A stretch of 50,255 bases of DNA, taken from positions 1-50,255 of the forward strand of contig JAFQQW010000038.1 in NCBI GenBank assembly GCA_017410375.1, in the 5' to 3' direction. Positions 1 to 50,255 of the stretch are shown one piece after another. A program made the translations under genes and the position numbers. This DNA comes from Clostridia bacterium. Its GTDB lineage: Bacteria > Bacillota > Clostridia > RGIG6154. Under the pieces are notes generated by a model that saw only the letters and a program-made list of their open reading frames with translations, was not told the origin of the DNA and ran no database searches. How positions within the stretch are numbered: position 1 is the first letter of the stretch; every line of letters starts with the position of its first letter.

Positions 1-98
1 AGAGTTCCTGCTGATACATGTTCTTCATAATATCTTTTTACGATCGATAGCTTTTGTTCTTTTGTCCAAATTCGTTTTGTTTGTCCTTTTTTCAACAT
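1..98 (-). CDS. Transposase-like HTH protein, 5' fragment (runs off left edge)
   Basis: Only the first 32 codons are visible. The ATG at 98 follows a strong site (GGAGGTG) 5 bases upstream. The start reads MLKKGQTKRIWTKEQKLSIV, then KRYYEEH; this basic, helix-rich beginning resembles the N-terminal helix-turn-helix of IS3/IS911-type OrfA transposase subunits, which bind the element's inverted repeats. The rest of the gene, a possible OrfB and the element ends lie outside the window, so the family is inferred from a short stretch. It sits just past the terminator that follows the tRNA gene, a common insertion spot. Confidence 0.5.
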   Translation of the reverse strand, partial: MLKKGQTKRIWTKEQKLSIVKRYYEEHVSAGT

Positions 99-130
99 AA
101 ACACCTCCACAATTATTTTAACACAAAAAC

Positions 131-173
131 AAAAAAAAGTAGATACATGGTGGTTTTCCATGTGTCTACTTTT
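131..173 (-). terminator. Rho-independent terminator after tRNA-Thr
   Basis: The arms 135-150 and 158-173 pair over 16 positions with one G-U pair and a 7-base loop. On the minus strand the stem is followed by an uninterrupted T run (A run at 131-138 on the plus strand). It lies downstream of the minus-strand tRNA gene and separates it from the transposase fragment. Confidence 0.75.
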
Positions 174-208
174 ATTTTACTACTTCAACAAAAGTGAAGA
201 GTTTTTTA

Positions 209-284
<76 letters not shown>

Positions 285-340
285 ATGTGTGAGAACAGAG
301 GACTGTCCTCGGTTTAAAATGTCATTTTTCGGTAAACGAA

Positions 341-366
341 AAGGTTAATCTTACGATTAACCCTTT
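341..366 (-). terminator. Terminator downstream of rpmB
   Basis: GGTTAATC (343-350) pairs with GATTAACC (355-362) around a 4-base loop. On the minus strand it is followed by TTTTCGTTT. It lies 14 bases past the rpmB stop codon and before the tRNA gene, which suggests that the two are separate transcripts. Confidence 0.6.
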
Positions 367-379
367 TTAGTTGTAATTC

Positions 380-568
380 TTAAACTGCGCGGTTTACCTT
401 ACCGGAACGCAAGCATCTGGTGCAAGCATGGATAGTTTTCGGAGTACCGTTAACCAGTGCCTTAACCTTTCTTACATTCGGCTTCCATGTTCTGTTGGTT
501 CTTCTGTGGGAGTGGGACACAGCAATACCGAACACAACGCCTTTGCCGCAAATATCGCATTTAGCCAT
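380..568 (-). CDS. rpmB: Large ribosomal subunit protein bL28
   Basis: A 62-residue basic protein starting MAKCDICGKG, the typical start of ribosomal protein L28, and part of the 50S subunit. Two CxxC pairs (CDIC near residue 4 and CTRC near residue 50) mark the zinc-binding form of L28. The HSHRRTNRTWKPN stretch is the family signature. The start at 568 is preceded by AAGGAGGTG at a good distance; an in-frame ATG further upstream at 601 lies before this site and is not used. In Bacillus rpmB is transcribed divergently from the yloU-yloV pair; here hprK-glcK-murB and a peptidase gene lie between those two blocks. Confidence 0.96.
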   Translation of the reverse strand: MAKCDICGKGVVFGIAVSHSHRRTNRTWKPNVRKVKALVNGTPKTIHACTRCLRSGKVNRAV

Positions 569-614
569 GTATGTTACACCTCCTTGTAATTCATAACACA
601 ATCAAGTACAATCC

Positions 615-643
615 ATTATAACAGACATTTTCCAAAAAAGCAA
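615..643 (-). promoter_or_regulatory. Sigma-A promoter of rpmB
   Basis: On the minus strand TTGCTT (643-638) lies 17 bases from TATAAT (620-615), which is preceded by TGT and so forms an extended -10. The predicted start is about 40 bases upstream of the rpmB ATG. Confidence 0.7.
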
Positions 644-711
644 GTTTTTTTTGAAAAAATTTTAAAAAATATTTTTTTGTGAAAAAAAGACGAAAAAATT
701 GCAAAAAAAAC

Positions 712-741
712 TTTACAAAAATGCACCACATGATATATAAT
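712..741 (+). promoter_or_regulatory. Sigma-A promoter of hprK operon
   Basis: TTTACA (712-717) and TATAAT (736-741) are 18 bases apart, in a very A/T-rich stretch about 37 bases before the hprK start. Confidence 0.65.
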
Positions 742-777
742 AATATAGATAGATTTTTTATGGACAGGAGGCGTGTT

Positions 778-1743
778 ATGGATACACAGGATACTGTATT
801 TGAAACAGGTCTTGACGAGATTGTGCAAAACTTCAAACTGGAAGTAATTTCCTGCAAGGATTCCATTCCGGACGTTAAAATACATATGATGGATGTAAAC
901 CGTCCCGGTCTTCCCATGACGGGCTTTTACGATTATTTTGACCCGAACCGCATTCAGATTCTGGGCAAAATCGAACACACATTCTTAGAAAAACAGACAT
1001 CCGAGAAACGAACCGAAATTGCAGAGGGGTTATTTTCACACAAAATCCCGGCACTGATTTACAGTCGTGGCTTAGAGGTTTTTCCGGAGTTTATCACGGC
1101 GTCGGAGAAATTTAATGTGCCGATTTTGCGTACCGGAGAGACCACATCCCGTTTTATGAGTGCGCTGATCAGCTACCTGAACGTACAGTTAGGACCGAGA
1201 ATTACCCGCCACGGTGTTTTGGTTGAGGTGTACGGTGAAGGTATTTTAATTCTGGGCGAGAGCGGTGTCGGTAAAAGTGAAACGGCAATCGAGCTTGTAA
1301 AACGCGGGCACCGTCTGGTTGCAGACGATGCGGTGGAAATCAAAAAGGTGTCTGCCATTTCGTTGGTCGGCACAGCACCCGAGATTATCCGTCATTTTAT
1401 CGAGCTTCGCGGTATCGGTATTGTGGATGTGAAGAAAATCTTTGGTATGGGTGCGGTTAAGGATTCCGAAAAAATCAATCTGATTATCAATTTAGAGCAA
1501 TGGGATCAGAATAAAAAGTATGACCGCCTTGGTTTGAAAACTGAGCATACTGAAATCTTAGGCATTGAAGTGCCGTCTATCACCATTCCGGTAAAGCCGG
1601 GCAGAAACCTTGCCATGATTGTAGAGGTTGCGGCAATGAACAACCGTCAGAAGCGCATGGGCTACAACGCGGCAGAGGCATTAAATGAACGAATTACCAA
1701 AAGCATGGAGCAAGCCATGCAACAAAGAAAAAATGAAGAATAA
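778..1743 (+). CDS. hprK: HPr kinase/phosphorylase
   Basis: A 321-residue bifunctional enzyme that phosphorylates Ser46 of the PTS protein HPr with ATP or pyrophosphate, and removes it again. It is the sensor of carbon catabolite repression in low-GC Gram-positives. The C-terminal catalytic half has the P-loop GESGVGKSE (about residue 160), the following VADDAV segment and the family signature RGIGIVDVKKIFGMGAV. The ATG at 778 is chosen because AGGAGG lies 6 bases upstream; an in-frame ATG at 679 has no such site and would add 33 lysine/arginine-rich residues. The glucokinase gene follows within 13 bases, so sugar signalling and sugar phosphorylation are coupled in one transcript. Confidence 0.96.
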   Translation: MDTQDTVFETGLDEIVQNFKLEVISCKDSIPDVKIHMMDVNRPGLPMTGFYDYFDPNRIQILGKIEHTFLEKQTSEKRTEIAEGLFSHKIPALIYSRGLEVFPEFITASEKFNVPILRTGETTSRFMSALISYLNVQLGPRITRHGVLVEVYGEGILILGESGVGKSETAIELVKRGHRLVADDAVEIKKVSAISLVGTAPEIIRHFIELRGIGIVDVKKIFGMGAVKDSEKINLIINLEQWDQNKKYDRLGLKTEHTEILGIEVPSITIPVKPGRNLAMIVEVAAMNNRQKRMGYNAAEALNERITKSMEQAMQQRKNEE

Positions 1744-1756
1744 GGAGAAAATGAAA

Positions 1757-2701
1757 ATGATTTATGTAGGTATTGATTTAGGCGGTACAAACATCGCCGC
1801 AGGTGTAGTAGATGAAAACGGCAAGCTGGTTGCAAAGAAAAGTGTTCCCACCGGTGCGACCCGTCCTGCAGAAGAAATTTTAAAAGACATGGCACAGGTT
1901 GCCATTGCAGTCGTAGAAGAAAACGGCTATTCCATGGATGACGTGGTATCTGTCGGTATTGGTAGCCCTGGCTCCGTAAACAAAGAAAAGGGTGAACTGG
2001 TTTATGCAAACAATCTGCCCTTCTCCCATACCCCCATGCGTGCAGAAATGCAAAAATACATCAACAAACCCATCTACATTGATAACGATGCCAACTGCGC
2101 TGCCTGGGCAGAAGCCATGGCAGGGGCGACCAAAGGGGCAAATGATTCCATTGCCATCACCTTGGGTACAGGCGTTGGCGGCGGTATTGTTGTAAACGGC
2201 AAGCTTTACAGCGGTTTCAACTTCACCGGCGGTGAATTGGGTCACACCGTAATTGCTGTAGACGGTGAGCCTTGCTCCTGTGGCAGAAAAGGTTGCTGGG
2301 AAGCATATGCATCCGCAACCGCACTGATTCGTCAGACTAAGGAAGCGGCTGAAGCGAATAAAGATTCCAAAATGTGGGATTACTACAAAAAGGATGGCAA
2401 ATTCAGCGGAAGAACAGCTTTCAATGCGGCACGCGACGGTGACAAAGCGGCACAGACCGTTGTGGATAACTATGTTAAATATGTAGGCTGCGGTGTTGCA
2501 GACATGATTAACATCTTCCAGCCTGAGGTTCTGGTTATCGGTGGTGGTGTTGCCAATGAAGGCGAAGCATTGCTTCAGCCGGTACGCGAATATGTAGCAA
2601 CCCAGATTTATTCCAGAGAAGGCATTCAGCAGACACGCATTGAAAAAGCTTTCTTAGGAAACGATGCAGGCATCATTGGTGCGGCACTTCTGAAAGAGTA
2701 A
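1757..2701 (+). CDS. glcK: ROK-family glucokinase
   Basis: A 314-residue cytoplasmic sugar kinase, most likely ATP-dependent glucose phosphorylation. The N-terminal phosphate loop DLGGTN (residues 7-12), the second glycine-rich LGTGVGGG and the zinc-binding ROK signature CSCGRKGCWE identify the family. The GGAG site at 1744-1747, directly after the hprK stop, lies 9 bases before the ATG at 1757; another ATG at 1751 is possible and would add two residues. It is cotranscribed with hprK. Other ROK substrates such as N-acetylmannosamine cannot be excluded, but length and motifs fit glucokinase best. Confidence 0.9.
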   Translation: MIYVGIDLGGTNIAAGVVDENGKLVAKKSVPTGATRPAEEILKDMAQVAIAVVEENGYSMDDVVSVGIGSPGSVNKEKGELVYANNLPFSHTPMRAEMQKYINKPIYIDNDANCAAWAEAMAGATKGANDSIAITLGTGVGGGIVVNGKLYSGFNFTGGELGHTVIAVDGEPCSCGRKGCWEAYASATALIRQTKEAAEANKDSKMWDYYKKDGKFSGRTAFNAARDGDKAAQTVVDNYVKYVGCGVADMINIFQPEVLVIGGGVANEGEALLQPVREYVATQIYSREGIQQTRIEKAFLGNDAGIIGAALLKE

Positions 2702-2715
2702 TTTCATAAAATCTG

Positions 2716-2739
2716 TACGCCGAAAGAAATTTCGGCGTA
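2716..2739 (+). terminator. Hairpin between glcK and murB
   Basis: A perfect 10-bp stem (2716-2725 with 2730-2739) capped by a GAAA tetraloop, followed by TTCCTTAT rather than a clean T run. It may act as a weak terminator or an RNA-processing/stability element that lowers murB expression relative to glcK. Confidence 0.5.
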
Positions 2740-2767
2740 TTCCTTATATAATAGAAAGGAAGTTAAA

Positions 2768-3664
2768 ATGATAGAAAAGCTTGTGGCAATCTGCTCAAAC
2801 GAAAATGTGTTAACAAATGAGCCTATGAAGCATCACACCACCTTTAAGGTGGGCGGTCCTGCAGATTTTCTGGTGTTTCCCGAAACGGCAGAGCAGTTAA
2901 AAGCTGTGCTGGCGTTGGTCAGACAGGAAAATGCTCCGCTTACCGTCATCGGTAACGGCTCGAATCTCCTGGTTTCGGATAAAGGAATCCGCGGTGTGGT
3001 GGTTTGTACCGTTAAAATGAAGAATGTTTCGGCAAACGGAAACGAAATTACCGCAGCCTGCGGTGTGTCCATGGCTGCTCTTGCGGCTTGTGCAAAGCAG
3101 GCTTCCTTAACCGGTCTGGAATTTGCCTCGGGCATTCCCGGAACCGTAGGTGGCGGTATCGTGATGAACGCAGGCGCGTATGACGGTTCTTTGTCCGATT
3201 GTGCGGTTGAAACCCTTTGTGTGGATTTAAACGGTAACGAAAAACGGTTCTGCGGTGAAGCACAGGCGTTTTCCTACCGCAAAAGTGCATTTTCGGGTGG
3301 CGACTACATTGTGGTTGAGACCAAATTTATGTTACACCCCGGCAACGCAACCGAAATCGAAGAAAAAATGAAAGATTTAAATGCACGCCGTAAGGAAAAA
3401 CAGCCCCTTGAAAAGCCCAGTGCAGGCAGTACCTTCAAACGCCCCGAAGGATATTTTGCGGGTAAGCTGATTGAAGATGCGGGCCTTAAAGGCTATCGGG
3501 TTGGCGGTGCGTGCGTTTCGGAAAAGCACGCAGGCTTTGTGGTTAATGACCAAAACGGTACTGCAGAGGATGTACTGGCAGTTATCCGTCATTGCCGGGA
3601 AACCGTACTGGAAAAATTCGGCGTAGAAATGGAAACCGAAGTGCGTATGCTCGGAGAATTTTGA
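2768..3664 (+). CDS. murB: UDP-N-acetylenolpyruvoylglucosamine reductase
   Basis: A 298-residue FAD-dependent enzyme that reduces UDP-GlcNAc-enolpyruvate to UDP-MurNAc with NADPH in peptidoglycan precursor synthesis. The FAD-binding parts are seen as HTTFKVGGPADFLV, GNGSNLLVSDKG and SGIPGTVGGGIVMNAGAY. The C-terminal part has the catalytic serine in SAGSTFKRPEG and the closing HAGFVVN segment, as in type II MurB. An AAAGGA site precedes the ATG. The pairing with hprK is common in Firmicutes, where hprK, murB and rapZ/yvcK/whiA genes often lie together; the last group is absent here. Confidence 0.96.
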   Translation: MIEKLVAICSNENVLTNEPMKHHTTFKVGGPADFLVFPETAEQLKAVLALVRQENAPLTVIGNGSNLLVSDKGIRGVVVCTVKMKNVSANGNEITAACGVSMAALAACAKQASLTGLEFASGIPGTVGGGIVMNAGAYDGSLSDCAVETLCVDLNGNEKRFCGEAQAFSYRKSAFSGGDYIVVETKFMLHPGNATEIEEKMKDLNARRKEKQPLEKPSAGSTFKRPEGYFAGKLIEDAGLKGYRVGGACVSEKHAGFVVNDQNGTAEDVLAVIRHCRETVLEKFGVEMETEVRMLGEF

Positions 3665-3672
3665 GGAAAGCT

Positions 3673-4824
3673 ATGAAGTGTAAAAATCTGTTTGAACAGA
3701 TTGACTTTCTGGAAAGTCAGTATATAAAAGTCTGGGAAGACATATGCAATATTGAAAGTCCCACCCGGGATAAGCAAGGCGTGGATAACGCATGTGCGTA
3801 TCTTATACAAATGGCAAAGGAACGAGGCTGGACAATAGAAGTGCAGGAAAATGATGTTGCAGGTAACGTGGTCTGCATCACCATGAACGGGGAGTCTGAT
3901 TGTGAACCGGTTGTGGTTTCCGGACATATGGATACGGTTCATCCGGTCGGCTCGTTCGGAACGCCGGCTGTTCGTATGGACGATACATACATATACGGTC
4001 CCGGTGTTTGCGACTGTAAAGGCGGTGTTGTGGCATCCTTTTTAGCGATGGATGCACTTAGACGTATTGGTTTTACTAAACGTCCTGTGATGCTGATTTT
4101 GCAGACGGACGAGGAAGTCGGCAGTTCTTTAAGCAACAAAGAAACCGTTCGTTTTATGTGTGATAAAGCAAAAAACGCAATTGCATTTTTGAATATGGAG
4201 GGACATACACCGGGTGAAGCTTGTGTTGTCCGAAAAGGCATTGTGCGATTTACCTTTATGGTTAAAGGCATTGCCGCACATTCGTCCGATTGTGCAAAAA
4301 ATGGCGCAAATGCCATTGCGGAGGCGGCATATAAGCTGTTGAAAATGGAAGAGCTTAAGCGCGATGACGGAATTACCTGCAATGTCGGATTGATACAGGG
4401 CGGCAATACGGCAAACAGTGTGCCGGACAGCTGTAGCTTTACGGCAGATGTGCGGTTTGCAACGCAGGAACAGCTTCAGTGGGTTCGGAAATATGCCAAA
4501 GAAATCGCACAAAAGGTTCTTGTGTCAGGCACTGAATGTACGTTAACCGAAACAAGCTTTAGATGTGCCATGGAAAAGTCACAGAAAAATTTAAACCTTT
4601 TAGATATATTAAACCGCATTTGCAGACAAAACGGAATGCAGGAGCTCACTCCGAGCTTCCGGAAAGGCGGTTCGGATGCAGCATATGTCACAGAGGCAGG
4701 TATTCCGTGCCTGGATTCGCTGGGGGTTTCGGGTGACTATATACATTCACCGCGTGAGCGTGCGCGTAAAGAAAGCCTGAAAGAGGCGGCTAAGCGAGCT
4801 GCAGCAGTTGCTTTTTGCATATAA
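3673..4824 (+). CDS. M20-family metallopeptidase (ArgE/DapE/CPG2 type)
   Basis: A 383-residue predicted di-zinc amidohydrolase of the cytoplasm. The metal ligands fit the family: His in SGHMDTVHP, Asp in GPGVCDCKGG, the catalytic Glu pair in QTDEEVGSS, a Glu/Asp in NMEGHTPGE and the last His in GDYIHSPRE. A dimerisation lid lies between about residues 180 and 290. The substrate (peptide, acetylated or carbamoylated amino acid, glutamate conjugate) cannot be read from the sequence; the lid and VRKG segment resemble the carboxypeptidase G2-like branch. It starts 8 bases after the murB stop with GAGGAAAG as its site, and ends the hprK operon. Confidence 0.85.
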   Translation: MKCKNLFEQIDFLESQYIKVWEDICNIESPTRDKQGVDNACAYLIQMAKERGWTIEVQENDVAGNVVCITMNGESDCEPVVVSGHMDTVHPVGSFGTPAVRMDDTYIYGPGVCDCKGGVVASFLAMDALRRIGFTKRPVMLILQTDEEVGSSLSNKETVRFMCDKAKNAIAFLNMEGHTPGEACVVRKGIVRFTFMVKGIAAHSSDCAKNGANAIAEAAYKLLKMEELKRDDGITCNVGLIQGGNTANSVPDSCSFTADVRFATQEQLQWVRKYAKEIAQKVLVSGTECTLTETSFRCAMEKSQKNLNLLDILNRICRQNGMQELTPSFRKGGSDAAYVTEAGIPCLDSLGVSGDYIHSPRERARKESLKEAAKRAAAVAFCI

Positions 4825-4834
4825 TATTTTGTTT

Positions 4835-4860
4835 AAAACCGCGTGATAACGCGGTTTTTT
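4835..4860 (+). terminator. Terminator of hprK-glcK-murB-peptidase operon
   Basis: AAAACCGCG (4835-4843) pairs with CGCGGTTTT (4850-4858) across a 6-base loop and runs into a T tract. Confidence 0.85.
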
Positions 4861-4891
4861 CTTGTTGTCGAACCGAGAAAATAAAAAACAG

Positions 4892-4920
4892 TTGATTATT
4901 TCGGAATTTTATTGTATAAT
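4892..4920 (+). promoter_or_regulatory. Sigma-A promoter of the Asp23-fakA-recG unit
   Basis: TTGATT (4892-4897), 17 bases, TATAAT (4915-4920). The predicted start lies about 40 bases before the first gene. Confidence 0.75.
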
Positions 4921-4965
4921 ATATAATAGATTTATCGAATAGTTTGAATAAACGGAGGTGGGCAT

Positions 4966-5325
4966 ATGCCATCTAAAATTGATAATGTATATGGCGGTAT
5001 TGTGATTTCGGATGATGTTATCGCAAAAATTGCCGCAACCGAGGCAACCCGTTGTGTGGGTGTTGTCGGCATGGCGTTTCGTTCTAAAGCCGACCAGCTG
5101 GCATCGGTGCTGAAAAAGGATTCCTCGTCTAAAGGTGTCCGTGTGGTGAGTGTACAGGGCGGTATTAATCTGCAGCTGCACATCATTGCAGAGTACGGCG
5201 TAAATTTGTCTGCAATCAGCAACAATATCATTGAAAATGTAAAATACGGCGTTGAATCTATGGTTGGATGCACGGTGAAAAAAGTTGAAATTACCGTTGA
5301 AGGCATCCGTATGGAAGATGCATAA
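4966..5325 (+). CDS. Asp23/Gls24 family envelope stress protein (YloU-like)
   Basis: A 119-residue protein of the Asp23 (Gls24) family, with the characteristic early YGGIVISDDVIAKIAATEA segment, a central GVRVVSVQGG strand and a closing VKKVEITVEGI segment. Members are cytoplasmic or membrane-near proteins linked to envelope homeostasis; the biochemical role is not settled. Its site GGAGGTG lies 5 bases before the ATG. It is followed by fakA after 14 bases, the gene order found beside rpmB and recG in Bacillus (yloU-yloV), which supports the assignment. Confidence 0.9.
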   Translation: MPSKIDNVYGGIVISDDVIAKIAATEATRCVGVVGMAFRSKADQLASVLKKDSSSKGVRVVSVQGGINLQLHIIAEYGVNLSAISNNIIENVKYGVESMVGCTVKKVEITVEGIRMEDA

Positions 5326-5339
5326 GGAGGGCACAGACG

Positions 5340-6971
5340 TTGTTGAATAAAATTGACGGTCAGCTCTTAAAGAAGCTTATTATTTCTGCTGCCAATAATC
5401 TGACCAACCACCAAAAAATGGTGGATGATTTAAACGTATTCCCGGTGCCCGATGGCGATACCGGTACAAATATGTCCATGACCATTCAGGCGGTCAAAAA
5501 AGAACTGGAGCATTCGGAGGACACAACCTGTGCATCCGTAACCGATATTGCATCCCATGCTGCTTTGCGCGGTGCAAGAGGTAACTCGGGCGTTATTCTG
5601 TCCCAGTTCCTGCGCGGTCTTGCAAAAGGCTTAAACGGCGTGGCGGAAGCAGGCGTTCCTGAACTGATTGAGGGTATGAAGTGCGCGGTGGAAATTGCAT
5701 ACCGTGCGGTTATGAAACCCACAGAAGGCACAATTTTAACGGTTGCCCGCGAAATGTATGAAGCGGCGCAAACCTGGGATTTGACAAACGAAGATTTAGA
5801 AGCCTTTTTCGAATTTGTAGTGGAAAAGGGTCAGATATCATTAGATAACACCCCGAATATTCTGCCACAGCTTAAACAGGCAGGCGTTGTGGATTCGGGT
5901 GGTATGGGACTTTTGGTTTTAATCAAAGGTGCGTTGCTTGCTATAAAAGGCACACCTGTAGAGCTTACCGAAGCGGAAGAAGAGAAAACTTCTCCTGATA
6001 CCCTTACCCATTCCATTCCTATGGAAGATATTAAGTTTGGGTATTGTACCGAGTTCCTGATTCGTAAAAAAAGCGAAAAAGTAAACTGGAAAGCATTAAG
6101 AAAACAGCTTGGCACCATTGGTGACAGCGTTGTGGTAGTAGATGATACCGAAATCATCAAGGTACATGTACATTCCAATCATCCGGGTATTGCTTTGGAA
6201 GAAGCATTAAAGCTTGGCGAGCTCATGAATTTAAAGATTGAAAACATGCGCGAACAAAACCGTCAGCTGGCAGAAGAGGAACGCAGAAAAGAAGAAGCGG
6301 AAGCAGCAGCGCCTCCGGTGGATTTCGGCTTTATCTCGGTTGCGGCAGGGGATGGGATTACACAGATTTTTGAAGAGCTGGGCTGTCAGCAGATTATTAC
6401 AGGCGGTCAGACCATGAATCCGAGTACCGATGATTTTCTGAATCGCATCAAAAAATTAAATGCCAACACCATTTATCTTTTGCCCAACAACAAAAATATT
6501 CTTTTGGCGGCAGAGCAGGCAAAAGAGCTTTCGGATAAAAACATTGTGGTGCTTCCTACAAAAACACTCATGCAGGGCATTTCGGCAATGCTTGCCTTTG
6601 ACCCGGATGCAAGTGCAGAGGAAAATACCGAAGCCATGCTTGAAATGATTGGTGCCGTAAAATCCGGTTCTGTAACCTATGCGGCAAGAAATTCCGAAGC
6701 AGACGGCTTTAAAATCAAGAAAAATGATATCATGGGTCTTGTGGAAGGGAAAATCAAGGTTATCACCCAAAGTGTGGATTTTGCAGTTCTGCAGATTTTA
6801 GATACAATGGTAGAAGAAGGCGCAACCGTTTCGCTGTATTACGGCGAAGATGTAACCGAAGCGGAAGCTGATGCATTGGCAGCGAAGGTTGAAAAAGCAT
6901 ATCCTTCCTGCGATGTGAATGTATACAGTGGCGGTCAGCCTCTGTACTACTACTATATTTCGGTTGAATAA
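5340..6971 (+). CDS. fakA: Fatty acid kinase A / DAK2-domain protein (YloV-like)
   Basis: A 543-residue protein that, with a DegV-type FakB partner, phosphorylates exogenous fatty acids for phospholipid synthesis. The N-terminal DAK2 (dihydroxyacetone-kinase L) domain shows NVFPVPDGDTGTNMSMT (about residues 28-44), whose aspartates hold the ATP-magnesium, and RGARGNSGVILSQFLRG. A middle domain and a C-terminal DegV-like domain follow, with an EEERRKEEAEAAA linker near residue 310. Translation starts at TTG 5340 with GGAGGG 8 bases upstream, just after the Asp23 stop. No fakB is in the window. Confidence 0.92.
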   Translation: MLNKIDGQLLKKLIISAANNLTNHQKMVDDLNVFPVPDGDTGTNMSMTIQAVKKELEHSEDTTCASVTDIASHAALRGARGNSGVILSQFLRGLAKGLNGVAEAGVPELIEGMKCAVEIAYRAVMKPTEGTILTVAREMYEAAQTWDLTNEDLEAFFEFVVEKGQISLDNTPNILPQLKQAGVVDSGGMGLLVLIKGALLAIKGTPVELTEAEEEKTSPDTLTHSIPMEDIKFGYCTEFLIRKKSEKVNWKALRKQLGTIGDSVVVVDDTEIIKVHVHSNHPGIALEEALKLGELMNLKIENMREQNRQLAEEERRKEEAEAAAPPVDFGFISVAAGDGITQIFEELGCQQIITGGQTMNPSTDDFLNRIKKLNANTIYLLPNNKNILLAAEQAKELSDKNIVVLPTKTLMQGISAMLAFDPDASAEENTEAMLEMIGAVKSGSVTYAARNSEADGFKIKKNDIMGLVEGKIKVITQSVDFAVLQILDTMVEEGATVSLYYGEDVTEAEADALAAKVEKAYPSCDVNVYSGGQPLYYYYISVE

Positions 6972-6974
6972 TGT

Positions 6975-7003
6975 AAAAGGTGCGTGATTCACACGCACCT
7001 TTT
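6975..7003 (+). terminator. Hairpin terminator between fakA and recG
   Basis: A 12-bp stem (6975-6986 with 6992-7003) and a 5-base loop, whose last arm is a T run. It sits 3 bases after the fakA stop and 16 bases before recG, so it probably attenuates recG expression. Confidence 0.7.
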
Positions 7004-7019
7004 TATGTGAGGAAAAGAA

Positions 7020-9062
7020 ATGCAAAACATATTTGCTTTAAAAATTACAGATTTAAAGGGTGTCGGAGAAAAGAGGGCGGCTGTTTTTGAAAAGCAGGGT
7101 ATTTCTTCGGTGTACGACCTTTTGACCTATTACCCCTCAGACTACGATGACCGTCGGCATTTTACCACCATTGCGAACTTAAAAGAAGGGGAAACGGCGT
7201 GCATTATCGGCTGGCTGAAGGGTAGTGTGCGCACCTATCGCAAGCGACGCGGTTTTTCCATAAGCAGCGGCACCTTAGCGGATGAAACAGGCACACTGCC
7301 GTGCGTGTGGTACAATCAGCCTTATTTAGACAAAAGCTTTAAGGCGGGCGAAATGTACATATTTTACGGCAAAGCACAAAAAAATAAAAAAGGCTTGCAG
7401 TTTGTAAATCCGGCTACCGAAAAGGCGGAAGACGAAAGTGCCACGGGCAAAATTGTACCGCTCTATACGTTAGGCAAGGGTATCGGTGCAAAAACGTTGC
7501 AAAAAATGCTGGCACAGGCACTTGCACAGTATGCAGCACTTGTGCCCGAAAGTCTGCCCGGAAGTGTTATGCAGAAATACGGACTTTTAAATCGCAAAGA
7601 CACTTTGCAAAACATTCATTTCCCCGAAGATTTTGAGCTTTTGAAACGCGCCCGGGAACGGGTGGTGTTTGAGGAATTCTTCCTGTTTCAGATGTGCGTG
7701 GCAAAAATGAAATATCTGGGCAAGAAGAACGGTATTGTCTTTCAGACTGTTACGGACAGCTTTGAAAAAAGACTGCCCTTTACCCTGACCGATGCGCAAA
7801 AAAAAGTCGTGGCAGATTTAAAGCGTGATTTTCAATCAGGTTTTGCCATGAATCGGCTGGTACAAGGCGATGTTGGTTCGGGCAAAACCATGGTGGCAGC
7901 ATACGGTATGGATATCGCCATGCAAAACGGCTATCAGTCGGCGCTCATGGCACCCACCGAAATTTTAGCCACCCAGCATTATAAAACTTTCGCAAAACTG
8001 TTTACCGATTACAATGTGGAGCTTTTAACCTCCTCCACGCCTGCAAGAGAAAAGAAACGTATCAAAGCAGGGCTTGCTGACGGAAGTGTGGATATGATTA
8101 TCGGCACCCACGCGCTGATTCAGCAGGATGTAGAGTTTAAAAAACTTGGCTTTGTGGTGACTGATGAACAGCATCGGTTTGGTGTATTGCAACGCACAAA
8201 GCTTGGTTTAAAGGGTGAATATCCGCATGTGCTTGTGATGACCGCGACACCCATTCCGCGCACCTTAGGGCTGATTTTGTACGGCGATCTGGACATTTCC
8301 ACCATCGATGCTTTGCCACCCGGCAGAAAGCCCATCAAAACCTTTTGCGTGAACGAAAGTTATCAGGAACGGGTGTACAAATTTTTGGAAAAGCAGATTC
8401 AAAAGGGCGAGCAGGCGTATGTGGTCTGCCCTCTGGTGGAAGAATCCGAAGGGTTACAGGTAAAAGATGCCACCTCTTTTGCGGAAAGCTTAAAGGCAAA
8501 ATTCCCCGATATATCGGTAGGACTTCTGCACGGCAAAATGAAGGATGCCGAAAAGGAAAAGGTAATGGAAGCCTTTGCAAAGGGTGAAATCTCGGTGCTT
8601 GTGGCAACTACCGTTATCGAGGTCGGGGTGGACGTACCAAATGCCACCTTAATGATTGTGGAAAATGCCGAGCGATTTGGACTTTCACAGCTCCATCAGC
8701 TTCGGGGCAGAGTAGGGCGCGGTCAAAACGAATCCTTTTGCATTCTGTTTGGTGCAACACGAAATCCCGAAACCATTGAGCGCCTTAAAGTTATCGAATC
8801 CTCCGCGGACGGCTTTTATATCAGCGAAAAGGATTTGGAATTCAGGGGTCCCGGTGACTTTTTCGGTACACGCCAGTCGGGCGTGCCCATGTTAAAAACC
8901 GCAAATCCCATGACCGATACCCGTCTTTTGTATATGGCAAAAGAAGCGGTAGAGGATCTTCTTTGCGGTGAACTCAAGGCGGAAAAACATGAAAAGCAAC
9001 TGTTGAATTTTATCCTGAAAGAACAGTATTTTCGGTCCGGAACCCATGAAATTTTGAATTAA
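7020..9062 (+). CDS. recG: ATP-dependent DNA helicase RecG
   Basis: A 680-residue branch-migration helicase that remodels stalled forks and Holliday junctions. The N-terminal wedge/OB domain is followed by the helicase core with Walker A GDVGSGKTM (about residue 283), motif II as DEQHRFG (about residue 382), motif III MTATPIPRT and motif VI QLRGRVGRG. The C-terminal RecG tail with GPGDFFGTRQSG is present, so the protein is full length. Its site GAGG lies 8 bases before the ATG. Confidence 0.97.
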   Translation: MQNIFALKITDLKGVGEKRAAVFEKQGISSVYDLLTYYPSDYDDRRHFTTIANLKEGETACIIGWLKGSVRTYRKRRGFSISSGTLADETGTLPCVWYNQPYLDKSFKAGEMYIFYGKAQKNKKGLQFVNPATEKAEDESATGKIVPLYTLGKGIGAKTLQKMLAQALAQYAALVPESLPGSVMQKYGLLNRKDTLQNIHFPEDFELLKRARERVVFEEFFLFQMCVAKMKYLGKKNGIVFQTVTDSFEKRLPFTLTDAQKKVVADLKRDFQSGFAMNRLVQGDVGSGKTMVAAYGMDIAMQNGYQSALMAPTEILATQHYKTFAKLFTDYNVELLTSSTPAREKKRIKAGLADGSVDMIIGTHALIQQDVEFKKLGFVVTDEQHRFGVLQRTKLGLKGEYPHVLVMTATPIPRTLGLILYGDLDISTIDALPPGRKPIKTFCVNESYQERVYKFLEKQIQKGEQAYVVCPLVEESEGLQVKDATSFAESLKAKFPDISVGLLHGKMKDAEKEKVMEAFAKGEISVLVATTVIEVGVDVPNATLMIVENAERFGLSQLHQLRGRVGRGQNESFCILFGATRNPETIERLKVIESSADGFYISEKDLEFRGPGDFFGTRQSGVPMLKTANPMTDTRLLYMAKEAVEDLLCGELKAEKHEKQLLNFILKEQYFRSGTHEILN

Positions 9063-9117
9063 AGGGCAAAAAATTCAAAAAAAATGCGATTTTTTCAAAA
9101 AAAATAGCATTTACCCC

Positions 9118-9145
9118 TTGACAAATTTTTTGTTTAATGTAAAAT
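9118..9145 (+). promoter_or_regulatory. Sigma-A promoter of rsmD
   Basis: A consensus -35 TTGACA (9118-9123), 16 bases, then TAAAAT (9140-9145). A degenerate A/T-rich hairpin with ATGC/GCAT arms lies just upstream (about 9083-9113) and may end recG transcription. Confidence 0.7.
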
Positions 9146-9185
9146 ATAAATAGGTATTTGTATAGTTTTGTGTATTGGAGGATTT

Positions 9186-9716
9186 ATGCGCGTTATTTCC
9201 GGCAAGGTGAGAGGACATAAACTTTTAGCACCCACAGGGCTGGATGTTCGTCCGACACTTGACCGTGTGAAAGAGGCTTGTTTTTCTTCCCTTATGCCGT
9301 ACCTGCAGGATGCGGTGGTGCTGGATTTGTTCAGCGGCTCCGGCAGTCTTGGTATCGAGGCGTTAAGCCGCGGTGCTGCCTATTGCGATTTTGTGGATCG
9401 GGCAAATGCGTCCCTTACCGCAACCCGCAAGAATTTGGAGGCAACAAGACTAAAGGATTTAAGCGGAACGCATTTAGCGGACTGGAAAGCATTCTTAAAA
9501 GGTACAAACAAAAAATACACGCTTGTTTTTTTGGATCCGCCTTATTCCAAAGACATTGAGAATGAGGTGATGGCTGTTCTCCCGTCGGTGATGGCAGATG
9601 ATGGCATCGTGATGTTAGAGACAGAATATACCCCTTCGGATTTTTCGGGGTTTACACTTTTAAAGCAGTCTAAATACGGTCGCGTGTTTCTGACGTTTTA
9701 TAAGAAAGAATCCTGA
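9186..9716 (+). CDS. rsmD: 16S rRNA (guanine966-N2)-methyltransferase
   Basis: A 176-residue SAM-dependent methyltransferase for G966 of 16S rRNA. Family features: MRVISGKVRGHKL at the N-terminus, the RPTLDRVKEACFSSL helix, SAM loop DLFSGSGSLGIEALSRGA and the catalytic motif FLDPPY. The ATG at 9186 has GGAGG 4 bases upstream; an alternative TTG start at 9168 precedes this site and is less likely. In many Firmicutes coaD comes next; here a coiled-coil gene takes that place. Confidence 0.95.
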   Translation: MRVISGKVRGHKLLAPTGLDVRPTLDRVKEACFSSLMPYLQDAVVLDLFSGSGSLGIEALSRGAAYCDFVDRANASLTATRKNLEATRLKDLSGTHLADWKAFLKGTNKKYTLVFLDPPYSKDIENEVMAVLPSVMADDGIVMLETEYTPSDFSGFTLLKQSKYGRVFLTFYKKES

Positions 9717-9772
9717 GAAAAGGGCAACTTACCTGAAACGAAAAAGAGTTTAAATAAAAGGAGGAATTCCCG

Positions 9773-10207
9773 GTGGAATTGGAAAAGTTGATTGATATTT
9801 TGGAAGAAGCGTTAGAAGATGCAACCAAAATTCCGTTCATGTCTAAGGTTATCGTAGACAAGGAAGATTTATTTGAAATGATTAAGGACATCCGCTTAAA
9901 AATTCCGGAAGAAGTAAAAGAAGCACAGAGAATCACAGCGGACCGTCATAGAATTATCAATGATGCGAAGCAGGAAGCTGACAGCATTTTAAAGAGTGCT
10001 GCTGACAAGGTTACCGTTATGGTAAGTGAGCATGAAATTGTGCATTCGGCTGAAGAAAAGGCTCGCCAGATTATGGAAGAAGCACAGACCGAATCCAGAA
10101 ACATGAGAATGGCAACCAAGGAATATGTTTCCGGCACATTAAACAGCGTTGAAAACACTTTGAATGAAGTGTTGATTCGTGTACGCGAAGACAGAAACGG
10201 TTTCTAA
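9773..10207 (+). CDS. Coiled-coil protein of the rsmD neighbourhood (ATP synthase subunit-like/DivIVA-like)
   Basis: A 144-residue acidic, almost wholly helical protein with no signal or membrane segment. Residues 1-50 are a helical head (ELEKLIDILEEALEDA); about residues 55-140 have a heptad-rich, Ala/Glu/Lys-rich pattern (ADRHRIINDAKQEADSILK) typical of a long coiled coil. Related proteins next to rsmD/coaD in Clostridia are often labelled ATPase or ATP synthase B/H-like only because of the coiled coil; I see no nucleotide-binding motif. The start is GTG at 9773 with AAGGAGG 8 bases upstream. A role in cell division or envelope scaffolding is a guess. Confidence 0.75.
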   Translation: MELEKLIDILEEALEDATKIPFMSKVIVDKEDLFEMIKDIRLKIPEEVKEAQRITADRHRIINDAKQEADSILKSAADKVTVMVSEHEIVHSAEEKARQIMEEAQTESRNMRMATKEYVSGTLNSVENTLNEVLIRVREDRNGF

Positions 10208-10223
10208 TTGAATTTAAATTTAT

Positions 10224-10252
10224 AAAGCGAACGGTATAAGTTCGCTTTTTTT
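10224..10252 (+). terminator. Terminator of rsmD-coiled-coil unit
   Basis: AAAGCGAAC (10224-10232) pairs with GTTCGCTTT (10240-10248) across a 7-base loop, followed by T residues. Confidence 0.85.
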
Positions 10253-10273
10253 CTTTAGGAGGAAATTGAAACT

Positions 10274-11023
10274 ATGCATTCGTTTTTATTAATCGGTCAG
10301 TCCAACATGGCAGGTCGCGGTTTTTTAACCGAGGCAGTTGAGGTGGATACCACACACATCAGAATTCAGCGAAACGGACTCTGGAACAGAATGTTTCGTC
10401 CTATCAACCCCGACCGTAGCTTTTCGGGTACAAATCTTGCAGAACATTTTGTAGAATGCTATGCCAAAGCCTATAACACAGATGTGGGTCTCATTTGCTG
10501 TGCAGACGGTGGCACCAGCTTAGACCAGTGGATGCCCGGCTCTGTGCTGTATGACAATGCGGTAAACTGCGCGCGCCTTGCCCAGAGAAGCTCTGAAATT
10601 GTGGGCATTTTGTGGCATCAGGGCGAGGGCGATATCCGAAACAAAGGGTATCTGACCTATAAAGCGCGGTTTGAGCTGATGATAAAGAATCTTAAAGCCG
10701 ACCTTGGTATACCGCATGTTCCGGTGCTGGTGGGTGGTTTGGGAGACTTTTTGGTGCATTATGTAAAACCCGACGGCTCGAATATGGGAGAATACGTAAA
10801 AGTAAACGAAGCGCTCCAAAGCATCGCACAGGACGATAAGCTTTGCGGATTTGTTTCGGCAGTGGGCTTAACTTCCAATCCCGATAACCTGCACTTTAGC
10901 GCAAAAGCCTTGTACGAATTCGGTCAGCGCTATTTTGACGAATACCAAAAAATTACCGGCGGTAAATTGATTTCGGACATTCGGAACGAAAATAACGAAA
11001 GGTCCGCTCTCGAACAGCTTTAA
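10274..11023 (+). CDS. SGNH-type carbohydrate esterase (sialate O-acetylesterase/CE6-like)
   Basis: A 249-residue protein without a signal peptide. The opening LIGQSNMAGRG is block I of the SASA/CE6 esterases (Ser as nucleophile). GGTSLDQW and LWHQGEGD (HQGE block) follow at about residues 75 and 115, and the catalytic Asp-His pair is in DNLHFSAKA near the C-terminus. Such enzymes remove acetyl groups from xylan or sialic acid. Lack of a signal peptide suggests intracellular work on imported oligosaccharides. AGGAGGAAA precedes the ATG; a terminator on each side makes it a single-gene transcript, although no separate promoter is obvious. Confidence 0.8.
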   Translation: MHSFLLIGQSNMAGRGFLTEAVEVDTTHIRIQRNGLWNRMFRPINPDRSFSGTNLAEHFVECYAKAYNTDVGLICCADGGTSLDQWMPGSVLYDNAVNCARLAQRSSEIVGILWHQGEGDIRNKGYLTYKARFELMIKNLKADLGIPHVPVLVGGLGDFLVHYVKPDGSNMGEYVKVNEALQSIAQDDKLCGFVSAVGLTSNPDNLHFSAKALYEFGQRYFDEYQKITGGKLISDIRNENNERSALEQL

Positions 11024-11026
11024 ACA

Positions 11027-11067
11027 AAAAGCACAAGCAATTTTGTCCATTGCTTGTGCTTTTGTTT
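11027..11067 (+). terminator. Terminator after esterase gene (first copy of a shared stem)
   Basis: A 15-bp perfect stem (11027-11041 with 11049-11063), loop of 7 and a T-rich tail. The inner stem GCACAAGCAAT/ATTGCTTGTGC recurs exactly in the terminator at 13992-14019. Confidence 0.85.
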
Positions 11068-11070
11068 TGC

Positions 11071-11106
11071 TGTCATTCTAAGGGAGTGTGCGACCGAAGA
11101 ATCCCA
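11071..11106. repeat. Fragment of a dispersed TGTCATTCT...GAAGAATCC element
   Basis: TGTCATTCTAAGG followed by CGACCGAAGAATCCC looks like the TGTCATTCTGAG/GAAGAATC short repeats scattered in many bacterial genomes. There is one copy in the window, so its repeat status rests on general knowledge and would need a genome-wide count. Confidence 0.4.
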
Positions 11107-11133
11107 TATACAAACACGCAATTTATTTTCCTC

Positions 11134-11162
11134 TTGCCAAATTGAAAAATGTGTGATAGAAT
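11134..11162 (+). promoter_or_regulatory. Sigma-A promoter of structured RNA 1
   Basis: TTGCCA (11134-11139), 17 bases, TAGAAT (11157-11162). The expected start about 7 bases downstream is 11169, the first base of the long closing stem. Confidence 0.65.
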
Positions 11163-11168
11163 GATAAT

Positions 11169-11371
11169 GCTAAACATAACTTAATATATAGTGGCAGGAG
11201 TATTTTTATTTTAGGGATAATACTCTTTATTTGCTATAATGTTTTTTGGATTTGATAAAAACGCAACTCCCTTAAACGTTGTAGCAGATTTATCCTGCCT
11301 TCTTTAAGTTATGTTTAGCGACTGATCGGAGTTTGCGTTTTTTTGCGCCTGCTCCGGTAGGCGCATTTTTT
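11169..11371 (+). ncRNA. Structured non-coding RNA or leader (RNA 1), class unknown
   Basis: A long stem closes the element: 11169-11184 pairs perfectly with 11304-11319 (16 bp). Inside, GGCAGGA (11193-11199) pairs with TCCTGCC (11293-11299), and GCTATAATG (11233-11241) pairs with CGTTGTAGC (11277-11285). The apical loop 11257-11270 is complementary to the tail 11328-11342 with one bulge, giving a possible 14-bp pseudoknot. An intrinsic terminator ends it at 11371, 20 bases before the M23 peptidase ATG. It could be a stand-alone RNA (the long interrupted stem recalls 6S RNA) or a riboswitch-like leader of the peptidase gene. I do not recognise a known riboswitch core in it. Confidence 0.65.
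11344..11371 (+). terminator. Terminator at the end of RNA 1
   Basis: TGCGCCT (11344-11350) pairs with AGGCGCA (11359-11365), loop of 8, then six T. It is so close to the next gene that any expression of that gene from the upstream promoter must pass it. Confidence 0.85.
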
Positions 11372-11390
11372 AATTTTGGAGGAATTTAGG

Positions 11391-13985
11391 ATGATGAAAA
11401 AAATTCTGTTTGGGATTGTGGTTATTTCGACGTTACTTTTGGGGGGTGTAACAACTGTTAGTGCCCAATCTTGGTTATGGCCAATTCCCACAAGCGCGAC
11501 ATTTAGCAAAACGCTGTCGCGAGGGTGGTGGTATAATTCATCAAGTGATTATCACGCCGGAGTTGATATTGCTGTTAGGACCGGTACTGCGGTTATGGCT
11601 TCAAAGGATGGTACGGTATGGAAAGCATATCGAGGTTGTGGTAATTATAGTTGCAATGCTGGATCTTGCTCGTCAAATACCTGTAGCGGGAATGCTCTTT
11701 CAACAAAAAGTAGCAGTGGGTATTGTGGTGAGTCATATGGTAATTCAGTATTTATAAAACATAGTGATGGAACTATCAGTATATATGGTCATTTGAGTGA
11801 AGTTCTTGTAAATGCAGGAGATTCAGTAACGCGAGGACAGATGATAGGTAAAAGCGGAAGCTCAGGATATTCAACAGGTCCTCACTTACATTTTACAATT
11901 ACTACCAAAACTTCCGGGTACTCAAAAAACAGTATTAATAACAATCCGCTTAATAGTGGCATGTCAATTGGAAATAGTAAAACAGATATGGCGGGTGCGA
12001 CCATTACATATGCGATGAAAGAAACAGCAGATTCCACCGCAACAGAAACGCCGGCATACCCAGACAAACCGATAAAATATGTTGTTTGCAGCACAAGTGA
12101 CGCATCTGATATAACTGCAACTTCTGCTAAATTTAATGGTACATTTACCAATCCTGCAGGAGCGAGGATTGTAAAACGAGGTTATCAATGGGGAACTACA
12201 CCGGAAATGTGTAATCTTACGATGTTTGATTGCGATATAACATGGGCAGATGGATTGAGTCACAATATGAAGGGGTTGTCACCAAATACAACATATTATT
12301 TTAAGTTAATTATACAAGATGAAAATGGCAAGTATATTTACGGAAACACCAAATCTGTTACAACGTTATCTAGTGGCATAGAAAAAGTTAGATGCAATAC
12401 TGGCGATGCATATAATATAACAGCAACTTCTGCTGCTTTTAATGGTACGTTTACCAATCCATCTGGAGCAAGGATTGTGAAACGTGGCTTTCAGTGGGGC
12501 ACTACACCTGAGATGTGCAATTTCACTGTATTCGACTGCGATATAACGTGGGCAGATGGTCTAAATCATAATATGACAAATTTAGAGCCAAATACAACAT
12601 ACTATTACAAGTTGATCGTAAAGGGTGAAAATGGCGATTATGTTTACGGAAACCAAAAGACATTTACAACCTTACCGGCACCTGATACTGAAAAACCTAT
12701 AATTACTAATTTAAAAGCTAGGTACATAAGCGAAAAATCATTTACTATACAGTGTAATTTGTATGATAATGCTGATGTAACACGAGTATGGATGGTAATA
12801 TATTCGCCGAATGGCGAGCATCAATTTGGTGCGAGTGCATCAAATGGCGCATTCAGTTATACAGTAAATACTTCCGACTATGGTGGCGCGGGTTATTATT
12901 CAGTACATATATATGCTTTTGATGCAAATAGTAACAGTAGTGGTAAGTATTCGACTGGTAAATTTTTAGTTGCTGACGATACAGTCGCTCCCACACTCAC
13001 CGATTTGACCGTTTCAAATGTTGGTAATAAAGTGTTTGAAGTTAATTGTAATCTTTGGGATAATGTAGATGTCACGCGGTTGTGGATAGTCATATATTGC
13101 CCTAAAGGTGAATTTCAATTTGCAATTCCAGCGAAGCAAGGAACTTTCACTTATCCAATTGATACAGAGCTCTATGGCGGTTTGGGAAAGTATTCAATAC
13201 ATTTATATGCGTTTGATGATGCTGAAAACAGTAGTGGAATGGTTTCTACAGGATCCATAATTCCGCAATACTATATCGGGTATGATGCAAATGGAGGCGA
13301 TGGAGCACCAGGTGTACAGGTGAAAAAATACGGAGAACGATTAATATTAGATAGTACGCAACCGATTCGTGCTGGATATATTTTTAAAGGGTGGTCTAAA
13401 AATTCTGCTTCTACAGAAGTTGATTATTATCCGGGAGATGCATTTGAGGGAAATAATGATTTGATGCTTTATGCTTGTTGGGAACCAATGAGTTTTAAGA
13501 TTACATTTAATGCAAATTTAGCCGGATTTTCGGAAAGTGTAAAAACGGTATGGTATAATTCTAACTATGGAGATATACCGGTTTTATCTAAGGAAGGATA
13601 TGCTTTCCTTGGATGGTTTACTGACCCGTTATATGGGAGTTTAGTTACTGCTAATACAACTGTATCAATTTTAGAAAACCAAACATTATATGCACATTGG
13701 GAATTGTTAGAGCCATTTGTGGAGTCAGTTGTGATGGTTAAGGGAGATGTGCATACGATAAACTCAGAGGTGTATCATGTGGACAGCGGTGTGTTGGTGG
13801 TTGCAGGGTACAAGAGTGGACAGATGGTAGACAAGACATATGTGCCGTACAGCAAGGATATGCCGGATGCAGAGCTGACGGGCGATATTGATGAAATACG
13901 GGTTATGGTCTGGGATGCGCTTGGCAGTTTTAAGCCAGTGTGTGAAATGGAGATTATACCCGAAAGTGAATTTGCGACAGAATAA
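11391..13985 (+). CDS. Secreted multidomain M23 peptidase with paired fibronectin-like, Bsp-like and InlB repeats
   Basis: An 864-residue exported protein. Signal peptide at 1-26 (hydrophobic LFGIVVISTLLLGGV, cleavage after VSA). Residues about 35-190 are a LytM/M23 zinc endopeptidase: His/Asp in YHAGVD, IYGHLSE, and GPHLHF, with a Cys-rich insertion near residue 85. Then come duplicated modules: two near-identical fibronectin-type units with a 102-residue period, two GBS Bsp-like modules (each with a DVTR motif), two InlB/Flg_new repeats ending in YACWEP and YAHWEL, and a C-terminal domain I do not recognise. No anchoring motif or transmembrane tail is seen. Predicted role: cutting peptidoglycan cross-links outside the cell. 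The DNA is more A/T-rich than its neighbours up to about 13780. GGAGG lies 8 bases before the ATG. Confidence 0.9.
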   Translation: MMKKILFGIVVISTLLLGGVTTVSAQSWLWPIPTSATFSKTLSRGWWYNSSSDYHAGVDIAVRTGTAVMASKDGTVWKAYRGCGNYSCNAGSCSSNTCSGNALSTKSSSGYCGESYGNSVFIKHSDGTISIYGHLSEVLVNAGDSVTRGQMIGKSGSSGYSTGPHLHFTITTKTSGYSKNSINNNPLNSGMSIGNSKTDMAGATITYAMKETADSTATETPAYPDKPIKYVVCSTSDASDITATSAKFNGTFTNPAGARIVKRGYQWGTTPEMCNLTMFDCDITWADGLSHNMKGLSPNTTYYFKLIIQDENGKYIYGNTKSVTTLSSGIEKVRCNTGDAYNITATSAAFNGTFTNPSGARIVKRGFQWGTTPEMCNFTVFDCDITWADGLNHNMTNLEPNTTYYYKLIVKGENGDYVYGNQKTFTTLPAPDTEKPIITNLKARYISEKSFTIQCNLYDNADVTRVWMVIYSPNGEHQFGASASNGAFSYTVNTSDYGGAGYYSVHIYAFDANSNSSGKYSTGKFLVADDTVAPTLTDLTVSNVGNKVFEVNCNLWDNVDVTRLWIVIYCPKGEFQFAIPAKQGTFTYPIDTELYGGLGKYSIHLYAFDDAENSSGMVSTGSIIPQYYIGYDANGGDGAPGVQVKKYGERLILDSTQPIRAGYIFKGWSKNSASTEVDYYPGDAFEGNNDLMLYACWEPMSFKITFNANLAGFSESVKTVWYNSNYGDIPVLSKEGYAFLGWFTDPLYGSLVTANTTVSILENQTLYAHWELLEPFVESVVMVKGDVHTINSEVYHVDSGVLVVAGYKSGQMVDKTYVPYSKDMPDAELTGDIDEIRVMVWDALGSFKPVCEMEIIPESEFATE
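12087..12680 (+). repeat. In-frame tandem duplication inside the M23 gene
   Basis: Two consecutive units with a 306-base period (starting at 12087 and 12393) encode fibronectin-like domains that share long identical stretches such as ARIVKRG, QWGTTPEMCN and CDITWADGL. The close match in sequence and spacing indicates a recent internal duplication. Confidence 0.85.
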
Positions 13986-13991
13986 TAAAGA

Positions 13992-14025
13992 GCACAAGCA
14001 ATGAAAAAATTGCTTGTGCCTTTTT
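13992..14025 (+). terminator. Terminator after M23 gene (second copy of shared stem)
   Basis: GCACAAGCAAT (13992-14002) pairs with ATTGCTTGTGC (14009-14019), loop GAAAAA, then CTTTTT. The arms are the same as in the terminator at 11027-11063, while the loops differ. Confidence 0.85.
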
Positions 14026-14040
14026 GCTTTAAAGTGGCAC

Positions 14041-14199
14041 AAAAAAGCCTTCCCCTCTGAGGGGAAGGTGGGTTTTGCGGGCGTCATGAGCGAGGCGAGG
14101 AAGTGCTCTTGGGGCGCAAAACTCGGATGAGGTGGTATGGTATAAATTACACCTCATCAGTCACTTCGTGACAGCTTCTCCTCAAGGAGAAGCCTTTTA
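14041..14199. repeat. MITE-like palindromic intergenic element
   Basis: A nested palindrome of about 160 bases. The left end has CTTCCCCTCTGAGGGGAAG, the middle has GATGAGGTG facing CACCTCATC, and the right end has CTTCTCCTCAAGGAGAAG, with AAGCC next to both outer hairpins. This layout matches the short dispersed elements of gut Clostridia that begin with AAGCCTTCCCC. It has no coding capacity. Its right edge overlaps the stop codon of the convergent pseudouridine synthase gene. Confidence 0.7.
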
Positions 14200-15021
14200 G
14201 CATTCAATTTTAAGTGTTTTGCCCGTTTCGGGATGGGTGAAAATCAAGGTGTGGCAATGGAGTCGGAACGTTTTGCCGGGGATTTCTTCGCCATACAGAA
14301 AATCGGCATACAAGGGATGCCCAATGTGGGCAAAATGTACGCGGATTTGGTGTGTTCTGCCCGTTACGGGTTCGGCTTCTACCACAGACAGTCCGTTTTC
14401 TGCAGAAAGGGTGCGGAAAACCGTTTCGGACGGCTTACCATCGGGAGAGATGCATCTTTTTATGATGCTGTCGGTACACCTTGCGATGGGCGCATCAACC
14501 GTTCCCGATTCGGGCGGTGTACCCACCACCGTTGCCCGATAGATTTTACGGATTTCGCCATTTTTCAATTGCTTTGACAGCTGAAAGGCGGTATTTTTAT
14601 CTTTGGCAATCAGAACCAGCCCCGATGTATCCTTATCCAGCCGATTCACGGGTCTGAACACAAACGGCGCACCTTTAAAATAATACATTACAAAGTTTGC
14701 AAGGGTTCCGCTTTTAAAATTCAGGGTCGGATGCACAGGAATGCCTTTGGGTTTGTTTACCGCGAGCAAAAAGTCGTCCTCATACACAACCTCCAAATCG
14801 CCTTTTTCGGGCAAAATGTTATCCGAGGTCAGGTCGGGGAGCGTTACGGTTACCGTATCGTCCGATTGTACCACAAAATTGGAAAATACGGCATTGCTGT
14901 TTACAGCAATGCCGTTTGTTTTCTTTAAGCTTGTAATCATACGTCGGGAAAACTTGAATTTCTGCTTTAAAAGCTTTCCAACCTCAATCGGCTCTCCCTC
15001 ATGCACATAGGTCTTTTCCAT
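14197..15021 (-). CDS. RluA-family 23S/tRNA pseudouridine synthase
   Basis: A 274-residue enzyme that isomerises uridine to pseudouridine in structured RNA. An S4-like N-terminal segment (residues 10-65, with GKLLKQKFKFSRRMI) precedes the catalytic domain, whose motif II is NRLDKDTSGLVLIAK with the catalytic Asp. KIYRATVVG and the closing GRTHQIRVHFAHIGHPLYAD motif complete the family pattern. The exact target (RluC-, RluD- or YjbO-type site) cannot be told. It starts 3 bases after the GNAT stop codon, so the two are probably translationally coupled. The stop codon is at the junction with the palindromic repeat. Confidence 0.92.
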   Translation of the reverse strand: MEKTYVHEGEPIEVGKLLKQKFKFSRRMITSLKKTNGIAVNSNAVFSNFVVQSDDTVTVTLPDLTSDNILPEKGDLEVVYEDDFLLAVNKPKGIPVHPTLNFKSGTLANFVMYYFKGAPFVFRPVNRLDKDTSGLVLIAKDKNTAFQLSKQLKNGEIRKIYRATVVGTPPESGTVDAPIARCTDSIIKRCISPDGKPSETVFRTLSAENGLSVVEAEPVTGRTHQIRVHFAHIGHPLYADFLYGEEIPGKTFRLHCHTLIFTHPETGKTLKIEC

Positions 15022-15024
15022 AGC

Positions 15025-15513
15025 TTAGTCTTCGTAAAAATAATCTTTAATCAGCTTTGCGCGGATGTAGCCACGGTCCTTGGTGGTGGAATCAATGTAG
15101 AAATGTCTGGAATAATAAAAGCGGATTAAATCAAATACCTTTGCGCAGGTGTTTAAGTAGAGGTGTTCTACCTTGTGCTCGCGCATGATTTTATCGGTTA
15201 CATTCATCAGTACCTTGCCGATACCGTTGTTCTGGTGGTCAACCGAAACACCGAAACGGCTAAGATAAGCGGTGTGATCCTCTTCGTTGATATCCAAGCG
15301 GATACTGCCCACCGGCACCTCGTTAATGGTGGCAAGCAATACAACCTTGTTGCGGATATCGTTTAAAACGTCCTCTTCGGTTTCGTTTAAGGCTTCAATA
15401 TCGGACAAGCCTGCAAGCTTAATGTATTGCTTGAAAGCTTCTTTTGTAATCTGCATAACCGCGTGCACATCGTATTCGTTTGCGATACGCACATGAAAAC
15501 TGTGTTTTAACAT
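15025..15513 (-). CDS. GNAT-family N-acetyltransferase
   Basis: A 162-residue acetyl-CoA-dependent acyltransferase. The fold is visible as the N-terminal VRIANEYDVHAVMQITKEAF, the central strands VPVGSIRLDI and AYLSRFGVS, and the acetyl-CoA loop DHQNNGIGKVLM (Q/RxxGxG/A type) at about residues 95-107. The substrate is unknown. It lies between argF and the pseudouridine synthase in the arginine transcript, but it is too short for an ArgA/ArgJ enzyme and has no arginine-specific motif, so an arginine role is only a possibility. Confidence 0.85.
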   Translation of the reverse strand: MLKHSFHVRIANEYDVHAVMQITKEAFKQYIKLAGLSDIEALNETEEDVLNDIRNKVVLLATINEVPVGSIRLDINEEDHTAYLSRFGVSVDHQNNGIGKVLMNVTDKIMREHKVEHLYLNTCAKVFDLIRFYYSRHFYIDSTTKDRGYIRAKLIKDYFYED

Positions 15514-15532
15514 AGTACTTTAAAATCCTTTC

Positions 15533-16453
15533 TTAGTTGCCCATCAGCATGGTCATGATGGCTTTTTGTGCGTGCAGACGGTTTTCTGCTTCGTCAAAAA
15601 TTACAGAGTTCGGACCGTCGATAACTTCTTCTGTTACTTCGTACCCACGGTAAGCAGGCAGACAGTGCATAAATACCGCATCTTCTTTTGCGTTTTTAAA
15701 CAGCTTACCGTCAATGGTATAATCTTTGAAAATTTCAATTCTCTTTGCTTTTTCAGCTTCCTGACCCATGCTTACCCAGGTATCGGTGTAAACAGCGTCC
15801 GAATCTTTAATGGCTTCTACCGGGTCGTTGGTGATGGTGATTTTTGCACCGGTTTTCTTGCCGATTTCAATGGCTTCGTCCACAATTTCCTGTGCACATT
15901 CGTAGCCCTTGGGGGTTGCAACCGACATATCCATACCTGCCATTGCACAAGCGTGAAGCAGGGAATGGGTTACGTTGTTGCCGTCACCGATGTAAGACAT
16001 TTTCAAGCCCTCAAGCTTGCCTTTGTGTTCATACACGGTAAACAGGTCTGCCATTGCCTGGCAGGGATGCATGTAGTCGGTCAAACCGTTGATAATCGGA
16101 ATAGAGCCGTATTCCGCCAAATCCAAAACGTCCTGATGTGCATAGGTGCGAATCATAATGCCGTCTACAAAGCGAGACAGAACATTTGCAGTATCATAAA
16201 TGGTTTCGCCTCTGCCCAATTGGATGTCGGCAGAGCTTAAAAAGAGGGGATAACCGCCAAGCTCTACAGTACCCACCTCAAAGGATACACGGGTACGGGT
16301 AGAGGATTTGGTGAAAATCATACCCAATGTTTTGCCGTCCATGGGCTTGAAAGGAATGCGGTTCTTTCTCTTGTTCTTTAAATCCTCAGTTAATGAAAGT
16401 AACTGGTGAAATTCGTCTAAAGTAGCATCTGTTACGCTGATAAAATGTTTCAT
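15533..16453 (-). CDS. argF: Ornithine carbamoyltransferase
   Basis: A 306-residue enzyme that makes citrulline from ornithine and carbamoyl phosphate in arginine synthesis. The carbamoyl-phosphate loop is SSTRTR (about residue 49), HPCQAMADL carries the second phosphate contacts, and the ornithine-binding HCLPAYRG motif with its Cys is near residue 265. AAAGGAG lies 9 bases upstream of the ATG and overlaps the end of argD. A catabolic ArgF is less likely because the partner is argD and not arcA or arcC. Confidence 0.95.
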   Translation of the reverse strand: MKHFISVTDATLDEFHQLLSLTEDLKNKRKNRIPFKPMDGKTLGMIFTKSSTRTRVSFEVGTVELGGYPLFLSSADIQLGRGETIYDTANVLSRFVDGIMIRTYAHQDVLDLAEYGSIPIINGLTDYMHPCQAMADLFTVYEHKGKLEGLKMSYIGDGNNVTHSLLHACAMAGMDMSVATPKGYECAQEIVDEAIEIGKKTGAKITITNDPVEAIKDSDAVYTDTWVSMGQEAEKAKRIEIFKDYTIDGKLFKNAKEDAVFMHCLPAYRGYEVTEEVIDGPNSVIFDEAENRLHAQKAIMTMLMGN

Positions 16454-16467
16454 ATTTAAAAACTCCT

Positions 16468-17652
16468 TTACAGTATTTCAGAAAGACAAGCAATGAGCTT
16501 ATCCACATCTTCTTTGGTTACAATGAGCGGCGGCAGGAAACGTAAAATTTTGCCTGCAACCGTGCCGATTAGAAAGCCTTTTTCCTGCAAAGCCTTACAA
16601 ACGTCATCTGCAATCGGCTCTGAAAGCTCTGCACCAAGCATTAAGCCTAAACCGCGTACCTCTTTAATAACGGGCTTTTGCTTTTTAAGTTCCATCAGCT
16701 GATCTCTGAAATAGGCACCCGTTTTACAAACATTTTCTAAAATGTTTTCTTCCTGCATAATGTCGAATACAGCATTTGCTGCCGCAGTTGCGATAAAGTT
16801 ACCGCCAAAGGTGGAGCCATGGTCACCCGGCTCAAAATATTTGGCAATTTCTTCTTTTGCACAAACCGCACCAATGGGTACACCGCCGCCTAAAGCTTTC
16901 GCAAGGGTAAAAATGTCGGGCTTAAGGTCATAATGCTCGTGTGCCATAAGGCGACCTGTTCTGCCCATACCGGTCTGCACCTCGTCTATAATCAAGAGCA
17001 AGCCTTTTTCTTCGCAAAGCGCACGAACTTCCTGCATGTAGCCGTAGTCTACGGGATGCACACCGCTTTCGCCCTGCACAAGCTCTAACATGACTGCAGC
17101 CGTTTCATCGGTTACTGCATTTTTCAGAGCCTCAAAATCGTTAATTTCCACATGGGTGTACGCAGGCATCATGGGGCGGAAGGGTTTTTGATACTTTTCC
17201 TGACCCGTTGCCGCAAGGGTACCTAATGTTCTGCCATGGAAAGAGTTTACCAAAGAAATAATTTTATATTTTTCGGGATGGCCGTTTTTATAGTGGTACA
17301 TTCTGGCAAGCTTGATGGCACCTTCGTTGGCTTCTGCACCGCTGTTTCCGAAAAAGACTCTGTCTGCACAGGTGGCAGAGCAGATTTTTTCGGCTAAAAG
17401 TGCCTGTGGCTCAATGTAATAGTAATTCGAGGTGTGCAGCAGCTTTTCTGCCTGGTCCTTGATAGCCTGCACCAGCTTCGGATGGGAATGTCCCACAGCA
17501 TTTACTGCAATGCCCGACAGAAAATCATAGTATTCCTTTCCGTCATGGCTTTTAAGCAGAATGCCTTTACCACTCTCAAAGGACAAATCCTTTCTGCCGT
17601 AGGTGTGCATAATGTTCTGATTGTCTTTTTCCTTAATCTGTTCAAATGTCAT
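16468..17652 (-). CDS. argD: Acetylornithine aminotransferase
   Basis: A 394-residue PLP-dependent class III aminotransferase that makes N-acetylornithine. The family motifs are GNSGAEANEGAIKLAR, the NSFHGRTLGTLAATGQ segment, IIDEVQTGMGRTG and the PLP lysine in TLAKALGGGVPIGA. It is first in the minus-strand unit argD-argF-GNAT-rluA. The upstream region carries an ARG box and a sigma-A promoter. Earlier arginine genes (argC, argJ, argB) are not in the window. Confidence 0.95.
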   Translation of the reverse strand: MTFEQIKEKDNQNIMHTYGRKDLSFESGKGILLKSHDGKEYYDFLSGIAVNAVGHSHPKLVQAIKDQAEKLLHTSNYYYIEPQALLAEKICSATCADRVFFGNSGAEANEGAIKLARMYHYKNGHPEKYKIISLVNSFHGRTLGTLAATGQEKYQKPFRPMMPAYTHVEINDFEALKNAVTDETAAVMLELVQGESGVHPVDYGYMQEVRALCEEKGLLLIIDEVQTGMGRTGRLMAHEHYDLKPDIFTLAKALGGGVPIGAVCAKEEIAKYFEPGDHGSTFGGNFIATAAANAVFDIMQEENILENVCKTGAYFRDQLMELKKQKPVIKEVRGLGLMLGAELSEPIADDVCKALQEKGFLIGTVAGKILRFLPPLIVTKEDVDKLIACLSEIL

Positions 17653-17706
17653 AGTTTATAAAACCTCCGGGTCTTAGGACGCACATACTGCGCCGAAATT
17701 CTTCAT

Positions 17707-17766
17707 ATAATAGGGAAGTAAACTTGAATATTTAACATTCTACCACAGAATGAATAAAAATGCAAT
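17707..17766 (-). promoter_or_regulatory. argD promoter with ArgR/AhrC-type ARG boxes
   Basis: On the minus strand TTAAAT (17735-17730) is 17 bases from TATTAT (17712-17707). The plus-strand 18-mer at 17749-17766 matches the Bacillus ARG box CATGAATAAAAATKCAAK at 17 of 18 positions; a weaker box-like copy at 17723-17740 covers the -35 element. This arrangement fits arginine-dependent repression by an ArgR/AhrC hexamer. No argR gene is in the window. Confidence 0.75.
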
Positions 17767-17866
17767 AGCAAAATGCAAAAAATATAAATTTTATGAAATT
17801 TAAAGAAAACGGAAGAAAACAAAAGAAAAACAATTAAAAATGTCCGAAAAATCCGAAAATACAGCC

Positions 17867-17922
17867 TTGAACAATTCTTTGAATGTGCTATAATGAAGTT
17901 GTAAAAGTCAAAGAAAGTCAAA
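17867..17922 (+). promoter_or_regulatory. ctsR promoter with CtsR operator
   Basis: TTGAAC (17867-17872), 16 bases, TATAAT (17889-17894). The operator is the heptamer direct repeat AGTCAAA-GAA-AGTCAAA (17906-17922), an exact match to the CtsR consensus, placed just after the expected start of transcription. The operon is therefore autoregulated and heat-induced. Confidence 0.92.
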
Positions 17923-17941
17923 GTCTAAAACGGAGGATGGT

Positions 17942-18391
17942 ATGAAAATCAGTGATATTATAGAAAGCTTTTTAAAGGAAATGATAGAAGAGGAAAACGG
18001 GGAAGCCAACTTTCAGCGCAATGAGCTGGCAAGCCGTTTGAATTGTGTACCCTCGCAGATTAACTATGTGATAAATTCCCGCTTTACCAATGACCATGGC
18101 TACATTGTAGAAAGCAGAAGAGGGGGCGGCGGCAGCATCACCATCCGTCGGGTAAAAACCGATAAATCGGGGTATATTATGCACATTGTAGCAGGAATGG
18201 GCGATACGCTCAGCCAGCAAAGTGCATTTGCTTTTATCAAGAATTTTACCGATTACGGTATCGTTTCGGAGCGGGAGGCAAAGCTGATGACTGCGGCAAT
18301 TTCCAACAGCGTTCTTCGCAGAATAACGCAGCCCGGCCAGGATATGCTTCGGGCGTCCATTATCAAAAATATGCTTGTAAGCTTAGTGTGA
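17942..18391 (+). CDS. ctsR: Transcriptional repressor CtsR
   Basis: A 149-residue repressor of class III heat-shock genes. The N-terminal winged helix-turn-helix is seen in NELASRLNCVPSQINYVI followed by the wing with the conserved GGGG (SRRGGGGSI), the glycine-rich loop that senses heat. The C-terminal dimerisation domain has IVSEREAKLMTAAI. GGAGG lies 6 bases before the start. The operator lies upstream of its own gene. In Bacillus, McsA and McsB inactivate CtsR; here only a McsA-type zinc finger remains, as part of the next reading frame, and no mcsB is seen. Confidence 0.96.
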   Translation: MKISDIIESFLKEMIEEENGEANFQRNELASRLNCVPSQINYVINSRFTNDHGYIVESRRGGGGSITIRRVKTDKSGYIMHIVAGMGDTLSQQSAFAFIKNFTDYGIVSEREAKLMTAAISNSVLRRITQPGQDMLRASIIKNMLVSLV

Positions 18392-18412
18392 TCAGCAAAG
18401 GAGGAAATAGGT

Positions 18413-21031
18413 ATGATTTGTCAGGTATGTGGTAAAAATGTAGCAAGTATCCATTTGCAACGTGTTGTAAATGGAAAGCGCAGTGCCATTTATTTGTGCA
18501 CAGCCTGTGCCAATGCACTGCAAAATAGTAAAAATGCAAATAATATGCATAAAAATACGGAAGGAGTGGGTTTTATGCCATTCTTTGAGAGTAAGTTTAC
18601 CGATAAAGCGGAAAGTGTAATCAAAAAGGCAAACGAAATGGCGCTGGAATGGGGGCATGGTTTCGTGGGCACCGAGCATATTTTATACGGACTCTCGGTG
18701 ATTGACAATTCCGTTGCGTTTAATGTGTTGAAAGAATACGGCATCACGCCCGAAAACATTATTGAACGGGTTCGTAAAATCCGTGGTATAGATATGCCGG
18801 TAAGTGCGGTGCGCGGCATGACCCCGAGATTAAAGCGAATTGTGGAATTAAGCTTTCTGGAAGCCCAGAAGCTTGGACACAGCTATATCGGTACAGAACA
18901 TATTTTAATGGCGATACTCCGGGACGGTGAAAGTGTTGCGGCACGCATCATTTCCGAGCTTTCGGACAGTGCCGAGAAGATTTATTACGATTTAATCAAG
19001 GCGTACGGCGATGAAAACCAGGCGGAAGAAATGACAGAGGATTTGGTGAATAAGAAGAACAAAAATCCCGCAACCCCTACCTTAGATGAGTTCGGCAGAG
19101 ATTTGACCAAAATGGCATCCGAAGGAAAGTTTGACCCGGTTATCGGCAGAAGCAAAGAAATTGATCGCGTGATTCAGGTGCTCTCCCGACGTACCAAAAA
19201 CAACCCTTGCTTAATCGGTGAGCCGGGTGTCGGTAAAACGGCTATTGCAGAGGGATTGGCGCAAAAGATTTACGAGGGTCAGGTGCCCGAGATTTTAAAA
19301 GAAAAGCGCGTAATCACCTTGGATTTGTCTTCTATGGTGGCAGGTGCCAAATACCGCGGTGAGTTTGAAGAGCGCATGAAAAAGGCGGTCGACGAGCTGA
19401 AAGCCGACGGTAACATCATCTTGTTTATTGATGAAATCCATACCATTGTAGGTGCAGGTGCCGCTGAAGGCGCAATTGATGCTTCCAACATCTTAAAGCC
19501 GTCCTTAGCACGCGGAGAGGTACAGCTGATTGGTGCAACCACCATCAACGAATACAGAAAATACATTGAAAAAGATGCGGCGCTTGAACGTAGATTCCAG
19601 CCCATTACAGTGGGTGAGCCGACCGTGGATGAAACCATTATGATTTTAATGGGACTGAGAGATAAATACGAGGCACATCACAAGGTAGAAATCACAGACG
19701 GTGCATTAATCGCCGCGGCAAAGCTTTCGGCACGATACATTACAGACCGTTTCCTGCCCGACAAAGCCATTGACCTGGTAGACGAAGCGGCAGCAGGCGT
19801 GAAATTAAAATCCTTTACGGCACCCTCTGCTTTAAGTGATAAGCGAAATGAGTTTGAAAAGGTAAAAGCGGAAAAGGAAAGTGCCATTGCGGCGCAGGAT
19901 TTTGAAAAAGCGGCGTCTTTGCGTGACAGAGAATCCACCCTCGCAAAAGAAATCGAAGAGGAAAAAGAAAGCTGGAAAAAAGAGGCACAAATCCGTAAAA
20001 CCGCAGTTACCGAGGCAGAAATTGCAGGCATTATTGCCCAGTGGACGGGAATTCCCGTAAACCGCCTGCAGGAGGAAGAAAGCCAAAGACTTTTACATCT
20101 GGCAGATACACTCCATAACCGTGTTATCGGTCAGAACGAGGCTGTCGAATCCCTTGCCAAAGCAGTAAAGCGCGGCAGAGTGGGCTTAAAAGACCCCAAA
20201 CGTCCCATCGGCTCGTTTATTTTCTGCGGACCGACGGGCGTAGGTAAAACTGAGCTTTGTAAAGCCCTTGCCGAAGCGGTATTCGGGGACGAAAATGCCA
20301 TGGTGCGTTTAGATATGTCCGAGTACATGGAGAAGCACACCGTGTCCCGTTTAGTTGGCTCACCTCCGGGATATGTGGGCTACGAAGAGGGCGGTCAGCT
20401 TTCCGAAAAGGTGAGAAGAAAACCCTATTGCGTAGTGCTGTTTGACGAAATTGAAAAGGCGCACCCCGATGTATTCAATATGCTTCTGCAGATCTTAGAG
20501 GACGGTATTTTAACCGATTCCCAGGGCAGAAAGATTGACTTTAAGAACACCATTGTGATTATGACTTCCAACGTGGGTGCAACGCACATTGTTTCGCCGA
20601 AAAAACAGTCATTAGGCTTTGGCGATGCATTAAGCGATGCGGAAAAGGATTATGCACAAATCAAGGAAAGCGTGCTGGGTGACTTGAAGCACACCTTCAA
20701 GCCCGAATTTTTAAACCGCGTAGACGACATCATTGTGTTTGACCGCTTGAAGAAAGAGGAAATCAAGCTGATTGCGGGCAATATGTTAAAGACACTTTTA
20801 GAGCGACTTTCGGCAAACGAAATTACCGCGACCGTTTCGGATGCGGCAATCGAAATGCTCTCGGATGCAGGCTTTGACCCTATCTACGGCGCAAGACCGC
20901 TCCGACGTGCCATTGTGTCAAAGGTGGAAGATACCTTGGCAGAAGCCATGCTGGACGGCACGGTTAAAGCAGGTGACACCATTCTTCTTGACGCAGACAG
21001 CGACAAAATTGTTATTAAAAAAGAACAGTAA
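18413..21031 (+). CDS. clpC: ClpC AAA+ unfoldase with in-frame McsA-type zinc finger at the N-terminus
   Basis: The full frame is 872 residues. Residues 1-54 start [10 protein letters not shown] and carry Cys3, Cys6, Cys29 and Cys32, a CxxC/CxxC zinc finger as at the start of McsA. From residue 55 ([13 protein letters not shown]) it is a complete ClpC of 818 residues: Clp N-domain repeats, AAA1 with GEPGVGKTA, a UVR-like middle coiled coil, AAA2 with GPTGVGKTE, and the C-terminal D2-small domain. It feeds unfolded proteins to ClpP. Two starts look equally good: 18413 (AAAGGAGG, spacing 8) and 18575 (AAGGAG, spacing 8). Long and short forms could both be made. The gene ends the ctsR operon. 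Confidence 0.92.
18561..18577 (+). promoter_or_regulatory. Internal ribosome binding site and start for short ClpC
   Basis: AAGGAG (18561-18566) lies 8 bases before an in-frame ATG (18575) at the place where stand-alone ClpC proteins begin. It would give a ClpC without the zinc finger. Confidence 0.7.
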
Positions 21032-21065
21032 AAAATATCGTACGCAATTGCGTACGATATTTTTT
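21030..21065. terminator. Bidirectional terminator between clpC and GH16 gene
   Basis: A perfect 36-base palindrome centred between 21047 and 21048, with A/T runs on both outer sides. It serves the convergent genes on both strands and overlaps the last bases of each. Confidence 0.9.
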
Positions 21066-24000
21066 ATTGCTTATCAAACTGTTCAATCTGTTTAAACATT
21101 TCTTCGTCTGACGGATAGGTTTTGTCGCCGATGACCACAAAACGGTCGGGAATCCAGGTGACCGTTTTACCTAACCCCTCCGAAATGGCACGCACAGGCA
21201 CAAGTGTTCTGCCGTTTTCCACAAAGGGAGGCGTGTCTAAGCTTTTCTGCACACCGTTTACTGCCATGATATTGCTTCCCACATTCATGATGATACGATT
21301 GCCGTTAAGCTCGATGACAATGCCCCGGGTTTCTTCCACATAGGTAACCGTTGCGCCTAATGCTTCTGCAATAAACCGAATGGGAACCATGGTTCTGTCA
21401 TTTACCGTCTTGGGGCGAACATCAGGGTTGTTTGCATCTACCGAAAGCTTTTCACCGAATGTCCACACATAACGGTCGCCAAGCTCTAAAATCAACACAT
21501 CCTCCACGGGCATCATTTCGGTAGAGGTGATTGCCGCGGAAGAAGCGCGAAGGAGTCCGCCGTAATCTTTATCAATCTGTACCGTTACCTTGTCGCCTTT
21601 TTTAAGGCTTTCTGTGCCTAAAACTTCCCAGCCGGTTTCGCCTGTTGTAAGGTCTATGCCGGTCTCTTTTTTGTTTGCACCGTTTACCGTATAGAAAACA
21701 TGGCAGTTTTTGCCGGTGTTTTCATGTATCAGCTTGTAAAAGCAAATATTAAACAAGCCGTCTTTGGGTACTTCAATTTCAAATTTTGCCGAGGCAGGAC
21801 CGTCCTCTTCATACGAATAAGAGGTGTTGGTGTTCAAATACCCCACAAGTGTGCTGTTGTTCCAGGTGCCTGTGGAAGAAAAGCCTTTATCGTGAATGGT
21901 TTTTACATACATCTCACCCAATGATACGTTTTCATACTTTGTGGTGTAGGGGCGATGCTTGTCCACTACATCACCGTCAATTGCATAAAAGCTCGGGTTG
22001 TCCAGCATAATCCATTGACCTGCCTTAGCATCCGAAATGATTTCAACCGTCAACTGATTGTCTTTTACTTCTATGCCGTCTAAGGTGATTTTGGTCATCC
22101 TGTCTGTCTGCGGAATGCCGATTTCTGCAATTTTTTCACCGTCATATCCGCTGAGACGAATCTTTGCTTCCTTCTGTCCGCCCGAGGACATGACATGCGC
22201 TTCAAAATTGTGTTGACCGTTTGGAATGTGGTACAGCTTCTGGAAAGTGGTGACTTTGTAATCTTTGTCTCCCCGGTGTGCAAGTACATGGTTACCGCCA
22301 ACTGCAAATTCGTCGTTGCGTTCAACAATACTTACATCAATGTCGCCCGTTTCGCCCCAGGCAACGGGATTCTGCAACGGCAGGGGAGCGGTGGCGTAGT
22401 CGGGATTGTCATTGTATTCAAATTCGCTTGCGCCCAAAAGGTTAATGTCCTTTAAAGGCTTTGCGTAAAATTTTGCATAATCAAAAGAGTTTTCTGCAGG
22501 AAGCTTTGATTTGTCAGCTAAAGTGTCACCCGATTCCCAGGCGAGGGTGGTAATCCACATAAACTGTTGCGAATAGTGCAGAAAAGCCTCTTTTCCGTTT
22601 TTGCTGAATACAAGCTCACCGTCAACATAGTAATTGATGCGGTCAGGAAGCCATTCCAAGCCGTAAACATGCTCTTCGTTGATGTTAAATCCGTCTAAAA
22701 TATCATTGTAAAAGCCAACCTTTGTACCGATGGTGCAGTAATAGTTGCAGGCAACATTCGGTCGGTCGGAGTTGAATTCAAAATCCAGCTCCTGGGTGTG
22801 CAGATTTTCAATATTTTTGGTGTAGTCGCTGGCACTTGCGCCGTGTAACCAGAAAGCGGAGTGTATACCGCCTGTTACATTGGTGAGCTTGCCCTTGAAT
22901 TCATAATAGCCGTAGCCAAACAGCTTGTTGGAAATAATACCGCCACCCGTGATGGTGTCCACGCCGTTAATATCCTTGTATTCTACATTGTGATACATTC
23001 TGCCGTCATGGGTGAACACGTTCATCGCCATGTTTTTACCGCCGTTCCGCTCGTCTAAGCGATAGTGCCAGATGTCGGGGTTGATGGGTGTGTCAAAGCT
23101 TTCTTCAAATAAAAGTGTGTAGTTTGCATCGGGTGCGCCTGATACAGAGGTCAGAAAGGATTCTCTTTCCGCATCGGGCTGATACGCGCTGAGCGGTGTG
23201 CCCGGGTCGGTGGGTACGTCCTTGATTTTTGCGTTTTCAGGGATTTCGGTCACCGCTTTGTCGGTGGGTACAAGCTTGATGGCACTTGTTCGGATAATGC
23301 CGACACGGTTTAGTATTTCGGCAGATTCGTTGCCATCACCCGAAAAATCAAACACGCCCAAATAGCTCCAGGCGGGAGTTTCAAGATCGCCAAATGCCTG
23401 ACGAACCATAAAATCGTCCATCTTGCCGTTGTGATGCAAGGTCATATCCACGTTGCTGAAATTGCGGAAGTGAGGCATCGCCCAGTAATACATTTCATAG
23501 TTACCGGGTTCGATATTTTCAATTTTAAAGGTCAGGGTTGCACCTGCTTTATCGGAATACAAATGTGTACCGCCATCATAACCCGGAACGGCTGAGGAGG
23601 TGGTCCATCTGCCGGTGGTTTCGGTGTAAGGGATTACAATTTCGTTTGCAAAAGACTCGAGGGTCAGCCCTTCGGGTAATTCTACCTTAGGTCCTGCGTT
23701 GACATCTTCCTCGGTGACCGCTTTGTCGGTGGGAACGAGCTTTACCGCATTTGCACGAAGAACTCCGCCGGGATTGGTAATGAAAAGCTTCTCGTCTGCA
23801 GAACCGCTTAAGTCAAACACCCCCAAAGATACCCAACCGGGTGCGACCGTTTCGTCCGCGTTAATCTGTGCACTTAAGCTTCTCTCGGTTGTCTTACCGT
23901 TGTGGCTGATTTCCAGAGTGAATTTTTTGCCGTACTTGGAGTGGGGCATCAGCCAGTAATACAGTTCATAGTTTCCTTTTTTCACTTTATCGAATTCAAA

Positions 24001-24225
24001 GGTAACCGTATCTCCTGCCGCGTTGGAAAAAATGTGTGTTCCGCCGTCGTGGCTTGCCACCGCAGAGGATTCGGTCCACAAACCCGTGGTATCGGTTACG
24101 GGAATAATTATTTCATTGCCGAAACTTTCGGTTGTGTAGGTATAACCTGCAGGCTCGGATGCCGCAAAAACAGTTATACCGCTTAAAAGAATACAAATCA
24201 GAAGTATGCAGATTGTTTTTTTCAT
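21064..24225 (-). CDS. Secreted GH16-family glycoside hydrolase with golvesin-like and copper-amine-oxidase-N-like domains
   Basis: A 1053-residue exported protein with a signal peptide at 1-21. Two golvesin/Xly-CBD-like modules (about 30-170 and 190-330) share PGNYEMYYWAMPH- and AIKLVPTDKAVTE-type segments. A GH16 domain follows (about 365-600) with the catalytic ExDxE motif at E479-L-D481-F-E483, which fits a retaining endo-beta-glucanase, galactanase or related enzyme. A third golvesin-like module lies at about 780-905, and a PF07833-type domain (two repeats, DRTMVPIRFIAEALGA and GRTLVPVRAISEGLG) at about 925-1035. The substrate cannot be read from the motif alone. The gene is divergent from a PocR/AraC regulator that may control it. 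AGAGAGGTG precedes the ATG. Confidence 0.85.
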   Translation of the reverse strand: MKKTICILLICILLSGITVFAASEPAGYTYTTESFGNEIIIPVTDTTGLWTESSAVASHDGGTHIFSNAAGDTVTFEFDKVKKGNYELYYWLMPHSKYGKKFTLEISHNGKTTERSLSAQINADETVAPGWVSLGVFDLSGSADEKLFITNPGGVLRANAVKLVPTDKAVTEEDVNAGPKVELPEGLTLESFANEIVIPYTETTGRWTTSSAVPGYDGGTHLYSDKAGATLTFKIENIEPGNYEMYYWAMPHFRNFSNVDMTLHHNGKMDDFMVRQAFGDLETPAWSYLGVFDFSGDGNESAEILNRVGIIRTSAIKLVPTDKAVTEIPENAKIKDVPTDPGTPLSAYQPDAERESFLTSVSGAPDANYTLLFEESFDTPINPDIWHYRLDERNGGKNMAMNVFTHDGRMYHNVEYKDINGVDTITGGGIISNKLFGYGYYEFKGKLTNVTGGIHSAFWLHGASASDYTKNIENLHTQELDFEFNSDRPNVACNYYCTIGTKVGFYNDILDGFNINEEHVYGLEWLPDRINYYVDGELVFSKNGKEAFLHYSQQFMWITTLAWESGDTLADKSKLPAENSFDYAKFYAKPLKDINLLGASEFEYNDNPDYATAPLPLQNPVAWGETGDIDVSIVERNDEFAVGGNHVLAHRGDKDYKVTTFQKLYHIPNGQHNFEAHVMSSGGQKEAKIRLSGYDGEKIAEIGIPQTDRMTKITLDGIEVKDNQLTVEIISDAKAGQWIMLDNPSFYAIDGDVVDKHRPYTTKYENVSLGEMYVKTIHDKGFSSTGTWNNSTLVGYLNTNTSYSYEEDGPASAKFEIEVPKDGLFNICFYKLIHENTGKNCHVFYTVNGANKKETGIDLTTGETGWEVLGTESLKKGDKVTVQIDKDYGGLLRASSAAITSTEMMPVEDVLILELGDRYVWTFGEKLSVDANNPDVRPKTVNDRTMVPIRFIAEALGATVTYVEETRGIVIELNGNRIIMNVGSNIMAVNGVQKSLDTPPFVENGRTLVPVRAISEGLGKTVTWIPDRFVVIGDKTYPSDEEMFKQIEQFDKQ

Positions 24226-24247
24226 AAGAACACCTCTCTTTGTTTCT

Positions 24248-24256
24248 ATTGTACCA
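24248..24256 (-). promoter_or_regulatory. Extended -10 promoter of GH16 gene
   Basis: On the minus strand TGG-TACAAT forms an extended -10 with no clear -35, as expected for an activator-dependent promoter. An imperfect inverted repeat around 24257-24276 (CTAC...GTAG core) lies just upstream and is a candidate regulator site. Confidence 0.45.
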
Positions 24257-24318
24257 TACTACGGTGCAGTAGGTATAGGAAAAACATTTTTAAAAATGGT
24301 AATTTCATGCATTAAGAG

Positions 24319-24347
24319 TTGACGAACATACAATTTTAAAGTATAAT
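24319..24347 (+). promoter_or_regulatory. Sigma-A promoter of PocR/AraC regulator
   Basis: TTGACG (24319-24324), 17 bases, TATAAT (24342-24347). The start of transcription is about 12 bases before the TTG codon. Confidence 0.75.
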
Positions 24348-24366
24348 CAAAGCAAGGGGTGATTTT

Positions 24367-25203
24367 TTGGAAAGCATGGAATTTATAAAAAAGTATTATG
24401 AGTACTTAGAGCAGGACTTAGGCTTGTCGGTTACGTTGCACTGCCCGCCTCAAAGTTCAGAACGAGCTTTTTTGCAGGAAGCTCTGCCCATCCCGGAGGT
24501 GCATTTTAATTCCTACTGCACCTATATCAAGCAAACGCTTGAACTGCATCATAAATGCCTTTTCTGCCAGACGAAAGCGATGAACAAATGTCTTGAAAAA
24601 GGTGCGTTTGCGGGAAGCTGTCACGCAGGAGTGTTTGAATATGTGTACCCTTTAAAATTCGGCAACAAGGTTGTGGGAAGCCTGAATGTGGGCGGATATT
24701 TGTCTGCGGATTTCTCCAAGCGGGCAAAAGAAATTTGTGCCGAAACATCCGTGGATTTTGCAAAGCTGTCCGAATTGAGCCGTGCACTTAAATCGGAAAT
24801 CCCTGAAAAAGATAAGGTGGATATGCTGATTGTGCCTCTGCTTTGCATGATTAAAAATGTATCCGCCTTGCAAATCGGCAGAAACGCAAAAAATCCGATG
24901 CAGGCGATTGTGGCATATTGCGATCGGGCTTATACGAAAAAAATTACGGTCAAAAGCTTAAGCGAACAGTTTTTCTGCAGTGAATCCTATATTGCGCGAA
25001 ATTTTAAAAAAGAAACGGGCAAAAGTCTGCCCGAGTATATCAACAGCTTGCGTATCAGAAATGCCATGCAGCTTCTTCGCTCTACCAACTCGGATATTGC
25101 CCAAATCGGGGCAACGGTGGGGTATGATGACCCATCTTATTTCACCAAGTGTTTTATAAAAATTACGGGGGTGTCGCCCAGAGAGTGGCGGAGAACCAAC
25201 TGA
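24367..25203 (+). CDS. AraC-family regulator with PocR-type sensory domain
   Basis: A 278-residue DNA-binding regulator. Residues about 10-165 form a PocR-like ligand-binding domain with a conserved Cys cluster (HHKCLFCQ, NKCLEKG, GSCHAG) followed by FEYVYPLKFGNKVVGSLNVGG. The C-terminal 100 residues hold two helix-turn-helix motifs of the AraC type (VKSLSEQFFCSESYIARNFK and IAQIGATVGYDDPSYFTKCF). Such proteins sense small carbon compounds and control nearby catabolic genes, here probably the divergent GH16 gene. The TTG at 24367 is chosen because AAGGGGTGA lies 4 bases upstream; an ATG at 24376 would remove three residues. Confidence 0.88.
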   Translation: MESMEFIKKYYEYLEQDLGLSVTLHCPPQSSERAFLQEALPIPEVHFNSYCTYIKQTLELHHKCLFCQTKAMNKCLEKGAFAGSCHAGVFEYVYPLKFGNKVVGSLNVGGYLSADFSKRAKEICAETSVDFAKLSELSRALKSEIPEKDKVDMLIVPLLCMIKNVSALQIGRNAKNPMQAIVAYCDRAYTKKITVKSLSEQFFCSESYIARNFKKETGKSLPEYINSLRIRNAMQLLRSTNSDIAQIGATVGYDDPSYFTKCFIKITGVSPREWRRTN

Positions 25204-25233
25204 AAAAGTGAGGCTTTTGCCTCACTTTTTCAG
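25200..25233. terminator. Bidirectional terminator containing both stop codons
   Basis: A perfect 15-bp stem (25200-25214 with 25219-25233) and a TTTT loop. The TGA of the regulator gene (25201-25203) and the TGA of the convergent LRR gene (25232-25230) are mirror images inside the two arms. Confidence 0.88.
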
Positions 25234-26438
25234 TTGGATATAATTTCTACTGTTTTGGTGGTATCCTCCCAGTTTACGGTACAGTTAAAACTTTCGGCAA
25301 CGGCACGCACGGGAATGAGTGTGCGGTCGTTTATCAATTGTGCAGGTACGTCTAAAGTTTTTTCTGTTCCATTTACGGTGTAGACTGCGTTATCAATCTG
25401 CATTTTTATAACGGTTTCACCTTTGGTGGCGGTTACCGTTTTGGTGGCATCATCCCACAAAATTTCTGCACCCAGTTCCGTAAAAATAGCCCGAAGCGGA
25501 ACGAGTGTTCTGTCATTTTGTAAAACGGGAGGCTGGTCAAAGGTAAGCCTTTTGCCGTTTACCGTAACATCAATTATGGGTTCGGGCTTGCCTAAAAAGT
25601 GTACGTTGCTTGCATCAATCATGGTAGTTTCCAGTTGAATTTTTACCCAATCCTCCGGTGTACCGTAATAATATATCTGAAGGGGCTTGTAAAGATAAGA
25701 AAAGGTTTCTGTTTCAATTTTGGTTATGGTAGAGGGCAGAGTCAGCTCGGAGAGGGTGTTAACAGTCTCAAAGCATTTGGTGGGTAAAACCGTGGTACCT
25801 TCGCCTAATGTTATCTTTTTCAGCTTTCTGCAGCTGTTAAAAGTCGTTCCGTTAAAGATAACAGGTCCTGCAAAGGTCAGTTCCTGTAATTCCATGTTGG
25901 CAAAAAAGGTCAGACCGCAAAAGGTAACGGGCGTTTTGGTTACCGAGGTGACAGTTTGCAAGCTCTGGCACATGGCAAAGGCGTTTCGGTCAATCACAAG
26001 ATTGTTGCCGTTTATCACAAGTGTTCTGCCAAGAGCGCCGTAAAACGCATCCTGACCGATATATTCTAAATTCGGCGGCAGAACAAGGTCTCCGACGTAG
26101 CAACCGTAAAAGGCTGAATCTTCAATACGGCGTAAGCTGTCGGGCAAATGTATATATTCTATTTCGCTGGCACCTCTGAAGGCATCTTCGGCGATGGAAG
26201 TGAAGCCTTCTTCAATGTAACAGCCTGTTATACCGCAAAGATAATAATCGTCAAAATCCAGCTCGCCCCAACCGGATACATACATAAATCCGTCATCGTA
26301 AATGATGGCTCTTATGTTTTCTGCAAGTTGTTCATCCCATTCTACCACATCCGAATGCACCGGCATATCCGATGCGTAGCAGGGCAGCGCAACGCAGATT
26401 AAAAGTAAAATGAATAGAATGCCCCAAATTTTTTTCAT
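25230..26438 (-). CDS. Secreted BspA-like leucine-rich-repeat protein with PF07833-type domain
   Basis: A 402-residue exported protein: signal peptide at 1-22 ending CYA, then LRR_5/BspA-type repeats (about 60-270) with the pattern FTSIAEDAFRGASEIEYIHLP and SLRRIEDSAFYGC, then a PF07833-type (copper amine oxidase N-terminal-like) domain at about 290-400 with NDRTLVPLRAIFTELGAEILW. The latter is the same domain type that closes the GH16 protein. No catalytic motif is seen; adhesion or surface binding is a reasonable guess. The ATG at 26438 has GGAGGAG 6 bases upstream; an in-frame TTG at 26453 lies inside that site. Confidence 0.82.
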   Translation of the reverse strand: MKKIWGILFILLLICVALPCYASDMPVHSDVVEWDEQLAENIRAIIYDDGFMYVSGWGELDFDDYYLCGITGCYIEEGFTSIAEDAFRGASEIEYIHLPDSLRRIEDSAFYGCYVGDLVLPPNLEYIGQDAFYGALGRTLVINGNNLVIDRNAFAMCQSLQTVTSVTKTPVTFCGLTFFANMELQELTFAGPVIFNGTTFNSCRKLKKITLGEGTTVLPTKCFETVNTLSELTLPSTITKIETETFSYLYKPLQIYYYGTPEDWVKIQLETTMIDASNVHFLGKPEPIIDVTVNGKRLTFDQPPVLQNDRTLVPLRAIFTELGAEILWDDATKTVTATKGETVIKMQIDNAVYTVNGTEKTLDVPAQLINDRTLIPVRAVAESFNCTVNWEDTTKTVEIISN

Positions 26439-26465
26439 AAATGTCTCCTCCAATCTTGTGGAAAT

Positions 26466-26495
26466 ATTATAGCATGGGGAAGGTTACCCGGTCAA
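26466..26495 (-). promoter_or_regulatory. Sigma-A promoter of LRR gene
   Basis: On the minus strand TTGACC (26495-26490), 18 bases, TATAAT (26471-26466) with TGC in front, an extended -10. It lies in the 71-base gap after the AraC gene. Confidence 0.7.
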
Positions 26496-26509
26496 TATAA
26501 AAAGCGTTT

Positions 26510-27346
26510 TTATTTTTGTTTACGGTATTCTCTCGGTGTGAATCCCGTGTGTTTTTTGAATACGGCGTTAAAAAATTTTGTGTCTGCGTAACCGCACTCG
26601 GATGCGATTTCTGTTACCTTTTTATTGGTTTCGGTAAGCAGTCTTAATGCCTGCTCTATACGGATTTTTTGCACATACGCCGAAAAAGAAATGCCCGTTT
26701 CTTTTTTAAATCTCTTGCTTAAATAAGCGGTGCTGTAACAAAGCTTCTTGCTAAGTGCCGAAAGATGGGTTTTGTCTCTTAAATTTTTTTCGGTGTATTT
26801 CATGATTTCAAGGCAAAGACTGTCCTCTGTGTCCGGCAGAATAGCGTTGTCTTTGCGCATGGTTAAAATAATAATTTCAATTAGCTTTACACGCAGGATT
26901 TCGAGATAACCCGGTGCTTTTTGATTTTGTTCTTTCAGCATCGCTTGAAGCAGGGATAACACTTCACCTGATTCATCCTTAAAAAAGCGATTGGCAGGAT
27001 TTAAATTGGTGGCGGTGAAATTGTATTTTAACATATAGCTGTTTACTACATCTGAAAAATCACGTTTATTTTTCAACGCCAGATCAATAAATTCTCCGAA
27101 GAACAAGCAGTTTAAAATTTCAAAATTCTTTGTTTCGTCTACAATATAATGGTGGCAGGCATCATAATCCATAATCAGATATTCACCCTCGGCAATAGTG
27201 CGTTCTTCACCGTTTAAAATGTGTTGCGCTTTTCCCGAAAGCACGTAAGCCAACTCAAAAAAATCGTGCTTATGTAATTTCACCGAACTGTTTTGAGAAA
27301 TGCGTAAGTTTATACCCTGCTCAAATAAATTTTTGTATGTTTCCAT
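26510..27346 (-). CDS. AraC-family regulator with cupin sensor domain
   Basis: A 278-residue transcription factor. The N-terminal half is a cupin (VKLHKHDFFELAYVLSGKAQ, then EGEYLIMDYDACHHY) that binds a sugar-like effector in this family. The C-terminal 100 residues are the double helix-turn-helix (LSALSKKLCYSTAYLSKRFK and VTEIASECGYADTKFFNAVF, ending HTGFTPREYRKQ). It is divergent from the GH106-like gene, with which it shares overlapping promoters and a palindrome, so control of that gene is likely. GGGGGT lies 9 bases before the ATG. Confidence 0.9.
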   Translation of the reverse strand: METYKNLFEQGINLRISQNSSVKLHKHDFFELAYVLSGKAQHILNGEERTIAEGEYLIMDYDACHHYIVDETKNFEILNCLFFGEFIDLALKNKRDFSDVVNSYMLKYNFTATNLNPANRFFKDESGEVLSLLQAMLKEQNQKAPGYLEILRVKLIEIIILTMRKDNAILPDTEDSLCLEIMKYTEKNLRDKTHLSALSKKLCYSTAYLSKRFKKETGISFSAYVQKIRIEQALRLLTETNKKVTEIASECGYADTKFFNAVFKKHTGFTPREYRKQK

Positions 27347-27380
27347 AGTTAAAATACCCCCGTATTTTGTAAAAAAAGTA

Positions 27381-27419
27381 GGTTGTTTTTATTATACAAC
27401 CGATTTATAATAAAAGCAA
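27381..27419. promoter_or_regulatory. Overlapping divergent promoters with palindrome (araC / GH106-like)
   Basis: Plus strand: TTGTTT (27383-27388), 17 bases, TATAAT (27406-27411). Minus strand: TTGCTT (27419-27414), 17 bases, TATAAT (27396-27391). The two promoters occupy the same DNA face to face. An inverted repeat GGTTGT (27381-27386) and ACAACC (27396-27401) lies within both and is a candidate operator. Confidence 0.7.
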
Positions 27420-27435
27420 GAGGGAGGAATGAAAA

Positions 27436-30400
27436 ATGCTTTATAAAAAGAACAAAAGCGAACAACTGAACATGGAATTGTTCCAAAATCCCACGGCTGA
27501 GTACCGTGCAACCCCTTTCTGGGCATGGAACGGGAATTTGGAAAAGGAAAAACTGCTTAGCCAGATTGAAGCCTTTAAATCCATGGGGTTCGGCGGATTT
27601 CATATGCATTCCCGTTCAGGACTTTCCACCGAATATTTAAGTGAAGAATTTATGGACATGGTAAAGCTTTGCCGTGACAAAGCTGAAAAAGAAGAGATGC
27701 TTGCCTGGTTATATGACGAGGACAGGTATCCATCGGGCTTCGCAGGCGGTCTTGTGACCAAAGACCCGATACACCGTCAGAAGCTTTTGCGCATCACCCA
27801 TACCAAAAAGGATTTTGTTTCCAAGGAAGAGGGAACAAAAACGGGAAAAGCCTACCTTGTTGCGACTTTTGATATTCAGCTGGATGAAAACGGCTATATG
27901 ACAGGCTATAAAAGAATAGAGCAAAACCAAAATGCAGAGGGCATAAAGCGATATTTCTATGTGGAAACCGCAGGTGAAAACGGCTGGTGGAACAATACCG
28001 CGTATGCGGATTTACTTTCTCCCGAAACAGTAAAGAAATTTATAGATGTAACCTATGAGAAGTACAAAGAGGCGGTAGGGGAAAGCTTTGGCAAATCGGT
28101 TCCTGCCATTTTTACCGATGAACCCGAGATGGCACAAAAAAGAGTGCTTTCTGCTCCCGATACCGAAGATTTAAGCAGAATTTTTATTCCCTGGACAACC
28201 AATTTAGATGATACATATTTTGAAGAATACGGCGAGCATTTAGAGGATAAAATTCCCGAGCTGTTCTGGGATTTTGCTGACGAAAAAGTATCCGTTACCC
28301 GTTACCGTTATCATGAGCATACCGCAAAGTGCTTTTATGAAGCCTTTGCAAAGCAATGCGGTGACTGGTGCGAAAAAAACAATATTGCACTTACCGGACA
28401 TTTCATGCACGAAGAAACGTTGGAACATCAGTGCCAGTATAATGGTGACGTGATGCGACATTATAAAAACTTCGGAATCCCCGGTATTGATATGCTTTGC
28501 AACAACGTGCAGTTAAACACCGCAAAGCAGTGTCAGTCAGTAAAGAATCAGACGGGAAAAGAAGCCATGCTTTCCGAACTTTACGGTGTAACCAACTGGG
28601 ACTTTGATTTTAGGAGTCATAAATTCCAGGGAGACTGGCAGGCGGCTTTGGGTGTAACGGTACGCGTACCGCACCTTTCCTGGTATTGCATGAAGGGAAG
28701 TGCCAAGCGTGACTATCCTGCCTCTATTCACTATCAGGCACCCTGGCACAAGGATTACAAATATATAGAGGACCATTTCGCAAGATTAAATACGGTACTC
28801 ACCCGCGGTGAGCCGGTTGTGGATGTGGCGGTGCTTCATCCCATTGAAAGCTACTGGCTGCACACAGGCCCCAATGCCACAAGCGGAGCAGTAGCAGAAC
28901 AACTGGACGAAAACTTTGAAAACTTAACCCAATGGTTGCTTACGGGACTGGTTGATTTTGATTTTATCAGCGAAGCCCTTTTGCCCGAGCAGATTGGTGA
29001 AATTTCAAACGCTCTGCCAGTGGGGAAAATGCAGTATAAAACGGTAATTATCCCGGGCTGTGAAACAATCAGACAATCTACTTTCGATGTTTTGAAAGCT
29101 TTTAAGCAAAAGGGTGGCAGAGTGCTGTTTATCGGGGATTGTCCGAAGTTTGTTGATGTTGCACAAAATGATGAAATCGCAGAATTTTATGCCTCCTGCG
29201 AAAAAGTAGGCTTTGAAAAGAATAAAGTTTTAGGTGCGTTGCATGCAGAACGAACCTGCCGTGTTGTAAATGGTGAAAAGCAGAATGCAGAGCGCTTTGT
29301 GCATTGCGTGCGCCGCGACAACGGCAAAAAATGGTTGTTCTTGGCACCTTACAAATATGAATACAGTAAAAAAGAACAGGACATTCAGGTTTCGGATGCC
29401 CTTTGTGTGGAAGTAAACGGAAGCTACAATGTAAAGCTGTACGATACCCTTTTGGGAAAAGTAAAATCCGTTCCTTACGAAACAAAGTACGGGAAAACTT
29501 ACATATATATAAACGCAGCACCTTTTGACAGCTTCTTATTTGAACTGACCGAAGGGGAAGGCGGCTATAAAGCGGAAGAACCCGCAAAATCGGTTCTGAC
29601 TAAGGTGGACTTTAAGCCAAAAGTGCCCTTTACCCGTACCGAGGACAATGTATATTTGCTGGACATGGCAGAATATAAACTGGACGACGGCTTGTGGCAG
29701 TCTCTTGAAGAGCTAAGCCGAATCGACACGGAGTGTCGAAGCATTTTAAACTATCCCGCAGCAAACGGTAAAGATGCACAGCCCTGGGTGCTGGGCAAAG
29801 ATAAACCCACGCATTTTGTAACCTTGAAATTCACTGTACCGAGCAAAGTAGAGATAGCGGTAGATTTAGCTGTCGAAGAAGCGGAATCGGTTGTGCTAAA
29901 CGGTACAAGCATTGCCCTTAACCCCAAAGGCTATTATACGGATGAAAGCATTCCCCGTTACCACTTAGGCACTTTAAATGAGGGATTAAACGAACTGATT
30001 ATAAAAATGCCCATCAGTAAGCGCATAAGTCTTGAAAATTGCTTCCTGCTCGGGGAATTTGATGTTTCGGTTTCGGGCTGTATTGCAGAAATCCTGCCTG
30101 CTTCCGATACAATTGCCTTTGGGAATATTGTGTCGCAGGGCATGCCCTTTTATGGCGGTCATGTGCGGTATGATACAAGTATCGAAGTGCCTGAAAACGC
30201 CACTCTTCGCATCCGCACAAATGTTTATCGCGGTGCAGCGGTAAAGGTGTACTTGGACGGAGAATTTACCGATTATATTGCTTGTCCGCCATATATACTT
30301 ACCATTCCAAACGTTTCAAAGGGTAAGCATACCGTAACCTTTGAGCTTTTGGGCAACCGCGTAAACACCTTCGGGCCTCTCCATCACACTCCCGAAACCT

Positions 30401-30510
30401 TTAGGTGCAGCCCGGCGTGTTGGTATGGTGTAAACGAAAGATGGGCATACGAATACATTTTAAAAGAAACGGGCATTTTAGTATCCCCCGTCATTGAAAT
30501 TTTAAAGTGA
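27436..30510 (+). CDS. GH106-like glycoside hydrolase (alpha-L-rhamnosidase type)
   Basis: A 1024-residue cytoplasmic enzyme, as no signal peptide is seen. The N-terminal TIM-barrel has the pattern of the GH106/alpha-L-rhamnosidase-like family: PFWAWNGNLEKEKL, GGFHMHSRSGLST, WLYDEDRYPSGFAGG (about residues 92-106) and FTDEPEM (about residue 228, candidate catalytic acids). A glutamine-amidotransferase-like middle and a C-terminal galactose-binding-like beta domain (about 830-1000) follow. Exact substrate is unknown; rhamnose- or uronate-containing oligosaccharides are likely for this family. GGAGG lies 8 bases before the ATG. It is a single-gene transcript between the divergent promoter and a terminator. 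Confidence 0.78.
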   Translation: MLYKKNKSEQLNMELFQNPTAEYRATPFWAWNGNLEKEKLLSQIEAFKSMGFGGFHMHSRSGLSTEYLSEEFMDMVKLCRDKAEKEEMLAWLYDEDRYPSGFAGGLVTKDPIHRQKLLRITHTKKDFVSKEEGTKTGKAYLVATFDIQLDENGYMTGYKRIEQNQNAEGIKRYFYVETAGENGWWNNTAYADLLSPETVKKFIDVTYEKYKEAVGESFGKSVPAIFTDEPEMAQKRVLSAPDTEDLSRIFIPWTTNLDDTYFEEYGEHLEDKIPELFWDFADEKVSVTRYRYHEHTAKCFYEAFAKQCGDWCEKNNIALTGHFMHEETLEHQCQYNGDVMRHYKNFGIPGIDMLCNNVQLNTAKQCQSVKNQTGKEAMLSELYGVTNWDFDFRSHKFQGDWQAALGVTVRVPHLSWYCMKGSAKRDYPASIHYQAPWHKDYKYIEDHFARLNTVLTRGEPVVDVAVLHPIESYWLHTGPNATSGAVAEQLDENFENLTQWLLTGLVDFDFISEALLPEQIGEISNALPVGKMQYKTVIIPGCETIRQSTFDVLKAFKQKGGRVLFIGDCPKFVDVAQNDEIAEFYASCEKVGFEKNKVLGALHAERTCRVVNGEKQNAERFVHCVRRDNGKKWLFLAPYKYEYSKKEQDIQVSDALCVEVNGSYNVKLYDTLLGKVKSVPYETKYGKTYIYINAAPFDSFLFELTEGEGGYKAEEPAKSVLTKVDFKPKVPFTRTEDNVYLLDMAEYKLDDGLWQSLEELSRIDTECRSILNYPAANGKDAQPWVLGKDKPTHFVTLKFTVPSKVEIAVDLAVEEAESVVLNGTSIALNPKGYYTDESIPRYHLGTLNEGLNELIIKMPISKRISLENCFLLGEFDVSVSGCIAEILPASDTIAFGNIVSQGMPFYGGHVRYDTSIEVPENATLRIRTNVYRGAAVKVYLDGEFTDYIACPPYILTIPNVSKGKHTVTFELLGNRVNTFGPLHHTPETFRCSPACWYGVNERWAYEYILKETGILVSPVIEILK

Positions 30511-30517
30511 TAAACGG

Positions 30518-30553
30518 AAAAAGAGGTATATTTTTGGAAATGTACCTCTTTTT
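30518..30553 (+). terminator. Terminator of GH106-like gene
   Basis: An 11-bp stem (30518-30528 with 30543-30553), a 14-base loop, and a T-rich 3' arm. Confidence 0.75.
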
Positions 30554-30586
30554 ATACATTTATTCCTAAGAAATTGAAAAAAAGTG

Positions 30587-30615
30587 TTGACTTTTTCAAA
30601 AATTTATGTTAAAAT
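30587..30615 (+). promoter_or_regulatory. Sigma-A promoter of rpmH operon
   Basis: TTGACT (30587-30592), 17 bases, TAAAAT (30610-30615), with TGT just before it (extended -10). Confidence 0.8.
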
Positions 30616-30647
30616 CTCATTATTGCAGTACTGGGAGGTGTAATAAC

Positions 30648-30782
30648 ATGCTTAGAACATATCAACCTAAAAAGAGACACAGAGCTAAAGAACATGGCTT
30701 CAGAAAAAGAATGCGTACTGCCAACGGCCGTAAGGTATTGGCTAGAAGAAGAGCAAAAGGCAGAGCAAGATTATCAGCATAA
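30648..30782 (+). CDS. rpmH: Large ribosomal subunit protein bL34
   Basis: A 44-residue, extremely basic protein with the L34 sequence pattern: [20 protein letters not shown], then [19 protein letters not shown] and the ending ARLSA. It is part of the 50S subunit near the tunnel. GGGAGGTG lies 8 bases before the ATG. It leads the conserved rpmH-rnpA-yidD-yidC-khpB-mnmE-mnmG-rsmG order. Confidence 0.97.
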
Positions 30783-30827
30783 GGACGTGGTAAAACACGT
30801 TCTTTTTGTACTTAGGAGATTTTGTGT

Positions 30828-31175
30828 ATGGAAACCATCAAAGAAAATTTCATATTCAAAAAAGCCTATAACAAAGGAACAAAGCAGGCAGGAAAATATG
30901 TTGTGCTTTACAGCCTGAAGCGAAAAAGCGGAATAAGATACGGCGTAACCGTTTCAAAAAAAATCGGAAAAGCGGTTGTGCGAAACAGACTACGGAGACA
31001 GTTTCGTGAATGTCTCCGCATTTTGGAACCTTATATAGGCGATGGCCAAGACATCGTTCTGGTGGCACGCAGTGCGGCGGTTTATGCACCGTACTCGGCA
31101 CTGCTGGATTCCATCCGCGGTCAGATGATAAAAGGAGGTATGCTTAATGAAGAAGCTCTTCATTCTTCTCATTAA
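30828..31175 (+). CDS. rnpA: Ribonuclease P protein component
   Basis: A 115-residue basic protein that binds the RNase P RNA and helps remove 5' leaders of pre-tRNAs. The RNR motif is complete ([14 protein letters not shown]), and the start [17 protein letters not shown] is typical. The ATG at 30828 has TAGGAGA at a good distance; a TTG two codons upstream is not needed. Its end overlaps yidD by 29 bases. Confidence 0.95.
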
Positions 31176-31359
31176 AGGCTATCAGAAATTCATCTCTCCG
31201 CTGAAAGGACGCCAAACTTGTATCTTTATTCCAACCTGCTCGGAATATGCCGTGCAGGCAATCACGAAGTATGGAGCTATAAAAGGCTCCTATTTGGCGT
31301 TACGCAGAATACTCAGGTGTCACCCCTTTTCAAAAGGCGGATATGACCCTCTGAAATAG
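31147..31359 (+). CDS. yidD: Membrane protein insertion efficiency factor YidD
   Basis: A 70-residue protein of the YidD (haemolytic-protein-like) family, which helps YidC-dependent membrane insertion. Three Cys residues are conserved, in [14 protein letters not shown] and [14 protein letters not shown], and an amphipathic N-terminal helix ([17 protein letters not shown]) fits peripheral membrane binding. AAAGGAGGT lies inside rnpA, so it depends on rnpA translation or readout of the overlapping mRNA. Confidence 0.95.
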
Positions 31360-31374
31360 TTTAAGGAGAATATT

Positions 31375-32253
31375 ATGTTCGAATTGCTGGTCTACAAGCC
31401 ACTGGCGTGGATTTTGATTCAGATTTACGCGCTGGTGCAAAACTACGGCTTGTCCATCATACTGTTTACCATTATTATTAAGCTTTTGATGTTGCCGCTT
31501 TCTATTAAACAGCATAAATCCATGGCAAAAATGCAACGTGTACGTCCTCTGATGGAATATCTCCAGAAAAAGTATAAGGACGATCAGCAACGCTTGCAGC
31601 AGGAGACCATGAAACTTTACAAGGAAGAGGGCGTAAGCCCTGCAGGCGGTTGCTTGCCTCTTTTGATTCAGCTTCCGATTTTAATTGGTTTGTATCAGGT
31701 TATCAACAGACCGTTAACCTTTATCCTGCAACTGCCAAAAGACGTAATTGCGGCGATGAAAGCAGAGTTGATTGACGCAGGTATTACCATTGGCGGCGAA
31801 ATTGATATTTACAGAAATATGGGTGAGCTGAGCAACAAATTTGCAGAAGCAGTTGCAAAAATGACACGTCTTGACTTTAACCTGTTCGGTATTGATTTTT
31901 CGCAGACACCGGATTTTATGGGCGAAATCACCGTGCTTTGGCTGGTGCCGATTTTAGCGGCAGCTACCGCATACCTTTCTTCGTATGTAACAAGAAAGCT
32001 GCAGGCTATGCCCCAGACCGAACAGCAGGCGAGCTCTATGAAAACCATGAACATGATGATGCCCATGATGTCGGCAGTATTCTGTTTCATGCTGCCTGCA
32101 GGCGTAGGTCTTTACTGGATTATGAGTAACGTGGTTCAAATTGCACAGACAATCTTATTGAATAAGATTTTTTCTAACAAAAACGAGGAGGAAGAAATTG
32201 ATGCAGAACAATACTTTAAAAAAGACAGAAATCACCGCAAAAAACATCAGTGA
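31375..32253 (+). CDS. yidC: Membrane protein insertase YidC (SpoIIIJ/Oxa1 type)
   Basis: A 292-residue inner-membrane insertase. Transmembrane segments are seen at about 20-40 (NYGLSIILFTIIIKLLMLPL), 95-115 (GCLPLLIQLPILIGLYQVI), 180-200 and 220-260, with the positively charged cytoplasmic hairpin KQHKSMAKMQRVRPLMEYLQ between the first two. The conserved cavity arginine may be one of the residues in this region but I cannot assign it. There is no lipobox, unlike Bacillus SpoIIIJ. AAGGAG precedes the ATG; the end overlaps khpB by 53 bases. Confidence 0.94.
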   Translation: MFELLVYKPLAWILIQIYALVQNYGLSIILFTIIIKLLMLPLSIKQHKSMAKMQRVRPLMEYLQKKYKDDQQRLQQETMKLYKEEGVSPAGGCLPLLIQLPILIGLYQVINRPLTFILQLPKDVIAAMKAELIDAGITIGGEIDIYRNMGELSNKFAEAVAKMTRLDFNLFGIDFSQTPDFMGEITVLWLVPILAAATAYLSSYVTRKLQAMPQTEQQASSMKTMNMMMPMMSAVFCFMLPAGVGLYWIMSNVVQIAQTILLNKIFSNKNEEEEIDAEQYFKKDRNHRKKHQ

Positions 32254-32833
32254 AGCAATGGCTAAAGCTGCTGAAATTTTCGGTGAAGCAGATATTGAAT
32301 ATGAAATTTTAGAAAATGCAACATCGGGCTTTTTGGGCATGGGTGCAAAACCCTGCAAGATTTTAGCCTGGGTAAACGGTGCGGAAGAACCCACCGATAA
32401 GGCAGAGGACTTTTTAAAGAAGGTCGTGTCCCTGATGGGTGTGGAAGCAACCTTTGATGTGAAAAACGAAGAGGATTCCCTTTCCATCACCATGGCAGGC
32501 GAAAAGATGGGTCTTTTAATCGGCAGACGCGGTGAAACCCTGGATGCACTTCAGTATTTAACCAGTATTGTAGTGAATAAAGACAGAGAAGATTACCTGC
32601 GTGTTTCTTTAGATACTGAAAACTACAGAGAAAAGCGCAAGGAAGTTTTGGAAAAACTCGCAAACAAGATTGCAGACAAGGTTGTCCGCAACGGCAGAAA
32701 TATGACTTTAGAACCCATGAATCCCTTTGAAAGAAGAATCATTCATGCGGCACTCCAGGGTCATGACATGGTAACCACCTCTTCTGTTGGCGAAGAGCCG
32801 GAAAGAAGAGTTGTGGTAAGTCTTAAAAAGTAA
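32201..32833 (+). CDS. khpB: RNA-binding protein KhpB (Jag: Jag-N, KH, R3H)
   Basis: A 210-residue RNA-binding protein. Jag-N domain at about 1-50 (EAMAKAAEIFG, then ENATSGFLGMGAKP), KH-II domain at about 65-145 with the GLLIGRRGETLDALQYL loop, and a C-terminal R3H domain (MNPFERRIIHAALQGH). It acts with KhpA in Gram-positives in envelope and division gene control. ATG at 32201 has GAGGAGG 9 bases upstream; a TTG one codon earlier is also possible. It starts inside yidC. Confidence 0.93.
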   Translation: MQNNTLKKTEITAKNISEAMAKAAEIFGEADIEYEILENATSGFLGMGAKPCKILAWVNGAEEPTDKAEDFLKKVVSLMGVEATFDVKNEEDSLSITMAGEKMGLLIGRRGETLDALQYLTSIVVNKDREDYLRVSLDTENYREKRKEVLEKLANKIADKVVRNGRNMTLEPMNPFERRIIHAALQGHDMVTTSSVGEEPERRVVVSLKK

Positions 32834-32845
32834 GGGGAAGCAATC

Positions 32846-34183
32846 ATGCGTACGATAGCTGCTATTTCAACCCCGTCGGGTACGGGCGGTATTGCAGTCA
32901 TTCGAATCAGCGGTGATGAGGCGTTTTGTGTAACTGACAAGGTTTTTAAAGGTCAGGGGACAAAGCGCCTTTTTGAAGTCCCGGCAAATACTGTTGTGTT
33001 CGGCAGAATTGTGGATTCGGAGGGTAAGGAAATTGACCAGGTGTTAGCTTCGGTTTTCCGCGCACCCCATTCCTTTACGGGGGAAGATGTGGTGGAAATC
33101 AGCTGTCACGGCGGTATTTTAAACACAAAGCAGATATTAAAAACGGTTTTGGAAGCAGGTGCTGTGCTGGCCGATAAGGGCGAGTTCAGCAAACGCGCGT
33201 TCTTAAATGGAAAAATAGACCTTGCTCAGGCAGAGGGCATTATTGATTTAATCAACGCTGTATCCGAAAAGGGGGCAGACAAGGCAGTATTCCAGATGGA
33301 GGGCAGACTTTCAAAAGAAATCGGCGATTTAAGAGAAGTGCTTTTAAATCTTGCGGCACATTTGGAGGCGGCGGCAGATTTCCCTGAAGAGGACATTGAC
33401 GAGCTTGCCCCCGAGGCGGTGCTTTCTACTTTAAAAGAAAGCCTTGCGCGTATGGATAAAATGCTTAAAACCGCGTCTTACGGCAAGGTTTTAAGAGAAG
33501 GCTTGCCCGTTGCGGTTATCGGAAAGCCCAATGTGGGAAAATCCTCTATTTTAAATTATCTGGCGGGTGAGGACCGTGCCATTGTAACCGATATCGCAGG
33601 CACAACCCGTGATGTCATTGAAGAGTTTGTGAATTTAGATGGCGTGCCCATTAAGCTGATGGACACCGCAGGCATCCACGAAACGGATGATGTGGTGGAA
33701 AAAATCGGCGTGGAAAAAAGTAAGAACGCGGCAGATCAGGCAACTTTTCTTTTAGCGGTGTTTGACGGTTCAAAACCGCTGGACGAAAAGGACGAAGAAA
33801 TATTAAATTTAGTAAAAGACAGACCCCACGCGATCATACTGAACAAGTGTGATTTGGGTAAAGCAGTATCTCTTTCGGGGATAGAGGTTTCCGCAAAGCA
33901 GGGTGACGGCATGGACGAATTGGTAAAAGCTTTGGTGCAGTTTGCGTCAGGCGATGTGTCCGAGCGGGACACCGTTATTACCAATGAACGGCACTATGAA
34001 TGCTTACTGCATTGCAAAGAAGCAGTACAGCGTGCAGTCGATTCGGCAGAGCTTGGTATGCCCACCGATATGCTTACGGTAGACATCCAGACTGCCATTG
34101 AAAATTTAGGCGAAATCACGGGACAGACCGTGTCCCAGGAAATTGTGGACAGAGTATTTCATAACTTCTGTTTAGGAAAATAA
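32846..34183 (+). CDS. mnmE: tRNA-modifying GTPase MnmE
   Basis: A 445-residue GTPase that with MnmG makes the 5-carboxymethylaminomethyl group on wobble U34 of tRNAs. The N-terminal tetrahydrofolate-binding domain begins [20 protein letters not shown]. The G domain has GKPNVGKSS (about residue 225), TRD in the switch region, DTAGIH and NKCD. The protein ends in FCLGK, carrying the conserved C-terminal CxGK cysteine. It is followed by mnmG after 13 bases. Confidence 0.96.
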
Positions 34184-34196
34184 AAAGGAGAAACGT

Positions 34197-36092
34197 ATGG
34201 CATCCTACATTGCAGGCGAATATGATGTAGCGGTAATCGGCGGTGGTCATGCGGGCGTGGAAGCGGCGTTAGCAGCGGCACGGCTCGGCATGAAAACGCT
34301 TATGTTTACCATTAATATGGACGCGGTGGGCAACATGCCCTGTAACCCCAGCATCGGCGGTACCGCAAAGGGTCACCTGGTGCGTGAAATTGATGCGTTG
34401 GGAGGTGAAATGGGTAAGGCGGCAGACAAGACCTTTATCCAGTCCAAAATTTTAAACCGGGGCAAGGGGCCTGCGGTTTATTCGTTGCGTGTACAGAGCG
34501 ACCGCAGACGGTATCAGATGTATATGAAGCATGCGGTGGAATCAGTGCCGAATCTTTTCCCAAAGCAGGCGGAAATTACCCGTATCGGCATTGAAAACGG
34601 CATGGTGACCGAGGTGGAAACCCATGTGGGCGCCATTTATAAGGTGAAAGCGGCTATTATTGCCAGCGGTACATATTTAAAAGGCAGAATCATCATTGGA
34701 GATGTAAACTATGAAAGCGGTCCCGATGGCATGTTTCCGGCAATCGGCTTGTCCGCATGTTTACGGGAAGCAGGCATTGAGCTTCGTCGCTTTAAAACCG
34801 GCACACCCTCGCGTGTGCTTGCTTCCACTCTGGATTTTGACAAAATGGAAGTGCAGACCGGGGACGATGAAATTCAGCCCTTTTCCTTTGACAATACCGA
34901 TATCGGCGAAAACCAGGTCAACTGCTACATGACCTATACCAACCAAAATACCCATAAGGTGATTATGGATAATATTCACCGCTCACCTTTGTACAGCGGT
35001 GTAATCGAAGGGGTAGGACCCCGCTATTGTCCGTCTATCGAGGATAAGGTGATGCGCTTTAAGGATAAAGAACGGCATCAGCTTTTCATTGAGCCGATGG
35101 GCTTAGATACCAACGAAATGTATGTGCAGGGCTTGTCCTCCAGCTTGCCTGAGGATGTGCAGATTCAAATGCTCCACACTATCCCGGGTCTTGAAAACGC
35201 GGTTATGGTGCGTACAGCCTATGCCATTGAATATGACTGTGCAGACCCGACCCAGATGTATCCCACATTAGAGTTTAAAACCGTCAGCGGACTGTATGGT
35301 GCAGGGCAGTTTAACGGTTCTTCGGGGTATGAGGAAGCGGCGGCACAGGGCTTGATTGCAGGTGTTAATGCGGCGCTGAAAATCAGCGGTAAGGAACCGC
35401 TTATCTTAGACAGAAGCACTTCTTATATCGGAACGCTGATTGACGATCTGGTAACCAAAGGCACCAATGAGCCGTACCGCATGATGACCTCCCGTTCGGA
35501 ATACCGTCTGGTGCTCCGTCAGGACAATGCGGATTTGCGCCTCATGGGCTACGGACATACCGTGGGTTTGGTGTCCGATGAAAGATATCAGAGAATGCTG
35601 GATAAAAAAGCCTTGATTGAAGCGGAAATTGAGCGACTGGAGACCACCTCCACAGGCCCGTCCGAGGCATTGAACAAGATGCTGGAAGAAAAGGGGTCTA
35701 CACCGTTAAAGAGCGGTGTGAAGCTCGCTGAACTCATTCGTCGTCCGCAGATTACCTATAAAGATATTGCAATCTGTGATACCCATCGCAAACCGCTTCC
35801 GAAAGATGTTTGCGAGCAGGTGGAAATTCAGATTAAATATGACGGTTATATCAAACGTCAGCTGGTGCAGATTTCTGCTTTTAAGAAAATGGAAGGCAAA
35901 AAGCTTCCGCAGGATACTTGTTATGCAGACATTCACGGTCTGCGCATTGAGGCAAGACAAAAATTAGAAAAAATCAAGCCGGAAAATTTGGGGCAGGCAT
36001 CCCGTATTTCAGGCGTTTCGCCTGCAGACATTGCGGTTTTGGTGATTTACTTGGAACAGCTCAAACGGCAAAGGAATGAAAAGCATGATTGA
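34197..36092 (+). CDS. mnmG: tRNA uridine-5-carboxymethylaminomethyl modification enzyme MnmG
   Basis: A 631-residue FAD-dependent partner of MnmE. The Rossmann FAD motif [20 protein letters not shown] lies at about residues 12-31. [37 protein letters not shown] and the [16 protein letters not shown] segment are classic GidA signatures, and the C-terminal MnmE-binding helices end in the usual position. AAGGAG precedes the ATG. It overlaps rsmG by 8 bases. Confidence 0.96.
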
Positions 36093-36786
36093 CAGATTGA
36101 AGCAAGGTTTTAATGACCTTTCCATGGAGGTTTCGGACGAACAGATTGCCAAGCTTTTGCGGTATGGCGAGCTGTTGGTGGAATGGAACGAAAAAATGAA
36201 TTTAACCGCCATCACAGACCCTGTTGAAATTGCGGAAAAGCATTTTCTGGACAGTGCTATGTGCTTAAAGTGCGGCATCTCGGGCAGTGTGATTGATGTG
36301 GGTACAGGGGCAGGCTTCCCGGGCTTGGTGCTTAAAATCTTAAAGCCCGATATCAAGCTTTGTCTGCTGGATTCTCTGCAAAAACGTCTGACCTTCCTGC
36401 AGGCGGTGACCGAAGAATTAAAGCTAACGGACGTAACCTTTGTGCATGCCCGAGCAGAGGACGGGGGAAGAGATAAAAAATTAAGAGAGAAATTCGATTT
36501 TTCGGTGGCAAGAGCAGTGGCAAACCTTTCGACTTTAAGTGAATATTGTCTGCCCTTTGTCAAGCAGAACGGATATTTTGTAGCTATGAAAGGACCGAAA
36601 GCACAGCAGGAAATTGCAGACGGCAAGAATGCGCTTTCCAAGCTTGGCGGTCATGTGGAAACGGTGTTGGAGGAGAAAATTCCGGGTACCGACTTAGAAC
36701 ATGTGATTGTTACGGTAAAAAAAGTTCGACAGACCCCTCCGCAATATCCCCGAAAAGCAGGAAAACCGTCAAAAGAACCCTTATAA
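36085..36786 (+). CDS. rsmG: 16S rRNA (guanine527-N7)-methyltransferase
   Basis: A 233-residue SAM-dependent methyltransferase for G527 of 16S rRNA. Family motifs are [25 protein letters not shown], the SAM loop [15 protein letters not shown] and [15 protein letters not shown]. The start at 36085 has AAGGA 9 bases upstream; the ATG at 36076 is too near this site. The C-terminus carries a basic, proline-rich tail of about 15 residues ([15 protein letters not shown]). Confidence 0.95.
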
Positions 36787-36793
36787 ACAAACG

Positions 36794-36824
36794 AAACTCG
36801 TCGCATTACGCGACGAGTTTTTTT
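36794..36824 (+). terminator. Terminator of rpmH-rsmG operon
   Basis: AAACTCGTCGC (36794-36804) pairs with GCGACGAGTTT (36810-36820) around ATTAC and continues as T residues. It separates the operon from noc. Confidence 0.9.
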
Positions 36825-36852
36825 GCTTTTTTATTTCCCGATATGTTATAAT
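36823..36852 (+). promoter_or_regulatory. Sigma-A promoter of noc
   Basis: TTGCTT (36823-36828), 18 bases, TATAAT (36847-36852), preceded by TGT (extended -10). The -35 region overlaps the T tract of the preceding terminator. Confidence 0.7.
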
Positions 36853-36889
36853 TAAGCCATAGAAAATCACAAGAGAAAGGATGTTTTTT

Positions 36890-37726
36890 ATGAGAGAAAT
36901 GCTACAGGAGCGAAGCGGAAGCGTAACTAAAATTGTGCAGATTCCCATTTCACAAATCAGCACCAACCCCTATCAGCCCCGAAAGGTTTTTGAGCAGAAT
37001 CAGCTGGAGGAACTGGCATCAAGTATTATGGAATATGGTGTGATTCAGCCCATTACGGTGCGCAGAAATTTTGTGGGCGGATATGAGCTGATTTCGGGGG
37101 AGAGACGTTTAAGAGCCTCAAAGCTTGCGGGTAAAACGACCATTCCCTGCATCATTGTGGATGCGGACGAAAACGATTCGGCAGTCATTGCACTTTTAGA
37201 AAACCTGCAACGGGCAGATCTTACATATATGGAAGAGGCGGAAGCCATATTTCATCTGATGCAGGAGCACAAATATACCCAGGAACAGCTTGCCAGAAAG
37301 CTTGGTAAAAGTCAGTCTGCCATTGCCAACAAAATCAGACTTTTGCGGTTGTCGGAGGGGGTAAAGAAAAAGCTTAAGGAAAACGAGCTGACCGAACGGC
37401 ATGCCAGAGCTTTACTTCGGATTACCGATGCACAGCTGCAGGAAAAGGTGCTGAAAATGGTGTGCGACAAGGGGTTAAATGTAACCCAGACCGATGCATT
37501 AGTTGAACGTACTTTAGAACGTTTAGCTTCGCCCACCAACGAAAAAGAGGGTAAAATCAAAGGTATTGTGGAGCTTCGTATGTTTTTAAATACTGTCAAC
37601 AAAGCCATTGATGTGGTAAAACGGGCAGGTGTACCCATTTCGGCACACAAAAAGGATAAAGGGGACTGTATTGAATATGTCATCAAAATCCCGAGAGACA
37701 GAGATCGGGTTGCCACAACCCTTTAA
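36890..37726 (+). CDS. noc: ParB/Noc-family nucleoid occlusion protein
   Basis: A 278-residue ParB-type CTP-dependent DNA clamp. The N-terminal domain has PISQISTNPYQPRKVF and the CTP-binding GGYELISGERRLRASKLA. The helix-turn-helix for parS/NBS recognition is in YTQEQLARKLGKSQSAIANK. A C-terminal dimerisation region follows. The place after rsmG and the lack of a parA next to it favour Noc over chromosomal ParB, as in Bacillus, but this is context-based. A short hydrophobic/basic N-terminus (MREMLQERSGSV) could bind membrane as in Noc. ATG 36890 lies 9 bases after AGAAAGG; the ATG at 36881 is too close to it. Confidence 0.85.
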   Translation: MREMLQERSGSVTKIVQIPISQISTNPYQPRKVFEQNQLEELASSIMEYGVIQPITVRRNFVGGYELISGERRLRASKLAGKTTIPCIIVDADENDSAVIALLENLQRADLTYMEEAEAIFHLMQEHKYTQEQLARKLGKSQSAIANKIRLLRLSEGVKKKLKENELTERHARALLRITDAQLQEKVLKMVCDKGLNVTQTDALVERTLERLASPTNEKEGKIKGIVELRMFLNTVNKAIDVVKRAGVPISAHKKDKGDCIEYVIKIPRDRDRVATTL

Positions 37727-37735
37727 CTTTTACCA

Positions 37736-37764
37736 TTGACATTTTCCTTGTTTTTTTGTAAAAT
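37736..37764 (+). promoter_or_regulatory. Sigma-A promoter of apbE
   Basis: A consensus TTGACA (37736-37741), 17 bases, TAAAAT (37759-37764). It starts 10 bases after the noc stop. Confidence 0.8.
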
Positions 37765-37780
37765 AGAACAAGGTGATAGA

Positions 37781-38746
37781 ATGCGAAAGAAAATTATATT
37801 TGTGTTGGCGGCAATTGCATTGGTCGCAGGTGTTTTAATTTTGCGTGAAAATGTGGCATGGAAGGAAACACCTCTGTTTGCCATGGATACTTACTGTACA
37901 CTCAAAATCAAAGGAAACGACCAAACCATAGAGAAAATGGTACAATGCATCAAAGAGGCGGATGATAAATTTGATGCGTATGATGAAAAATCTGCGGTAT
38001 ATGCACTCAACCGGACGGGTAAAACCGAAGATGAAGAGCTGATTGCACTTACTGCACAACTGATAGGTTATCATCAGAAAACCGACGGTGCGTTTGATTT
38101 TTCCATGAAGAAAATTTCGGATGTGTGGGGCTTTGAAACAGAAACCCCAAGTGTGCCTGAAGAAATTGACTTTTCTTTGTTCGGCGCTGATAAAGTAGCC
38201 GTGACCGATGAGAAAGTAACCTTAGACGGCGTAGAGGTGGATTTTGGTGGTGTGGCAAAGGGGTATGTCACCGATCAATTAGCCGATATTTTAGAGCAGG
38301 ACGGGGTAGAGGAAGCACTTTTAGACCTTGGTGGAAACATTTATGCAAAAGGGACGCACAAAATCGGCATTAAAAATCCCAAAGAGGGCGAAAACTTAGC
38401 CTGCGTCATAGAAGTGACCGACAAAGCGGTCATTACCTCAGGCGTGTATCAGCGCTTTTTTGAAGACGATAAGGGAAAGAAATGGCATCACATTTTGGAC
38501 CCTGAAACGGGGTATCCGGCAGACAGCGGACTGCTGTCTGTGACGGTGATTGGTGACAATGCCACGGAGTGCGATGTGCTGTCCACTGCTTTCCTGGTTA
38601 TGGGCAGGGAAAAGGCGCTGAAGTTTTGTGAAAATTTCCCTGTAGAAGTGGTTCTGATTACTAAAGATTCGGTTTATTATACCAAAGGTTTAGAAGAAAA
38701 AATCCAAAAAGGAGACCCTTCTTACGAATTAAAAGCGACTTTTTGA
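37781..38746 (+). CDS. apbE: FAD:protein FMN transferase (ApbE)
   Basis: A 321-residue membrane-anchored flavin transferase that attaches FMN to Thr/Ser of flavoproteins such as Rnf or Nqr subunits, outside the membrane. A transmembrane segment at about 5-24 has no lipobox Cys. The binding motifs are FAMDTYCTLKI, DFGGVAKGYVTD, LDLGGNIYAKG, HHILDPETGYP and the magnesium-binding region DVLSTAFLVMG. AAGGTGAT precedes the ATG at 37781. No flavinylated target is in the window; rnf genes may lie elsewhere. Confidence 0.93.
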   Translation: MRKKIIFVLAAIALVAGVLILRENVAWKETPLFAMDTYCTLKIKGNDQTIEKMVQCIKEADDKFDAYDEKSAVYALNRTGKTEDEELIALTAQLIGYHQKTDGAFDFSMKKISDVWGFETETPSVPEEIDFSLFGADKVAVTDEKVTLDGVEVDFGGVAKGYVTDQLADILEQDGVEEALLDLGGNIYAKGTHKIGIKNPKEGENLACVIEVTDKAVITSGVYQRFFEDDKGKKWHHILDPETGYPADSGLLSVTVIGDNATECDVLSTAFLVMGREKALKFCENFPVEVVLITKDSVYYTKGLEEKIQKGDPSYELKATF

Positions 38747-38765
38747 AAAAAAGGTCGTTTTTTTT
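38734..38765 (+). terminator. Terminator of apbE
   Basis: AAGCGACTTTTT (from 38734) folds with AAAAGGTCGTT around a GAAA loop and runs into T residues. The apbE stop codon (38744-38746) is partly inside the loop. Confidence 0.75.
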
Positions 38766-38787
38766 GTGTTTTTTGTGTTAAAAAGAC

Positions 38788-38816
38788 TTTACAATATCAA
38801 AAAAAAGTGTTATAAT
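38788..38816 (+). promoter_or_regulatory. Strong sigma-A promoter of pyruvate:ferredoxin oxidoreductase
   Basis: TTTACA (38788-38793), 17 bases, TATAAT (38811-38816), preceded by TGT (extended -10). Confidence 0.85.
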
Positions 38817-38869
38817 ATATCCAAATGTAAGAATGATTTTTCTTATGTAAAGAAAGGAGTTTATCTAAC

Positions 38870-41800
38870 ATGGCAAGAAAAATGAAAACCATGGACGGTA
38901 ACAACGCTGCGGCACATGTGTCTTATGCGTTTACCGATCTGGCTGCTATCTACCCGATTACACCTTCTTCCGTTATGGCTGAAGTAACTGATAAATGGGC
39001 TGCAGATGGCAGAGTGAATGTTTTTGGCGAAAAGGTTAAGGTTGTAGAAATGCAGTCTGAAGCAGGTGCGGCAGGTACCGTACACGGCTCCTTGGCAGCA
39101 GGTGCTCTGACCACCACCTTCACCGCTTCTCAGGGCTTATTGCTCATGATCCCCAATATGTACAAAATCGCAGGTGAATTGCTCCCGGGCGTTATTAACG
39201 TATCTGCTCGTTGCGTAGCTAGCCATGCGCTTAACATTTTTGGTGACCATTCTGACGTATATGCATGCCGTCAGACCGGTTTTGCAATGCTTTGCGGCGG
39301 TAACGTACAGGAAGTTATGGACTTGGGTGCAGTTGCACATCTGTCTGCAATCAAAGGCAGAGTTCCGTTCCTCCACTTCTTTGACGGTTTCAGAACCTCT
39401 CACGAACTCCAGAAAATCGAAATCTGGGATTATGAAGATTTGAAAGAAATGATGGATTGGGATGCTGTTAACGCTTTCCGTAACAGAGCAATCAATCCTG
39501 AACATCCTGTTCTCCGCGGTACTGCGCAGAACCCGGATATCTTCTTCCAGGCTCGTGAAGCATGTAACACCTATTACGATGCTGTTCCGGCTGTTGTTGA
39601 AGAATACATGAACAAAGTAAATGCTAAGATTGGCACAAACTACAAACTGTTCAACTACTATGGTGCGCCCGATGCAGAACATGTAATCATTGCTATGGGT
39701 TCTGCTTGTGACACCATTGAAGAAACCATCGATTACTTAAACGCTAACGGCGGTAAGGTTGGTTTGGTTAAGGTTAGACTTTACAGACCGTTCTCCGCTA
39801 AGCACTTAATCGATGCTATCCCGGATTCTGTTAAGCAGATTTCTGTTCTTGACAGAACCAAAGAACCCGGTGCATTGGGTGAACCCTTGTACCTCGACGT
39901 TTGCGCAGCTCTTAAGAACACCAAGTTCGATGCTATCCCGGTATTTACCGGTCGTTACGGCTTAGGCTCTAAGGACTTTACTCCCGGCGATGCTGCTGCA
40001 GTATTTGCAAACACTGAAAAGAAAGTATTCACCGTATCCATCAAGGACGACGTTACAAACCTCTCCCTGGATCGTGTTGAATTGCCCGATACCGCACCTG
40101 CAGGTACCACCAGCTGTAAGTTCTGGGGTCTTGGTGCTGACGGTACCGTTGGTGCTAACAAAAACTCCATCAAAATCATTGGTGACCACACCGATATGTA
40201 TGCACAGGCATACTTTGATTATGACTCTAAAAAGTCCGGTGGTGTTACCATGTCTCACCTCCGTTTCGGTACTTCTCCCATCAAGTCTACTTACCTCATC
40301 AATAAGGCTGACTTCGTGGCTTGCCACAACCCGTCTTATGTAACCAAGTATGACATGTTGGCAGACTTGAAGCCCGGCGGAAGCTTCCTCTTAAACTGCG
40401 GTTGGAATGCTGAAGAATTAGAAAAGCATCTGCCCGGTCAGATTAAGAGATATCTTGCAAACAACGACATCAGCTTCTACACCATCGACGGTGTACAGAT
40501 TGCAAAAGAACTCGGCCTTGGTGGTAGAATTAACACCATTCTGCAGTCCGCATTCTTCAGCATCTCCAAGATTATTCCTGAAGCAGATGCAATCAAGTTC
40601 ATGAAAGACGCTGCTACCGCATCCTACGGTAAGAAGGGTGAAGCTGTTGTTAAGATGAACCATGACGCAATCGAACGCGGTGCAACCGGCTATGTTAAGG
40701 TTGAAATTCCGGAAAGCTGGAAGACCGCAGAAGATACCGAACTGACTAAGAAAGCTACCGGCGACAGACCGGAACTCGTTGAATTCGTTAACGAACTCTT
40801 GATTCCGATGTCTGCACAGAAGGGTAACGAATTGCCTGTTTCTAAGTTTGTAGACATGGCTGACGGTACCTTCCCGCAGGGTTCTGCTGCTTATGAAAAG
40901 CGCGGTATCGCTATCGATGCTCCCTTGTGGAATCCCGACACATGTATCCAGTGTAACTTCTGTTCTTATGTTTGCCCGCACGCTGTTATCCGTCCGGTAG
41001 TTCTTACCGAAGAAGAAGCAGCTGCAGCACCTGCTGAAATGGTTCTTACCGATATGAAGGGTATGCCCGGTTATAAGTTCGGTATCACCATGTCTGCTCT
41101 CGACTGCACAGGTTGCGGTTCTTGCGCAAACGTTTGCCCCGGCAACAAGAAGAACGAAACTCTCGTTATGAAGCCGCTTGATACTGTTTTGGATGCACAG
41201 AAGGGCTTCGACTATGGTATGAAGATTACTCCTAAAGCTGAAGTTTTGGCTAAGTTCCCCGAAACCACCGTTAAGGGCTCTCAGTTCAAGCAGCCCTTGC
41301 TTGAATTCTCCGGCGCTTGCGCAGGTTGCGGTGAAACACCTTATGCAAAACTCGTAACTCAGCTGTTCGGCGATAAGATGTACATTGCAAACGCTACCGG
41401 TTGTTCTTCCATCTGGGGTGGTTCTGCACCGTCTACACCTTACACCGTAAACCACGAAGGCAAGGGTCCGGCTTGGTCCAACTCCTTGTTCGAAGATAAC
41501 GCTGAATTCGGTTACGGTATGTTCCTTGCACAGAACACCATCCGTAATTCCTTGGTTAAGAAGATCGAAACAATTGCAGAAAAGGGCGAATGCGCTTCTG
41601 ATGCAGCTAAGAAGTTCCTCGAAACCAAAGATGATACAAAGGCTAACGCAGTTGCAACAGAAGAACTCGTAAAAGCTCTGACCGATTGCGGTTGCGATTT
41701 GGGTAAAGAAATCCTTGCACAGAAAGATTACCTCGCTAAGAAGTCCGTTTGGATCTTAGGTGGTGACGGCTGGGCATACGATATCGGCTTTGGCGGTTTA

Positions 41801-42400
41801 GACCATGTATTGGCATCCGGCGAAAACGTAAACGTTCTGGTATTCGATACCGAAGTTTACTCCAACACCGGCGGTCAGTCCTCTAAATCTACTCCTACCG
41901 GTGCAATTGCACAGTTCGCAGCTTCCGGTAAAGAAGTTAAGAAGAAAGACCTCGCGCAGATTGCTATGAGCTATGGCTATGTATATGTTGCTCAGGTTTC
42001 CCAGGGCGCAGATATGAACCAGTGCTTGAAGGCATTCCACGAAGCAGAATCTTACAACGGTCCTTCCATCATTATTGCTTACGCTCCCTGTATCAACCAT
42101 GGTATCAAGGGCGGTATGAGCAAGGCTCAGACCGAAGAAAAGAAAGCAGTAGATGCAGGTTACTGGCATCTGTTCAGATTTGACCCCAGAAAGATTGACA
42201 AGGGCGAAAATCCGTTCACACTTGACAGCAAAGAACCCTCTGCTTCTTATCAGGAATTCATCCAGGGCGAAGTTCGTTACAGCTCTTTGATGAGACAGAA
42301 CCCCGAAAGAGCAGCAGAACTGTTTGCAAAAGCAGAAGCTACTGCAAAAGCAAAATACGAATACCTCAAGAAGTACGCAAAGCTTTGGGATCAGGAATAA
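38870..42400 (+). CDS. nifJ: Pyruvate:ferredoxin (flavodoxin) oxidoreductase
   Basis: A 1176-residue single-chain enzyme that oxidises pyruvate to acetyl-CoA and CO2 and reduces ferredoxin, a central step of clostridial fermentation. Domains in order: pyruvate-binding domain I (AAIYPITPSSVMAE), domain II, CoA domain, ferredoxin domain with CIQCNFCSYVCP (about residue 691) and CTGCGSCANVCP (about residue 745) for two 4Fe-4S clusters, and the TPP domain with CAGCGETPYAKL, ATGCSSIWGGSAPSTPY and GGDGWAYDIGFGGLDHV plus the YSNTGGQSSKSTPTG loop. Codon use shifts to AAG, GCT, GTT and CTC types, unlike its neighbours, as in a very highly expressed gene. AAAGGAG precedes the ATG. Confidence 0.97.
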   Translation: MARKMKTMDGNNAAAHVSYAFTDLAAIYPITPSSVMAEVTDKWAADGRVNVFGEKVKVVEMQSEAGAAGTVHGSLAAGALTTTFTASQGLLLMIPNMYKIAGELLPGVINVSARCVASHALNIFGDHSDVYACRQTGFAMLCGGNVQEVMDLGAVAHLSAIKGRVPFLHFFDGFRTSHELQKIEIWDYEDLKEMMDWDAVNAFRNRAINPEHPVLRGTAQNPDIFFQAREACNTYYDAVPAVVEEYMNKVNAKIGTNYKLFNYYGAPDAEHVIIAMGSACDTIEETIDYLNANGGKVGLVKVRLYRPFSAKHLIDAIPDSVKQISVLDRTKEPGALGEPLYLDVCAALKNTKFDAIPVFTGRYGLGSKDFTPGDAAAVFANTEKKVFTVSIKDDVTNLSLDRVELPDTAPAGTTSCKFWGLGADGTVGANKNSIKIIGDHTDMYAQAYFDYDSKKSGGVTMSHLRFGTSPIKSTYLINKADFVACHNPSYVTKYDMLADLKPGGSFLLNCGWNAEELEKHLPGQIKRYLANNDISFYTIDGVQIAKELGLGGRINTILQSAFFSISKIIPEADAIKFMKDAATASYGKKGEAVVKMNHDAIERGATGYVKVEIPESWKTAEDTELTKKATGDRPELVEFVNELLIPMSAQKGNELPVSKFVDMADGTFPQGSAAYEKRGIAIDAPLWNPDTCIQCNFCSYVCPHAVIRPVVLTEEEAAAAPAEMVLTDMKGMPGYKFGITMSALDCTGCGSCANVCPGNKKNETLVMKPLDTVLDAQKGFDYGMKITPKAEVLAKFPETTVKGSQFKQPLLEFSGACAGCGETPYAKLVTQLFGDKMYIANATGCSSIWGGSAPSTPYTVNHEGKGPAWSNSLFEDNAEFGYGMFLAQNTIRNSLVKKIETIAEKGECASDAAKKFLETKDDTKANAVATEELVKALTDCGCDLGKEILAQKDYLAKKSVWILGGDGWAYDIGFGGLDHVLASGENVNVLVFDTEVYSNTGGQSSKSTPTGAIAQFAASGKEVKKKDLAQIAMSYGYVYVAQVSQGADMNQCLKAFHEAESYNGPSIIIAYAPCINHGIKGGMSKAQTEEKKAVDAGYWHLFRFDPRKIDKGENPFTLDSKEPSASYQEFIQGEVRYSSLMRQNPERAAELFAKAEATAKAKYEYLKKYAKLWDQE

Positions 42401-42430
42401 TCTGATTTAAAGTTACTTTAAAGGTTACAG

Positions 42431-42462
42431 AAGCACCTCCGATTTTCGGAGGTGCTTTTTTT
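42431..42462 (+). terminator. Terminator of pyruvate:ferredoxin oxidoreductase gene
   Basis: A 12-bp G/C-rich stem (42431-42442 with 42446-42457), a TTT loop and a T tract. It is the strongest terminator in the window. Confidence 0.92.
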
Positions 42463-42497
42463 CAACGTCCGGTTGAAATCTATCTATTGCAAAGTTA

Positions 42498-42526
42498 TTG
42501 AAGTTTGTGCATATTTGCGCTACAAT
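42498..42526 (+). promoter_or_regulatory. Sigma-A promoter of XRE regulator
   Basis: TTGAAG (42498-42503), 17 bases, TACAAT (42521-42526). Confidence 0.7.
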
Positions 42527-42550
42527 AATTTTAAAGAAAGGAGTGGTTGT

Positions 42551-43288
42551 ATGCTGTTAAAAATTGGAGAACAGATTAAGAAATTACGCAGAGAAAAGGA
42601 TTTAACCCAAGAAGAAGTGGCAAATCATTTAGGGGTGTCATTCCAATCGGTCAGCAAATGGGAGAGGGGCGAAGGCTATCCGGATATTACAATGTTGCCC
42701 GCTCTTTCCCATTATTTTCAGATTTCCGTGGATGAACTGCTTGGTGTGGATGACACACAAAAGCAGAAAAAGTACAATGAAATAAATGAAATCTGGTTGC
42801 AAAACAACAAAAAAGGGTTGAATTTTGAAAATGTGACATTGATGCGTGAATCTTTGAAGAATTTTCCAAACGATGTTCTTTTGTTGGTTCAGTTATCAAC
42901 ATCTTTGGAAAAGCTTAGAGGAACAAAGCAAGAAGAATCGTCATGGCTCCAAGAATCTATTGCTGTACAAGAACAAATATTGCAATATGGTGTCGATTCG
43001 GAAGTTCGAGGTGCAACACTATATAATATTTGTTTTTCTTATTGGAAGAATGGTGAGCAGGATAAGGCGATTGAGTGTGCGAAAAAATTGCCCAATTTAT
43101 ATAAGGCGAGGGAAAACGCACTGGTGTATTTTTTAGAGAGGGAAGAGAAAAGTGAAATTGCAAAAATGGCATTGCAACCTTTGGCATGGGCTGTATCACA
43201 TCACTTAACGGCTTTGGCTGAAACAGAGAATGAAAAAAGCTATCTTGAAAAGGCAGAAACAATCAAAAAGTTACTATTGGATATTTAA
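42551..43288 (+). CDS. XRE-family transcriptional regulator with TPR-like C-terminal domain
   Basis: A 245-residue protein. Residues 1-65 are a Cro/CI-type helix-turn-helix (IGEQIKKLRREKDLTQEEVA, then GVSFQSVSKWERGEGYPDI). The rest is helical with a repeated W/L/A/Y spacing (LQESIAVQEQILQYG, then YNICFSYWKNGEQDKAIECA) like TPR units that bind peptides or mediate dimerisation. AAGGAGTGG precedes the ATG at 42551. Signal and target are unknown; it is just upstream of a GH39 gene with its own strong promoter. Confidence 0.88.
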   Translation: MLLKIGEQIKKLRREKDLTQEEVANHLGVSFQSVSKWERGEGYPDITMLPALSHYFQISVDELLGVDDTQKQKKYNEINEIWLQNNKKGLNFENVTLMRESLKNFPNDVLLLVQLSTSLEKLRGTKQEESSWLQESIAVQEQILQYGVDSEVRGATLYNICFSYWKNGEQDKAIECAKKLPNLYKARENALVYFLEREEKSEIAKMALQPLAWAVSHHLTALAETENEKSYLEKAETIKKLLLDI

Positions 43289-43298
43289 TTATAAAAAA

Positions 43299-43315
43299 TA
43301 CGAAAAATTTTCGTA
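43299..43315. promoter_or_regulatory. Inverted repeat upstream of GH39 promoter
   Basis: TACGAAAA (43299-43306) and TTTTCGTA (43308-43315) with a 1-base centre. It ends 10 bases before the -35 element of the GH39 gene, a possible operator site; it has no clear terminator tail. Confidence 0.45.
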
Positions 43316-43325
43316 ACCGAATTCA

Positions 43326-43354
43326 TTGACATGCAAATTTCTCTTTGGTATAAT
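43326..43354 (+). promoter_or_regulatory. Full-consensus sigma-A promoter of GH39 gene
   Basis: TTGACA (43326-43331), 17 bases, TATAAT (43349-43354) with TGG before it. Both hexamers are perfect and the -10 is extended, so a repressor is likely needed for control. Confidence 0.88.
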
Positions 43355-43375
43355 GAGGCAAAGGAGTGGATGAAA

Positions 43376-44707
43376 ATGGCAAATTTAACAGTAGATTTTA
43401 CAAAAGAAATCGGCAAAATCAAGCCGATGCACGCGGTGGGACAACCGCCGTTTGTCGGAATGGATTTTTCTTATGTTTCCTATTTAAAAGAGGCAAATAT
43501 CCCGTATTCCAGACTGCATGATGTGGGCGGTGCCTATGGTGGATTTAAGTTTGTGGATATTCCAAACATTTTCAGAGATTTCGATGCAGACGAAAATGAC
43601 CCGAATTCTTATGATTTTGCATTTACGGATGTTTTAATTCAAGCGCTTATGGACAACAACTGTCCGCCTGTTTTCCGTTTGGGTGTAACCATTGAAAACT
43701 ATCCCCACATTAAAATTTACCGCATTCATCCGCCTGCTGATTTTGCAAAGTGGGCGAGGATCTGCGAGCATATCGTTCGTCATTACAATGAGGGCTGGGC
43801 AGACGGTTTCCATTACGGCATTGAATACTGGGAAATCTGGAACGAGCCGGAAAACAACGGTCCGACCCCTAAAAACATGATGTGGACAGGTACCATGGAG
43901 CAATATTTAGAGCTTTACGGTATTACAGCGAAGCATTTGAAAAACTGCTTCGGCGATACCATTAAGGTGGGTGGCTTTGCTTCCTGCGGTTTCTATGGCT
44001 TGTGGGGTGACCCAAAAAAATATGGCATGGATATTGAGTTTCGCGAAAAAGAGCACGGAGATTTGGCAAAAGAGTATTACATTGACTTTTTCAAGGCGTT
44101 TTTGGCATATAACAAAGAAAATAATGTGCCAATGGACTTTTTTTCCTGGCATTCCTATGCAAATGTGCAGGACACCATGGTTATGGCAAAATTCGTAGAA
44201 AAGACCATGAACGAGTATGGATATGGTGATGTGGAAACGCATCTTAACGAATGGAACAACGCGCATACCCGTTATAAACGCGGGAAAAGTGTGGCGAGTG
44301 TGCAGGCTTGTGCCATGCTTTGCGGAATGCAGAGCACCAAAACAACCATGCTTTGCTATTACGATGCCAGAATCGGACATAGTGTGTACGGTGGCTTGTT
44401 CAATCCCATTACCTACGAGCCGTTTTGTACCTATTATCCCTTCAAAGCCTTTGGTGAGCTGTACAAAATGGGCACACAGGTTGCTTGCGACTCGGATGAC
44501 AGTGAAGTGTATGCCGTTGCGGCAATGGGGAACGGAAAAAAAGGCGTTCTGATTGCCAACTGCAACAAAGAACCCATCACCTTAAAGACCAATCTTGAAG
44601 TAGATTTCAAGCTGTACCGTATCGATGAAAACCATTTGATGACCGAGGACATATTTGCACCGGAAATAGAGGTTGATGCAGAGCAGGTGTTGTTTATTGT
44701 AAAATAA
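43376..44707 (+). CDS. GH39-family glycoside hydrolase (beta-xylosidase-like)
   Basis: A 443-residue cytoplasmic enzyme of clan GH-A. Key residues fit GH39: the acid/base Glu in YWEIWNEPEN (about residue 162) and the nucleophile Glu in THLNEWN (about residue 288), with the FRLGVTIENYP and FFSWHSYAN strands of the barrel. A C-terminal beta-sandwich is seen after residue 370. GH39 includes beta-xylosidases and alpha-iduronidases; beta-xylosidase or a related exo-enzyme is more likely in this setting. ATG 43376 is 9 bases from AAAGGAG; ATG 43370 is too close. Confidence 0.82.
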   Translation: MANLTVDFTKEIGKIKPMHAVGQPPFVGMDFSYVSYLKEANIPYSRLHDVGGAYGGFKFVDIPNIFRDFDADENDPNSYDFAFTDVLIQALMDNNCPPVFRLGVTIENYPHIKIYRIHPPADFAKWARICEHIVRHYNEGWADGFHYGIEYWEIWNEPENNGPTPKNMMWTGTMEQYLELYGITAKHLKNCFGDTIKVGGFASCGFYGLWGDPKKYGMDIEFREKEHGDLAKEYYIDFFKAFLAYNKENNVPMDFFSWHSYANVQDTMVMAKFVEKTMNEYGYGDVETHLNEWNNAHTRYKRGKSVASVQACAMLCGMQSTKTTMLCYYDARIGHSVYGGLFNPITYEPFCTYYPFKAFGELYKMGTQVACDSDDSEVYAVAAMGNGKKGVLIANCNKEPITLKTNLEVDFKLYRIDENHLMTEDIFAPEIEVDAEQVLFIVK

Positions 44708-44730
44708 AAAAAGCCGTTTTCAGGCTTTTT
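44708..44730. terminator. Shared terminator between GH39 and M23 genes
   Basis: AAAAAGCC (44708-44715) and GGCTTTTT (44723-44730), loop of 7. The M23 stop codon (44731-44729) lies in the right arm. It works for both convergent strands. Confidence 0.8.
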
Positions 44731-45301
44731 AAAAGGAAATATGCAGGGCGGGGTCCTCAGGGATTCCGTCCTTTATAATTTCAAAATGCAGGTGCGGACC
44801 TGTGCTGTTGCCGGTTGACCCGACTAACGCAATCACGTCGCCCTTTTCCACAATCTGATTTTGTTCTGTACACAAGGTGCTGCAATGCGCATACAGTGTT
44901 TCATAGCCGTTGTCATGGGTTAAAATAACGGTATAGCCATAGCCGTCCACCCATCCGCAGGTGGAAACCGTTCCTTTTAGTGAGGCAAAAATGGGAGTCC
45001 CTGTATCTGCACCCAAATCAATGCCCTTGTGGTCGTTCCGTTCCCGTAAGCCAAAAGGCGAGGTGATTACGCCACCCTCTAACGGCTTTAAAAAAGTGCG
45101 GGCTTCCGTATCTTCGGCAATCGCTTTCTGAAGCTGTTCCACGCCAAAGGTCGGTGCCTGGTACATGTTTCGGAATACCGGCTCTGCCGATACAATGTCT
45201 TGTGTTTGCTCTGCTTTTTCAGGCTTGCTTTGTATAAGGTATATATTCATACCCAGTAAAAATAAAAAACAAAGCAACGGAATTGCGTTTCGTTTGTGCA
45301 T
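44729..45301 (-). CDS. Membrane-anchored M23 (LytM) peptidase, possibly sporulation-related
   Basis: A 190-residue protein: short cytoplasmic start, one transmembrane helix (about 7-23, IPLLCFLFLLGMNIYLI), a linker, then an M23 domain with SPFGLRERNDHKGIDLGA, a LYAHCSTLC strand and GPHLHFEI, so the zinc ligands (HxxxD, HxH) are intact. This is the size and layout of SpoIIQ- or SpoIVFA-like proteins of sporulation. Its promoter fits sigma-E better than sigma-A, and the spoIIGA-sigE-sigG genes are close. The ATG at 45301 has AAAGGTGA upstream; a further 48 upstream codons would cross the promoter. Confidence 0.8.
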   Translation of the reverse strand: MHKRNAIPLLCFLFLLGMNIYLIQSKPEKAEQTQDIVSAEPVFRNMYQAPTFGVEQLQKAIAEDTEARTFLKPLEGGVITSPFGLRERNDHKGIDLGADTGTPIFASLKGTVSTCGWVDGYGYTVILTHDNGYETLYAHCSTLCTEQNQIVEKGDVIALVGSTGNSTGPHLHFEIIKDGIPEDPALHISF

Positions 45302-45338
45302 AATCCATTCACCTTTCTCAAGTTTTGGTTCTACAGAA

Positions 45339-45367
45339 AGTATATGATGAATATGGAGAAAATATAC
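45339..45367 (-). promoter_or_regulatory. Sigma-E-type promoter of M23 gene
   Basis: On the minus strand GTATATT (45367-45361) is 14 bases from CATATACT (45346-45339). The sigma-E consensus is KMATATT, 13-15 bases, CATACAHT; each element has one mismatch. No good sigma-A -35 is seen. Confidence 0.5.
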
Positions 45368-45383
45368 CGAATTGATGAAAGGG

Positions 45384-45412
45384 TTGCTTTTGCTTAAAAA
45401 ATATGATACAAT
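45384..45412 (+). promoter_or_regulatory. Sigma-A promoter of FHA gene
   Basis: TTGCTT (45384-45389), 17 bases, TACAAT (45407-45412) with TGA in front (extended -10). Confidence 0.65.
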
Positions 45413-45435
45413 ACAATAAACGGGAGTTGATATGC

Positions 45436-45903
45436 ATGAACACACAAATACAGCAATTCATTGCAACCGTCGCAAAATACGCGATGGTTCTGGTAATATT
45501 TTTCTTTATGTACAGTATCATACGGCTGATTTATCTGGATATTAAAAAAAGCAGGATGGGTACGGCACAGGATGACCGTCCGTACATTAAACTGCTGAAC
45601 CGTCGGCACAGTCTTTCTTTTAAGGTAGAAGAACTGTATTCAATACAGGATAAAATGACGTTAGGACGTGGCTTGCACTCGGATATCACAATTCGTGACC
45701 CGTATCTTTCCACCCTGCATATTCAGTTTTTGAAGAAAGAGAAGCAATGGTATGTCCTGGACAACAAGAGCACGAACGGGACGGAAGTGAACGGAAATTA
45801 TATTCGCGGAACCTCTGCACCGCTGAAAACGGGCGACCTGATTCGACTTGGACAATTGCAGTTTATCTTTATGGAGCCTGCTATTCAGGATGACGAAGAG
45901 TAA
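45436..45903 (+). CDS. Membrane-anchored FHA-domain protein
   Basis: A 155-residue protein with a single transmembrane helix at about 13-33 (YAMVLVIFFFMYSIIRLIYL) followed by a basic linker and a cytoplasmic forkhead-associated domain (about 60-150). The phosphothreonine-binding features are GRGLHSDITI, the STLHIQF strand and NKSTNGTEVNG. Partners are usually targets of Ser/Thr kinases such as PrkC; in Clostridia similar genes lie beside FtsW/PBP or penicillin-binding genes, which are not seen here. GGGAG lies 9 bases before the ATG. Confidence 0.88.
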   Translation: MNTQIQQFIATVAKYAMVLVIFFFMYSIIRLIYLDIKKSRMGTAQDDRPYIKLLNRRHSLSFKVEELYSIQDKMTLGRGLHSDITIRDPYLSTLHIQFLKKEKQWYVLDNKSTNGTEVNGNYIRGTSAPLKTGDLIRLGQLQFIFMEPAIQDDEE

Positions 45904-45939
45904 AAAGCTTTGTGACTTAATTAAGTCACAAAGCTTTTT
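45902..45939. terminator. Perfect-palindrome terminator after FHA gene
   Basis: A 38-base perfect palindrome centred between 45920 and 45921 with A and T runs on its outer ends. Confidence 0.88.
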
Positions 45940-45955
45940 TTACTTCTGCCCGTTT

Positions 45956-45989
45956 TTGACAAAATAAGCCCTATAAACAGGTGTATGCT
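45956..45989 (+). promoter_or_regulatory. Candidate spoIIG-type promoter (22-base spacing)
   Basis: A consensus TTGACA (45956-45961) is 22 bases from TATGCT (45984-45989). In Bacillus the Spo0A-activated spoIIG promoter also has its -35-like and -10 elements 22 bases apart. TTTGACA here is one base off a Spo0A box (TTCGACA). The -10 is only moderate. Confidence 0.45.
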
Positions 45990-46000
45990 GAATACGGGTG

Positions 46001-46741
46001 ATGCATTTGATTGTGTATGTAGATGTAGCTTTAGTGCTGTCTTTGTTTTTAAACGGGACTCTTGTGTGGCTTCCCGGAAAGCTGATGGGCGTAAAAACAA
46101 CACCTGTTCGTATGGTGCTTGGCACATTAACAGGTGTTTTGTACGGTGTAGTGTGCTTTATAACAGACTATTATCGGATATGGCTTTCTGTAGGGGTGGC
46201 ATACGTACAGATGCGGATTTCCTATCCGCAAAAGCAGGGCGTGCTGATGCTTGCAAAAATAGCTTCGGCGATTTTACTTGCGGGCTGGCAGCAAACCTTT
46301 TCGGTAGCAGGCGTGACCTCGTTAATGCTGTTTGTGGCAGGTGTTTATGCCTTGCGACTGCTCTGGAAAAAAATTCATGGCTTCATTCGTACCGAAAAGC
46401 TGTATCGGAAAATTCAGATAGGGGTAAATGGAAACAGTCTGGAGTTTATGGGGTATATTGATTCGGGAAACCGCCTTTCGGTAGCGGTGCTGAGTGAACA
46501 GACTGCCATTTCGTTACTCGGCGAAAAGCTGGTAGCGGATATGCGTGAGATGGAAAATACAAAAGCACTGAACTACCGTCTTTTGCCTTGTACGACGGTA
46601 AGCGGAGAAGGGTTTATTCCGGTTTTTAAGCCGGATTTTATGAAGATAGACGGCAAAAAAAGCAATATGCAGGTGGGGATTAATTTTATGCCTATGCAGG
46701 AGCAGATGCTACTGCCTAAAAATGTTCTGGAGGTACAGTAA
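46001..46741 (+). CDS. spoIIGA: Sporulation sigma-E factor-processing peptidase SpoIIGA
   Basis: A 246-residue membrane aspartic protease that cleaves the pro-sequence of sigma-E in response to forespore SpoIIR. The N-terminal half has about five hydrophobic helices starting LIVYVDVALVLSLFLNGTLV. The C-terminal half is a retropepsin-like domain with the catalytic GYIDSGNRL motif (DSGN where Bacillus has DTGN). The next gene starts at the first base after its stop codon. ATG 46001 is preferred to a GTG one codon upstream; the ribosome site is weak. Confidence 0.92.
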   Translation: MHLIVYVDVALVLSLFLNGTLVWLPGKLMGVKTTPVRMVLGTLTGVLYGVVCFITDYYRIWLSVGVAYVQMRISYPQKQGVLMLAKIASAILLAGWQQTFSVAGVTSLMLFVAGVYALRLLWKKIHGFIRTEKLYRKIQIGVNGNSLEFMGYIDSGNRLSVAVLSEQTAISLLGEKLVADMREMENTKALNYRLLPCTTVSGEGFIPVFKPDFMKIDGKKSNMQVGINFMPMQEQMLLPKNVLEVQ

Positions 46742-47434
46742 ATGTTTATAAAGTGGATACATAAAATTAAAAATTTGTTTGAAAAAAAGGATATTTTTTA
46801 TATTGGAGGCAGTCAGATTCTGCCCGCACCGTTAAGCAAGGAGGAAGAAGCCTCCTGCCTTGAAAACATAAAGGACAGCGAAAACCGCAAGCTTTTGATT
46901 GAACACAATTTAAGGCTTGTGGTCTACATTGCAAGAAAGTTTGAAAATACAGGAATCGGGATTGAGGATTTGATTTCCATCGGTACCATCGGGCTGATTA
47001 AAGCGGTCAATACCTTTAATCCCGAAAAAAACATCAAGCTTGCAACCTATGCGTCCCGCTGTATTGAAAACGAAATTTTAATGTTCCTGCGGAAAAACAG
47101 CAATACCAGGCAGGAAATTTCCATCAATGAGCCGCTGAACACCGACTACGACGGCAATGAGCTGATGCTTTCGGATATTTTAGGCTCGGATGCGGATGCA
47201 GTGGGAAAGTCTTTGGATGATGAGGTGGATAAAGAGCTTCTTGCCATTGCCATGGGCAGACTTTCGGTGCGGGAAAAGGAGATTATGTGCTTGCGCTACG
47301 GGTTGCTGGGCGGTGAAGAAAAGACACAAAAGGAGGTGGCGGATAAGCTCGGTATTTCCCAGTCTTATATTTCAAGACTTGAAAAACGTATCATTTTACG
47401 TCTGAAAAAAGAGATGGATAAAATGACAGATTAG
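46742..47434 (+). CDS. sigE: RNA polymerase sporulation sigma factor sigma-E
   Basis: A 230-residue mother-cell sigma factor. Residues 1-25 ([20 protein letters not shown]) form the amphipathic pro-sequence that anchors it to membrane until SpoIIGA cuts. Region 2 is seen in [20 protein letters not shown] and [18 protein letters not shown], and region 4 in [20 protein letters not shown]. It is coupled to spoIIGA (adjacent stop and start), with GGAGGT inside the end of spoIIGA. Confidence 0.96.
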
Positions 47435-47463
47435 TATAACTTTTTCGTTCCCCGGGGATACTA
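47434..47463 (+). promoter_or_regulatory. Sigma-F-type promoter of sigG
   Basis: GTATA (47434-47438), 15 bases, GGGGATACTA (47454-47463). Both elements fit the sigma-F consensus GYWTA - about 15 - GGNNANAHTR at every position. The expected start is near 47470. Confidence 0.8.
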
Positions 47464-47503
47464 AGAGTATCGCTTGAAAGGGAAGGGGACGAAAAAGTTG
47501 TAC
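47434..47503 (+). promoter_or_regulatory. Long stem sequestering sigG ribosome site and start codon
   Basis: 47434-47453 pairs with 47485-47503 (19 bp, one bulged T, one G-U). The 3' arm holds the Shine-Dalgarno AAGGGG (47483-47488, mostly paired) and the TTG start (47498). A smaller hairpin GATACT/AGTATC (47457-47471) is in the loop. Only RNA reading through from sigE has the 5' arm; RNA from the sigma-F promoter starts after it. Confidence 0.75.
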
Positions 47504-48271
47504 ATGAATAAAGTGGAAATCTGTGGTGTTAATACAGCAAAGCTTCCGGTGCTTTCTGCGGAGGAAAAGGAGAATTTACTCCGTAAAATCAAGCAGGGCG
47601 ACAAGCAGGCGGAAGATGATTTTGTGAACGGAAATTTAAGGCTTGTTTTAAGTGTGATACAAAAATTCTGTAATCGGGGCGAATACGCGGACGATTTGTT
47701 TCAGGTGGGGTGTGTGGGACTGATGAAGGCGGTCAAAAACTTTGATTTGAGTGTAGGCGTAAAGTTTTCCACCTATGCGGTGCCCATGATTGTGGGTGAG
47801 GTGCGTCGGTATTTGAGGGACAACAACGCCATTCGTGTGTCCCGTTCGGTAAAGGACCTTGCGTATAAAGCTCTGCAGGCCAAAGAGGAACTATCAAGAG
47901 CAAATAACCAAGAACCAAGCTTGGAAGAAATCGCCAAAAAACTGGATGTTCCGGTTAAAGCCATTTCAAATGCGTTGGATGCCATACAAGACCCTATTTC
48001 CCTTTACGACCCCGTTTTTCACGACGGAACGGATGCGGTATCTGTTATGGATCAGGTGAAAGACGATAAAAATCACGACGAGCTGTGGACAGATGATATC
48101 GTGCTTCGGGAGGCAATTGAACGCCTGCATGAGCGGGAGAAGAAAATCATTACTCTCCGCTTTTTTCAGGGCAAAACCCAGACCGAGGTGGCAGAGTCCA
48201 TCGGCATCTCTCAAGCCCAAGTCTCGCGCCTTGAAAAAAGCGCCCTGAGCCAGATGAAGAAGTATATATAA
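47498..48271 (+). CDS. sigG: RNA polymerase sporulation sigma factor sigma-G
   Basis: A 257-residue late forespore sigma factor, closely similar to Bacillus SigG throughout: NKVEICGVNTAKLPVL at the N-terminus, ADDLFQVGCVGLMKAVKNFD and VKFSTYAVPMIVGEVRRYLR in region 2, and GKTQTEVAESIGISQAQVSR in region 4. The TTG at 47498 is chosen because AAGGGG lies 9 bases upstream and the protein length then equals that of Bacillus SigG (M-x-x-NKVEICGV). The ATG at 47504 is an alternative with spacing 15. Confidence 0.95.
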   Translation: MYMNKVEICGVNTAKLPVLSAEEKENLLRKIKQGDKQAEDDFVNGNLRLVLSVIQKFCNRGEYADDLFQVGCVGLMKAVKNFDLSVGVKFSTYAVPMIVGEVRRYLRDNNAIRVSRSVKDLAYKALQAKEELSRANNQEPSLEEIAKKLDVPVKAISNALDAIQDPISLYDPVFHDGTDAVSVMDQVKDDKNHDELWTDDIVLREAIERLHEREKKIITLRFFQGKTQTEVAESIGISQAQVSRLEKSALSQMKKYI

Positions 48272-48286
48272 ATTAAATATCTGAGA

Positions 48287-48306
48287 TTTTTACACGGATG
48301 TAAAAA
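48287..48306 (+). terminator. Weak hairpin after sigG
   Basis: TTTTTACA (48287-48294) pairs with TGTAAAAA (48299-48306), loop CGGA. No T run follows, so termination would be weak. Confidence 0.4.
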
Positions 48307-48358
48307 TAAGTAAAATATTTTCTTGTATAATGTGATTTTTTGTATTATAATAATATTA

Positions 48359-48393
48359 CCCCCGAAGGGGGAGGCGGTTATTTTTTCCGCCTC
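48359..48393. other. Tandem G/C-rich hairpins at border of accessory region
   Basis: CCCCC-GAA-GGGGG (48359-48371) and GAGGCGG (48371-48377) with CCGCCTC (48387-48393) lie side by side. They separate the A/T-rich gap after sigG from the phage remnant. On the minus strand a possible small hydrophobic/basic peptide (about 48378-48506) ends inside the second hairpin. Confidence 0.5.
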
Positions 48394-48489
48394 TTGCTCT
48401 TACTGCGTTTCGCAGTTGCCAGTTCATAAAGTTTTGCGATAACCTGAACTGTCAACCACACCGCTGTGAGAGCTTTTATTATTTTTATA

Positions 48490-48681
48490 ATATATCTTAA
48501 GACTTTTGGTGACCGATATACCATAGCAAAGGCTGCGGGTGACAAGGACATGATGCTCAAAGAGCAGACGCGTATGACACAGCTTTCGCAAAAATATAAC
48601 GAGTTTTCTAAAAAGGCGGGATTGCCTACCAAAGTGGAGCGGTTGAGTAGCGGAATTTCGTCTAAATCGTTGACAAAGCGT
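48490..48681 (+). pseudogene. C-terminal remnant of a phage minor head (SPP1 gp7-like) protein
   Basis: About 60 codons, from TFGDRYTIAKAAGDKDMM to FSKKAGLPTKVERLSSG, follow the end pattern of phage minor capsid/head-morphogenesis proteins (KAAGD, a run of charged helix, Y-x-EFSKxAGLPxxxER). The upstream part of such a gene is missing. The frame continues without a stop into the GNAT-like gene, so a fused 254-residue product from GTG 48466 is formally possible, but no ribosome site precedes that codon. Confidence 0.6.
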
Positions 48682-48698
48682 GGGAATAGTGGTATAAT
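48670..48698 (+). promoter_or_regulatory. Consensus sigma-A promoter of GNAT-like gene
   Basis: TTGACA (48670-48675), 17 bases, TATAAT (48693-48698). Both hexamers are perfect. It lies inside the end of the phage remnant. Confidence 0.85.
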
Positions 48699-48723
48699 AA
48701 AAATAGGAGGTAGTGGAATAGAT

Positions 48724-49230
48724 ATGTATATTGACAAATTCACACCTTGCTTAGAGGATGCAAAAACCGGGGAAATACTGTCGACCTCTTATGCTCTTGT
48801 ATCTAAACATGAATTGAGACAATTAAAAGGTTGGAAATTTAATTGGATGGATTCGGATTTGGATAGTTCAGAAATCTACAAACTGACATTAAAAGGCGAT
48901 TCTGAAATTCAAGGTTTAATTTCGATTACTAATTTTGAAAGAGACAGAGCTGTCTATGTAAAACTTGTCGAAAGTGCACCGCATAATTTAGGCAAAAATA
49001 AGCAATATAATGGCGTTGGCGGACATCTGTATGCGATAGCGGCGCAAAAATCTGTCGATAAAAGATATGGCGGTTTTTTGTTTATGGATGCCAAAAATGC
49101 TGAGTTGGTTGAACACTATCATAAAACGCTTGGAGCGGTACTGATAGGTAGACCGCATCCATACAGAATGATTGTTGATGAAGATGCTGCAAAAAAATTA
49201 CTGAAAATCTATACATTGGAAGGAGAATGA
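48724..49230 (+). CDS. GNAT-like acetyltransferase of phage-remnant locus
   Basis: A 168-residue protein. Residues 1-60 have no clear match (MYIDKFTPCLEDAKTGEI, later GWKFNWMDSD). A central strand pair (IQGLISITNF, AVYVKLVESAPHN) leads to NKQYNGVGGHLYAIAAQKS, which looks like the acetyl-CoA loop (GxGGxL after a charged residue), followed by FLFMDAKNAELVEHYHKTLG, the usual end of a GNAT fold. The substrate is unknown. GGAGG lies 13 bases before the ATG, a long spacing. The stop overlaps a potential ATG (ATGA) of the next small gene. Enzyme, toxin or tRNA/protein modifier are all possible. Confidence 0.7.
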   Translation: MYIDKFTPCLEDAKTGEILSTSYALVSKHELRQLKGWKFNWMDSDLDSSEIYKLTLKGDSEIQGLISITNFERDRAVYVKLVESAPHNLGKNKQYNGVGGHLYAIAAQKSVDKRYGGFLFMDAKNAELVEHYHKTLGAVLIGRPHPYRMIVDEDAAKKLLKIYTLEGE

Positions 49231-49232
49231 GT

Positions 49233-49424
49233 ATGTCAAGAACAGATATGGAAAGCATGAAACAGCTTGATGAAGTGGCAGAAAAGGCAGGCGGATTTGT
49301 ATCTATGCTGAAAAGCGATGAAATTCGCTACGACTACAGGAAAATCCTTGCGCACTGTAAAGAAAAAGGCATAGAGCCTATGGATTTAACAATAAGAGAG
49401 TTGAATCAATTTATTGTACAATAA
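49233..49424 (+). CDS. Small acidic helical protein, partner of GNAT-like gene
   Basis: A 63-residue protein starting MSRTDMESMKQLDEVAEKAG and ending RELNQFIVQ. It is predicted to be helical, with no membrane segment, no Cys and no DNA-binding motif I recognise. GGAAGGAGA ends 7 bases before ATG 49233; an ATG at 49227 overlaps the previous stop. The tight coupling suggests that the two proteins act together, for example as a modifier and its regulator. A terminator follows. Confidence 0.65.
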   Translation: MSRTDMESMKQLDEVAEKAGGFVSMLKSDEIRYDYRKILAHCKEKGIEPMDLTIRELNQFIVQ

Positions 49425-49445
49425 AAAAGTAGTCTATGATGTGAT

Positions 49446-49478
49446 AACCACCCTACTGTGACGGTAAGGTGGTTTTTT
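49446..49478 (+). terminator. Terminator of GNAT-small protein unit
   Basis: AACCACCCTAC (49446-49456) pairs with GTAAGGTGGTT (49464-49474) with one mismatch, loop of 7, then T residues. Confidence 0.85.
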
Positions 49479-49500
49479 AGTGCCAAAAAGAAAAAATAAG

Positions 49501-49529
49501 TTGCATTTATGCTTTTTTTGTGGTAAGAT
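49501..49529 (+). promoter_or_regulatory. Sigma-A promoter of structured RNA 2
   Basis: TTGCAT (49501-49506), 17 bases, TAAGAT (49524-49529) with TGG before it (extended -10). The expected start is 49536, the first base of the closing stem. Confidence 0.65.
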
Positions 49530-49535
49530 AATATT

Positions 49536-49697
49536 AACCACGCAACTGAATATACTAACCATAAGCGTTTGCATTTTTACTTTGGTAAAAGGTGCGAAGC
49601 TTTGTTTTCGTATGCTTATGGTATATGTTGCGTGGTTGCAGGCGAAGCTCGTGCTTTTTCGGTGCGTAGCTTCAGTCTATTGAACTACGCACTTTTT
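49536..49697 (+). ncRNA. Structured non-coding RNA or leader (RNA 2), class unknown
   Basis: The closing stem is AACCACGCAAC (49536-49546) with GTTGCGTGGTT (49627-49637), perfect over 11 bp. It continues as ATATA (49550-49554) with TATAT (49622-49626) and CCATAAGC (49559-49566) with GCTTATGG (49614-49621), with only short 5'-side bulges. An apical hairpin TTTTAC/GTAAAA lies at 49575-49590. AGCTTTG in the loop could pair with CGAAGCT in the tail. A terminator ends it at 49697. A membrane-protein gene follows, so it may be a leader. No known riboswitch core is recognised. Confidence 0.65.
49662..49697 (+). terminator. Terminator at the end of RNA 2
   Basis: GTGCGTAG (49662-49669) and TTCA (49671-49674) pair with TGAA and CTACGCAC (49681-49692) with one bulged C, followed by five T. 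Confidence 0.88.
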
Positions 49698-49727
49698 ATT
49701 TGCAATTTCTTTTTTGGAGGTGAATTT

Positions 49728-49805
49728 TTGTATACTTGGCAAGGAGTGCGAAATTTATCAAAAAAGGAGAAATGGAAATGTATAATCATGAAAATACGGA
49801 TTTAG
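49728..49805 (+). CDS. Possible 25-residue leader peptide
   Basis: A TTG at 49728 is placed 7 bases after GGAGGTG and opens a frame for 25 residues (MYTWQGVRNLSKKEKWK then CIIMKIRI) that overlaps the start of the membrane-protein gene by 28 bases. It may couple translation to the next gene. An alternative reading of the same ribosome site is a TTG at 49736 in the frame of the membrane protein, which would add 14 residues. Confidence 0.3.
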   Translation: MYTWQGVRNLSKKEKWKCIIMKIRI

Positions 49806-50131
49806 CGGTTACCTTACTTGTAACTGCAACTGTTGTTGTTTTGATTGCAGGAATTGTTGGCGGTTTGGTAATCGGAGGCGTAATACCGGACATTCCTAGT
49901 GTGTTTGCTGAAAGCGGATTTGGTTTTGTATATATGTTATGTGTATGGATTGTTAGTGCAGTTGTCGCACTAACACTATACGCGAAAGCTGTTCAACTGC
50001 AGATTGCTGACGAAATGCTAGGCGAAGTAAAAAAGTTGGAACAACCGAAACCGGTGGTTAAGACCGTTACCAGAACGGTGATTCAGAAACAGCCGGCAGA
50101 GAGTGAACCGGCAGAGAACACAAACGAATAA
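49778..50131 (+). CDS. Small membrane protein of unknown function
   Basis: A 117-residue protein with two transmembrane helices (about 9-34, VTLLVTATVVVLIAGIVGGL; about 47-72, VYMLCVWIVSAVVALTLYA), then a charged tail with a Pro/Val/Thr repeat (KPVVKTVTRTVIQKQ) ending in Glu/Pro/Asn. No family is recognised. AAAGGAGA lies 8 bases before ATG 49778; ATG 49772 is too close to it. It is directly downstream of RNA 2 and ends with a terminator. Confidence 0.65.
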   Translation: MYNHENTDLAVTLLVTATVVVLIAGIVGGLVIGGVIPDIPSVFAESGFGFVYMLCVWIVSAVVALTLYAKAVQLQIADEMLGEVKKLEQPKPVVKTVTRTVIQKQPAESEPAENTNE

Positions 50132-50148
50132 AAGTAAATACGATAACT

Positions 50149-50180
50149 AAGTACTTGTAAGAAATTACAGGTACTTTTTT
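50149..50180 (+). terminator. Terminator after small membrane protein gene
   Basis: AAGTACTTGTAA (50149-50160) pairs with TTACAGGTACTT (50165-50176), with one G-U and a GAAA loop, then T residues. Confidence 0.88.
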
Positions 50181-50255
50181 ATATTCCAAAACAGCCGGGA
50201 CCGGGCTTAAAAGGGGTCAGTTTCGTAGTGGGCAGAGCTCCACTTAAAAAAATCT

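Follow-up and report, generated by a model that had tools for sequence, protein, structure and literature searches.

A multi-copy leader RNA family of gut and rumen Clostridia predicted to attenuate transcription through competing pseudoknot and antiterminator helices

The element analyzed here occupies positions 11169–11371 of a 50,255-nucleotide contig of a Clostridia bacterium (JAFQQW010000038.1; this whole stretch is referred to as the window). It lies directly upstream of a gene for a secreted M23 peptidase with List_Bact repeats (11391–13985, Pfam assignment), whose Shine-Dalgarno sequence GGAGG is found at 11378–11382; all features are on the forward strand. A sigma-70-type promoter (11134–11162) with the hexamers TTGCCA (11134–11139) and TAGAAT (11157–11162) and a 17-bp spacer is well placed, as the initial annotation had proposed, with TAGAAT positioned six bases ahead of the first stem base. 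The transcript is predicted to start at approximately 11169, the base of the closing stem P1. Further upstream, a separate hairpin followed by a T run (11028–11064; AAAAGCACAAGCAA..TTGCTTGTGCTTTT) is located 3' of a SASA esterase gene and is probably the terminator of that gene.

The closing stem P1 consists of 16 base pairs (11169–11184 with 11304–11319) that are 100% complementary, and it is supported by the computed fold and by covariation. Both inner stems noted previously are present in the minimum free energy (MFE) fold. One is a 5'-side hairpin (11199–11224; stem 11199–11204/11219–11224) that is restricted to type A members of the family described below and varies in sequence among homologues; the other is a long hairpin (11229–11289) with a 16-bp arm (11229–11244/11274–11289) that bears the apical loop, for which the conserved family consensus is TTGatAAAAAtGCAAaTTcc. 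The MFE of 11169–11371 is −73.9 kcal/mol, compared with −40.8 ± 4.1 kcal/mol for dinucleotide shuffles (z −8.16; about 33 kcal/mol below the shuffle average, with none of 200 shuffles as stable). The loop-tail pseudoknot suggested earlier was recovered as 14 bp with one bulge between AAAAACGCAACTCC (11257–11270) and GGAGTTTGCGTTTTT (11328–11342), at about −17.5 kcal/mol; the tail strand as a whole, GGAGTTTGCGTTTTTT (11328–11343), ends in the first T run. The short apical hairpin P4 (11248–11270; pairs 11248–11254/11264–11270) overlaps the loop strand of the pseudoknot and thus competes with it. The intrinsic terminator (11344–11371) was likewise confirmed: its hairpin spans 11344–11365 (TGCGCC..GGCGCA), T6 follows at 11366–11371, and the ATG of the peptidase gene (11391) lies about 20 nt further on. 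One MFE fold contained in its place an antiterminator absent from the initial annotation, in which CTGATCGGAG (11322–11331), overlapping the beginning of the tail strand, pairs with CTCCGGTAG (11352–11360), a stretch that makes up the terminator's loop and 3' arm.

Neither the element nor its homologues matched any family of Rfam 15, including 6S, T-box, c-di-GMP, ydaO and ToxI, at gathering or at permissive thresholds, which rules out a known Rfam family and leaves the RNA unassigned, as first annotated; the sole Rfam match in the whole window at gathering thresholds was a tRNA. A DNA search of the element's own genome yielded two further copies at 77% identity, and additional copies were found in relatives. 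These share a common layout of promoter, stem GCCAAAC..., apical loop GAATTTGATAAAAATGCAAATTCC, stem, tail GACTATCGGAGTTTGCGTTTTT, terminator, ribosome-binding site and gene. Among 391 class genomes, 82 were matched by a covariance model of this type A (R1); in a phylum-wide sample that takes in some class members, the model matched none of 397 genomes other than the element's own. A shorter type B was recognized from divergent matches, and its model (R2) matched 98 of the 391 class genomes. A pattern with an invariant tail retrieved at least 120 such stretches from named genomes, their records carrying the names Clostridia, Oscillospiraceae, Ruminococcus, Christensenella and Pumilibacter (for instance the cultured Pumilibacter intestinalis, L061), many of them from gut or rumen; most named loci were gathered in this way, so that tail variation within type A is hidden. 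The genomes surveyed are largely metagenome assemblies.

Copy numbers in gut and rumen Clostridia reach at least 15 per genome. By R2 the element's own genome holds 15 family copies, one of which, of type B, lies in the window at 49537–49697 and precedes a gene for a small membrane protein; its loop and tail have diverged strongly but match fully (own duplex −20.6 kcal/mol). The terminator and downstream DNA of this copy are nearly identical to those of another copy in the same genome, L234, whereas the leader bodies differ. Also in this genome, three paralogous 82-aa proteins each follow their own diverged leader copy (L236, L240 and L241), and these leaders represent a third subtype with the loop AAAAAGCGUAC. 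Two or three copies lie close together on one strand, as tandem arrays, at L099 (1204–2046, minus strand) and at G000:C57, G181:C14, G257:C59, G257:C80, G021:C5, G362:C33, G253:C42 and G173:C22; tandem arrangement is known for some riboswitches.

Both the closing stem and the pseudoknot are retained in homologues with compensatory changes. In type A (18 sequences), P1 and the pseudoknot were paired in 96.6% of cells, compared with 29–55% in slid controls, and 9 pairs were changed on both sides, compared with 4.0 after shuffling (0/500). In type B (39 sequences), 95.0% of cells were paired and 16 pairs were doubly changed, compared with 9.6 after shuffling (0/500), with double changes in 8 of the 15 pseudoknot pairs. 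P1 together with the antiterminator (85 sequences) gave 95.3% paired cells, compared with 26–54% in slid controls (0/500). As the shuffles keep relatedness, these counts are not probabilities, and the slid controls and tests of cognate pairing are the better guide. The first RNAalifold structure contained P1 and the antiterminator alone, and the pseudoknot was therefore scored separately. Across 136 elements, loops paired better with their own tail than with other tails (−17.2 versus −12.8 kcal/mol), and the same held among the 15 copies of the element's own genome (−16.1 versus −12.1 kcal/mol; 0 of 20,000 permutations). A paralogue in this genome, L026, illustrates the point: with tail GGAGUUGACGU and loop AUGUUGACUCC, its pairing is kept by changes on both sides. 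In type A, covariation of the antiterminator comes mainly from one strong pair, since most of the sampled tails derive from the tail-fixing pattern; the cognate energy test helps here, as does the divergent subfamily L024/L032, in which tail and terminator are both altered and still pair.

The energies of the competing helices were compared. Unless the tail is taken, the antiterminator is favored over the terminator in 122 of 132 elements, by about 5 kcal/mol, and the terminator is favored without the pseudoknot in the other 10. The state with pseudoknot and terminator differs from the state with the antiterminator by about −7 kcal/mol before any pseudoknot penalty, and allowing for this uncomputed cost the two are roughly in balance. 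In the apical hairpin of type B, the A-rich strand pairs with an upstream U-rich strand and leaves GCUC single-stranded, a possible toehold for the tail GGAGC. Conservation is found mainly in the switching strands, in the apical loop and in an AATA next to P1, with little elsewhere; with so little conserved sequence beyond the switching strands and this short motif, no binding pocket can be named.

The family also behaves as a cassette of fixed layout. Of 148 elements, 88 have a −10 hexamer that stops 6 nt short of the first stem base, and 135 have a 17-bp spacer to the −35 hexamer, so that transcription should initiate at the foot of P1. For 127 of 151 copies, a co-directional gene preceded by a ribosome-binding site begins no more than 160 nt downstream (median gap 22 nt); in 79 of these cases the distance from the terminator is 30 nt or less, which leaves no space for another promoter. 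For the remaining 24 copies no gene was found nearby, in some cases because the contig ends. In a set of 110 downstream proteins, 57 Pfam families are represented, the commonest being BspA-type leucine-rich repeats (LRR_5, 13/110), Cu amine oxidase N (6) and MazE/AbrB-like (6), followed by zinc ribbons (5), SLH (3) and CHAP (3). The downstream genes often appear to encode surface or secreted proteins; a crude signal-peptide score was positive in 49% of downstream proteins, compared with 18% of control ORFs from the same loci. Two families of small proteins of unknown function recur directly behind leaders in different genomes, one of about 77 aa (L099, L196, L205, L207, L212) and one of about 60–75 aa (L012, L038, L076, L204, L227). 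Leaders are also repeatedly followed by AbrB/SpoVT-like regulators that carry a CxxC pair at the C terminus (L014, L024, L027, L032, L034, L070).

Taken together, these comparisons make it probable that the element is a cis-acting transcription attenuator built from four overlapping helices. As would be expected of an attenuator, an intrinsic terminator stands just ahead of the gene on what is predicted to be the same transcript, and a mutually exclusive antiterminator is kept by covariation, with weaker support from type A on account of its limited variation. We propose that transcription would begin at the base of P1, and that P1 and the inner arms would fold first and present the A-rich apical loop held in its small hairpin. 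The emerging tail GGAGUUUGCGUUUUU could then pair with the apical loop as a pseudoknot, sequestering the GGAG and so denying it to the antiterminator CUGAUCGGAG/CUCCGGUAG, in which it pairs with terminator sequence. With the GGAG taken, the terminator would form and the peptidase gene would be off; with the loop held or occupied, the tail would form the antiterminator and the gene would be read. The antiterminator thus makes the predicted pseudoknot an anti-antiterminator. Covariation and folding support P1, the pseudoknot, the antiterminator, the terminator and their mutual exclusion as predicted structures; the order of folding, the assignment of the pseudoknot to the off state and the action of a factor or condition on the apical loop are what we infer. 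In one natural copy, L035 (1415–1547), the apical loop has been lost and the own loop-tail duplex amounts to just −4.3 kcal/mol; this copy is predicted to be always on. The initial annotation envisaged a loop-tail pseudoknot, or an alternative long-range terminator made from the same two strands that would give a two-state switch. The loop-tail pairing is retained here, and the picture is extended by the antiterminator and by the multi-copy family, neither of which that annotation contained. On the basis of sequence, we would class the family as a kind of attenuator and not as a riboswitch.

The initial annotation had left open whether the RNA stands alone or is a leader that decides on read-through. 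A stand-alone, trans-acting small RNA, about 200 nt long and with its 3' end at the terminator, with the nearby gene incidental or reached by rare read-through, would agree with the element's own promoter and terminator, its very stable fold and the copies that lack a close gene. Since loops are able to pair with several other tails of the same genome, such an RNA might perhaps act through pairing with the tails of other copies. We nevertheless regard it as improbable: 127 of the 151 copies stand just before a co-directional gene, the close cases have no room for a promoter, a covarying antiterminator would serve no purpose in such an RNA, and the arms vary freely; the leader is the half of the earlier alternative that gained support. 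The presence of as many as 15 copies in a genome, each upstream of an unrelated gene, also recalls a mobile promoter-terminator cassette, MITE-like or of the kind described as mobile attenuators (PMC2965389), that is, a repeat with no regulatory role. This is a very improbable explanation, for similarity ends at the cassette and the flanks are not conserved in the copies compared, the copies of the element's own genome have diverged strongly and yet keep compensatory changes, and some copies have spread with paralogous genes (L236/L240/L241 and L234/L239). Viral contigs contained no match to either the tail or the loop pattern, which also speaks against a mobile cassette and led us to drop a phage origin.

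If the element is an attenuator, what sets it may be of several kinds. It could tentatively be a new orphan riboswitch class, with a broad surface-gene regulon in Clostridia whose leaders all respond to a single signal, the loop-tail pseudoknot displacing the apical hairpin in the manner of a natural toehold switch; if so, up to 15 leaders in the element's own genome, sometimes in tandem arrays, would share that signal. An RNA-binding protein or a trans-acting RNA, in place of a small molecule, could conceivably set the same attenuator at the apical loop or P1, a reading to which we give similarly guarded credence; PyrR, for instance, acts by RNA binding on pyr leaders. The few conserved unpaired bases are concentrated in two places, the apical loop (UUGRUAAAAAYGC) and the flank of P1 (AAUA), as would fit a protein site, and no pocket-like conserved core was apparent; on the other hand, no candidate protein emerged, and autoregulation would predict a dominant downstream protein family, and the commonest, LRR_5, accounts for only 13 of 110. 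It is rather unlikely that the attenuator works with no dedicated ligand, its balance reading temperature, ions or elongation speed or switching surface genes on and off at random. The near balance of the two states in most copies, the AU-rich stems and the diverse, mostly surface-type downstream genes are in line with this, but this reading gives no account of why bases of the apical loop outside the pseudoknot are conserved.

Several candidates were set aside. Leader-peptide attenuation was rejected because no start codon with a Shine-Dalgarno sequence is conserved among 25 members; in several members the apical loop does translate as EFDKNANS. The long closing stem led us to consider a retron, ToxIN or IscB-type RNA, but the first downstream gene encodes the M23 peptidase and no gene of these types stands out among the families listed for the 110 downstream genes. 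The likeness of GCCAAAC/GTTTGGC to an integron attC site is loose, and attC would not be expected to permit the variation of these sequences seen in the family. Cyclic di-GMP is unlikely as the common ligand, as no GGDEF domain was found in three of 20 many-copy genomes (G022, G202 and G253; 95–97% complete); DAC, the c-di-AMP enzyme, is present in 20 of 20 and is too common to be telling.

The family has apparently not been named so far. Surveys covering the human microbiome and 50 bacterial genomes contain thousands of RNA candidates without names (PMC8040213, PMC11109978), and the family may be among them; no description matching it was found in the passages of running text searched in these surveys or in the other papers searched. 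If our reading is right, the family constitutes a large RNA regulon that controls surface display in abundant, little-studied gut and rumen bacteria. The strands that form loop, tail, antiterminator and terminator are all defined, so mutations can be used to fix either state and a simple reporter to look for the signal.

Among known systems, 6S RNA resembles the element in its length of about 200 nt, its long closing stem and its own promoter and terminator; the element differs in its lack of an Rfam match, its many copies, its placement in cis, the pseudoknot and the antiterminator. A similar competition is found in the fluoride, ZTP and preQ1-I riboswitches, which are pseudoknot aptamers before terminators; for the first two, the cited reports describe a co-transcriptional pseudoknot that competes with the terminator-side strand (PMC11077080, PMC10085676). 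Those are compact aptamers with conserved pockets, whereas here the conserved bases lie nearly all in the switching strands and Rfam gives no match. Parallels in logic are also offered by purine-type transcriptional riboswitches and PyrR-controlled pyr leaders, in which three mutually exclusive helices (anti-antiterminator, antiterminator and terminator) likewise decide on downstream read-through. From these the present family differs in its copy number, which reaches 15 in a genome with the copies in front of unrelated genes, and in that its predicted anti-antiterminator is a long pseudoknot between apical loop and tail.

Follow-up and report, generated by a model that had tools for sequence, protein, structure and literature searches.

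Antisense-controlled attenuators are found on the plasmids pT181, pIP501 and pAMbeta1, and a different type of terminating leader is represented by the preQ1-I, fluoride and c-di-GMP-II riboswitches, which terminate transcription and have pseudoknot aptamers. Signalling riboswitches are known to have exported-protein regulons. Synthetic antisense attenuator cascades, in which an attenuated antisense RNA controls a further attenuator, are described in the available part of PMC3753616, and the available part of PMC8040213 reports 3161 candidate structured RNAs of human microbiomes. The window analysed here (the whole stretch of 50 255 nucleotides of a Clostridia bacterium contig) contains at 49536-49697 an element that makes more sense as a 5' leader belonging to the downstream gene than as a separate RNA ahead of it. 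From its sequence it is probably a bistable transcription attenuator, and the input of the family to which it belongs is most likely a tail-capturing antisense RNA from siblings that precede no gene.

As in pT181, pIP501 and pAMbeta1, the leader has a terminator and an exclusive antiterminator strand, and an antisense RNA covering that strand would terminate transcription. Unlike these plasmid systems, the family is chromosomal, with 9-16 copies in each of the seven genomes counted; its antisense stretches act, if at all, in trans, from behind another copy of the switch instead of from the strand opposite the target leader, and a pseudoknot forms part of the leader. As in preQ1-I, fluoride and c-di-GMP-II, the pseudoknot strand is common to the expression platform and copies occur in tandem, but the family has neither an Rfam match nor a ligand, and its regulon is heterogeneous. 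Cascades in this family would be natural, unlike those in the available part of PMC3753616, and both chains given below are predictions.

The minimum free energy of 49536-49697 was −60.9 kcal/mol, compared with −39.2 ± 3.7 kcal/mol for 200 dinucleotide shuffles (z −5.87), none of which folded as well. Together with a promoter six bases before the start and an intrinsic terminator, this bears out the structured RNA that a sequence-only reading had placed here, and the promoter, closing stem, apical hairpin, loop-tail pairing and terminator agree with that reading in position to within a few pairs. Its three stems of 11, 5 and 8 bp were close; the recount gives the 11 bp of P1, an adjoining 4-bp AUAU continuation in the window copy and 10 bp. 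The possible loop-tail pairing, AGCUUUG (49598-49604) with CGAAGCU (49643-49649), spans 7 bp and covaries in the family. The placement before a gene stands in so far as a gene does follow; an RNA independent of that gene is the less likely reading. The features are listed in Table 1.

Table 1. Features of the leader, its surroundings and a second family member in the window
Feature	Position	Strand	Basis or remark
Second, divergent family member	11165-11374	+	E 8.3e-6, 47 bits, whole-genome R2 search
Terminator of preceding phage head/toxin-immunity-like genes	49446-49478	+	Sequence reading; same in C69
Promoter	49501-49529	+	−35 TTGCAT 49501-49506, 17-nt spacer, −10 TAAGAT 49524-49529; fixed family distance to closing stem
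Folded 5' domain (P1, P2, P3 hairpin, 3' bulge)	49536-49637	+	Fold and family covariation
P1 closing stem, 11 bp	49536-49546 with 49627-49637	+	
P2 stem, 10 bp	49559-49568 with 49612-49621	+	
P3 apical hairpin	49571-49595	+	
Pseudoknot loop strand AGCUUUG	49598-49604	+	Duplex with tail, family permutation 0/5000
Switch strand (tail)	49643-49654	+	49643-49649 pairs loop; 49644-49654 pairs terminator 5' arm; antiterminator 0/5000
Intrinsic terminator hairpin and U tract	49662-49697	+	Fold; 9/9 pairs covary in family
GGAGG ribosome site	49716-49720	+	Directly 3' of terminator; common to C69 copy
Downstream gene, 117-aa membrane protein	49778-50131	+	Without confident family

From the positions of TTGCAT and TAAGAT, the latter preceded by TGG in the spacer, transcription would start at ∼49536, in agreement with the earlier proposal of a start exactly at the closing stem. 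The window promoter scored only 8 in the promoter scan, in a register different from this reading. The preceding genes are closed by their own terminator, so that the promoter of the element is isolated. The terminator of the element ends in U5, and its 5' arm (49662-49673) doubles as the 3' arm of the antiterminator.

A scan of the window with the Rfam 15 covariance models detected only a tRNA at 212-284. Nothing near the cut-off was found in 49300-49900 up to E 10, and no match up to E 0.05 overlapped the element in 20 homologous loci; the c-di-GMP riboswitch aptamer models and the T-box model were without a match in the scans of the window and these loci. The RNA had been called unassigned, and with no Rfam match to the element it stays so. 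The family is not described in the available parts of PMC8040213, PMC2864571, PMC11109978 and PMC8632094, and no description was found in the literature searched, which does not prove that none exists. The family therefore appears to be previously uncatalogued and absent from Rfam. The candidates of PMC8040213, as far as that source was available, come from the same kind of bacteria by the same discovery logic; none of the examples described there fits the present family, and one of its candidates could be a piece of it.

A DNA search recovered three further copies: besides a second one on contig C69 of the same genome, there was one in a different genome and one in a phage-labelled scaffold. 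The four had a common architecture, but their stems differed considerably. The covariance model R1, built from three of these copies, matched 51 of 196 sampled genomes of class Clostridia, with at least 14 copies in the richest. In a phylum sample of 299 genomes at E 1e-5, for which few candidates were scored per genome, the genome of the window alone matched. An exact core pattern occurred in at least 100 stretches of named genomes; the 80 of 100 that were listed all belonged to uncultured or metagenome-assembled organisms (Clostridia, Oscillospiraceae, Ruminococcaceae, Monoglobus and relatives), mostly of animal-gut origin. The family comprised 104 matches spread over 100 loci, almost all of them of full length; three partial or opposite-strand matches and eight duplicates were left out. 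A second model (R2) was built from 104 sequences. With R2 the genome of the window holds 15 copies, among them a weak one in the window itself (Table 1), 16 nt ahead of an M23 peptidase gene (11391).

Good promoters, defined by a score of at least 9 of 12 (a level reached by 18-19% of shuffles), preceded 83 of 103 elements in a first set and 78 of 84 in a second, and P1 followed the end of the −10 box at a distance of 5 or 6 nt in 77 of those 83 and 77 of those 78 members. The distance from promoter to closing stem is thus fixed across the family. A nearby gene with a ribosome site followed in 63 of 105 and 56 of 84 members, mostly 13-21 nt after the U tract. No gene was called within 130 nt of 28 of 84 members, some being missed through start or length rules. 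The fixed promoter distance, the terminator and these members without a called gene are what would be expected of a free-standing small RNA with a coincidental gene behind it; the tight spacing to ribosome sites and the covarying antiterminator make this very improbable.

A signal-like sequence was assigned by a simple rule to 36 of 48 downstream proteins of at least 100 aa, compared with 40 of 294 other genes in the same loci, and to 21 of 30 in the second set. A Pfam scan of 83 chosen downstream proteins (20 of 103 having been dropped beforehand) yielded BspA-type leucine-rich repeats in nine, the copper amine oxidase N-terminal domain in six, a zinc ribbon and MraZ/AbrB-like domains in three each, and M23 and CHAP in two each. 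Small-protein families recur downstream, one of 82 aa behind three of the copies in the genome of the window. Two uncharacterised groups of small proteins (about 78-82 aa, and Cys-rich with CCCDECNY) recur directly behind the switch, the loci with recurring small proteins being L019, L021, L023, L151, L152, L154, L015, L034, L087 and L217.

Such an exported-protein regulon would suit a classical riboswitch, in which binding of a small metabolite would stabilise the pseudoknot domain and end transcription; the antisense pieces would then be secondary or relics. The pseudoknot over a bulge, the unpaired AAUA, GCA and UUUU conserved across the family, the tandem copies and the 5'-leader position are also consistent with it. 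Nevertheless, the downstream genes are very mixed and have no metabolic theme, and the sibling-addressed antisense stretches described below are left unexplained, making this reading unlikely on its own; a metabolite riboswitch, also in combination with antisense control, is possible. The surface-protein regulon suggested a c-di-GMP sensor, an idea to which the occurrence of GGDEF proteins lends no support: they were absent from 13 of 51 RNA-bearing genomes (some of them incomplete) and 25 of 145 others (p 0.22). One genome lacking GGDEF holds nine family copies, and that of the window has two GGDEF matches.

Conservation in the apical part of the family (UUUG-GUAAAAAUGCA and UUUUC), together with many dispersed, regulon-like targets, would also fit a leader whose apical part is read by an RNA-binding protein that tips the switch. 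With no candidate protein identified and no autoregulated gene dominating downstream, this appears distinctly improbable. The U-A tract of P3 is nearly invariant, in contrast to the covarying stems elsewhere, and UUUU is retained in the bulge (window 49571-49609); a U-A-U triple helix in P3 and bulge is possible.

The attenuator reading is carried by the pairings. In an alignment of 105 copies (104 distinct), 42 pairs were paired in 95.8% of cells, 35 pairs had changes on both sides, and 540 cells were double changes compared with 117 in shuffles. Compensatory changes among homologues, the absence of which was to speak against the RNA, are therefore abundant. Both-side changes occurred at 13 of 13 pairs in P1, 6 of 6 in P2, 5 of 9 in P3 and 9 of 9 in the terminator, stems that are favoured as part of the search model, whereas the pseudoknot and antiterminator are not in the model; the shuffle controls leave the relatedness between copies in place. 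The five pseudoknot pairs were paired in 94.5% of cells (92.8% shuffled) with 9 double-change cells compared with 2.1, and the antiterminator in 85.4% (83.4% shuffled) with 52 compared with 32. As conservation masks covariation, duplexes were swapped between copies.

The first swap test used 100 distinct rows of the 105 and the second 80 of 84 other rows, short or duplicate rows being dropped. In the first, the loop-tail duplex had a native mean of −11.0 and a swapped mean of −10.2, and the duplex of tail with terminator 5' arm −14.4 and −12.2; in the second, the corresponding values were −10.5 and −7.8, and −14.1 and −10.1. All four comparisons gave 0/5000. The control, loop with terminator arm, for which pairing is not expected, gave 1548/5000 and 1017/5000. 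The window copy is by its predicted energies a strong case of both alternative pairings relative to the family means: its loop-tail duplex is −14.0 kcal/mol (mean −9.6 with all tails) and its tail/terminator-arm duplex −18.6 (mean −13.1 over all tails). The energies of the competing hairpins are balanced, with means of −15.6 for the terminator and −14.3 for the antiterminator over 189 members, and −15.8 and −15.9 in the window. An intrinsic terminator and a mutually exclusive antiterminator are thus present in the sequence, and a single strand fitting two partners that exclude each other is the hallmark of a switch.

As an attenuator, the leader would work as follows. RNA polymerase would start at the closing stem P1. 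Should the tail then pair with the apical loop, the terminator would be free and the gene off; should it pair with the terminator 5' arm, the antiterminator would form and the gene would be on. We infer that the choice falls during transcription, and likewise which of the two states is the default. An antisense RNA on the tail would block both pseudoknot and antiterminator, free the terminator and turn the target off, an action suggested by the structure and by analogy with the mechanism of pT181 and pIP501.

Candidates for such an RNA are encoded behind the gene-less members, where the reverse complement of the P1 3' strand, junction and tail follows the terminator as a stretch of 25-35 nt and is succeeded by another terminator. 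Gene-less members were chosen by eye, 21 for a test of their own tails and 19 of those for a count of second terminators, which were present in 14 of the 19 compared with 16 of 192 others. A second P1 serving as a decoy in cis was rejected, as the own P1 fits no better (26 of 200 at a score of at least 16, compared with 12.8% when swapped); since it was not preferred, the antisense reading was taken up. Self-targeting is not general either, the median fraction for the own tail being 0.54, with L164 as the exception.

In a near-complete test set of 83 members from seven genomes (5 of 88 matches dropped), 10 of 83 members had a same-genome antisense score of at least 31 within 110 nt behind the terminator. 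The controls at this score were 0/83 for the reverse complement, 1/83 upstream and 0/83, 0/82 and 1/82 further down. The ten duplexes, about 25-31 nt long, had energies of −29 to −43 kcal/mol, compared with −13 to −19 with shuffled tails. Against draws of tails from other genomes, siblings were preferred at 0/5000 by L164, L145, L147, L237, L181, L238 and the weaker L271, and at P of about 0.05 or less by L277, L177 and L174; there was no same-genome preference for L195 (P 0.87), L183 (0.94) and L170 (0.39). L258, L155 and L293 also gave 0/5000 despite low scores (19-27), so the sibling test is liberal and single P values are unsafe. The best of all 83 tails came from the same genome for 8 of the 10 stretches; this figure is less biased than the diagonal advantage, which is partly selection because the ten pairs are the best same-genome matches.

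Most antisense stretches begin too near the terminator to have a promoter of their own and would therefore be made only by read-through; those of L277 and L174 lie further off. A gene-less member would thus be a repressor that is itself switchable, with the antisense RNA behind its own terminator aimed at siblings. Among the predicted targets, small proteins and further gene-less members predominate. Two chains are predicted: in the genome of the window L147 fits L145 and L145 fits L158, and in genome G109 L238 fits L277 and L277 fits L272. No antisense to the tail of the window copy was found in its own 96%-complete assembly, and the input of this copy may be a missing or phage-borne antisense RNA, a ligand or a protein.

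These data suggest a wider scheme, which is put forward tentatively and stands at somewhat less than even chances: an RNA-only network in which gene-bearing members control exported or small proteins and switchable gene-less members send antisense RNAs, addressed by closing stem and tail, that repress siblings in cascades, the replacement of stems between duplicates being a re-addressing. In a tandem array of three copies at L098:6300-7320, the flanks, promoter, P1, tail and terminator are ∼97% identical, but every copy has had both P2 arms replaced (identity 0.60-0.67, against a random level of 0.59). P1 and P2 likewise differ between the two prophage copies, and orthologues in related genomes keep P2. 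At L020:1797-1979 two Gut-1 RNA matches, one under the cut-off, lie beside a family member.

A regulatory RNA of this kind, with many copies per genome, seems to have gone unnoticed so far, apparently because the genomes found to carry it belong to uncultured gut Clostridia. If control by sibling antisense is true, attenuator cascades like those that synthetic biologists construct by hand operate naturally in bacteria, and in many gut bacteria the surface-protein programme would be governed by RNA-to-RNA control that can be read from sequence and predicted.

The sequence-only reading had been right to suspect something other than a housekeeping RNA; its accessory phage module is contradicted by a family that is chromosomal, multi-copy and widespread, with 2 of the 15 copies in this genome known to lie in phage head genes. 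The gene ahead of the window element encodes a truncated minor head protein of phage type (a weak match, E 0.0016), and terminase, portal and minor head genes precede the C69 copy; two copies thus do lie in phage surroundings, which for the family as a whole is incidental. A phage-specific RNA was ruled out by the dispersed chromosomal copies and by the viral contigs of IMG/VR, none of which matched any of four exact patterns. The scaffold MT835845 is unverified, and its open reading frames appear to be chromosomal. The suggested leader peptide is doubtful, and attenuation by it is also rejected: in C69 its TTG frame, which differs there by one base in an A run, is fused in frame with the membrane protein, and the two prophage copies do not have the frame in common.

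The C-terminal part of the minor head protein and the small next gene differ between these copies (window 48466-49424 and L003), and the two resemble a MuF-type polymorphic toxin with its immunity gene. Just ahead of the phage remnant, at 45998-48271, lie genes that resemble spoIIGA, sigE and sigG. Contigs C38 and C69 end in identical sequence (window 50132-50255, L003:1-134), a repeat at which the assembly broke.
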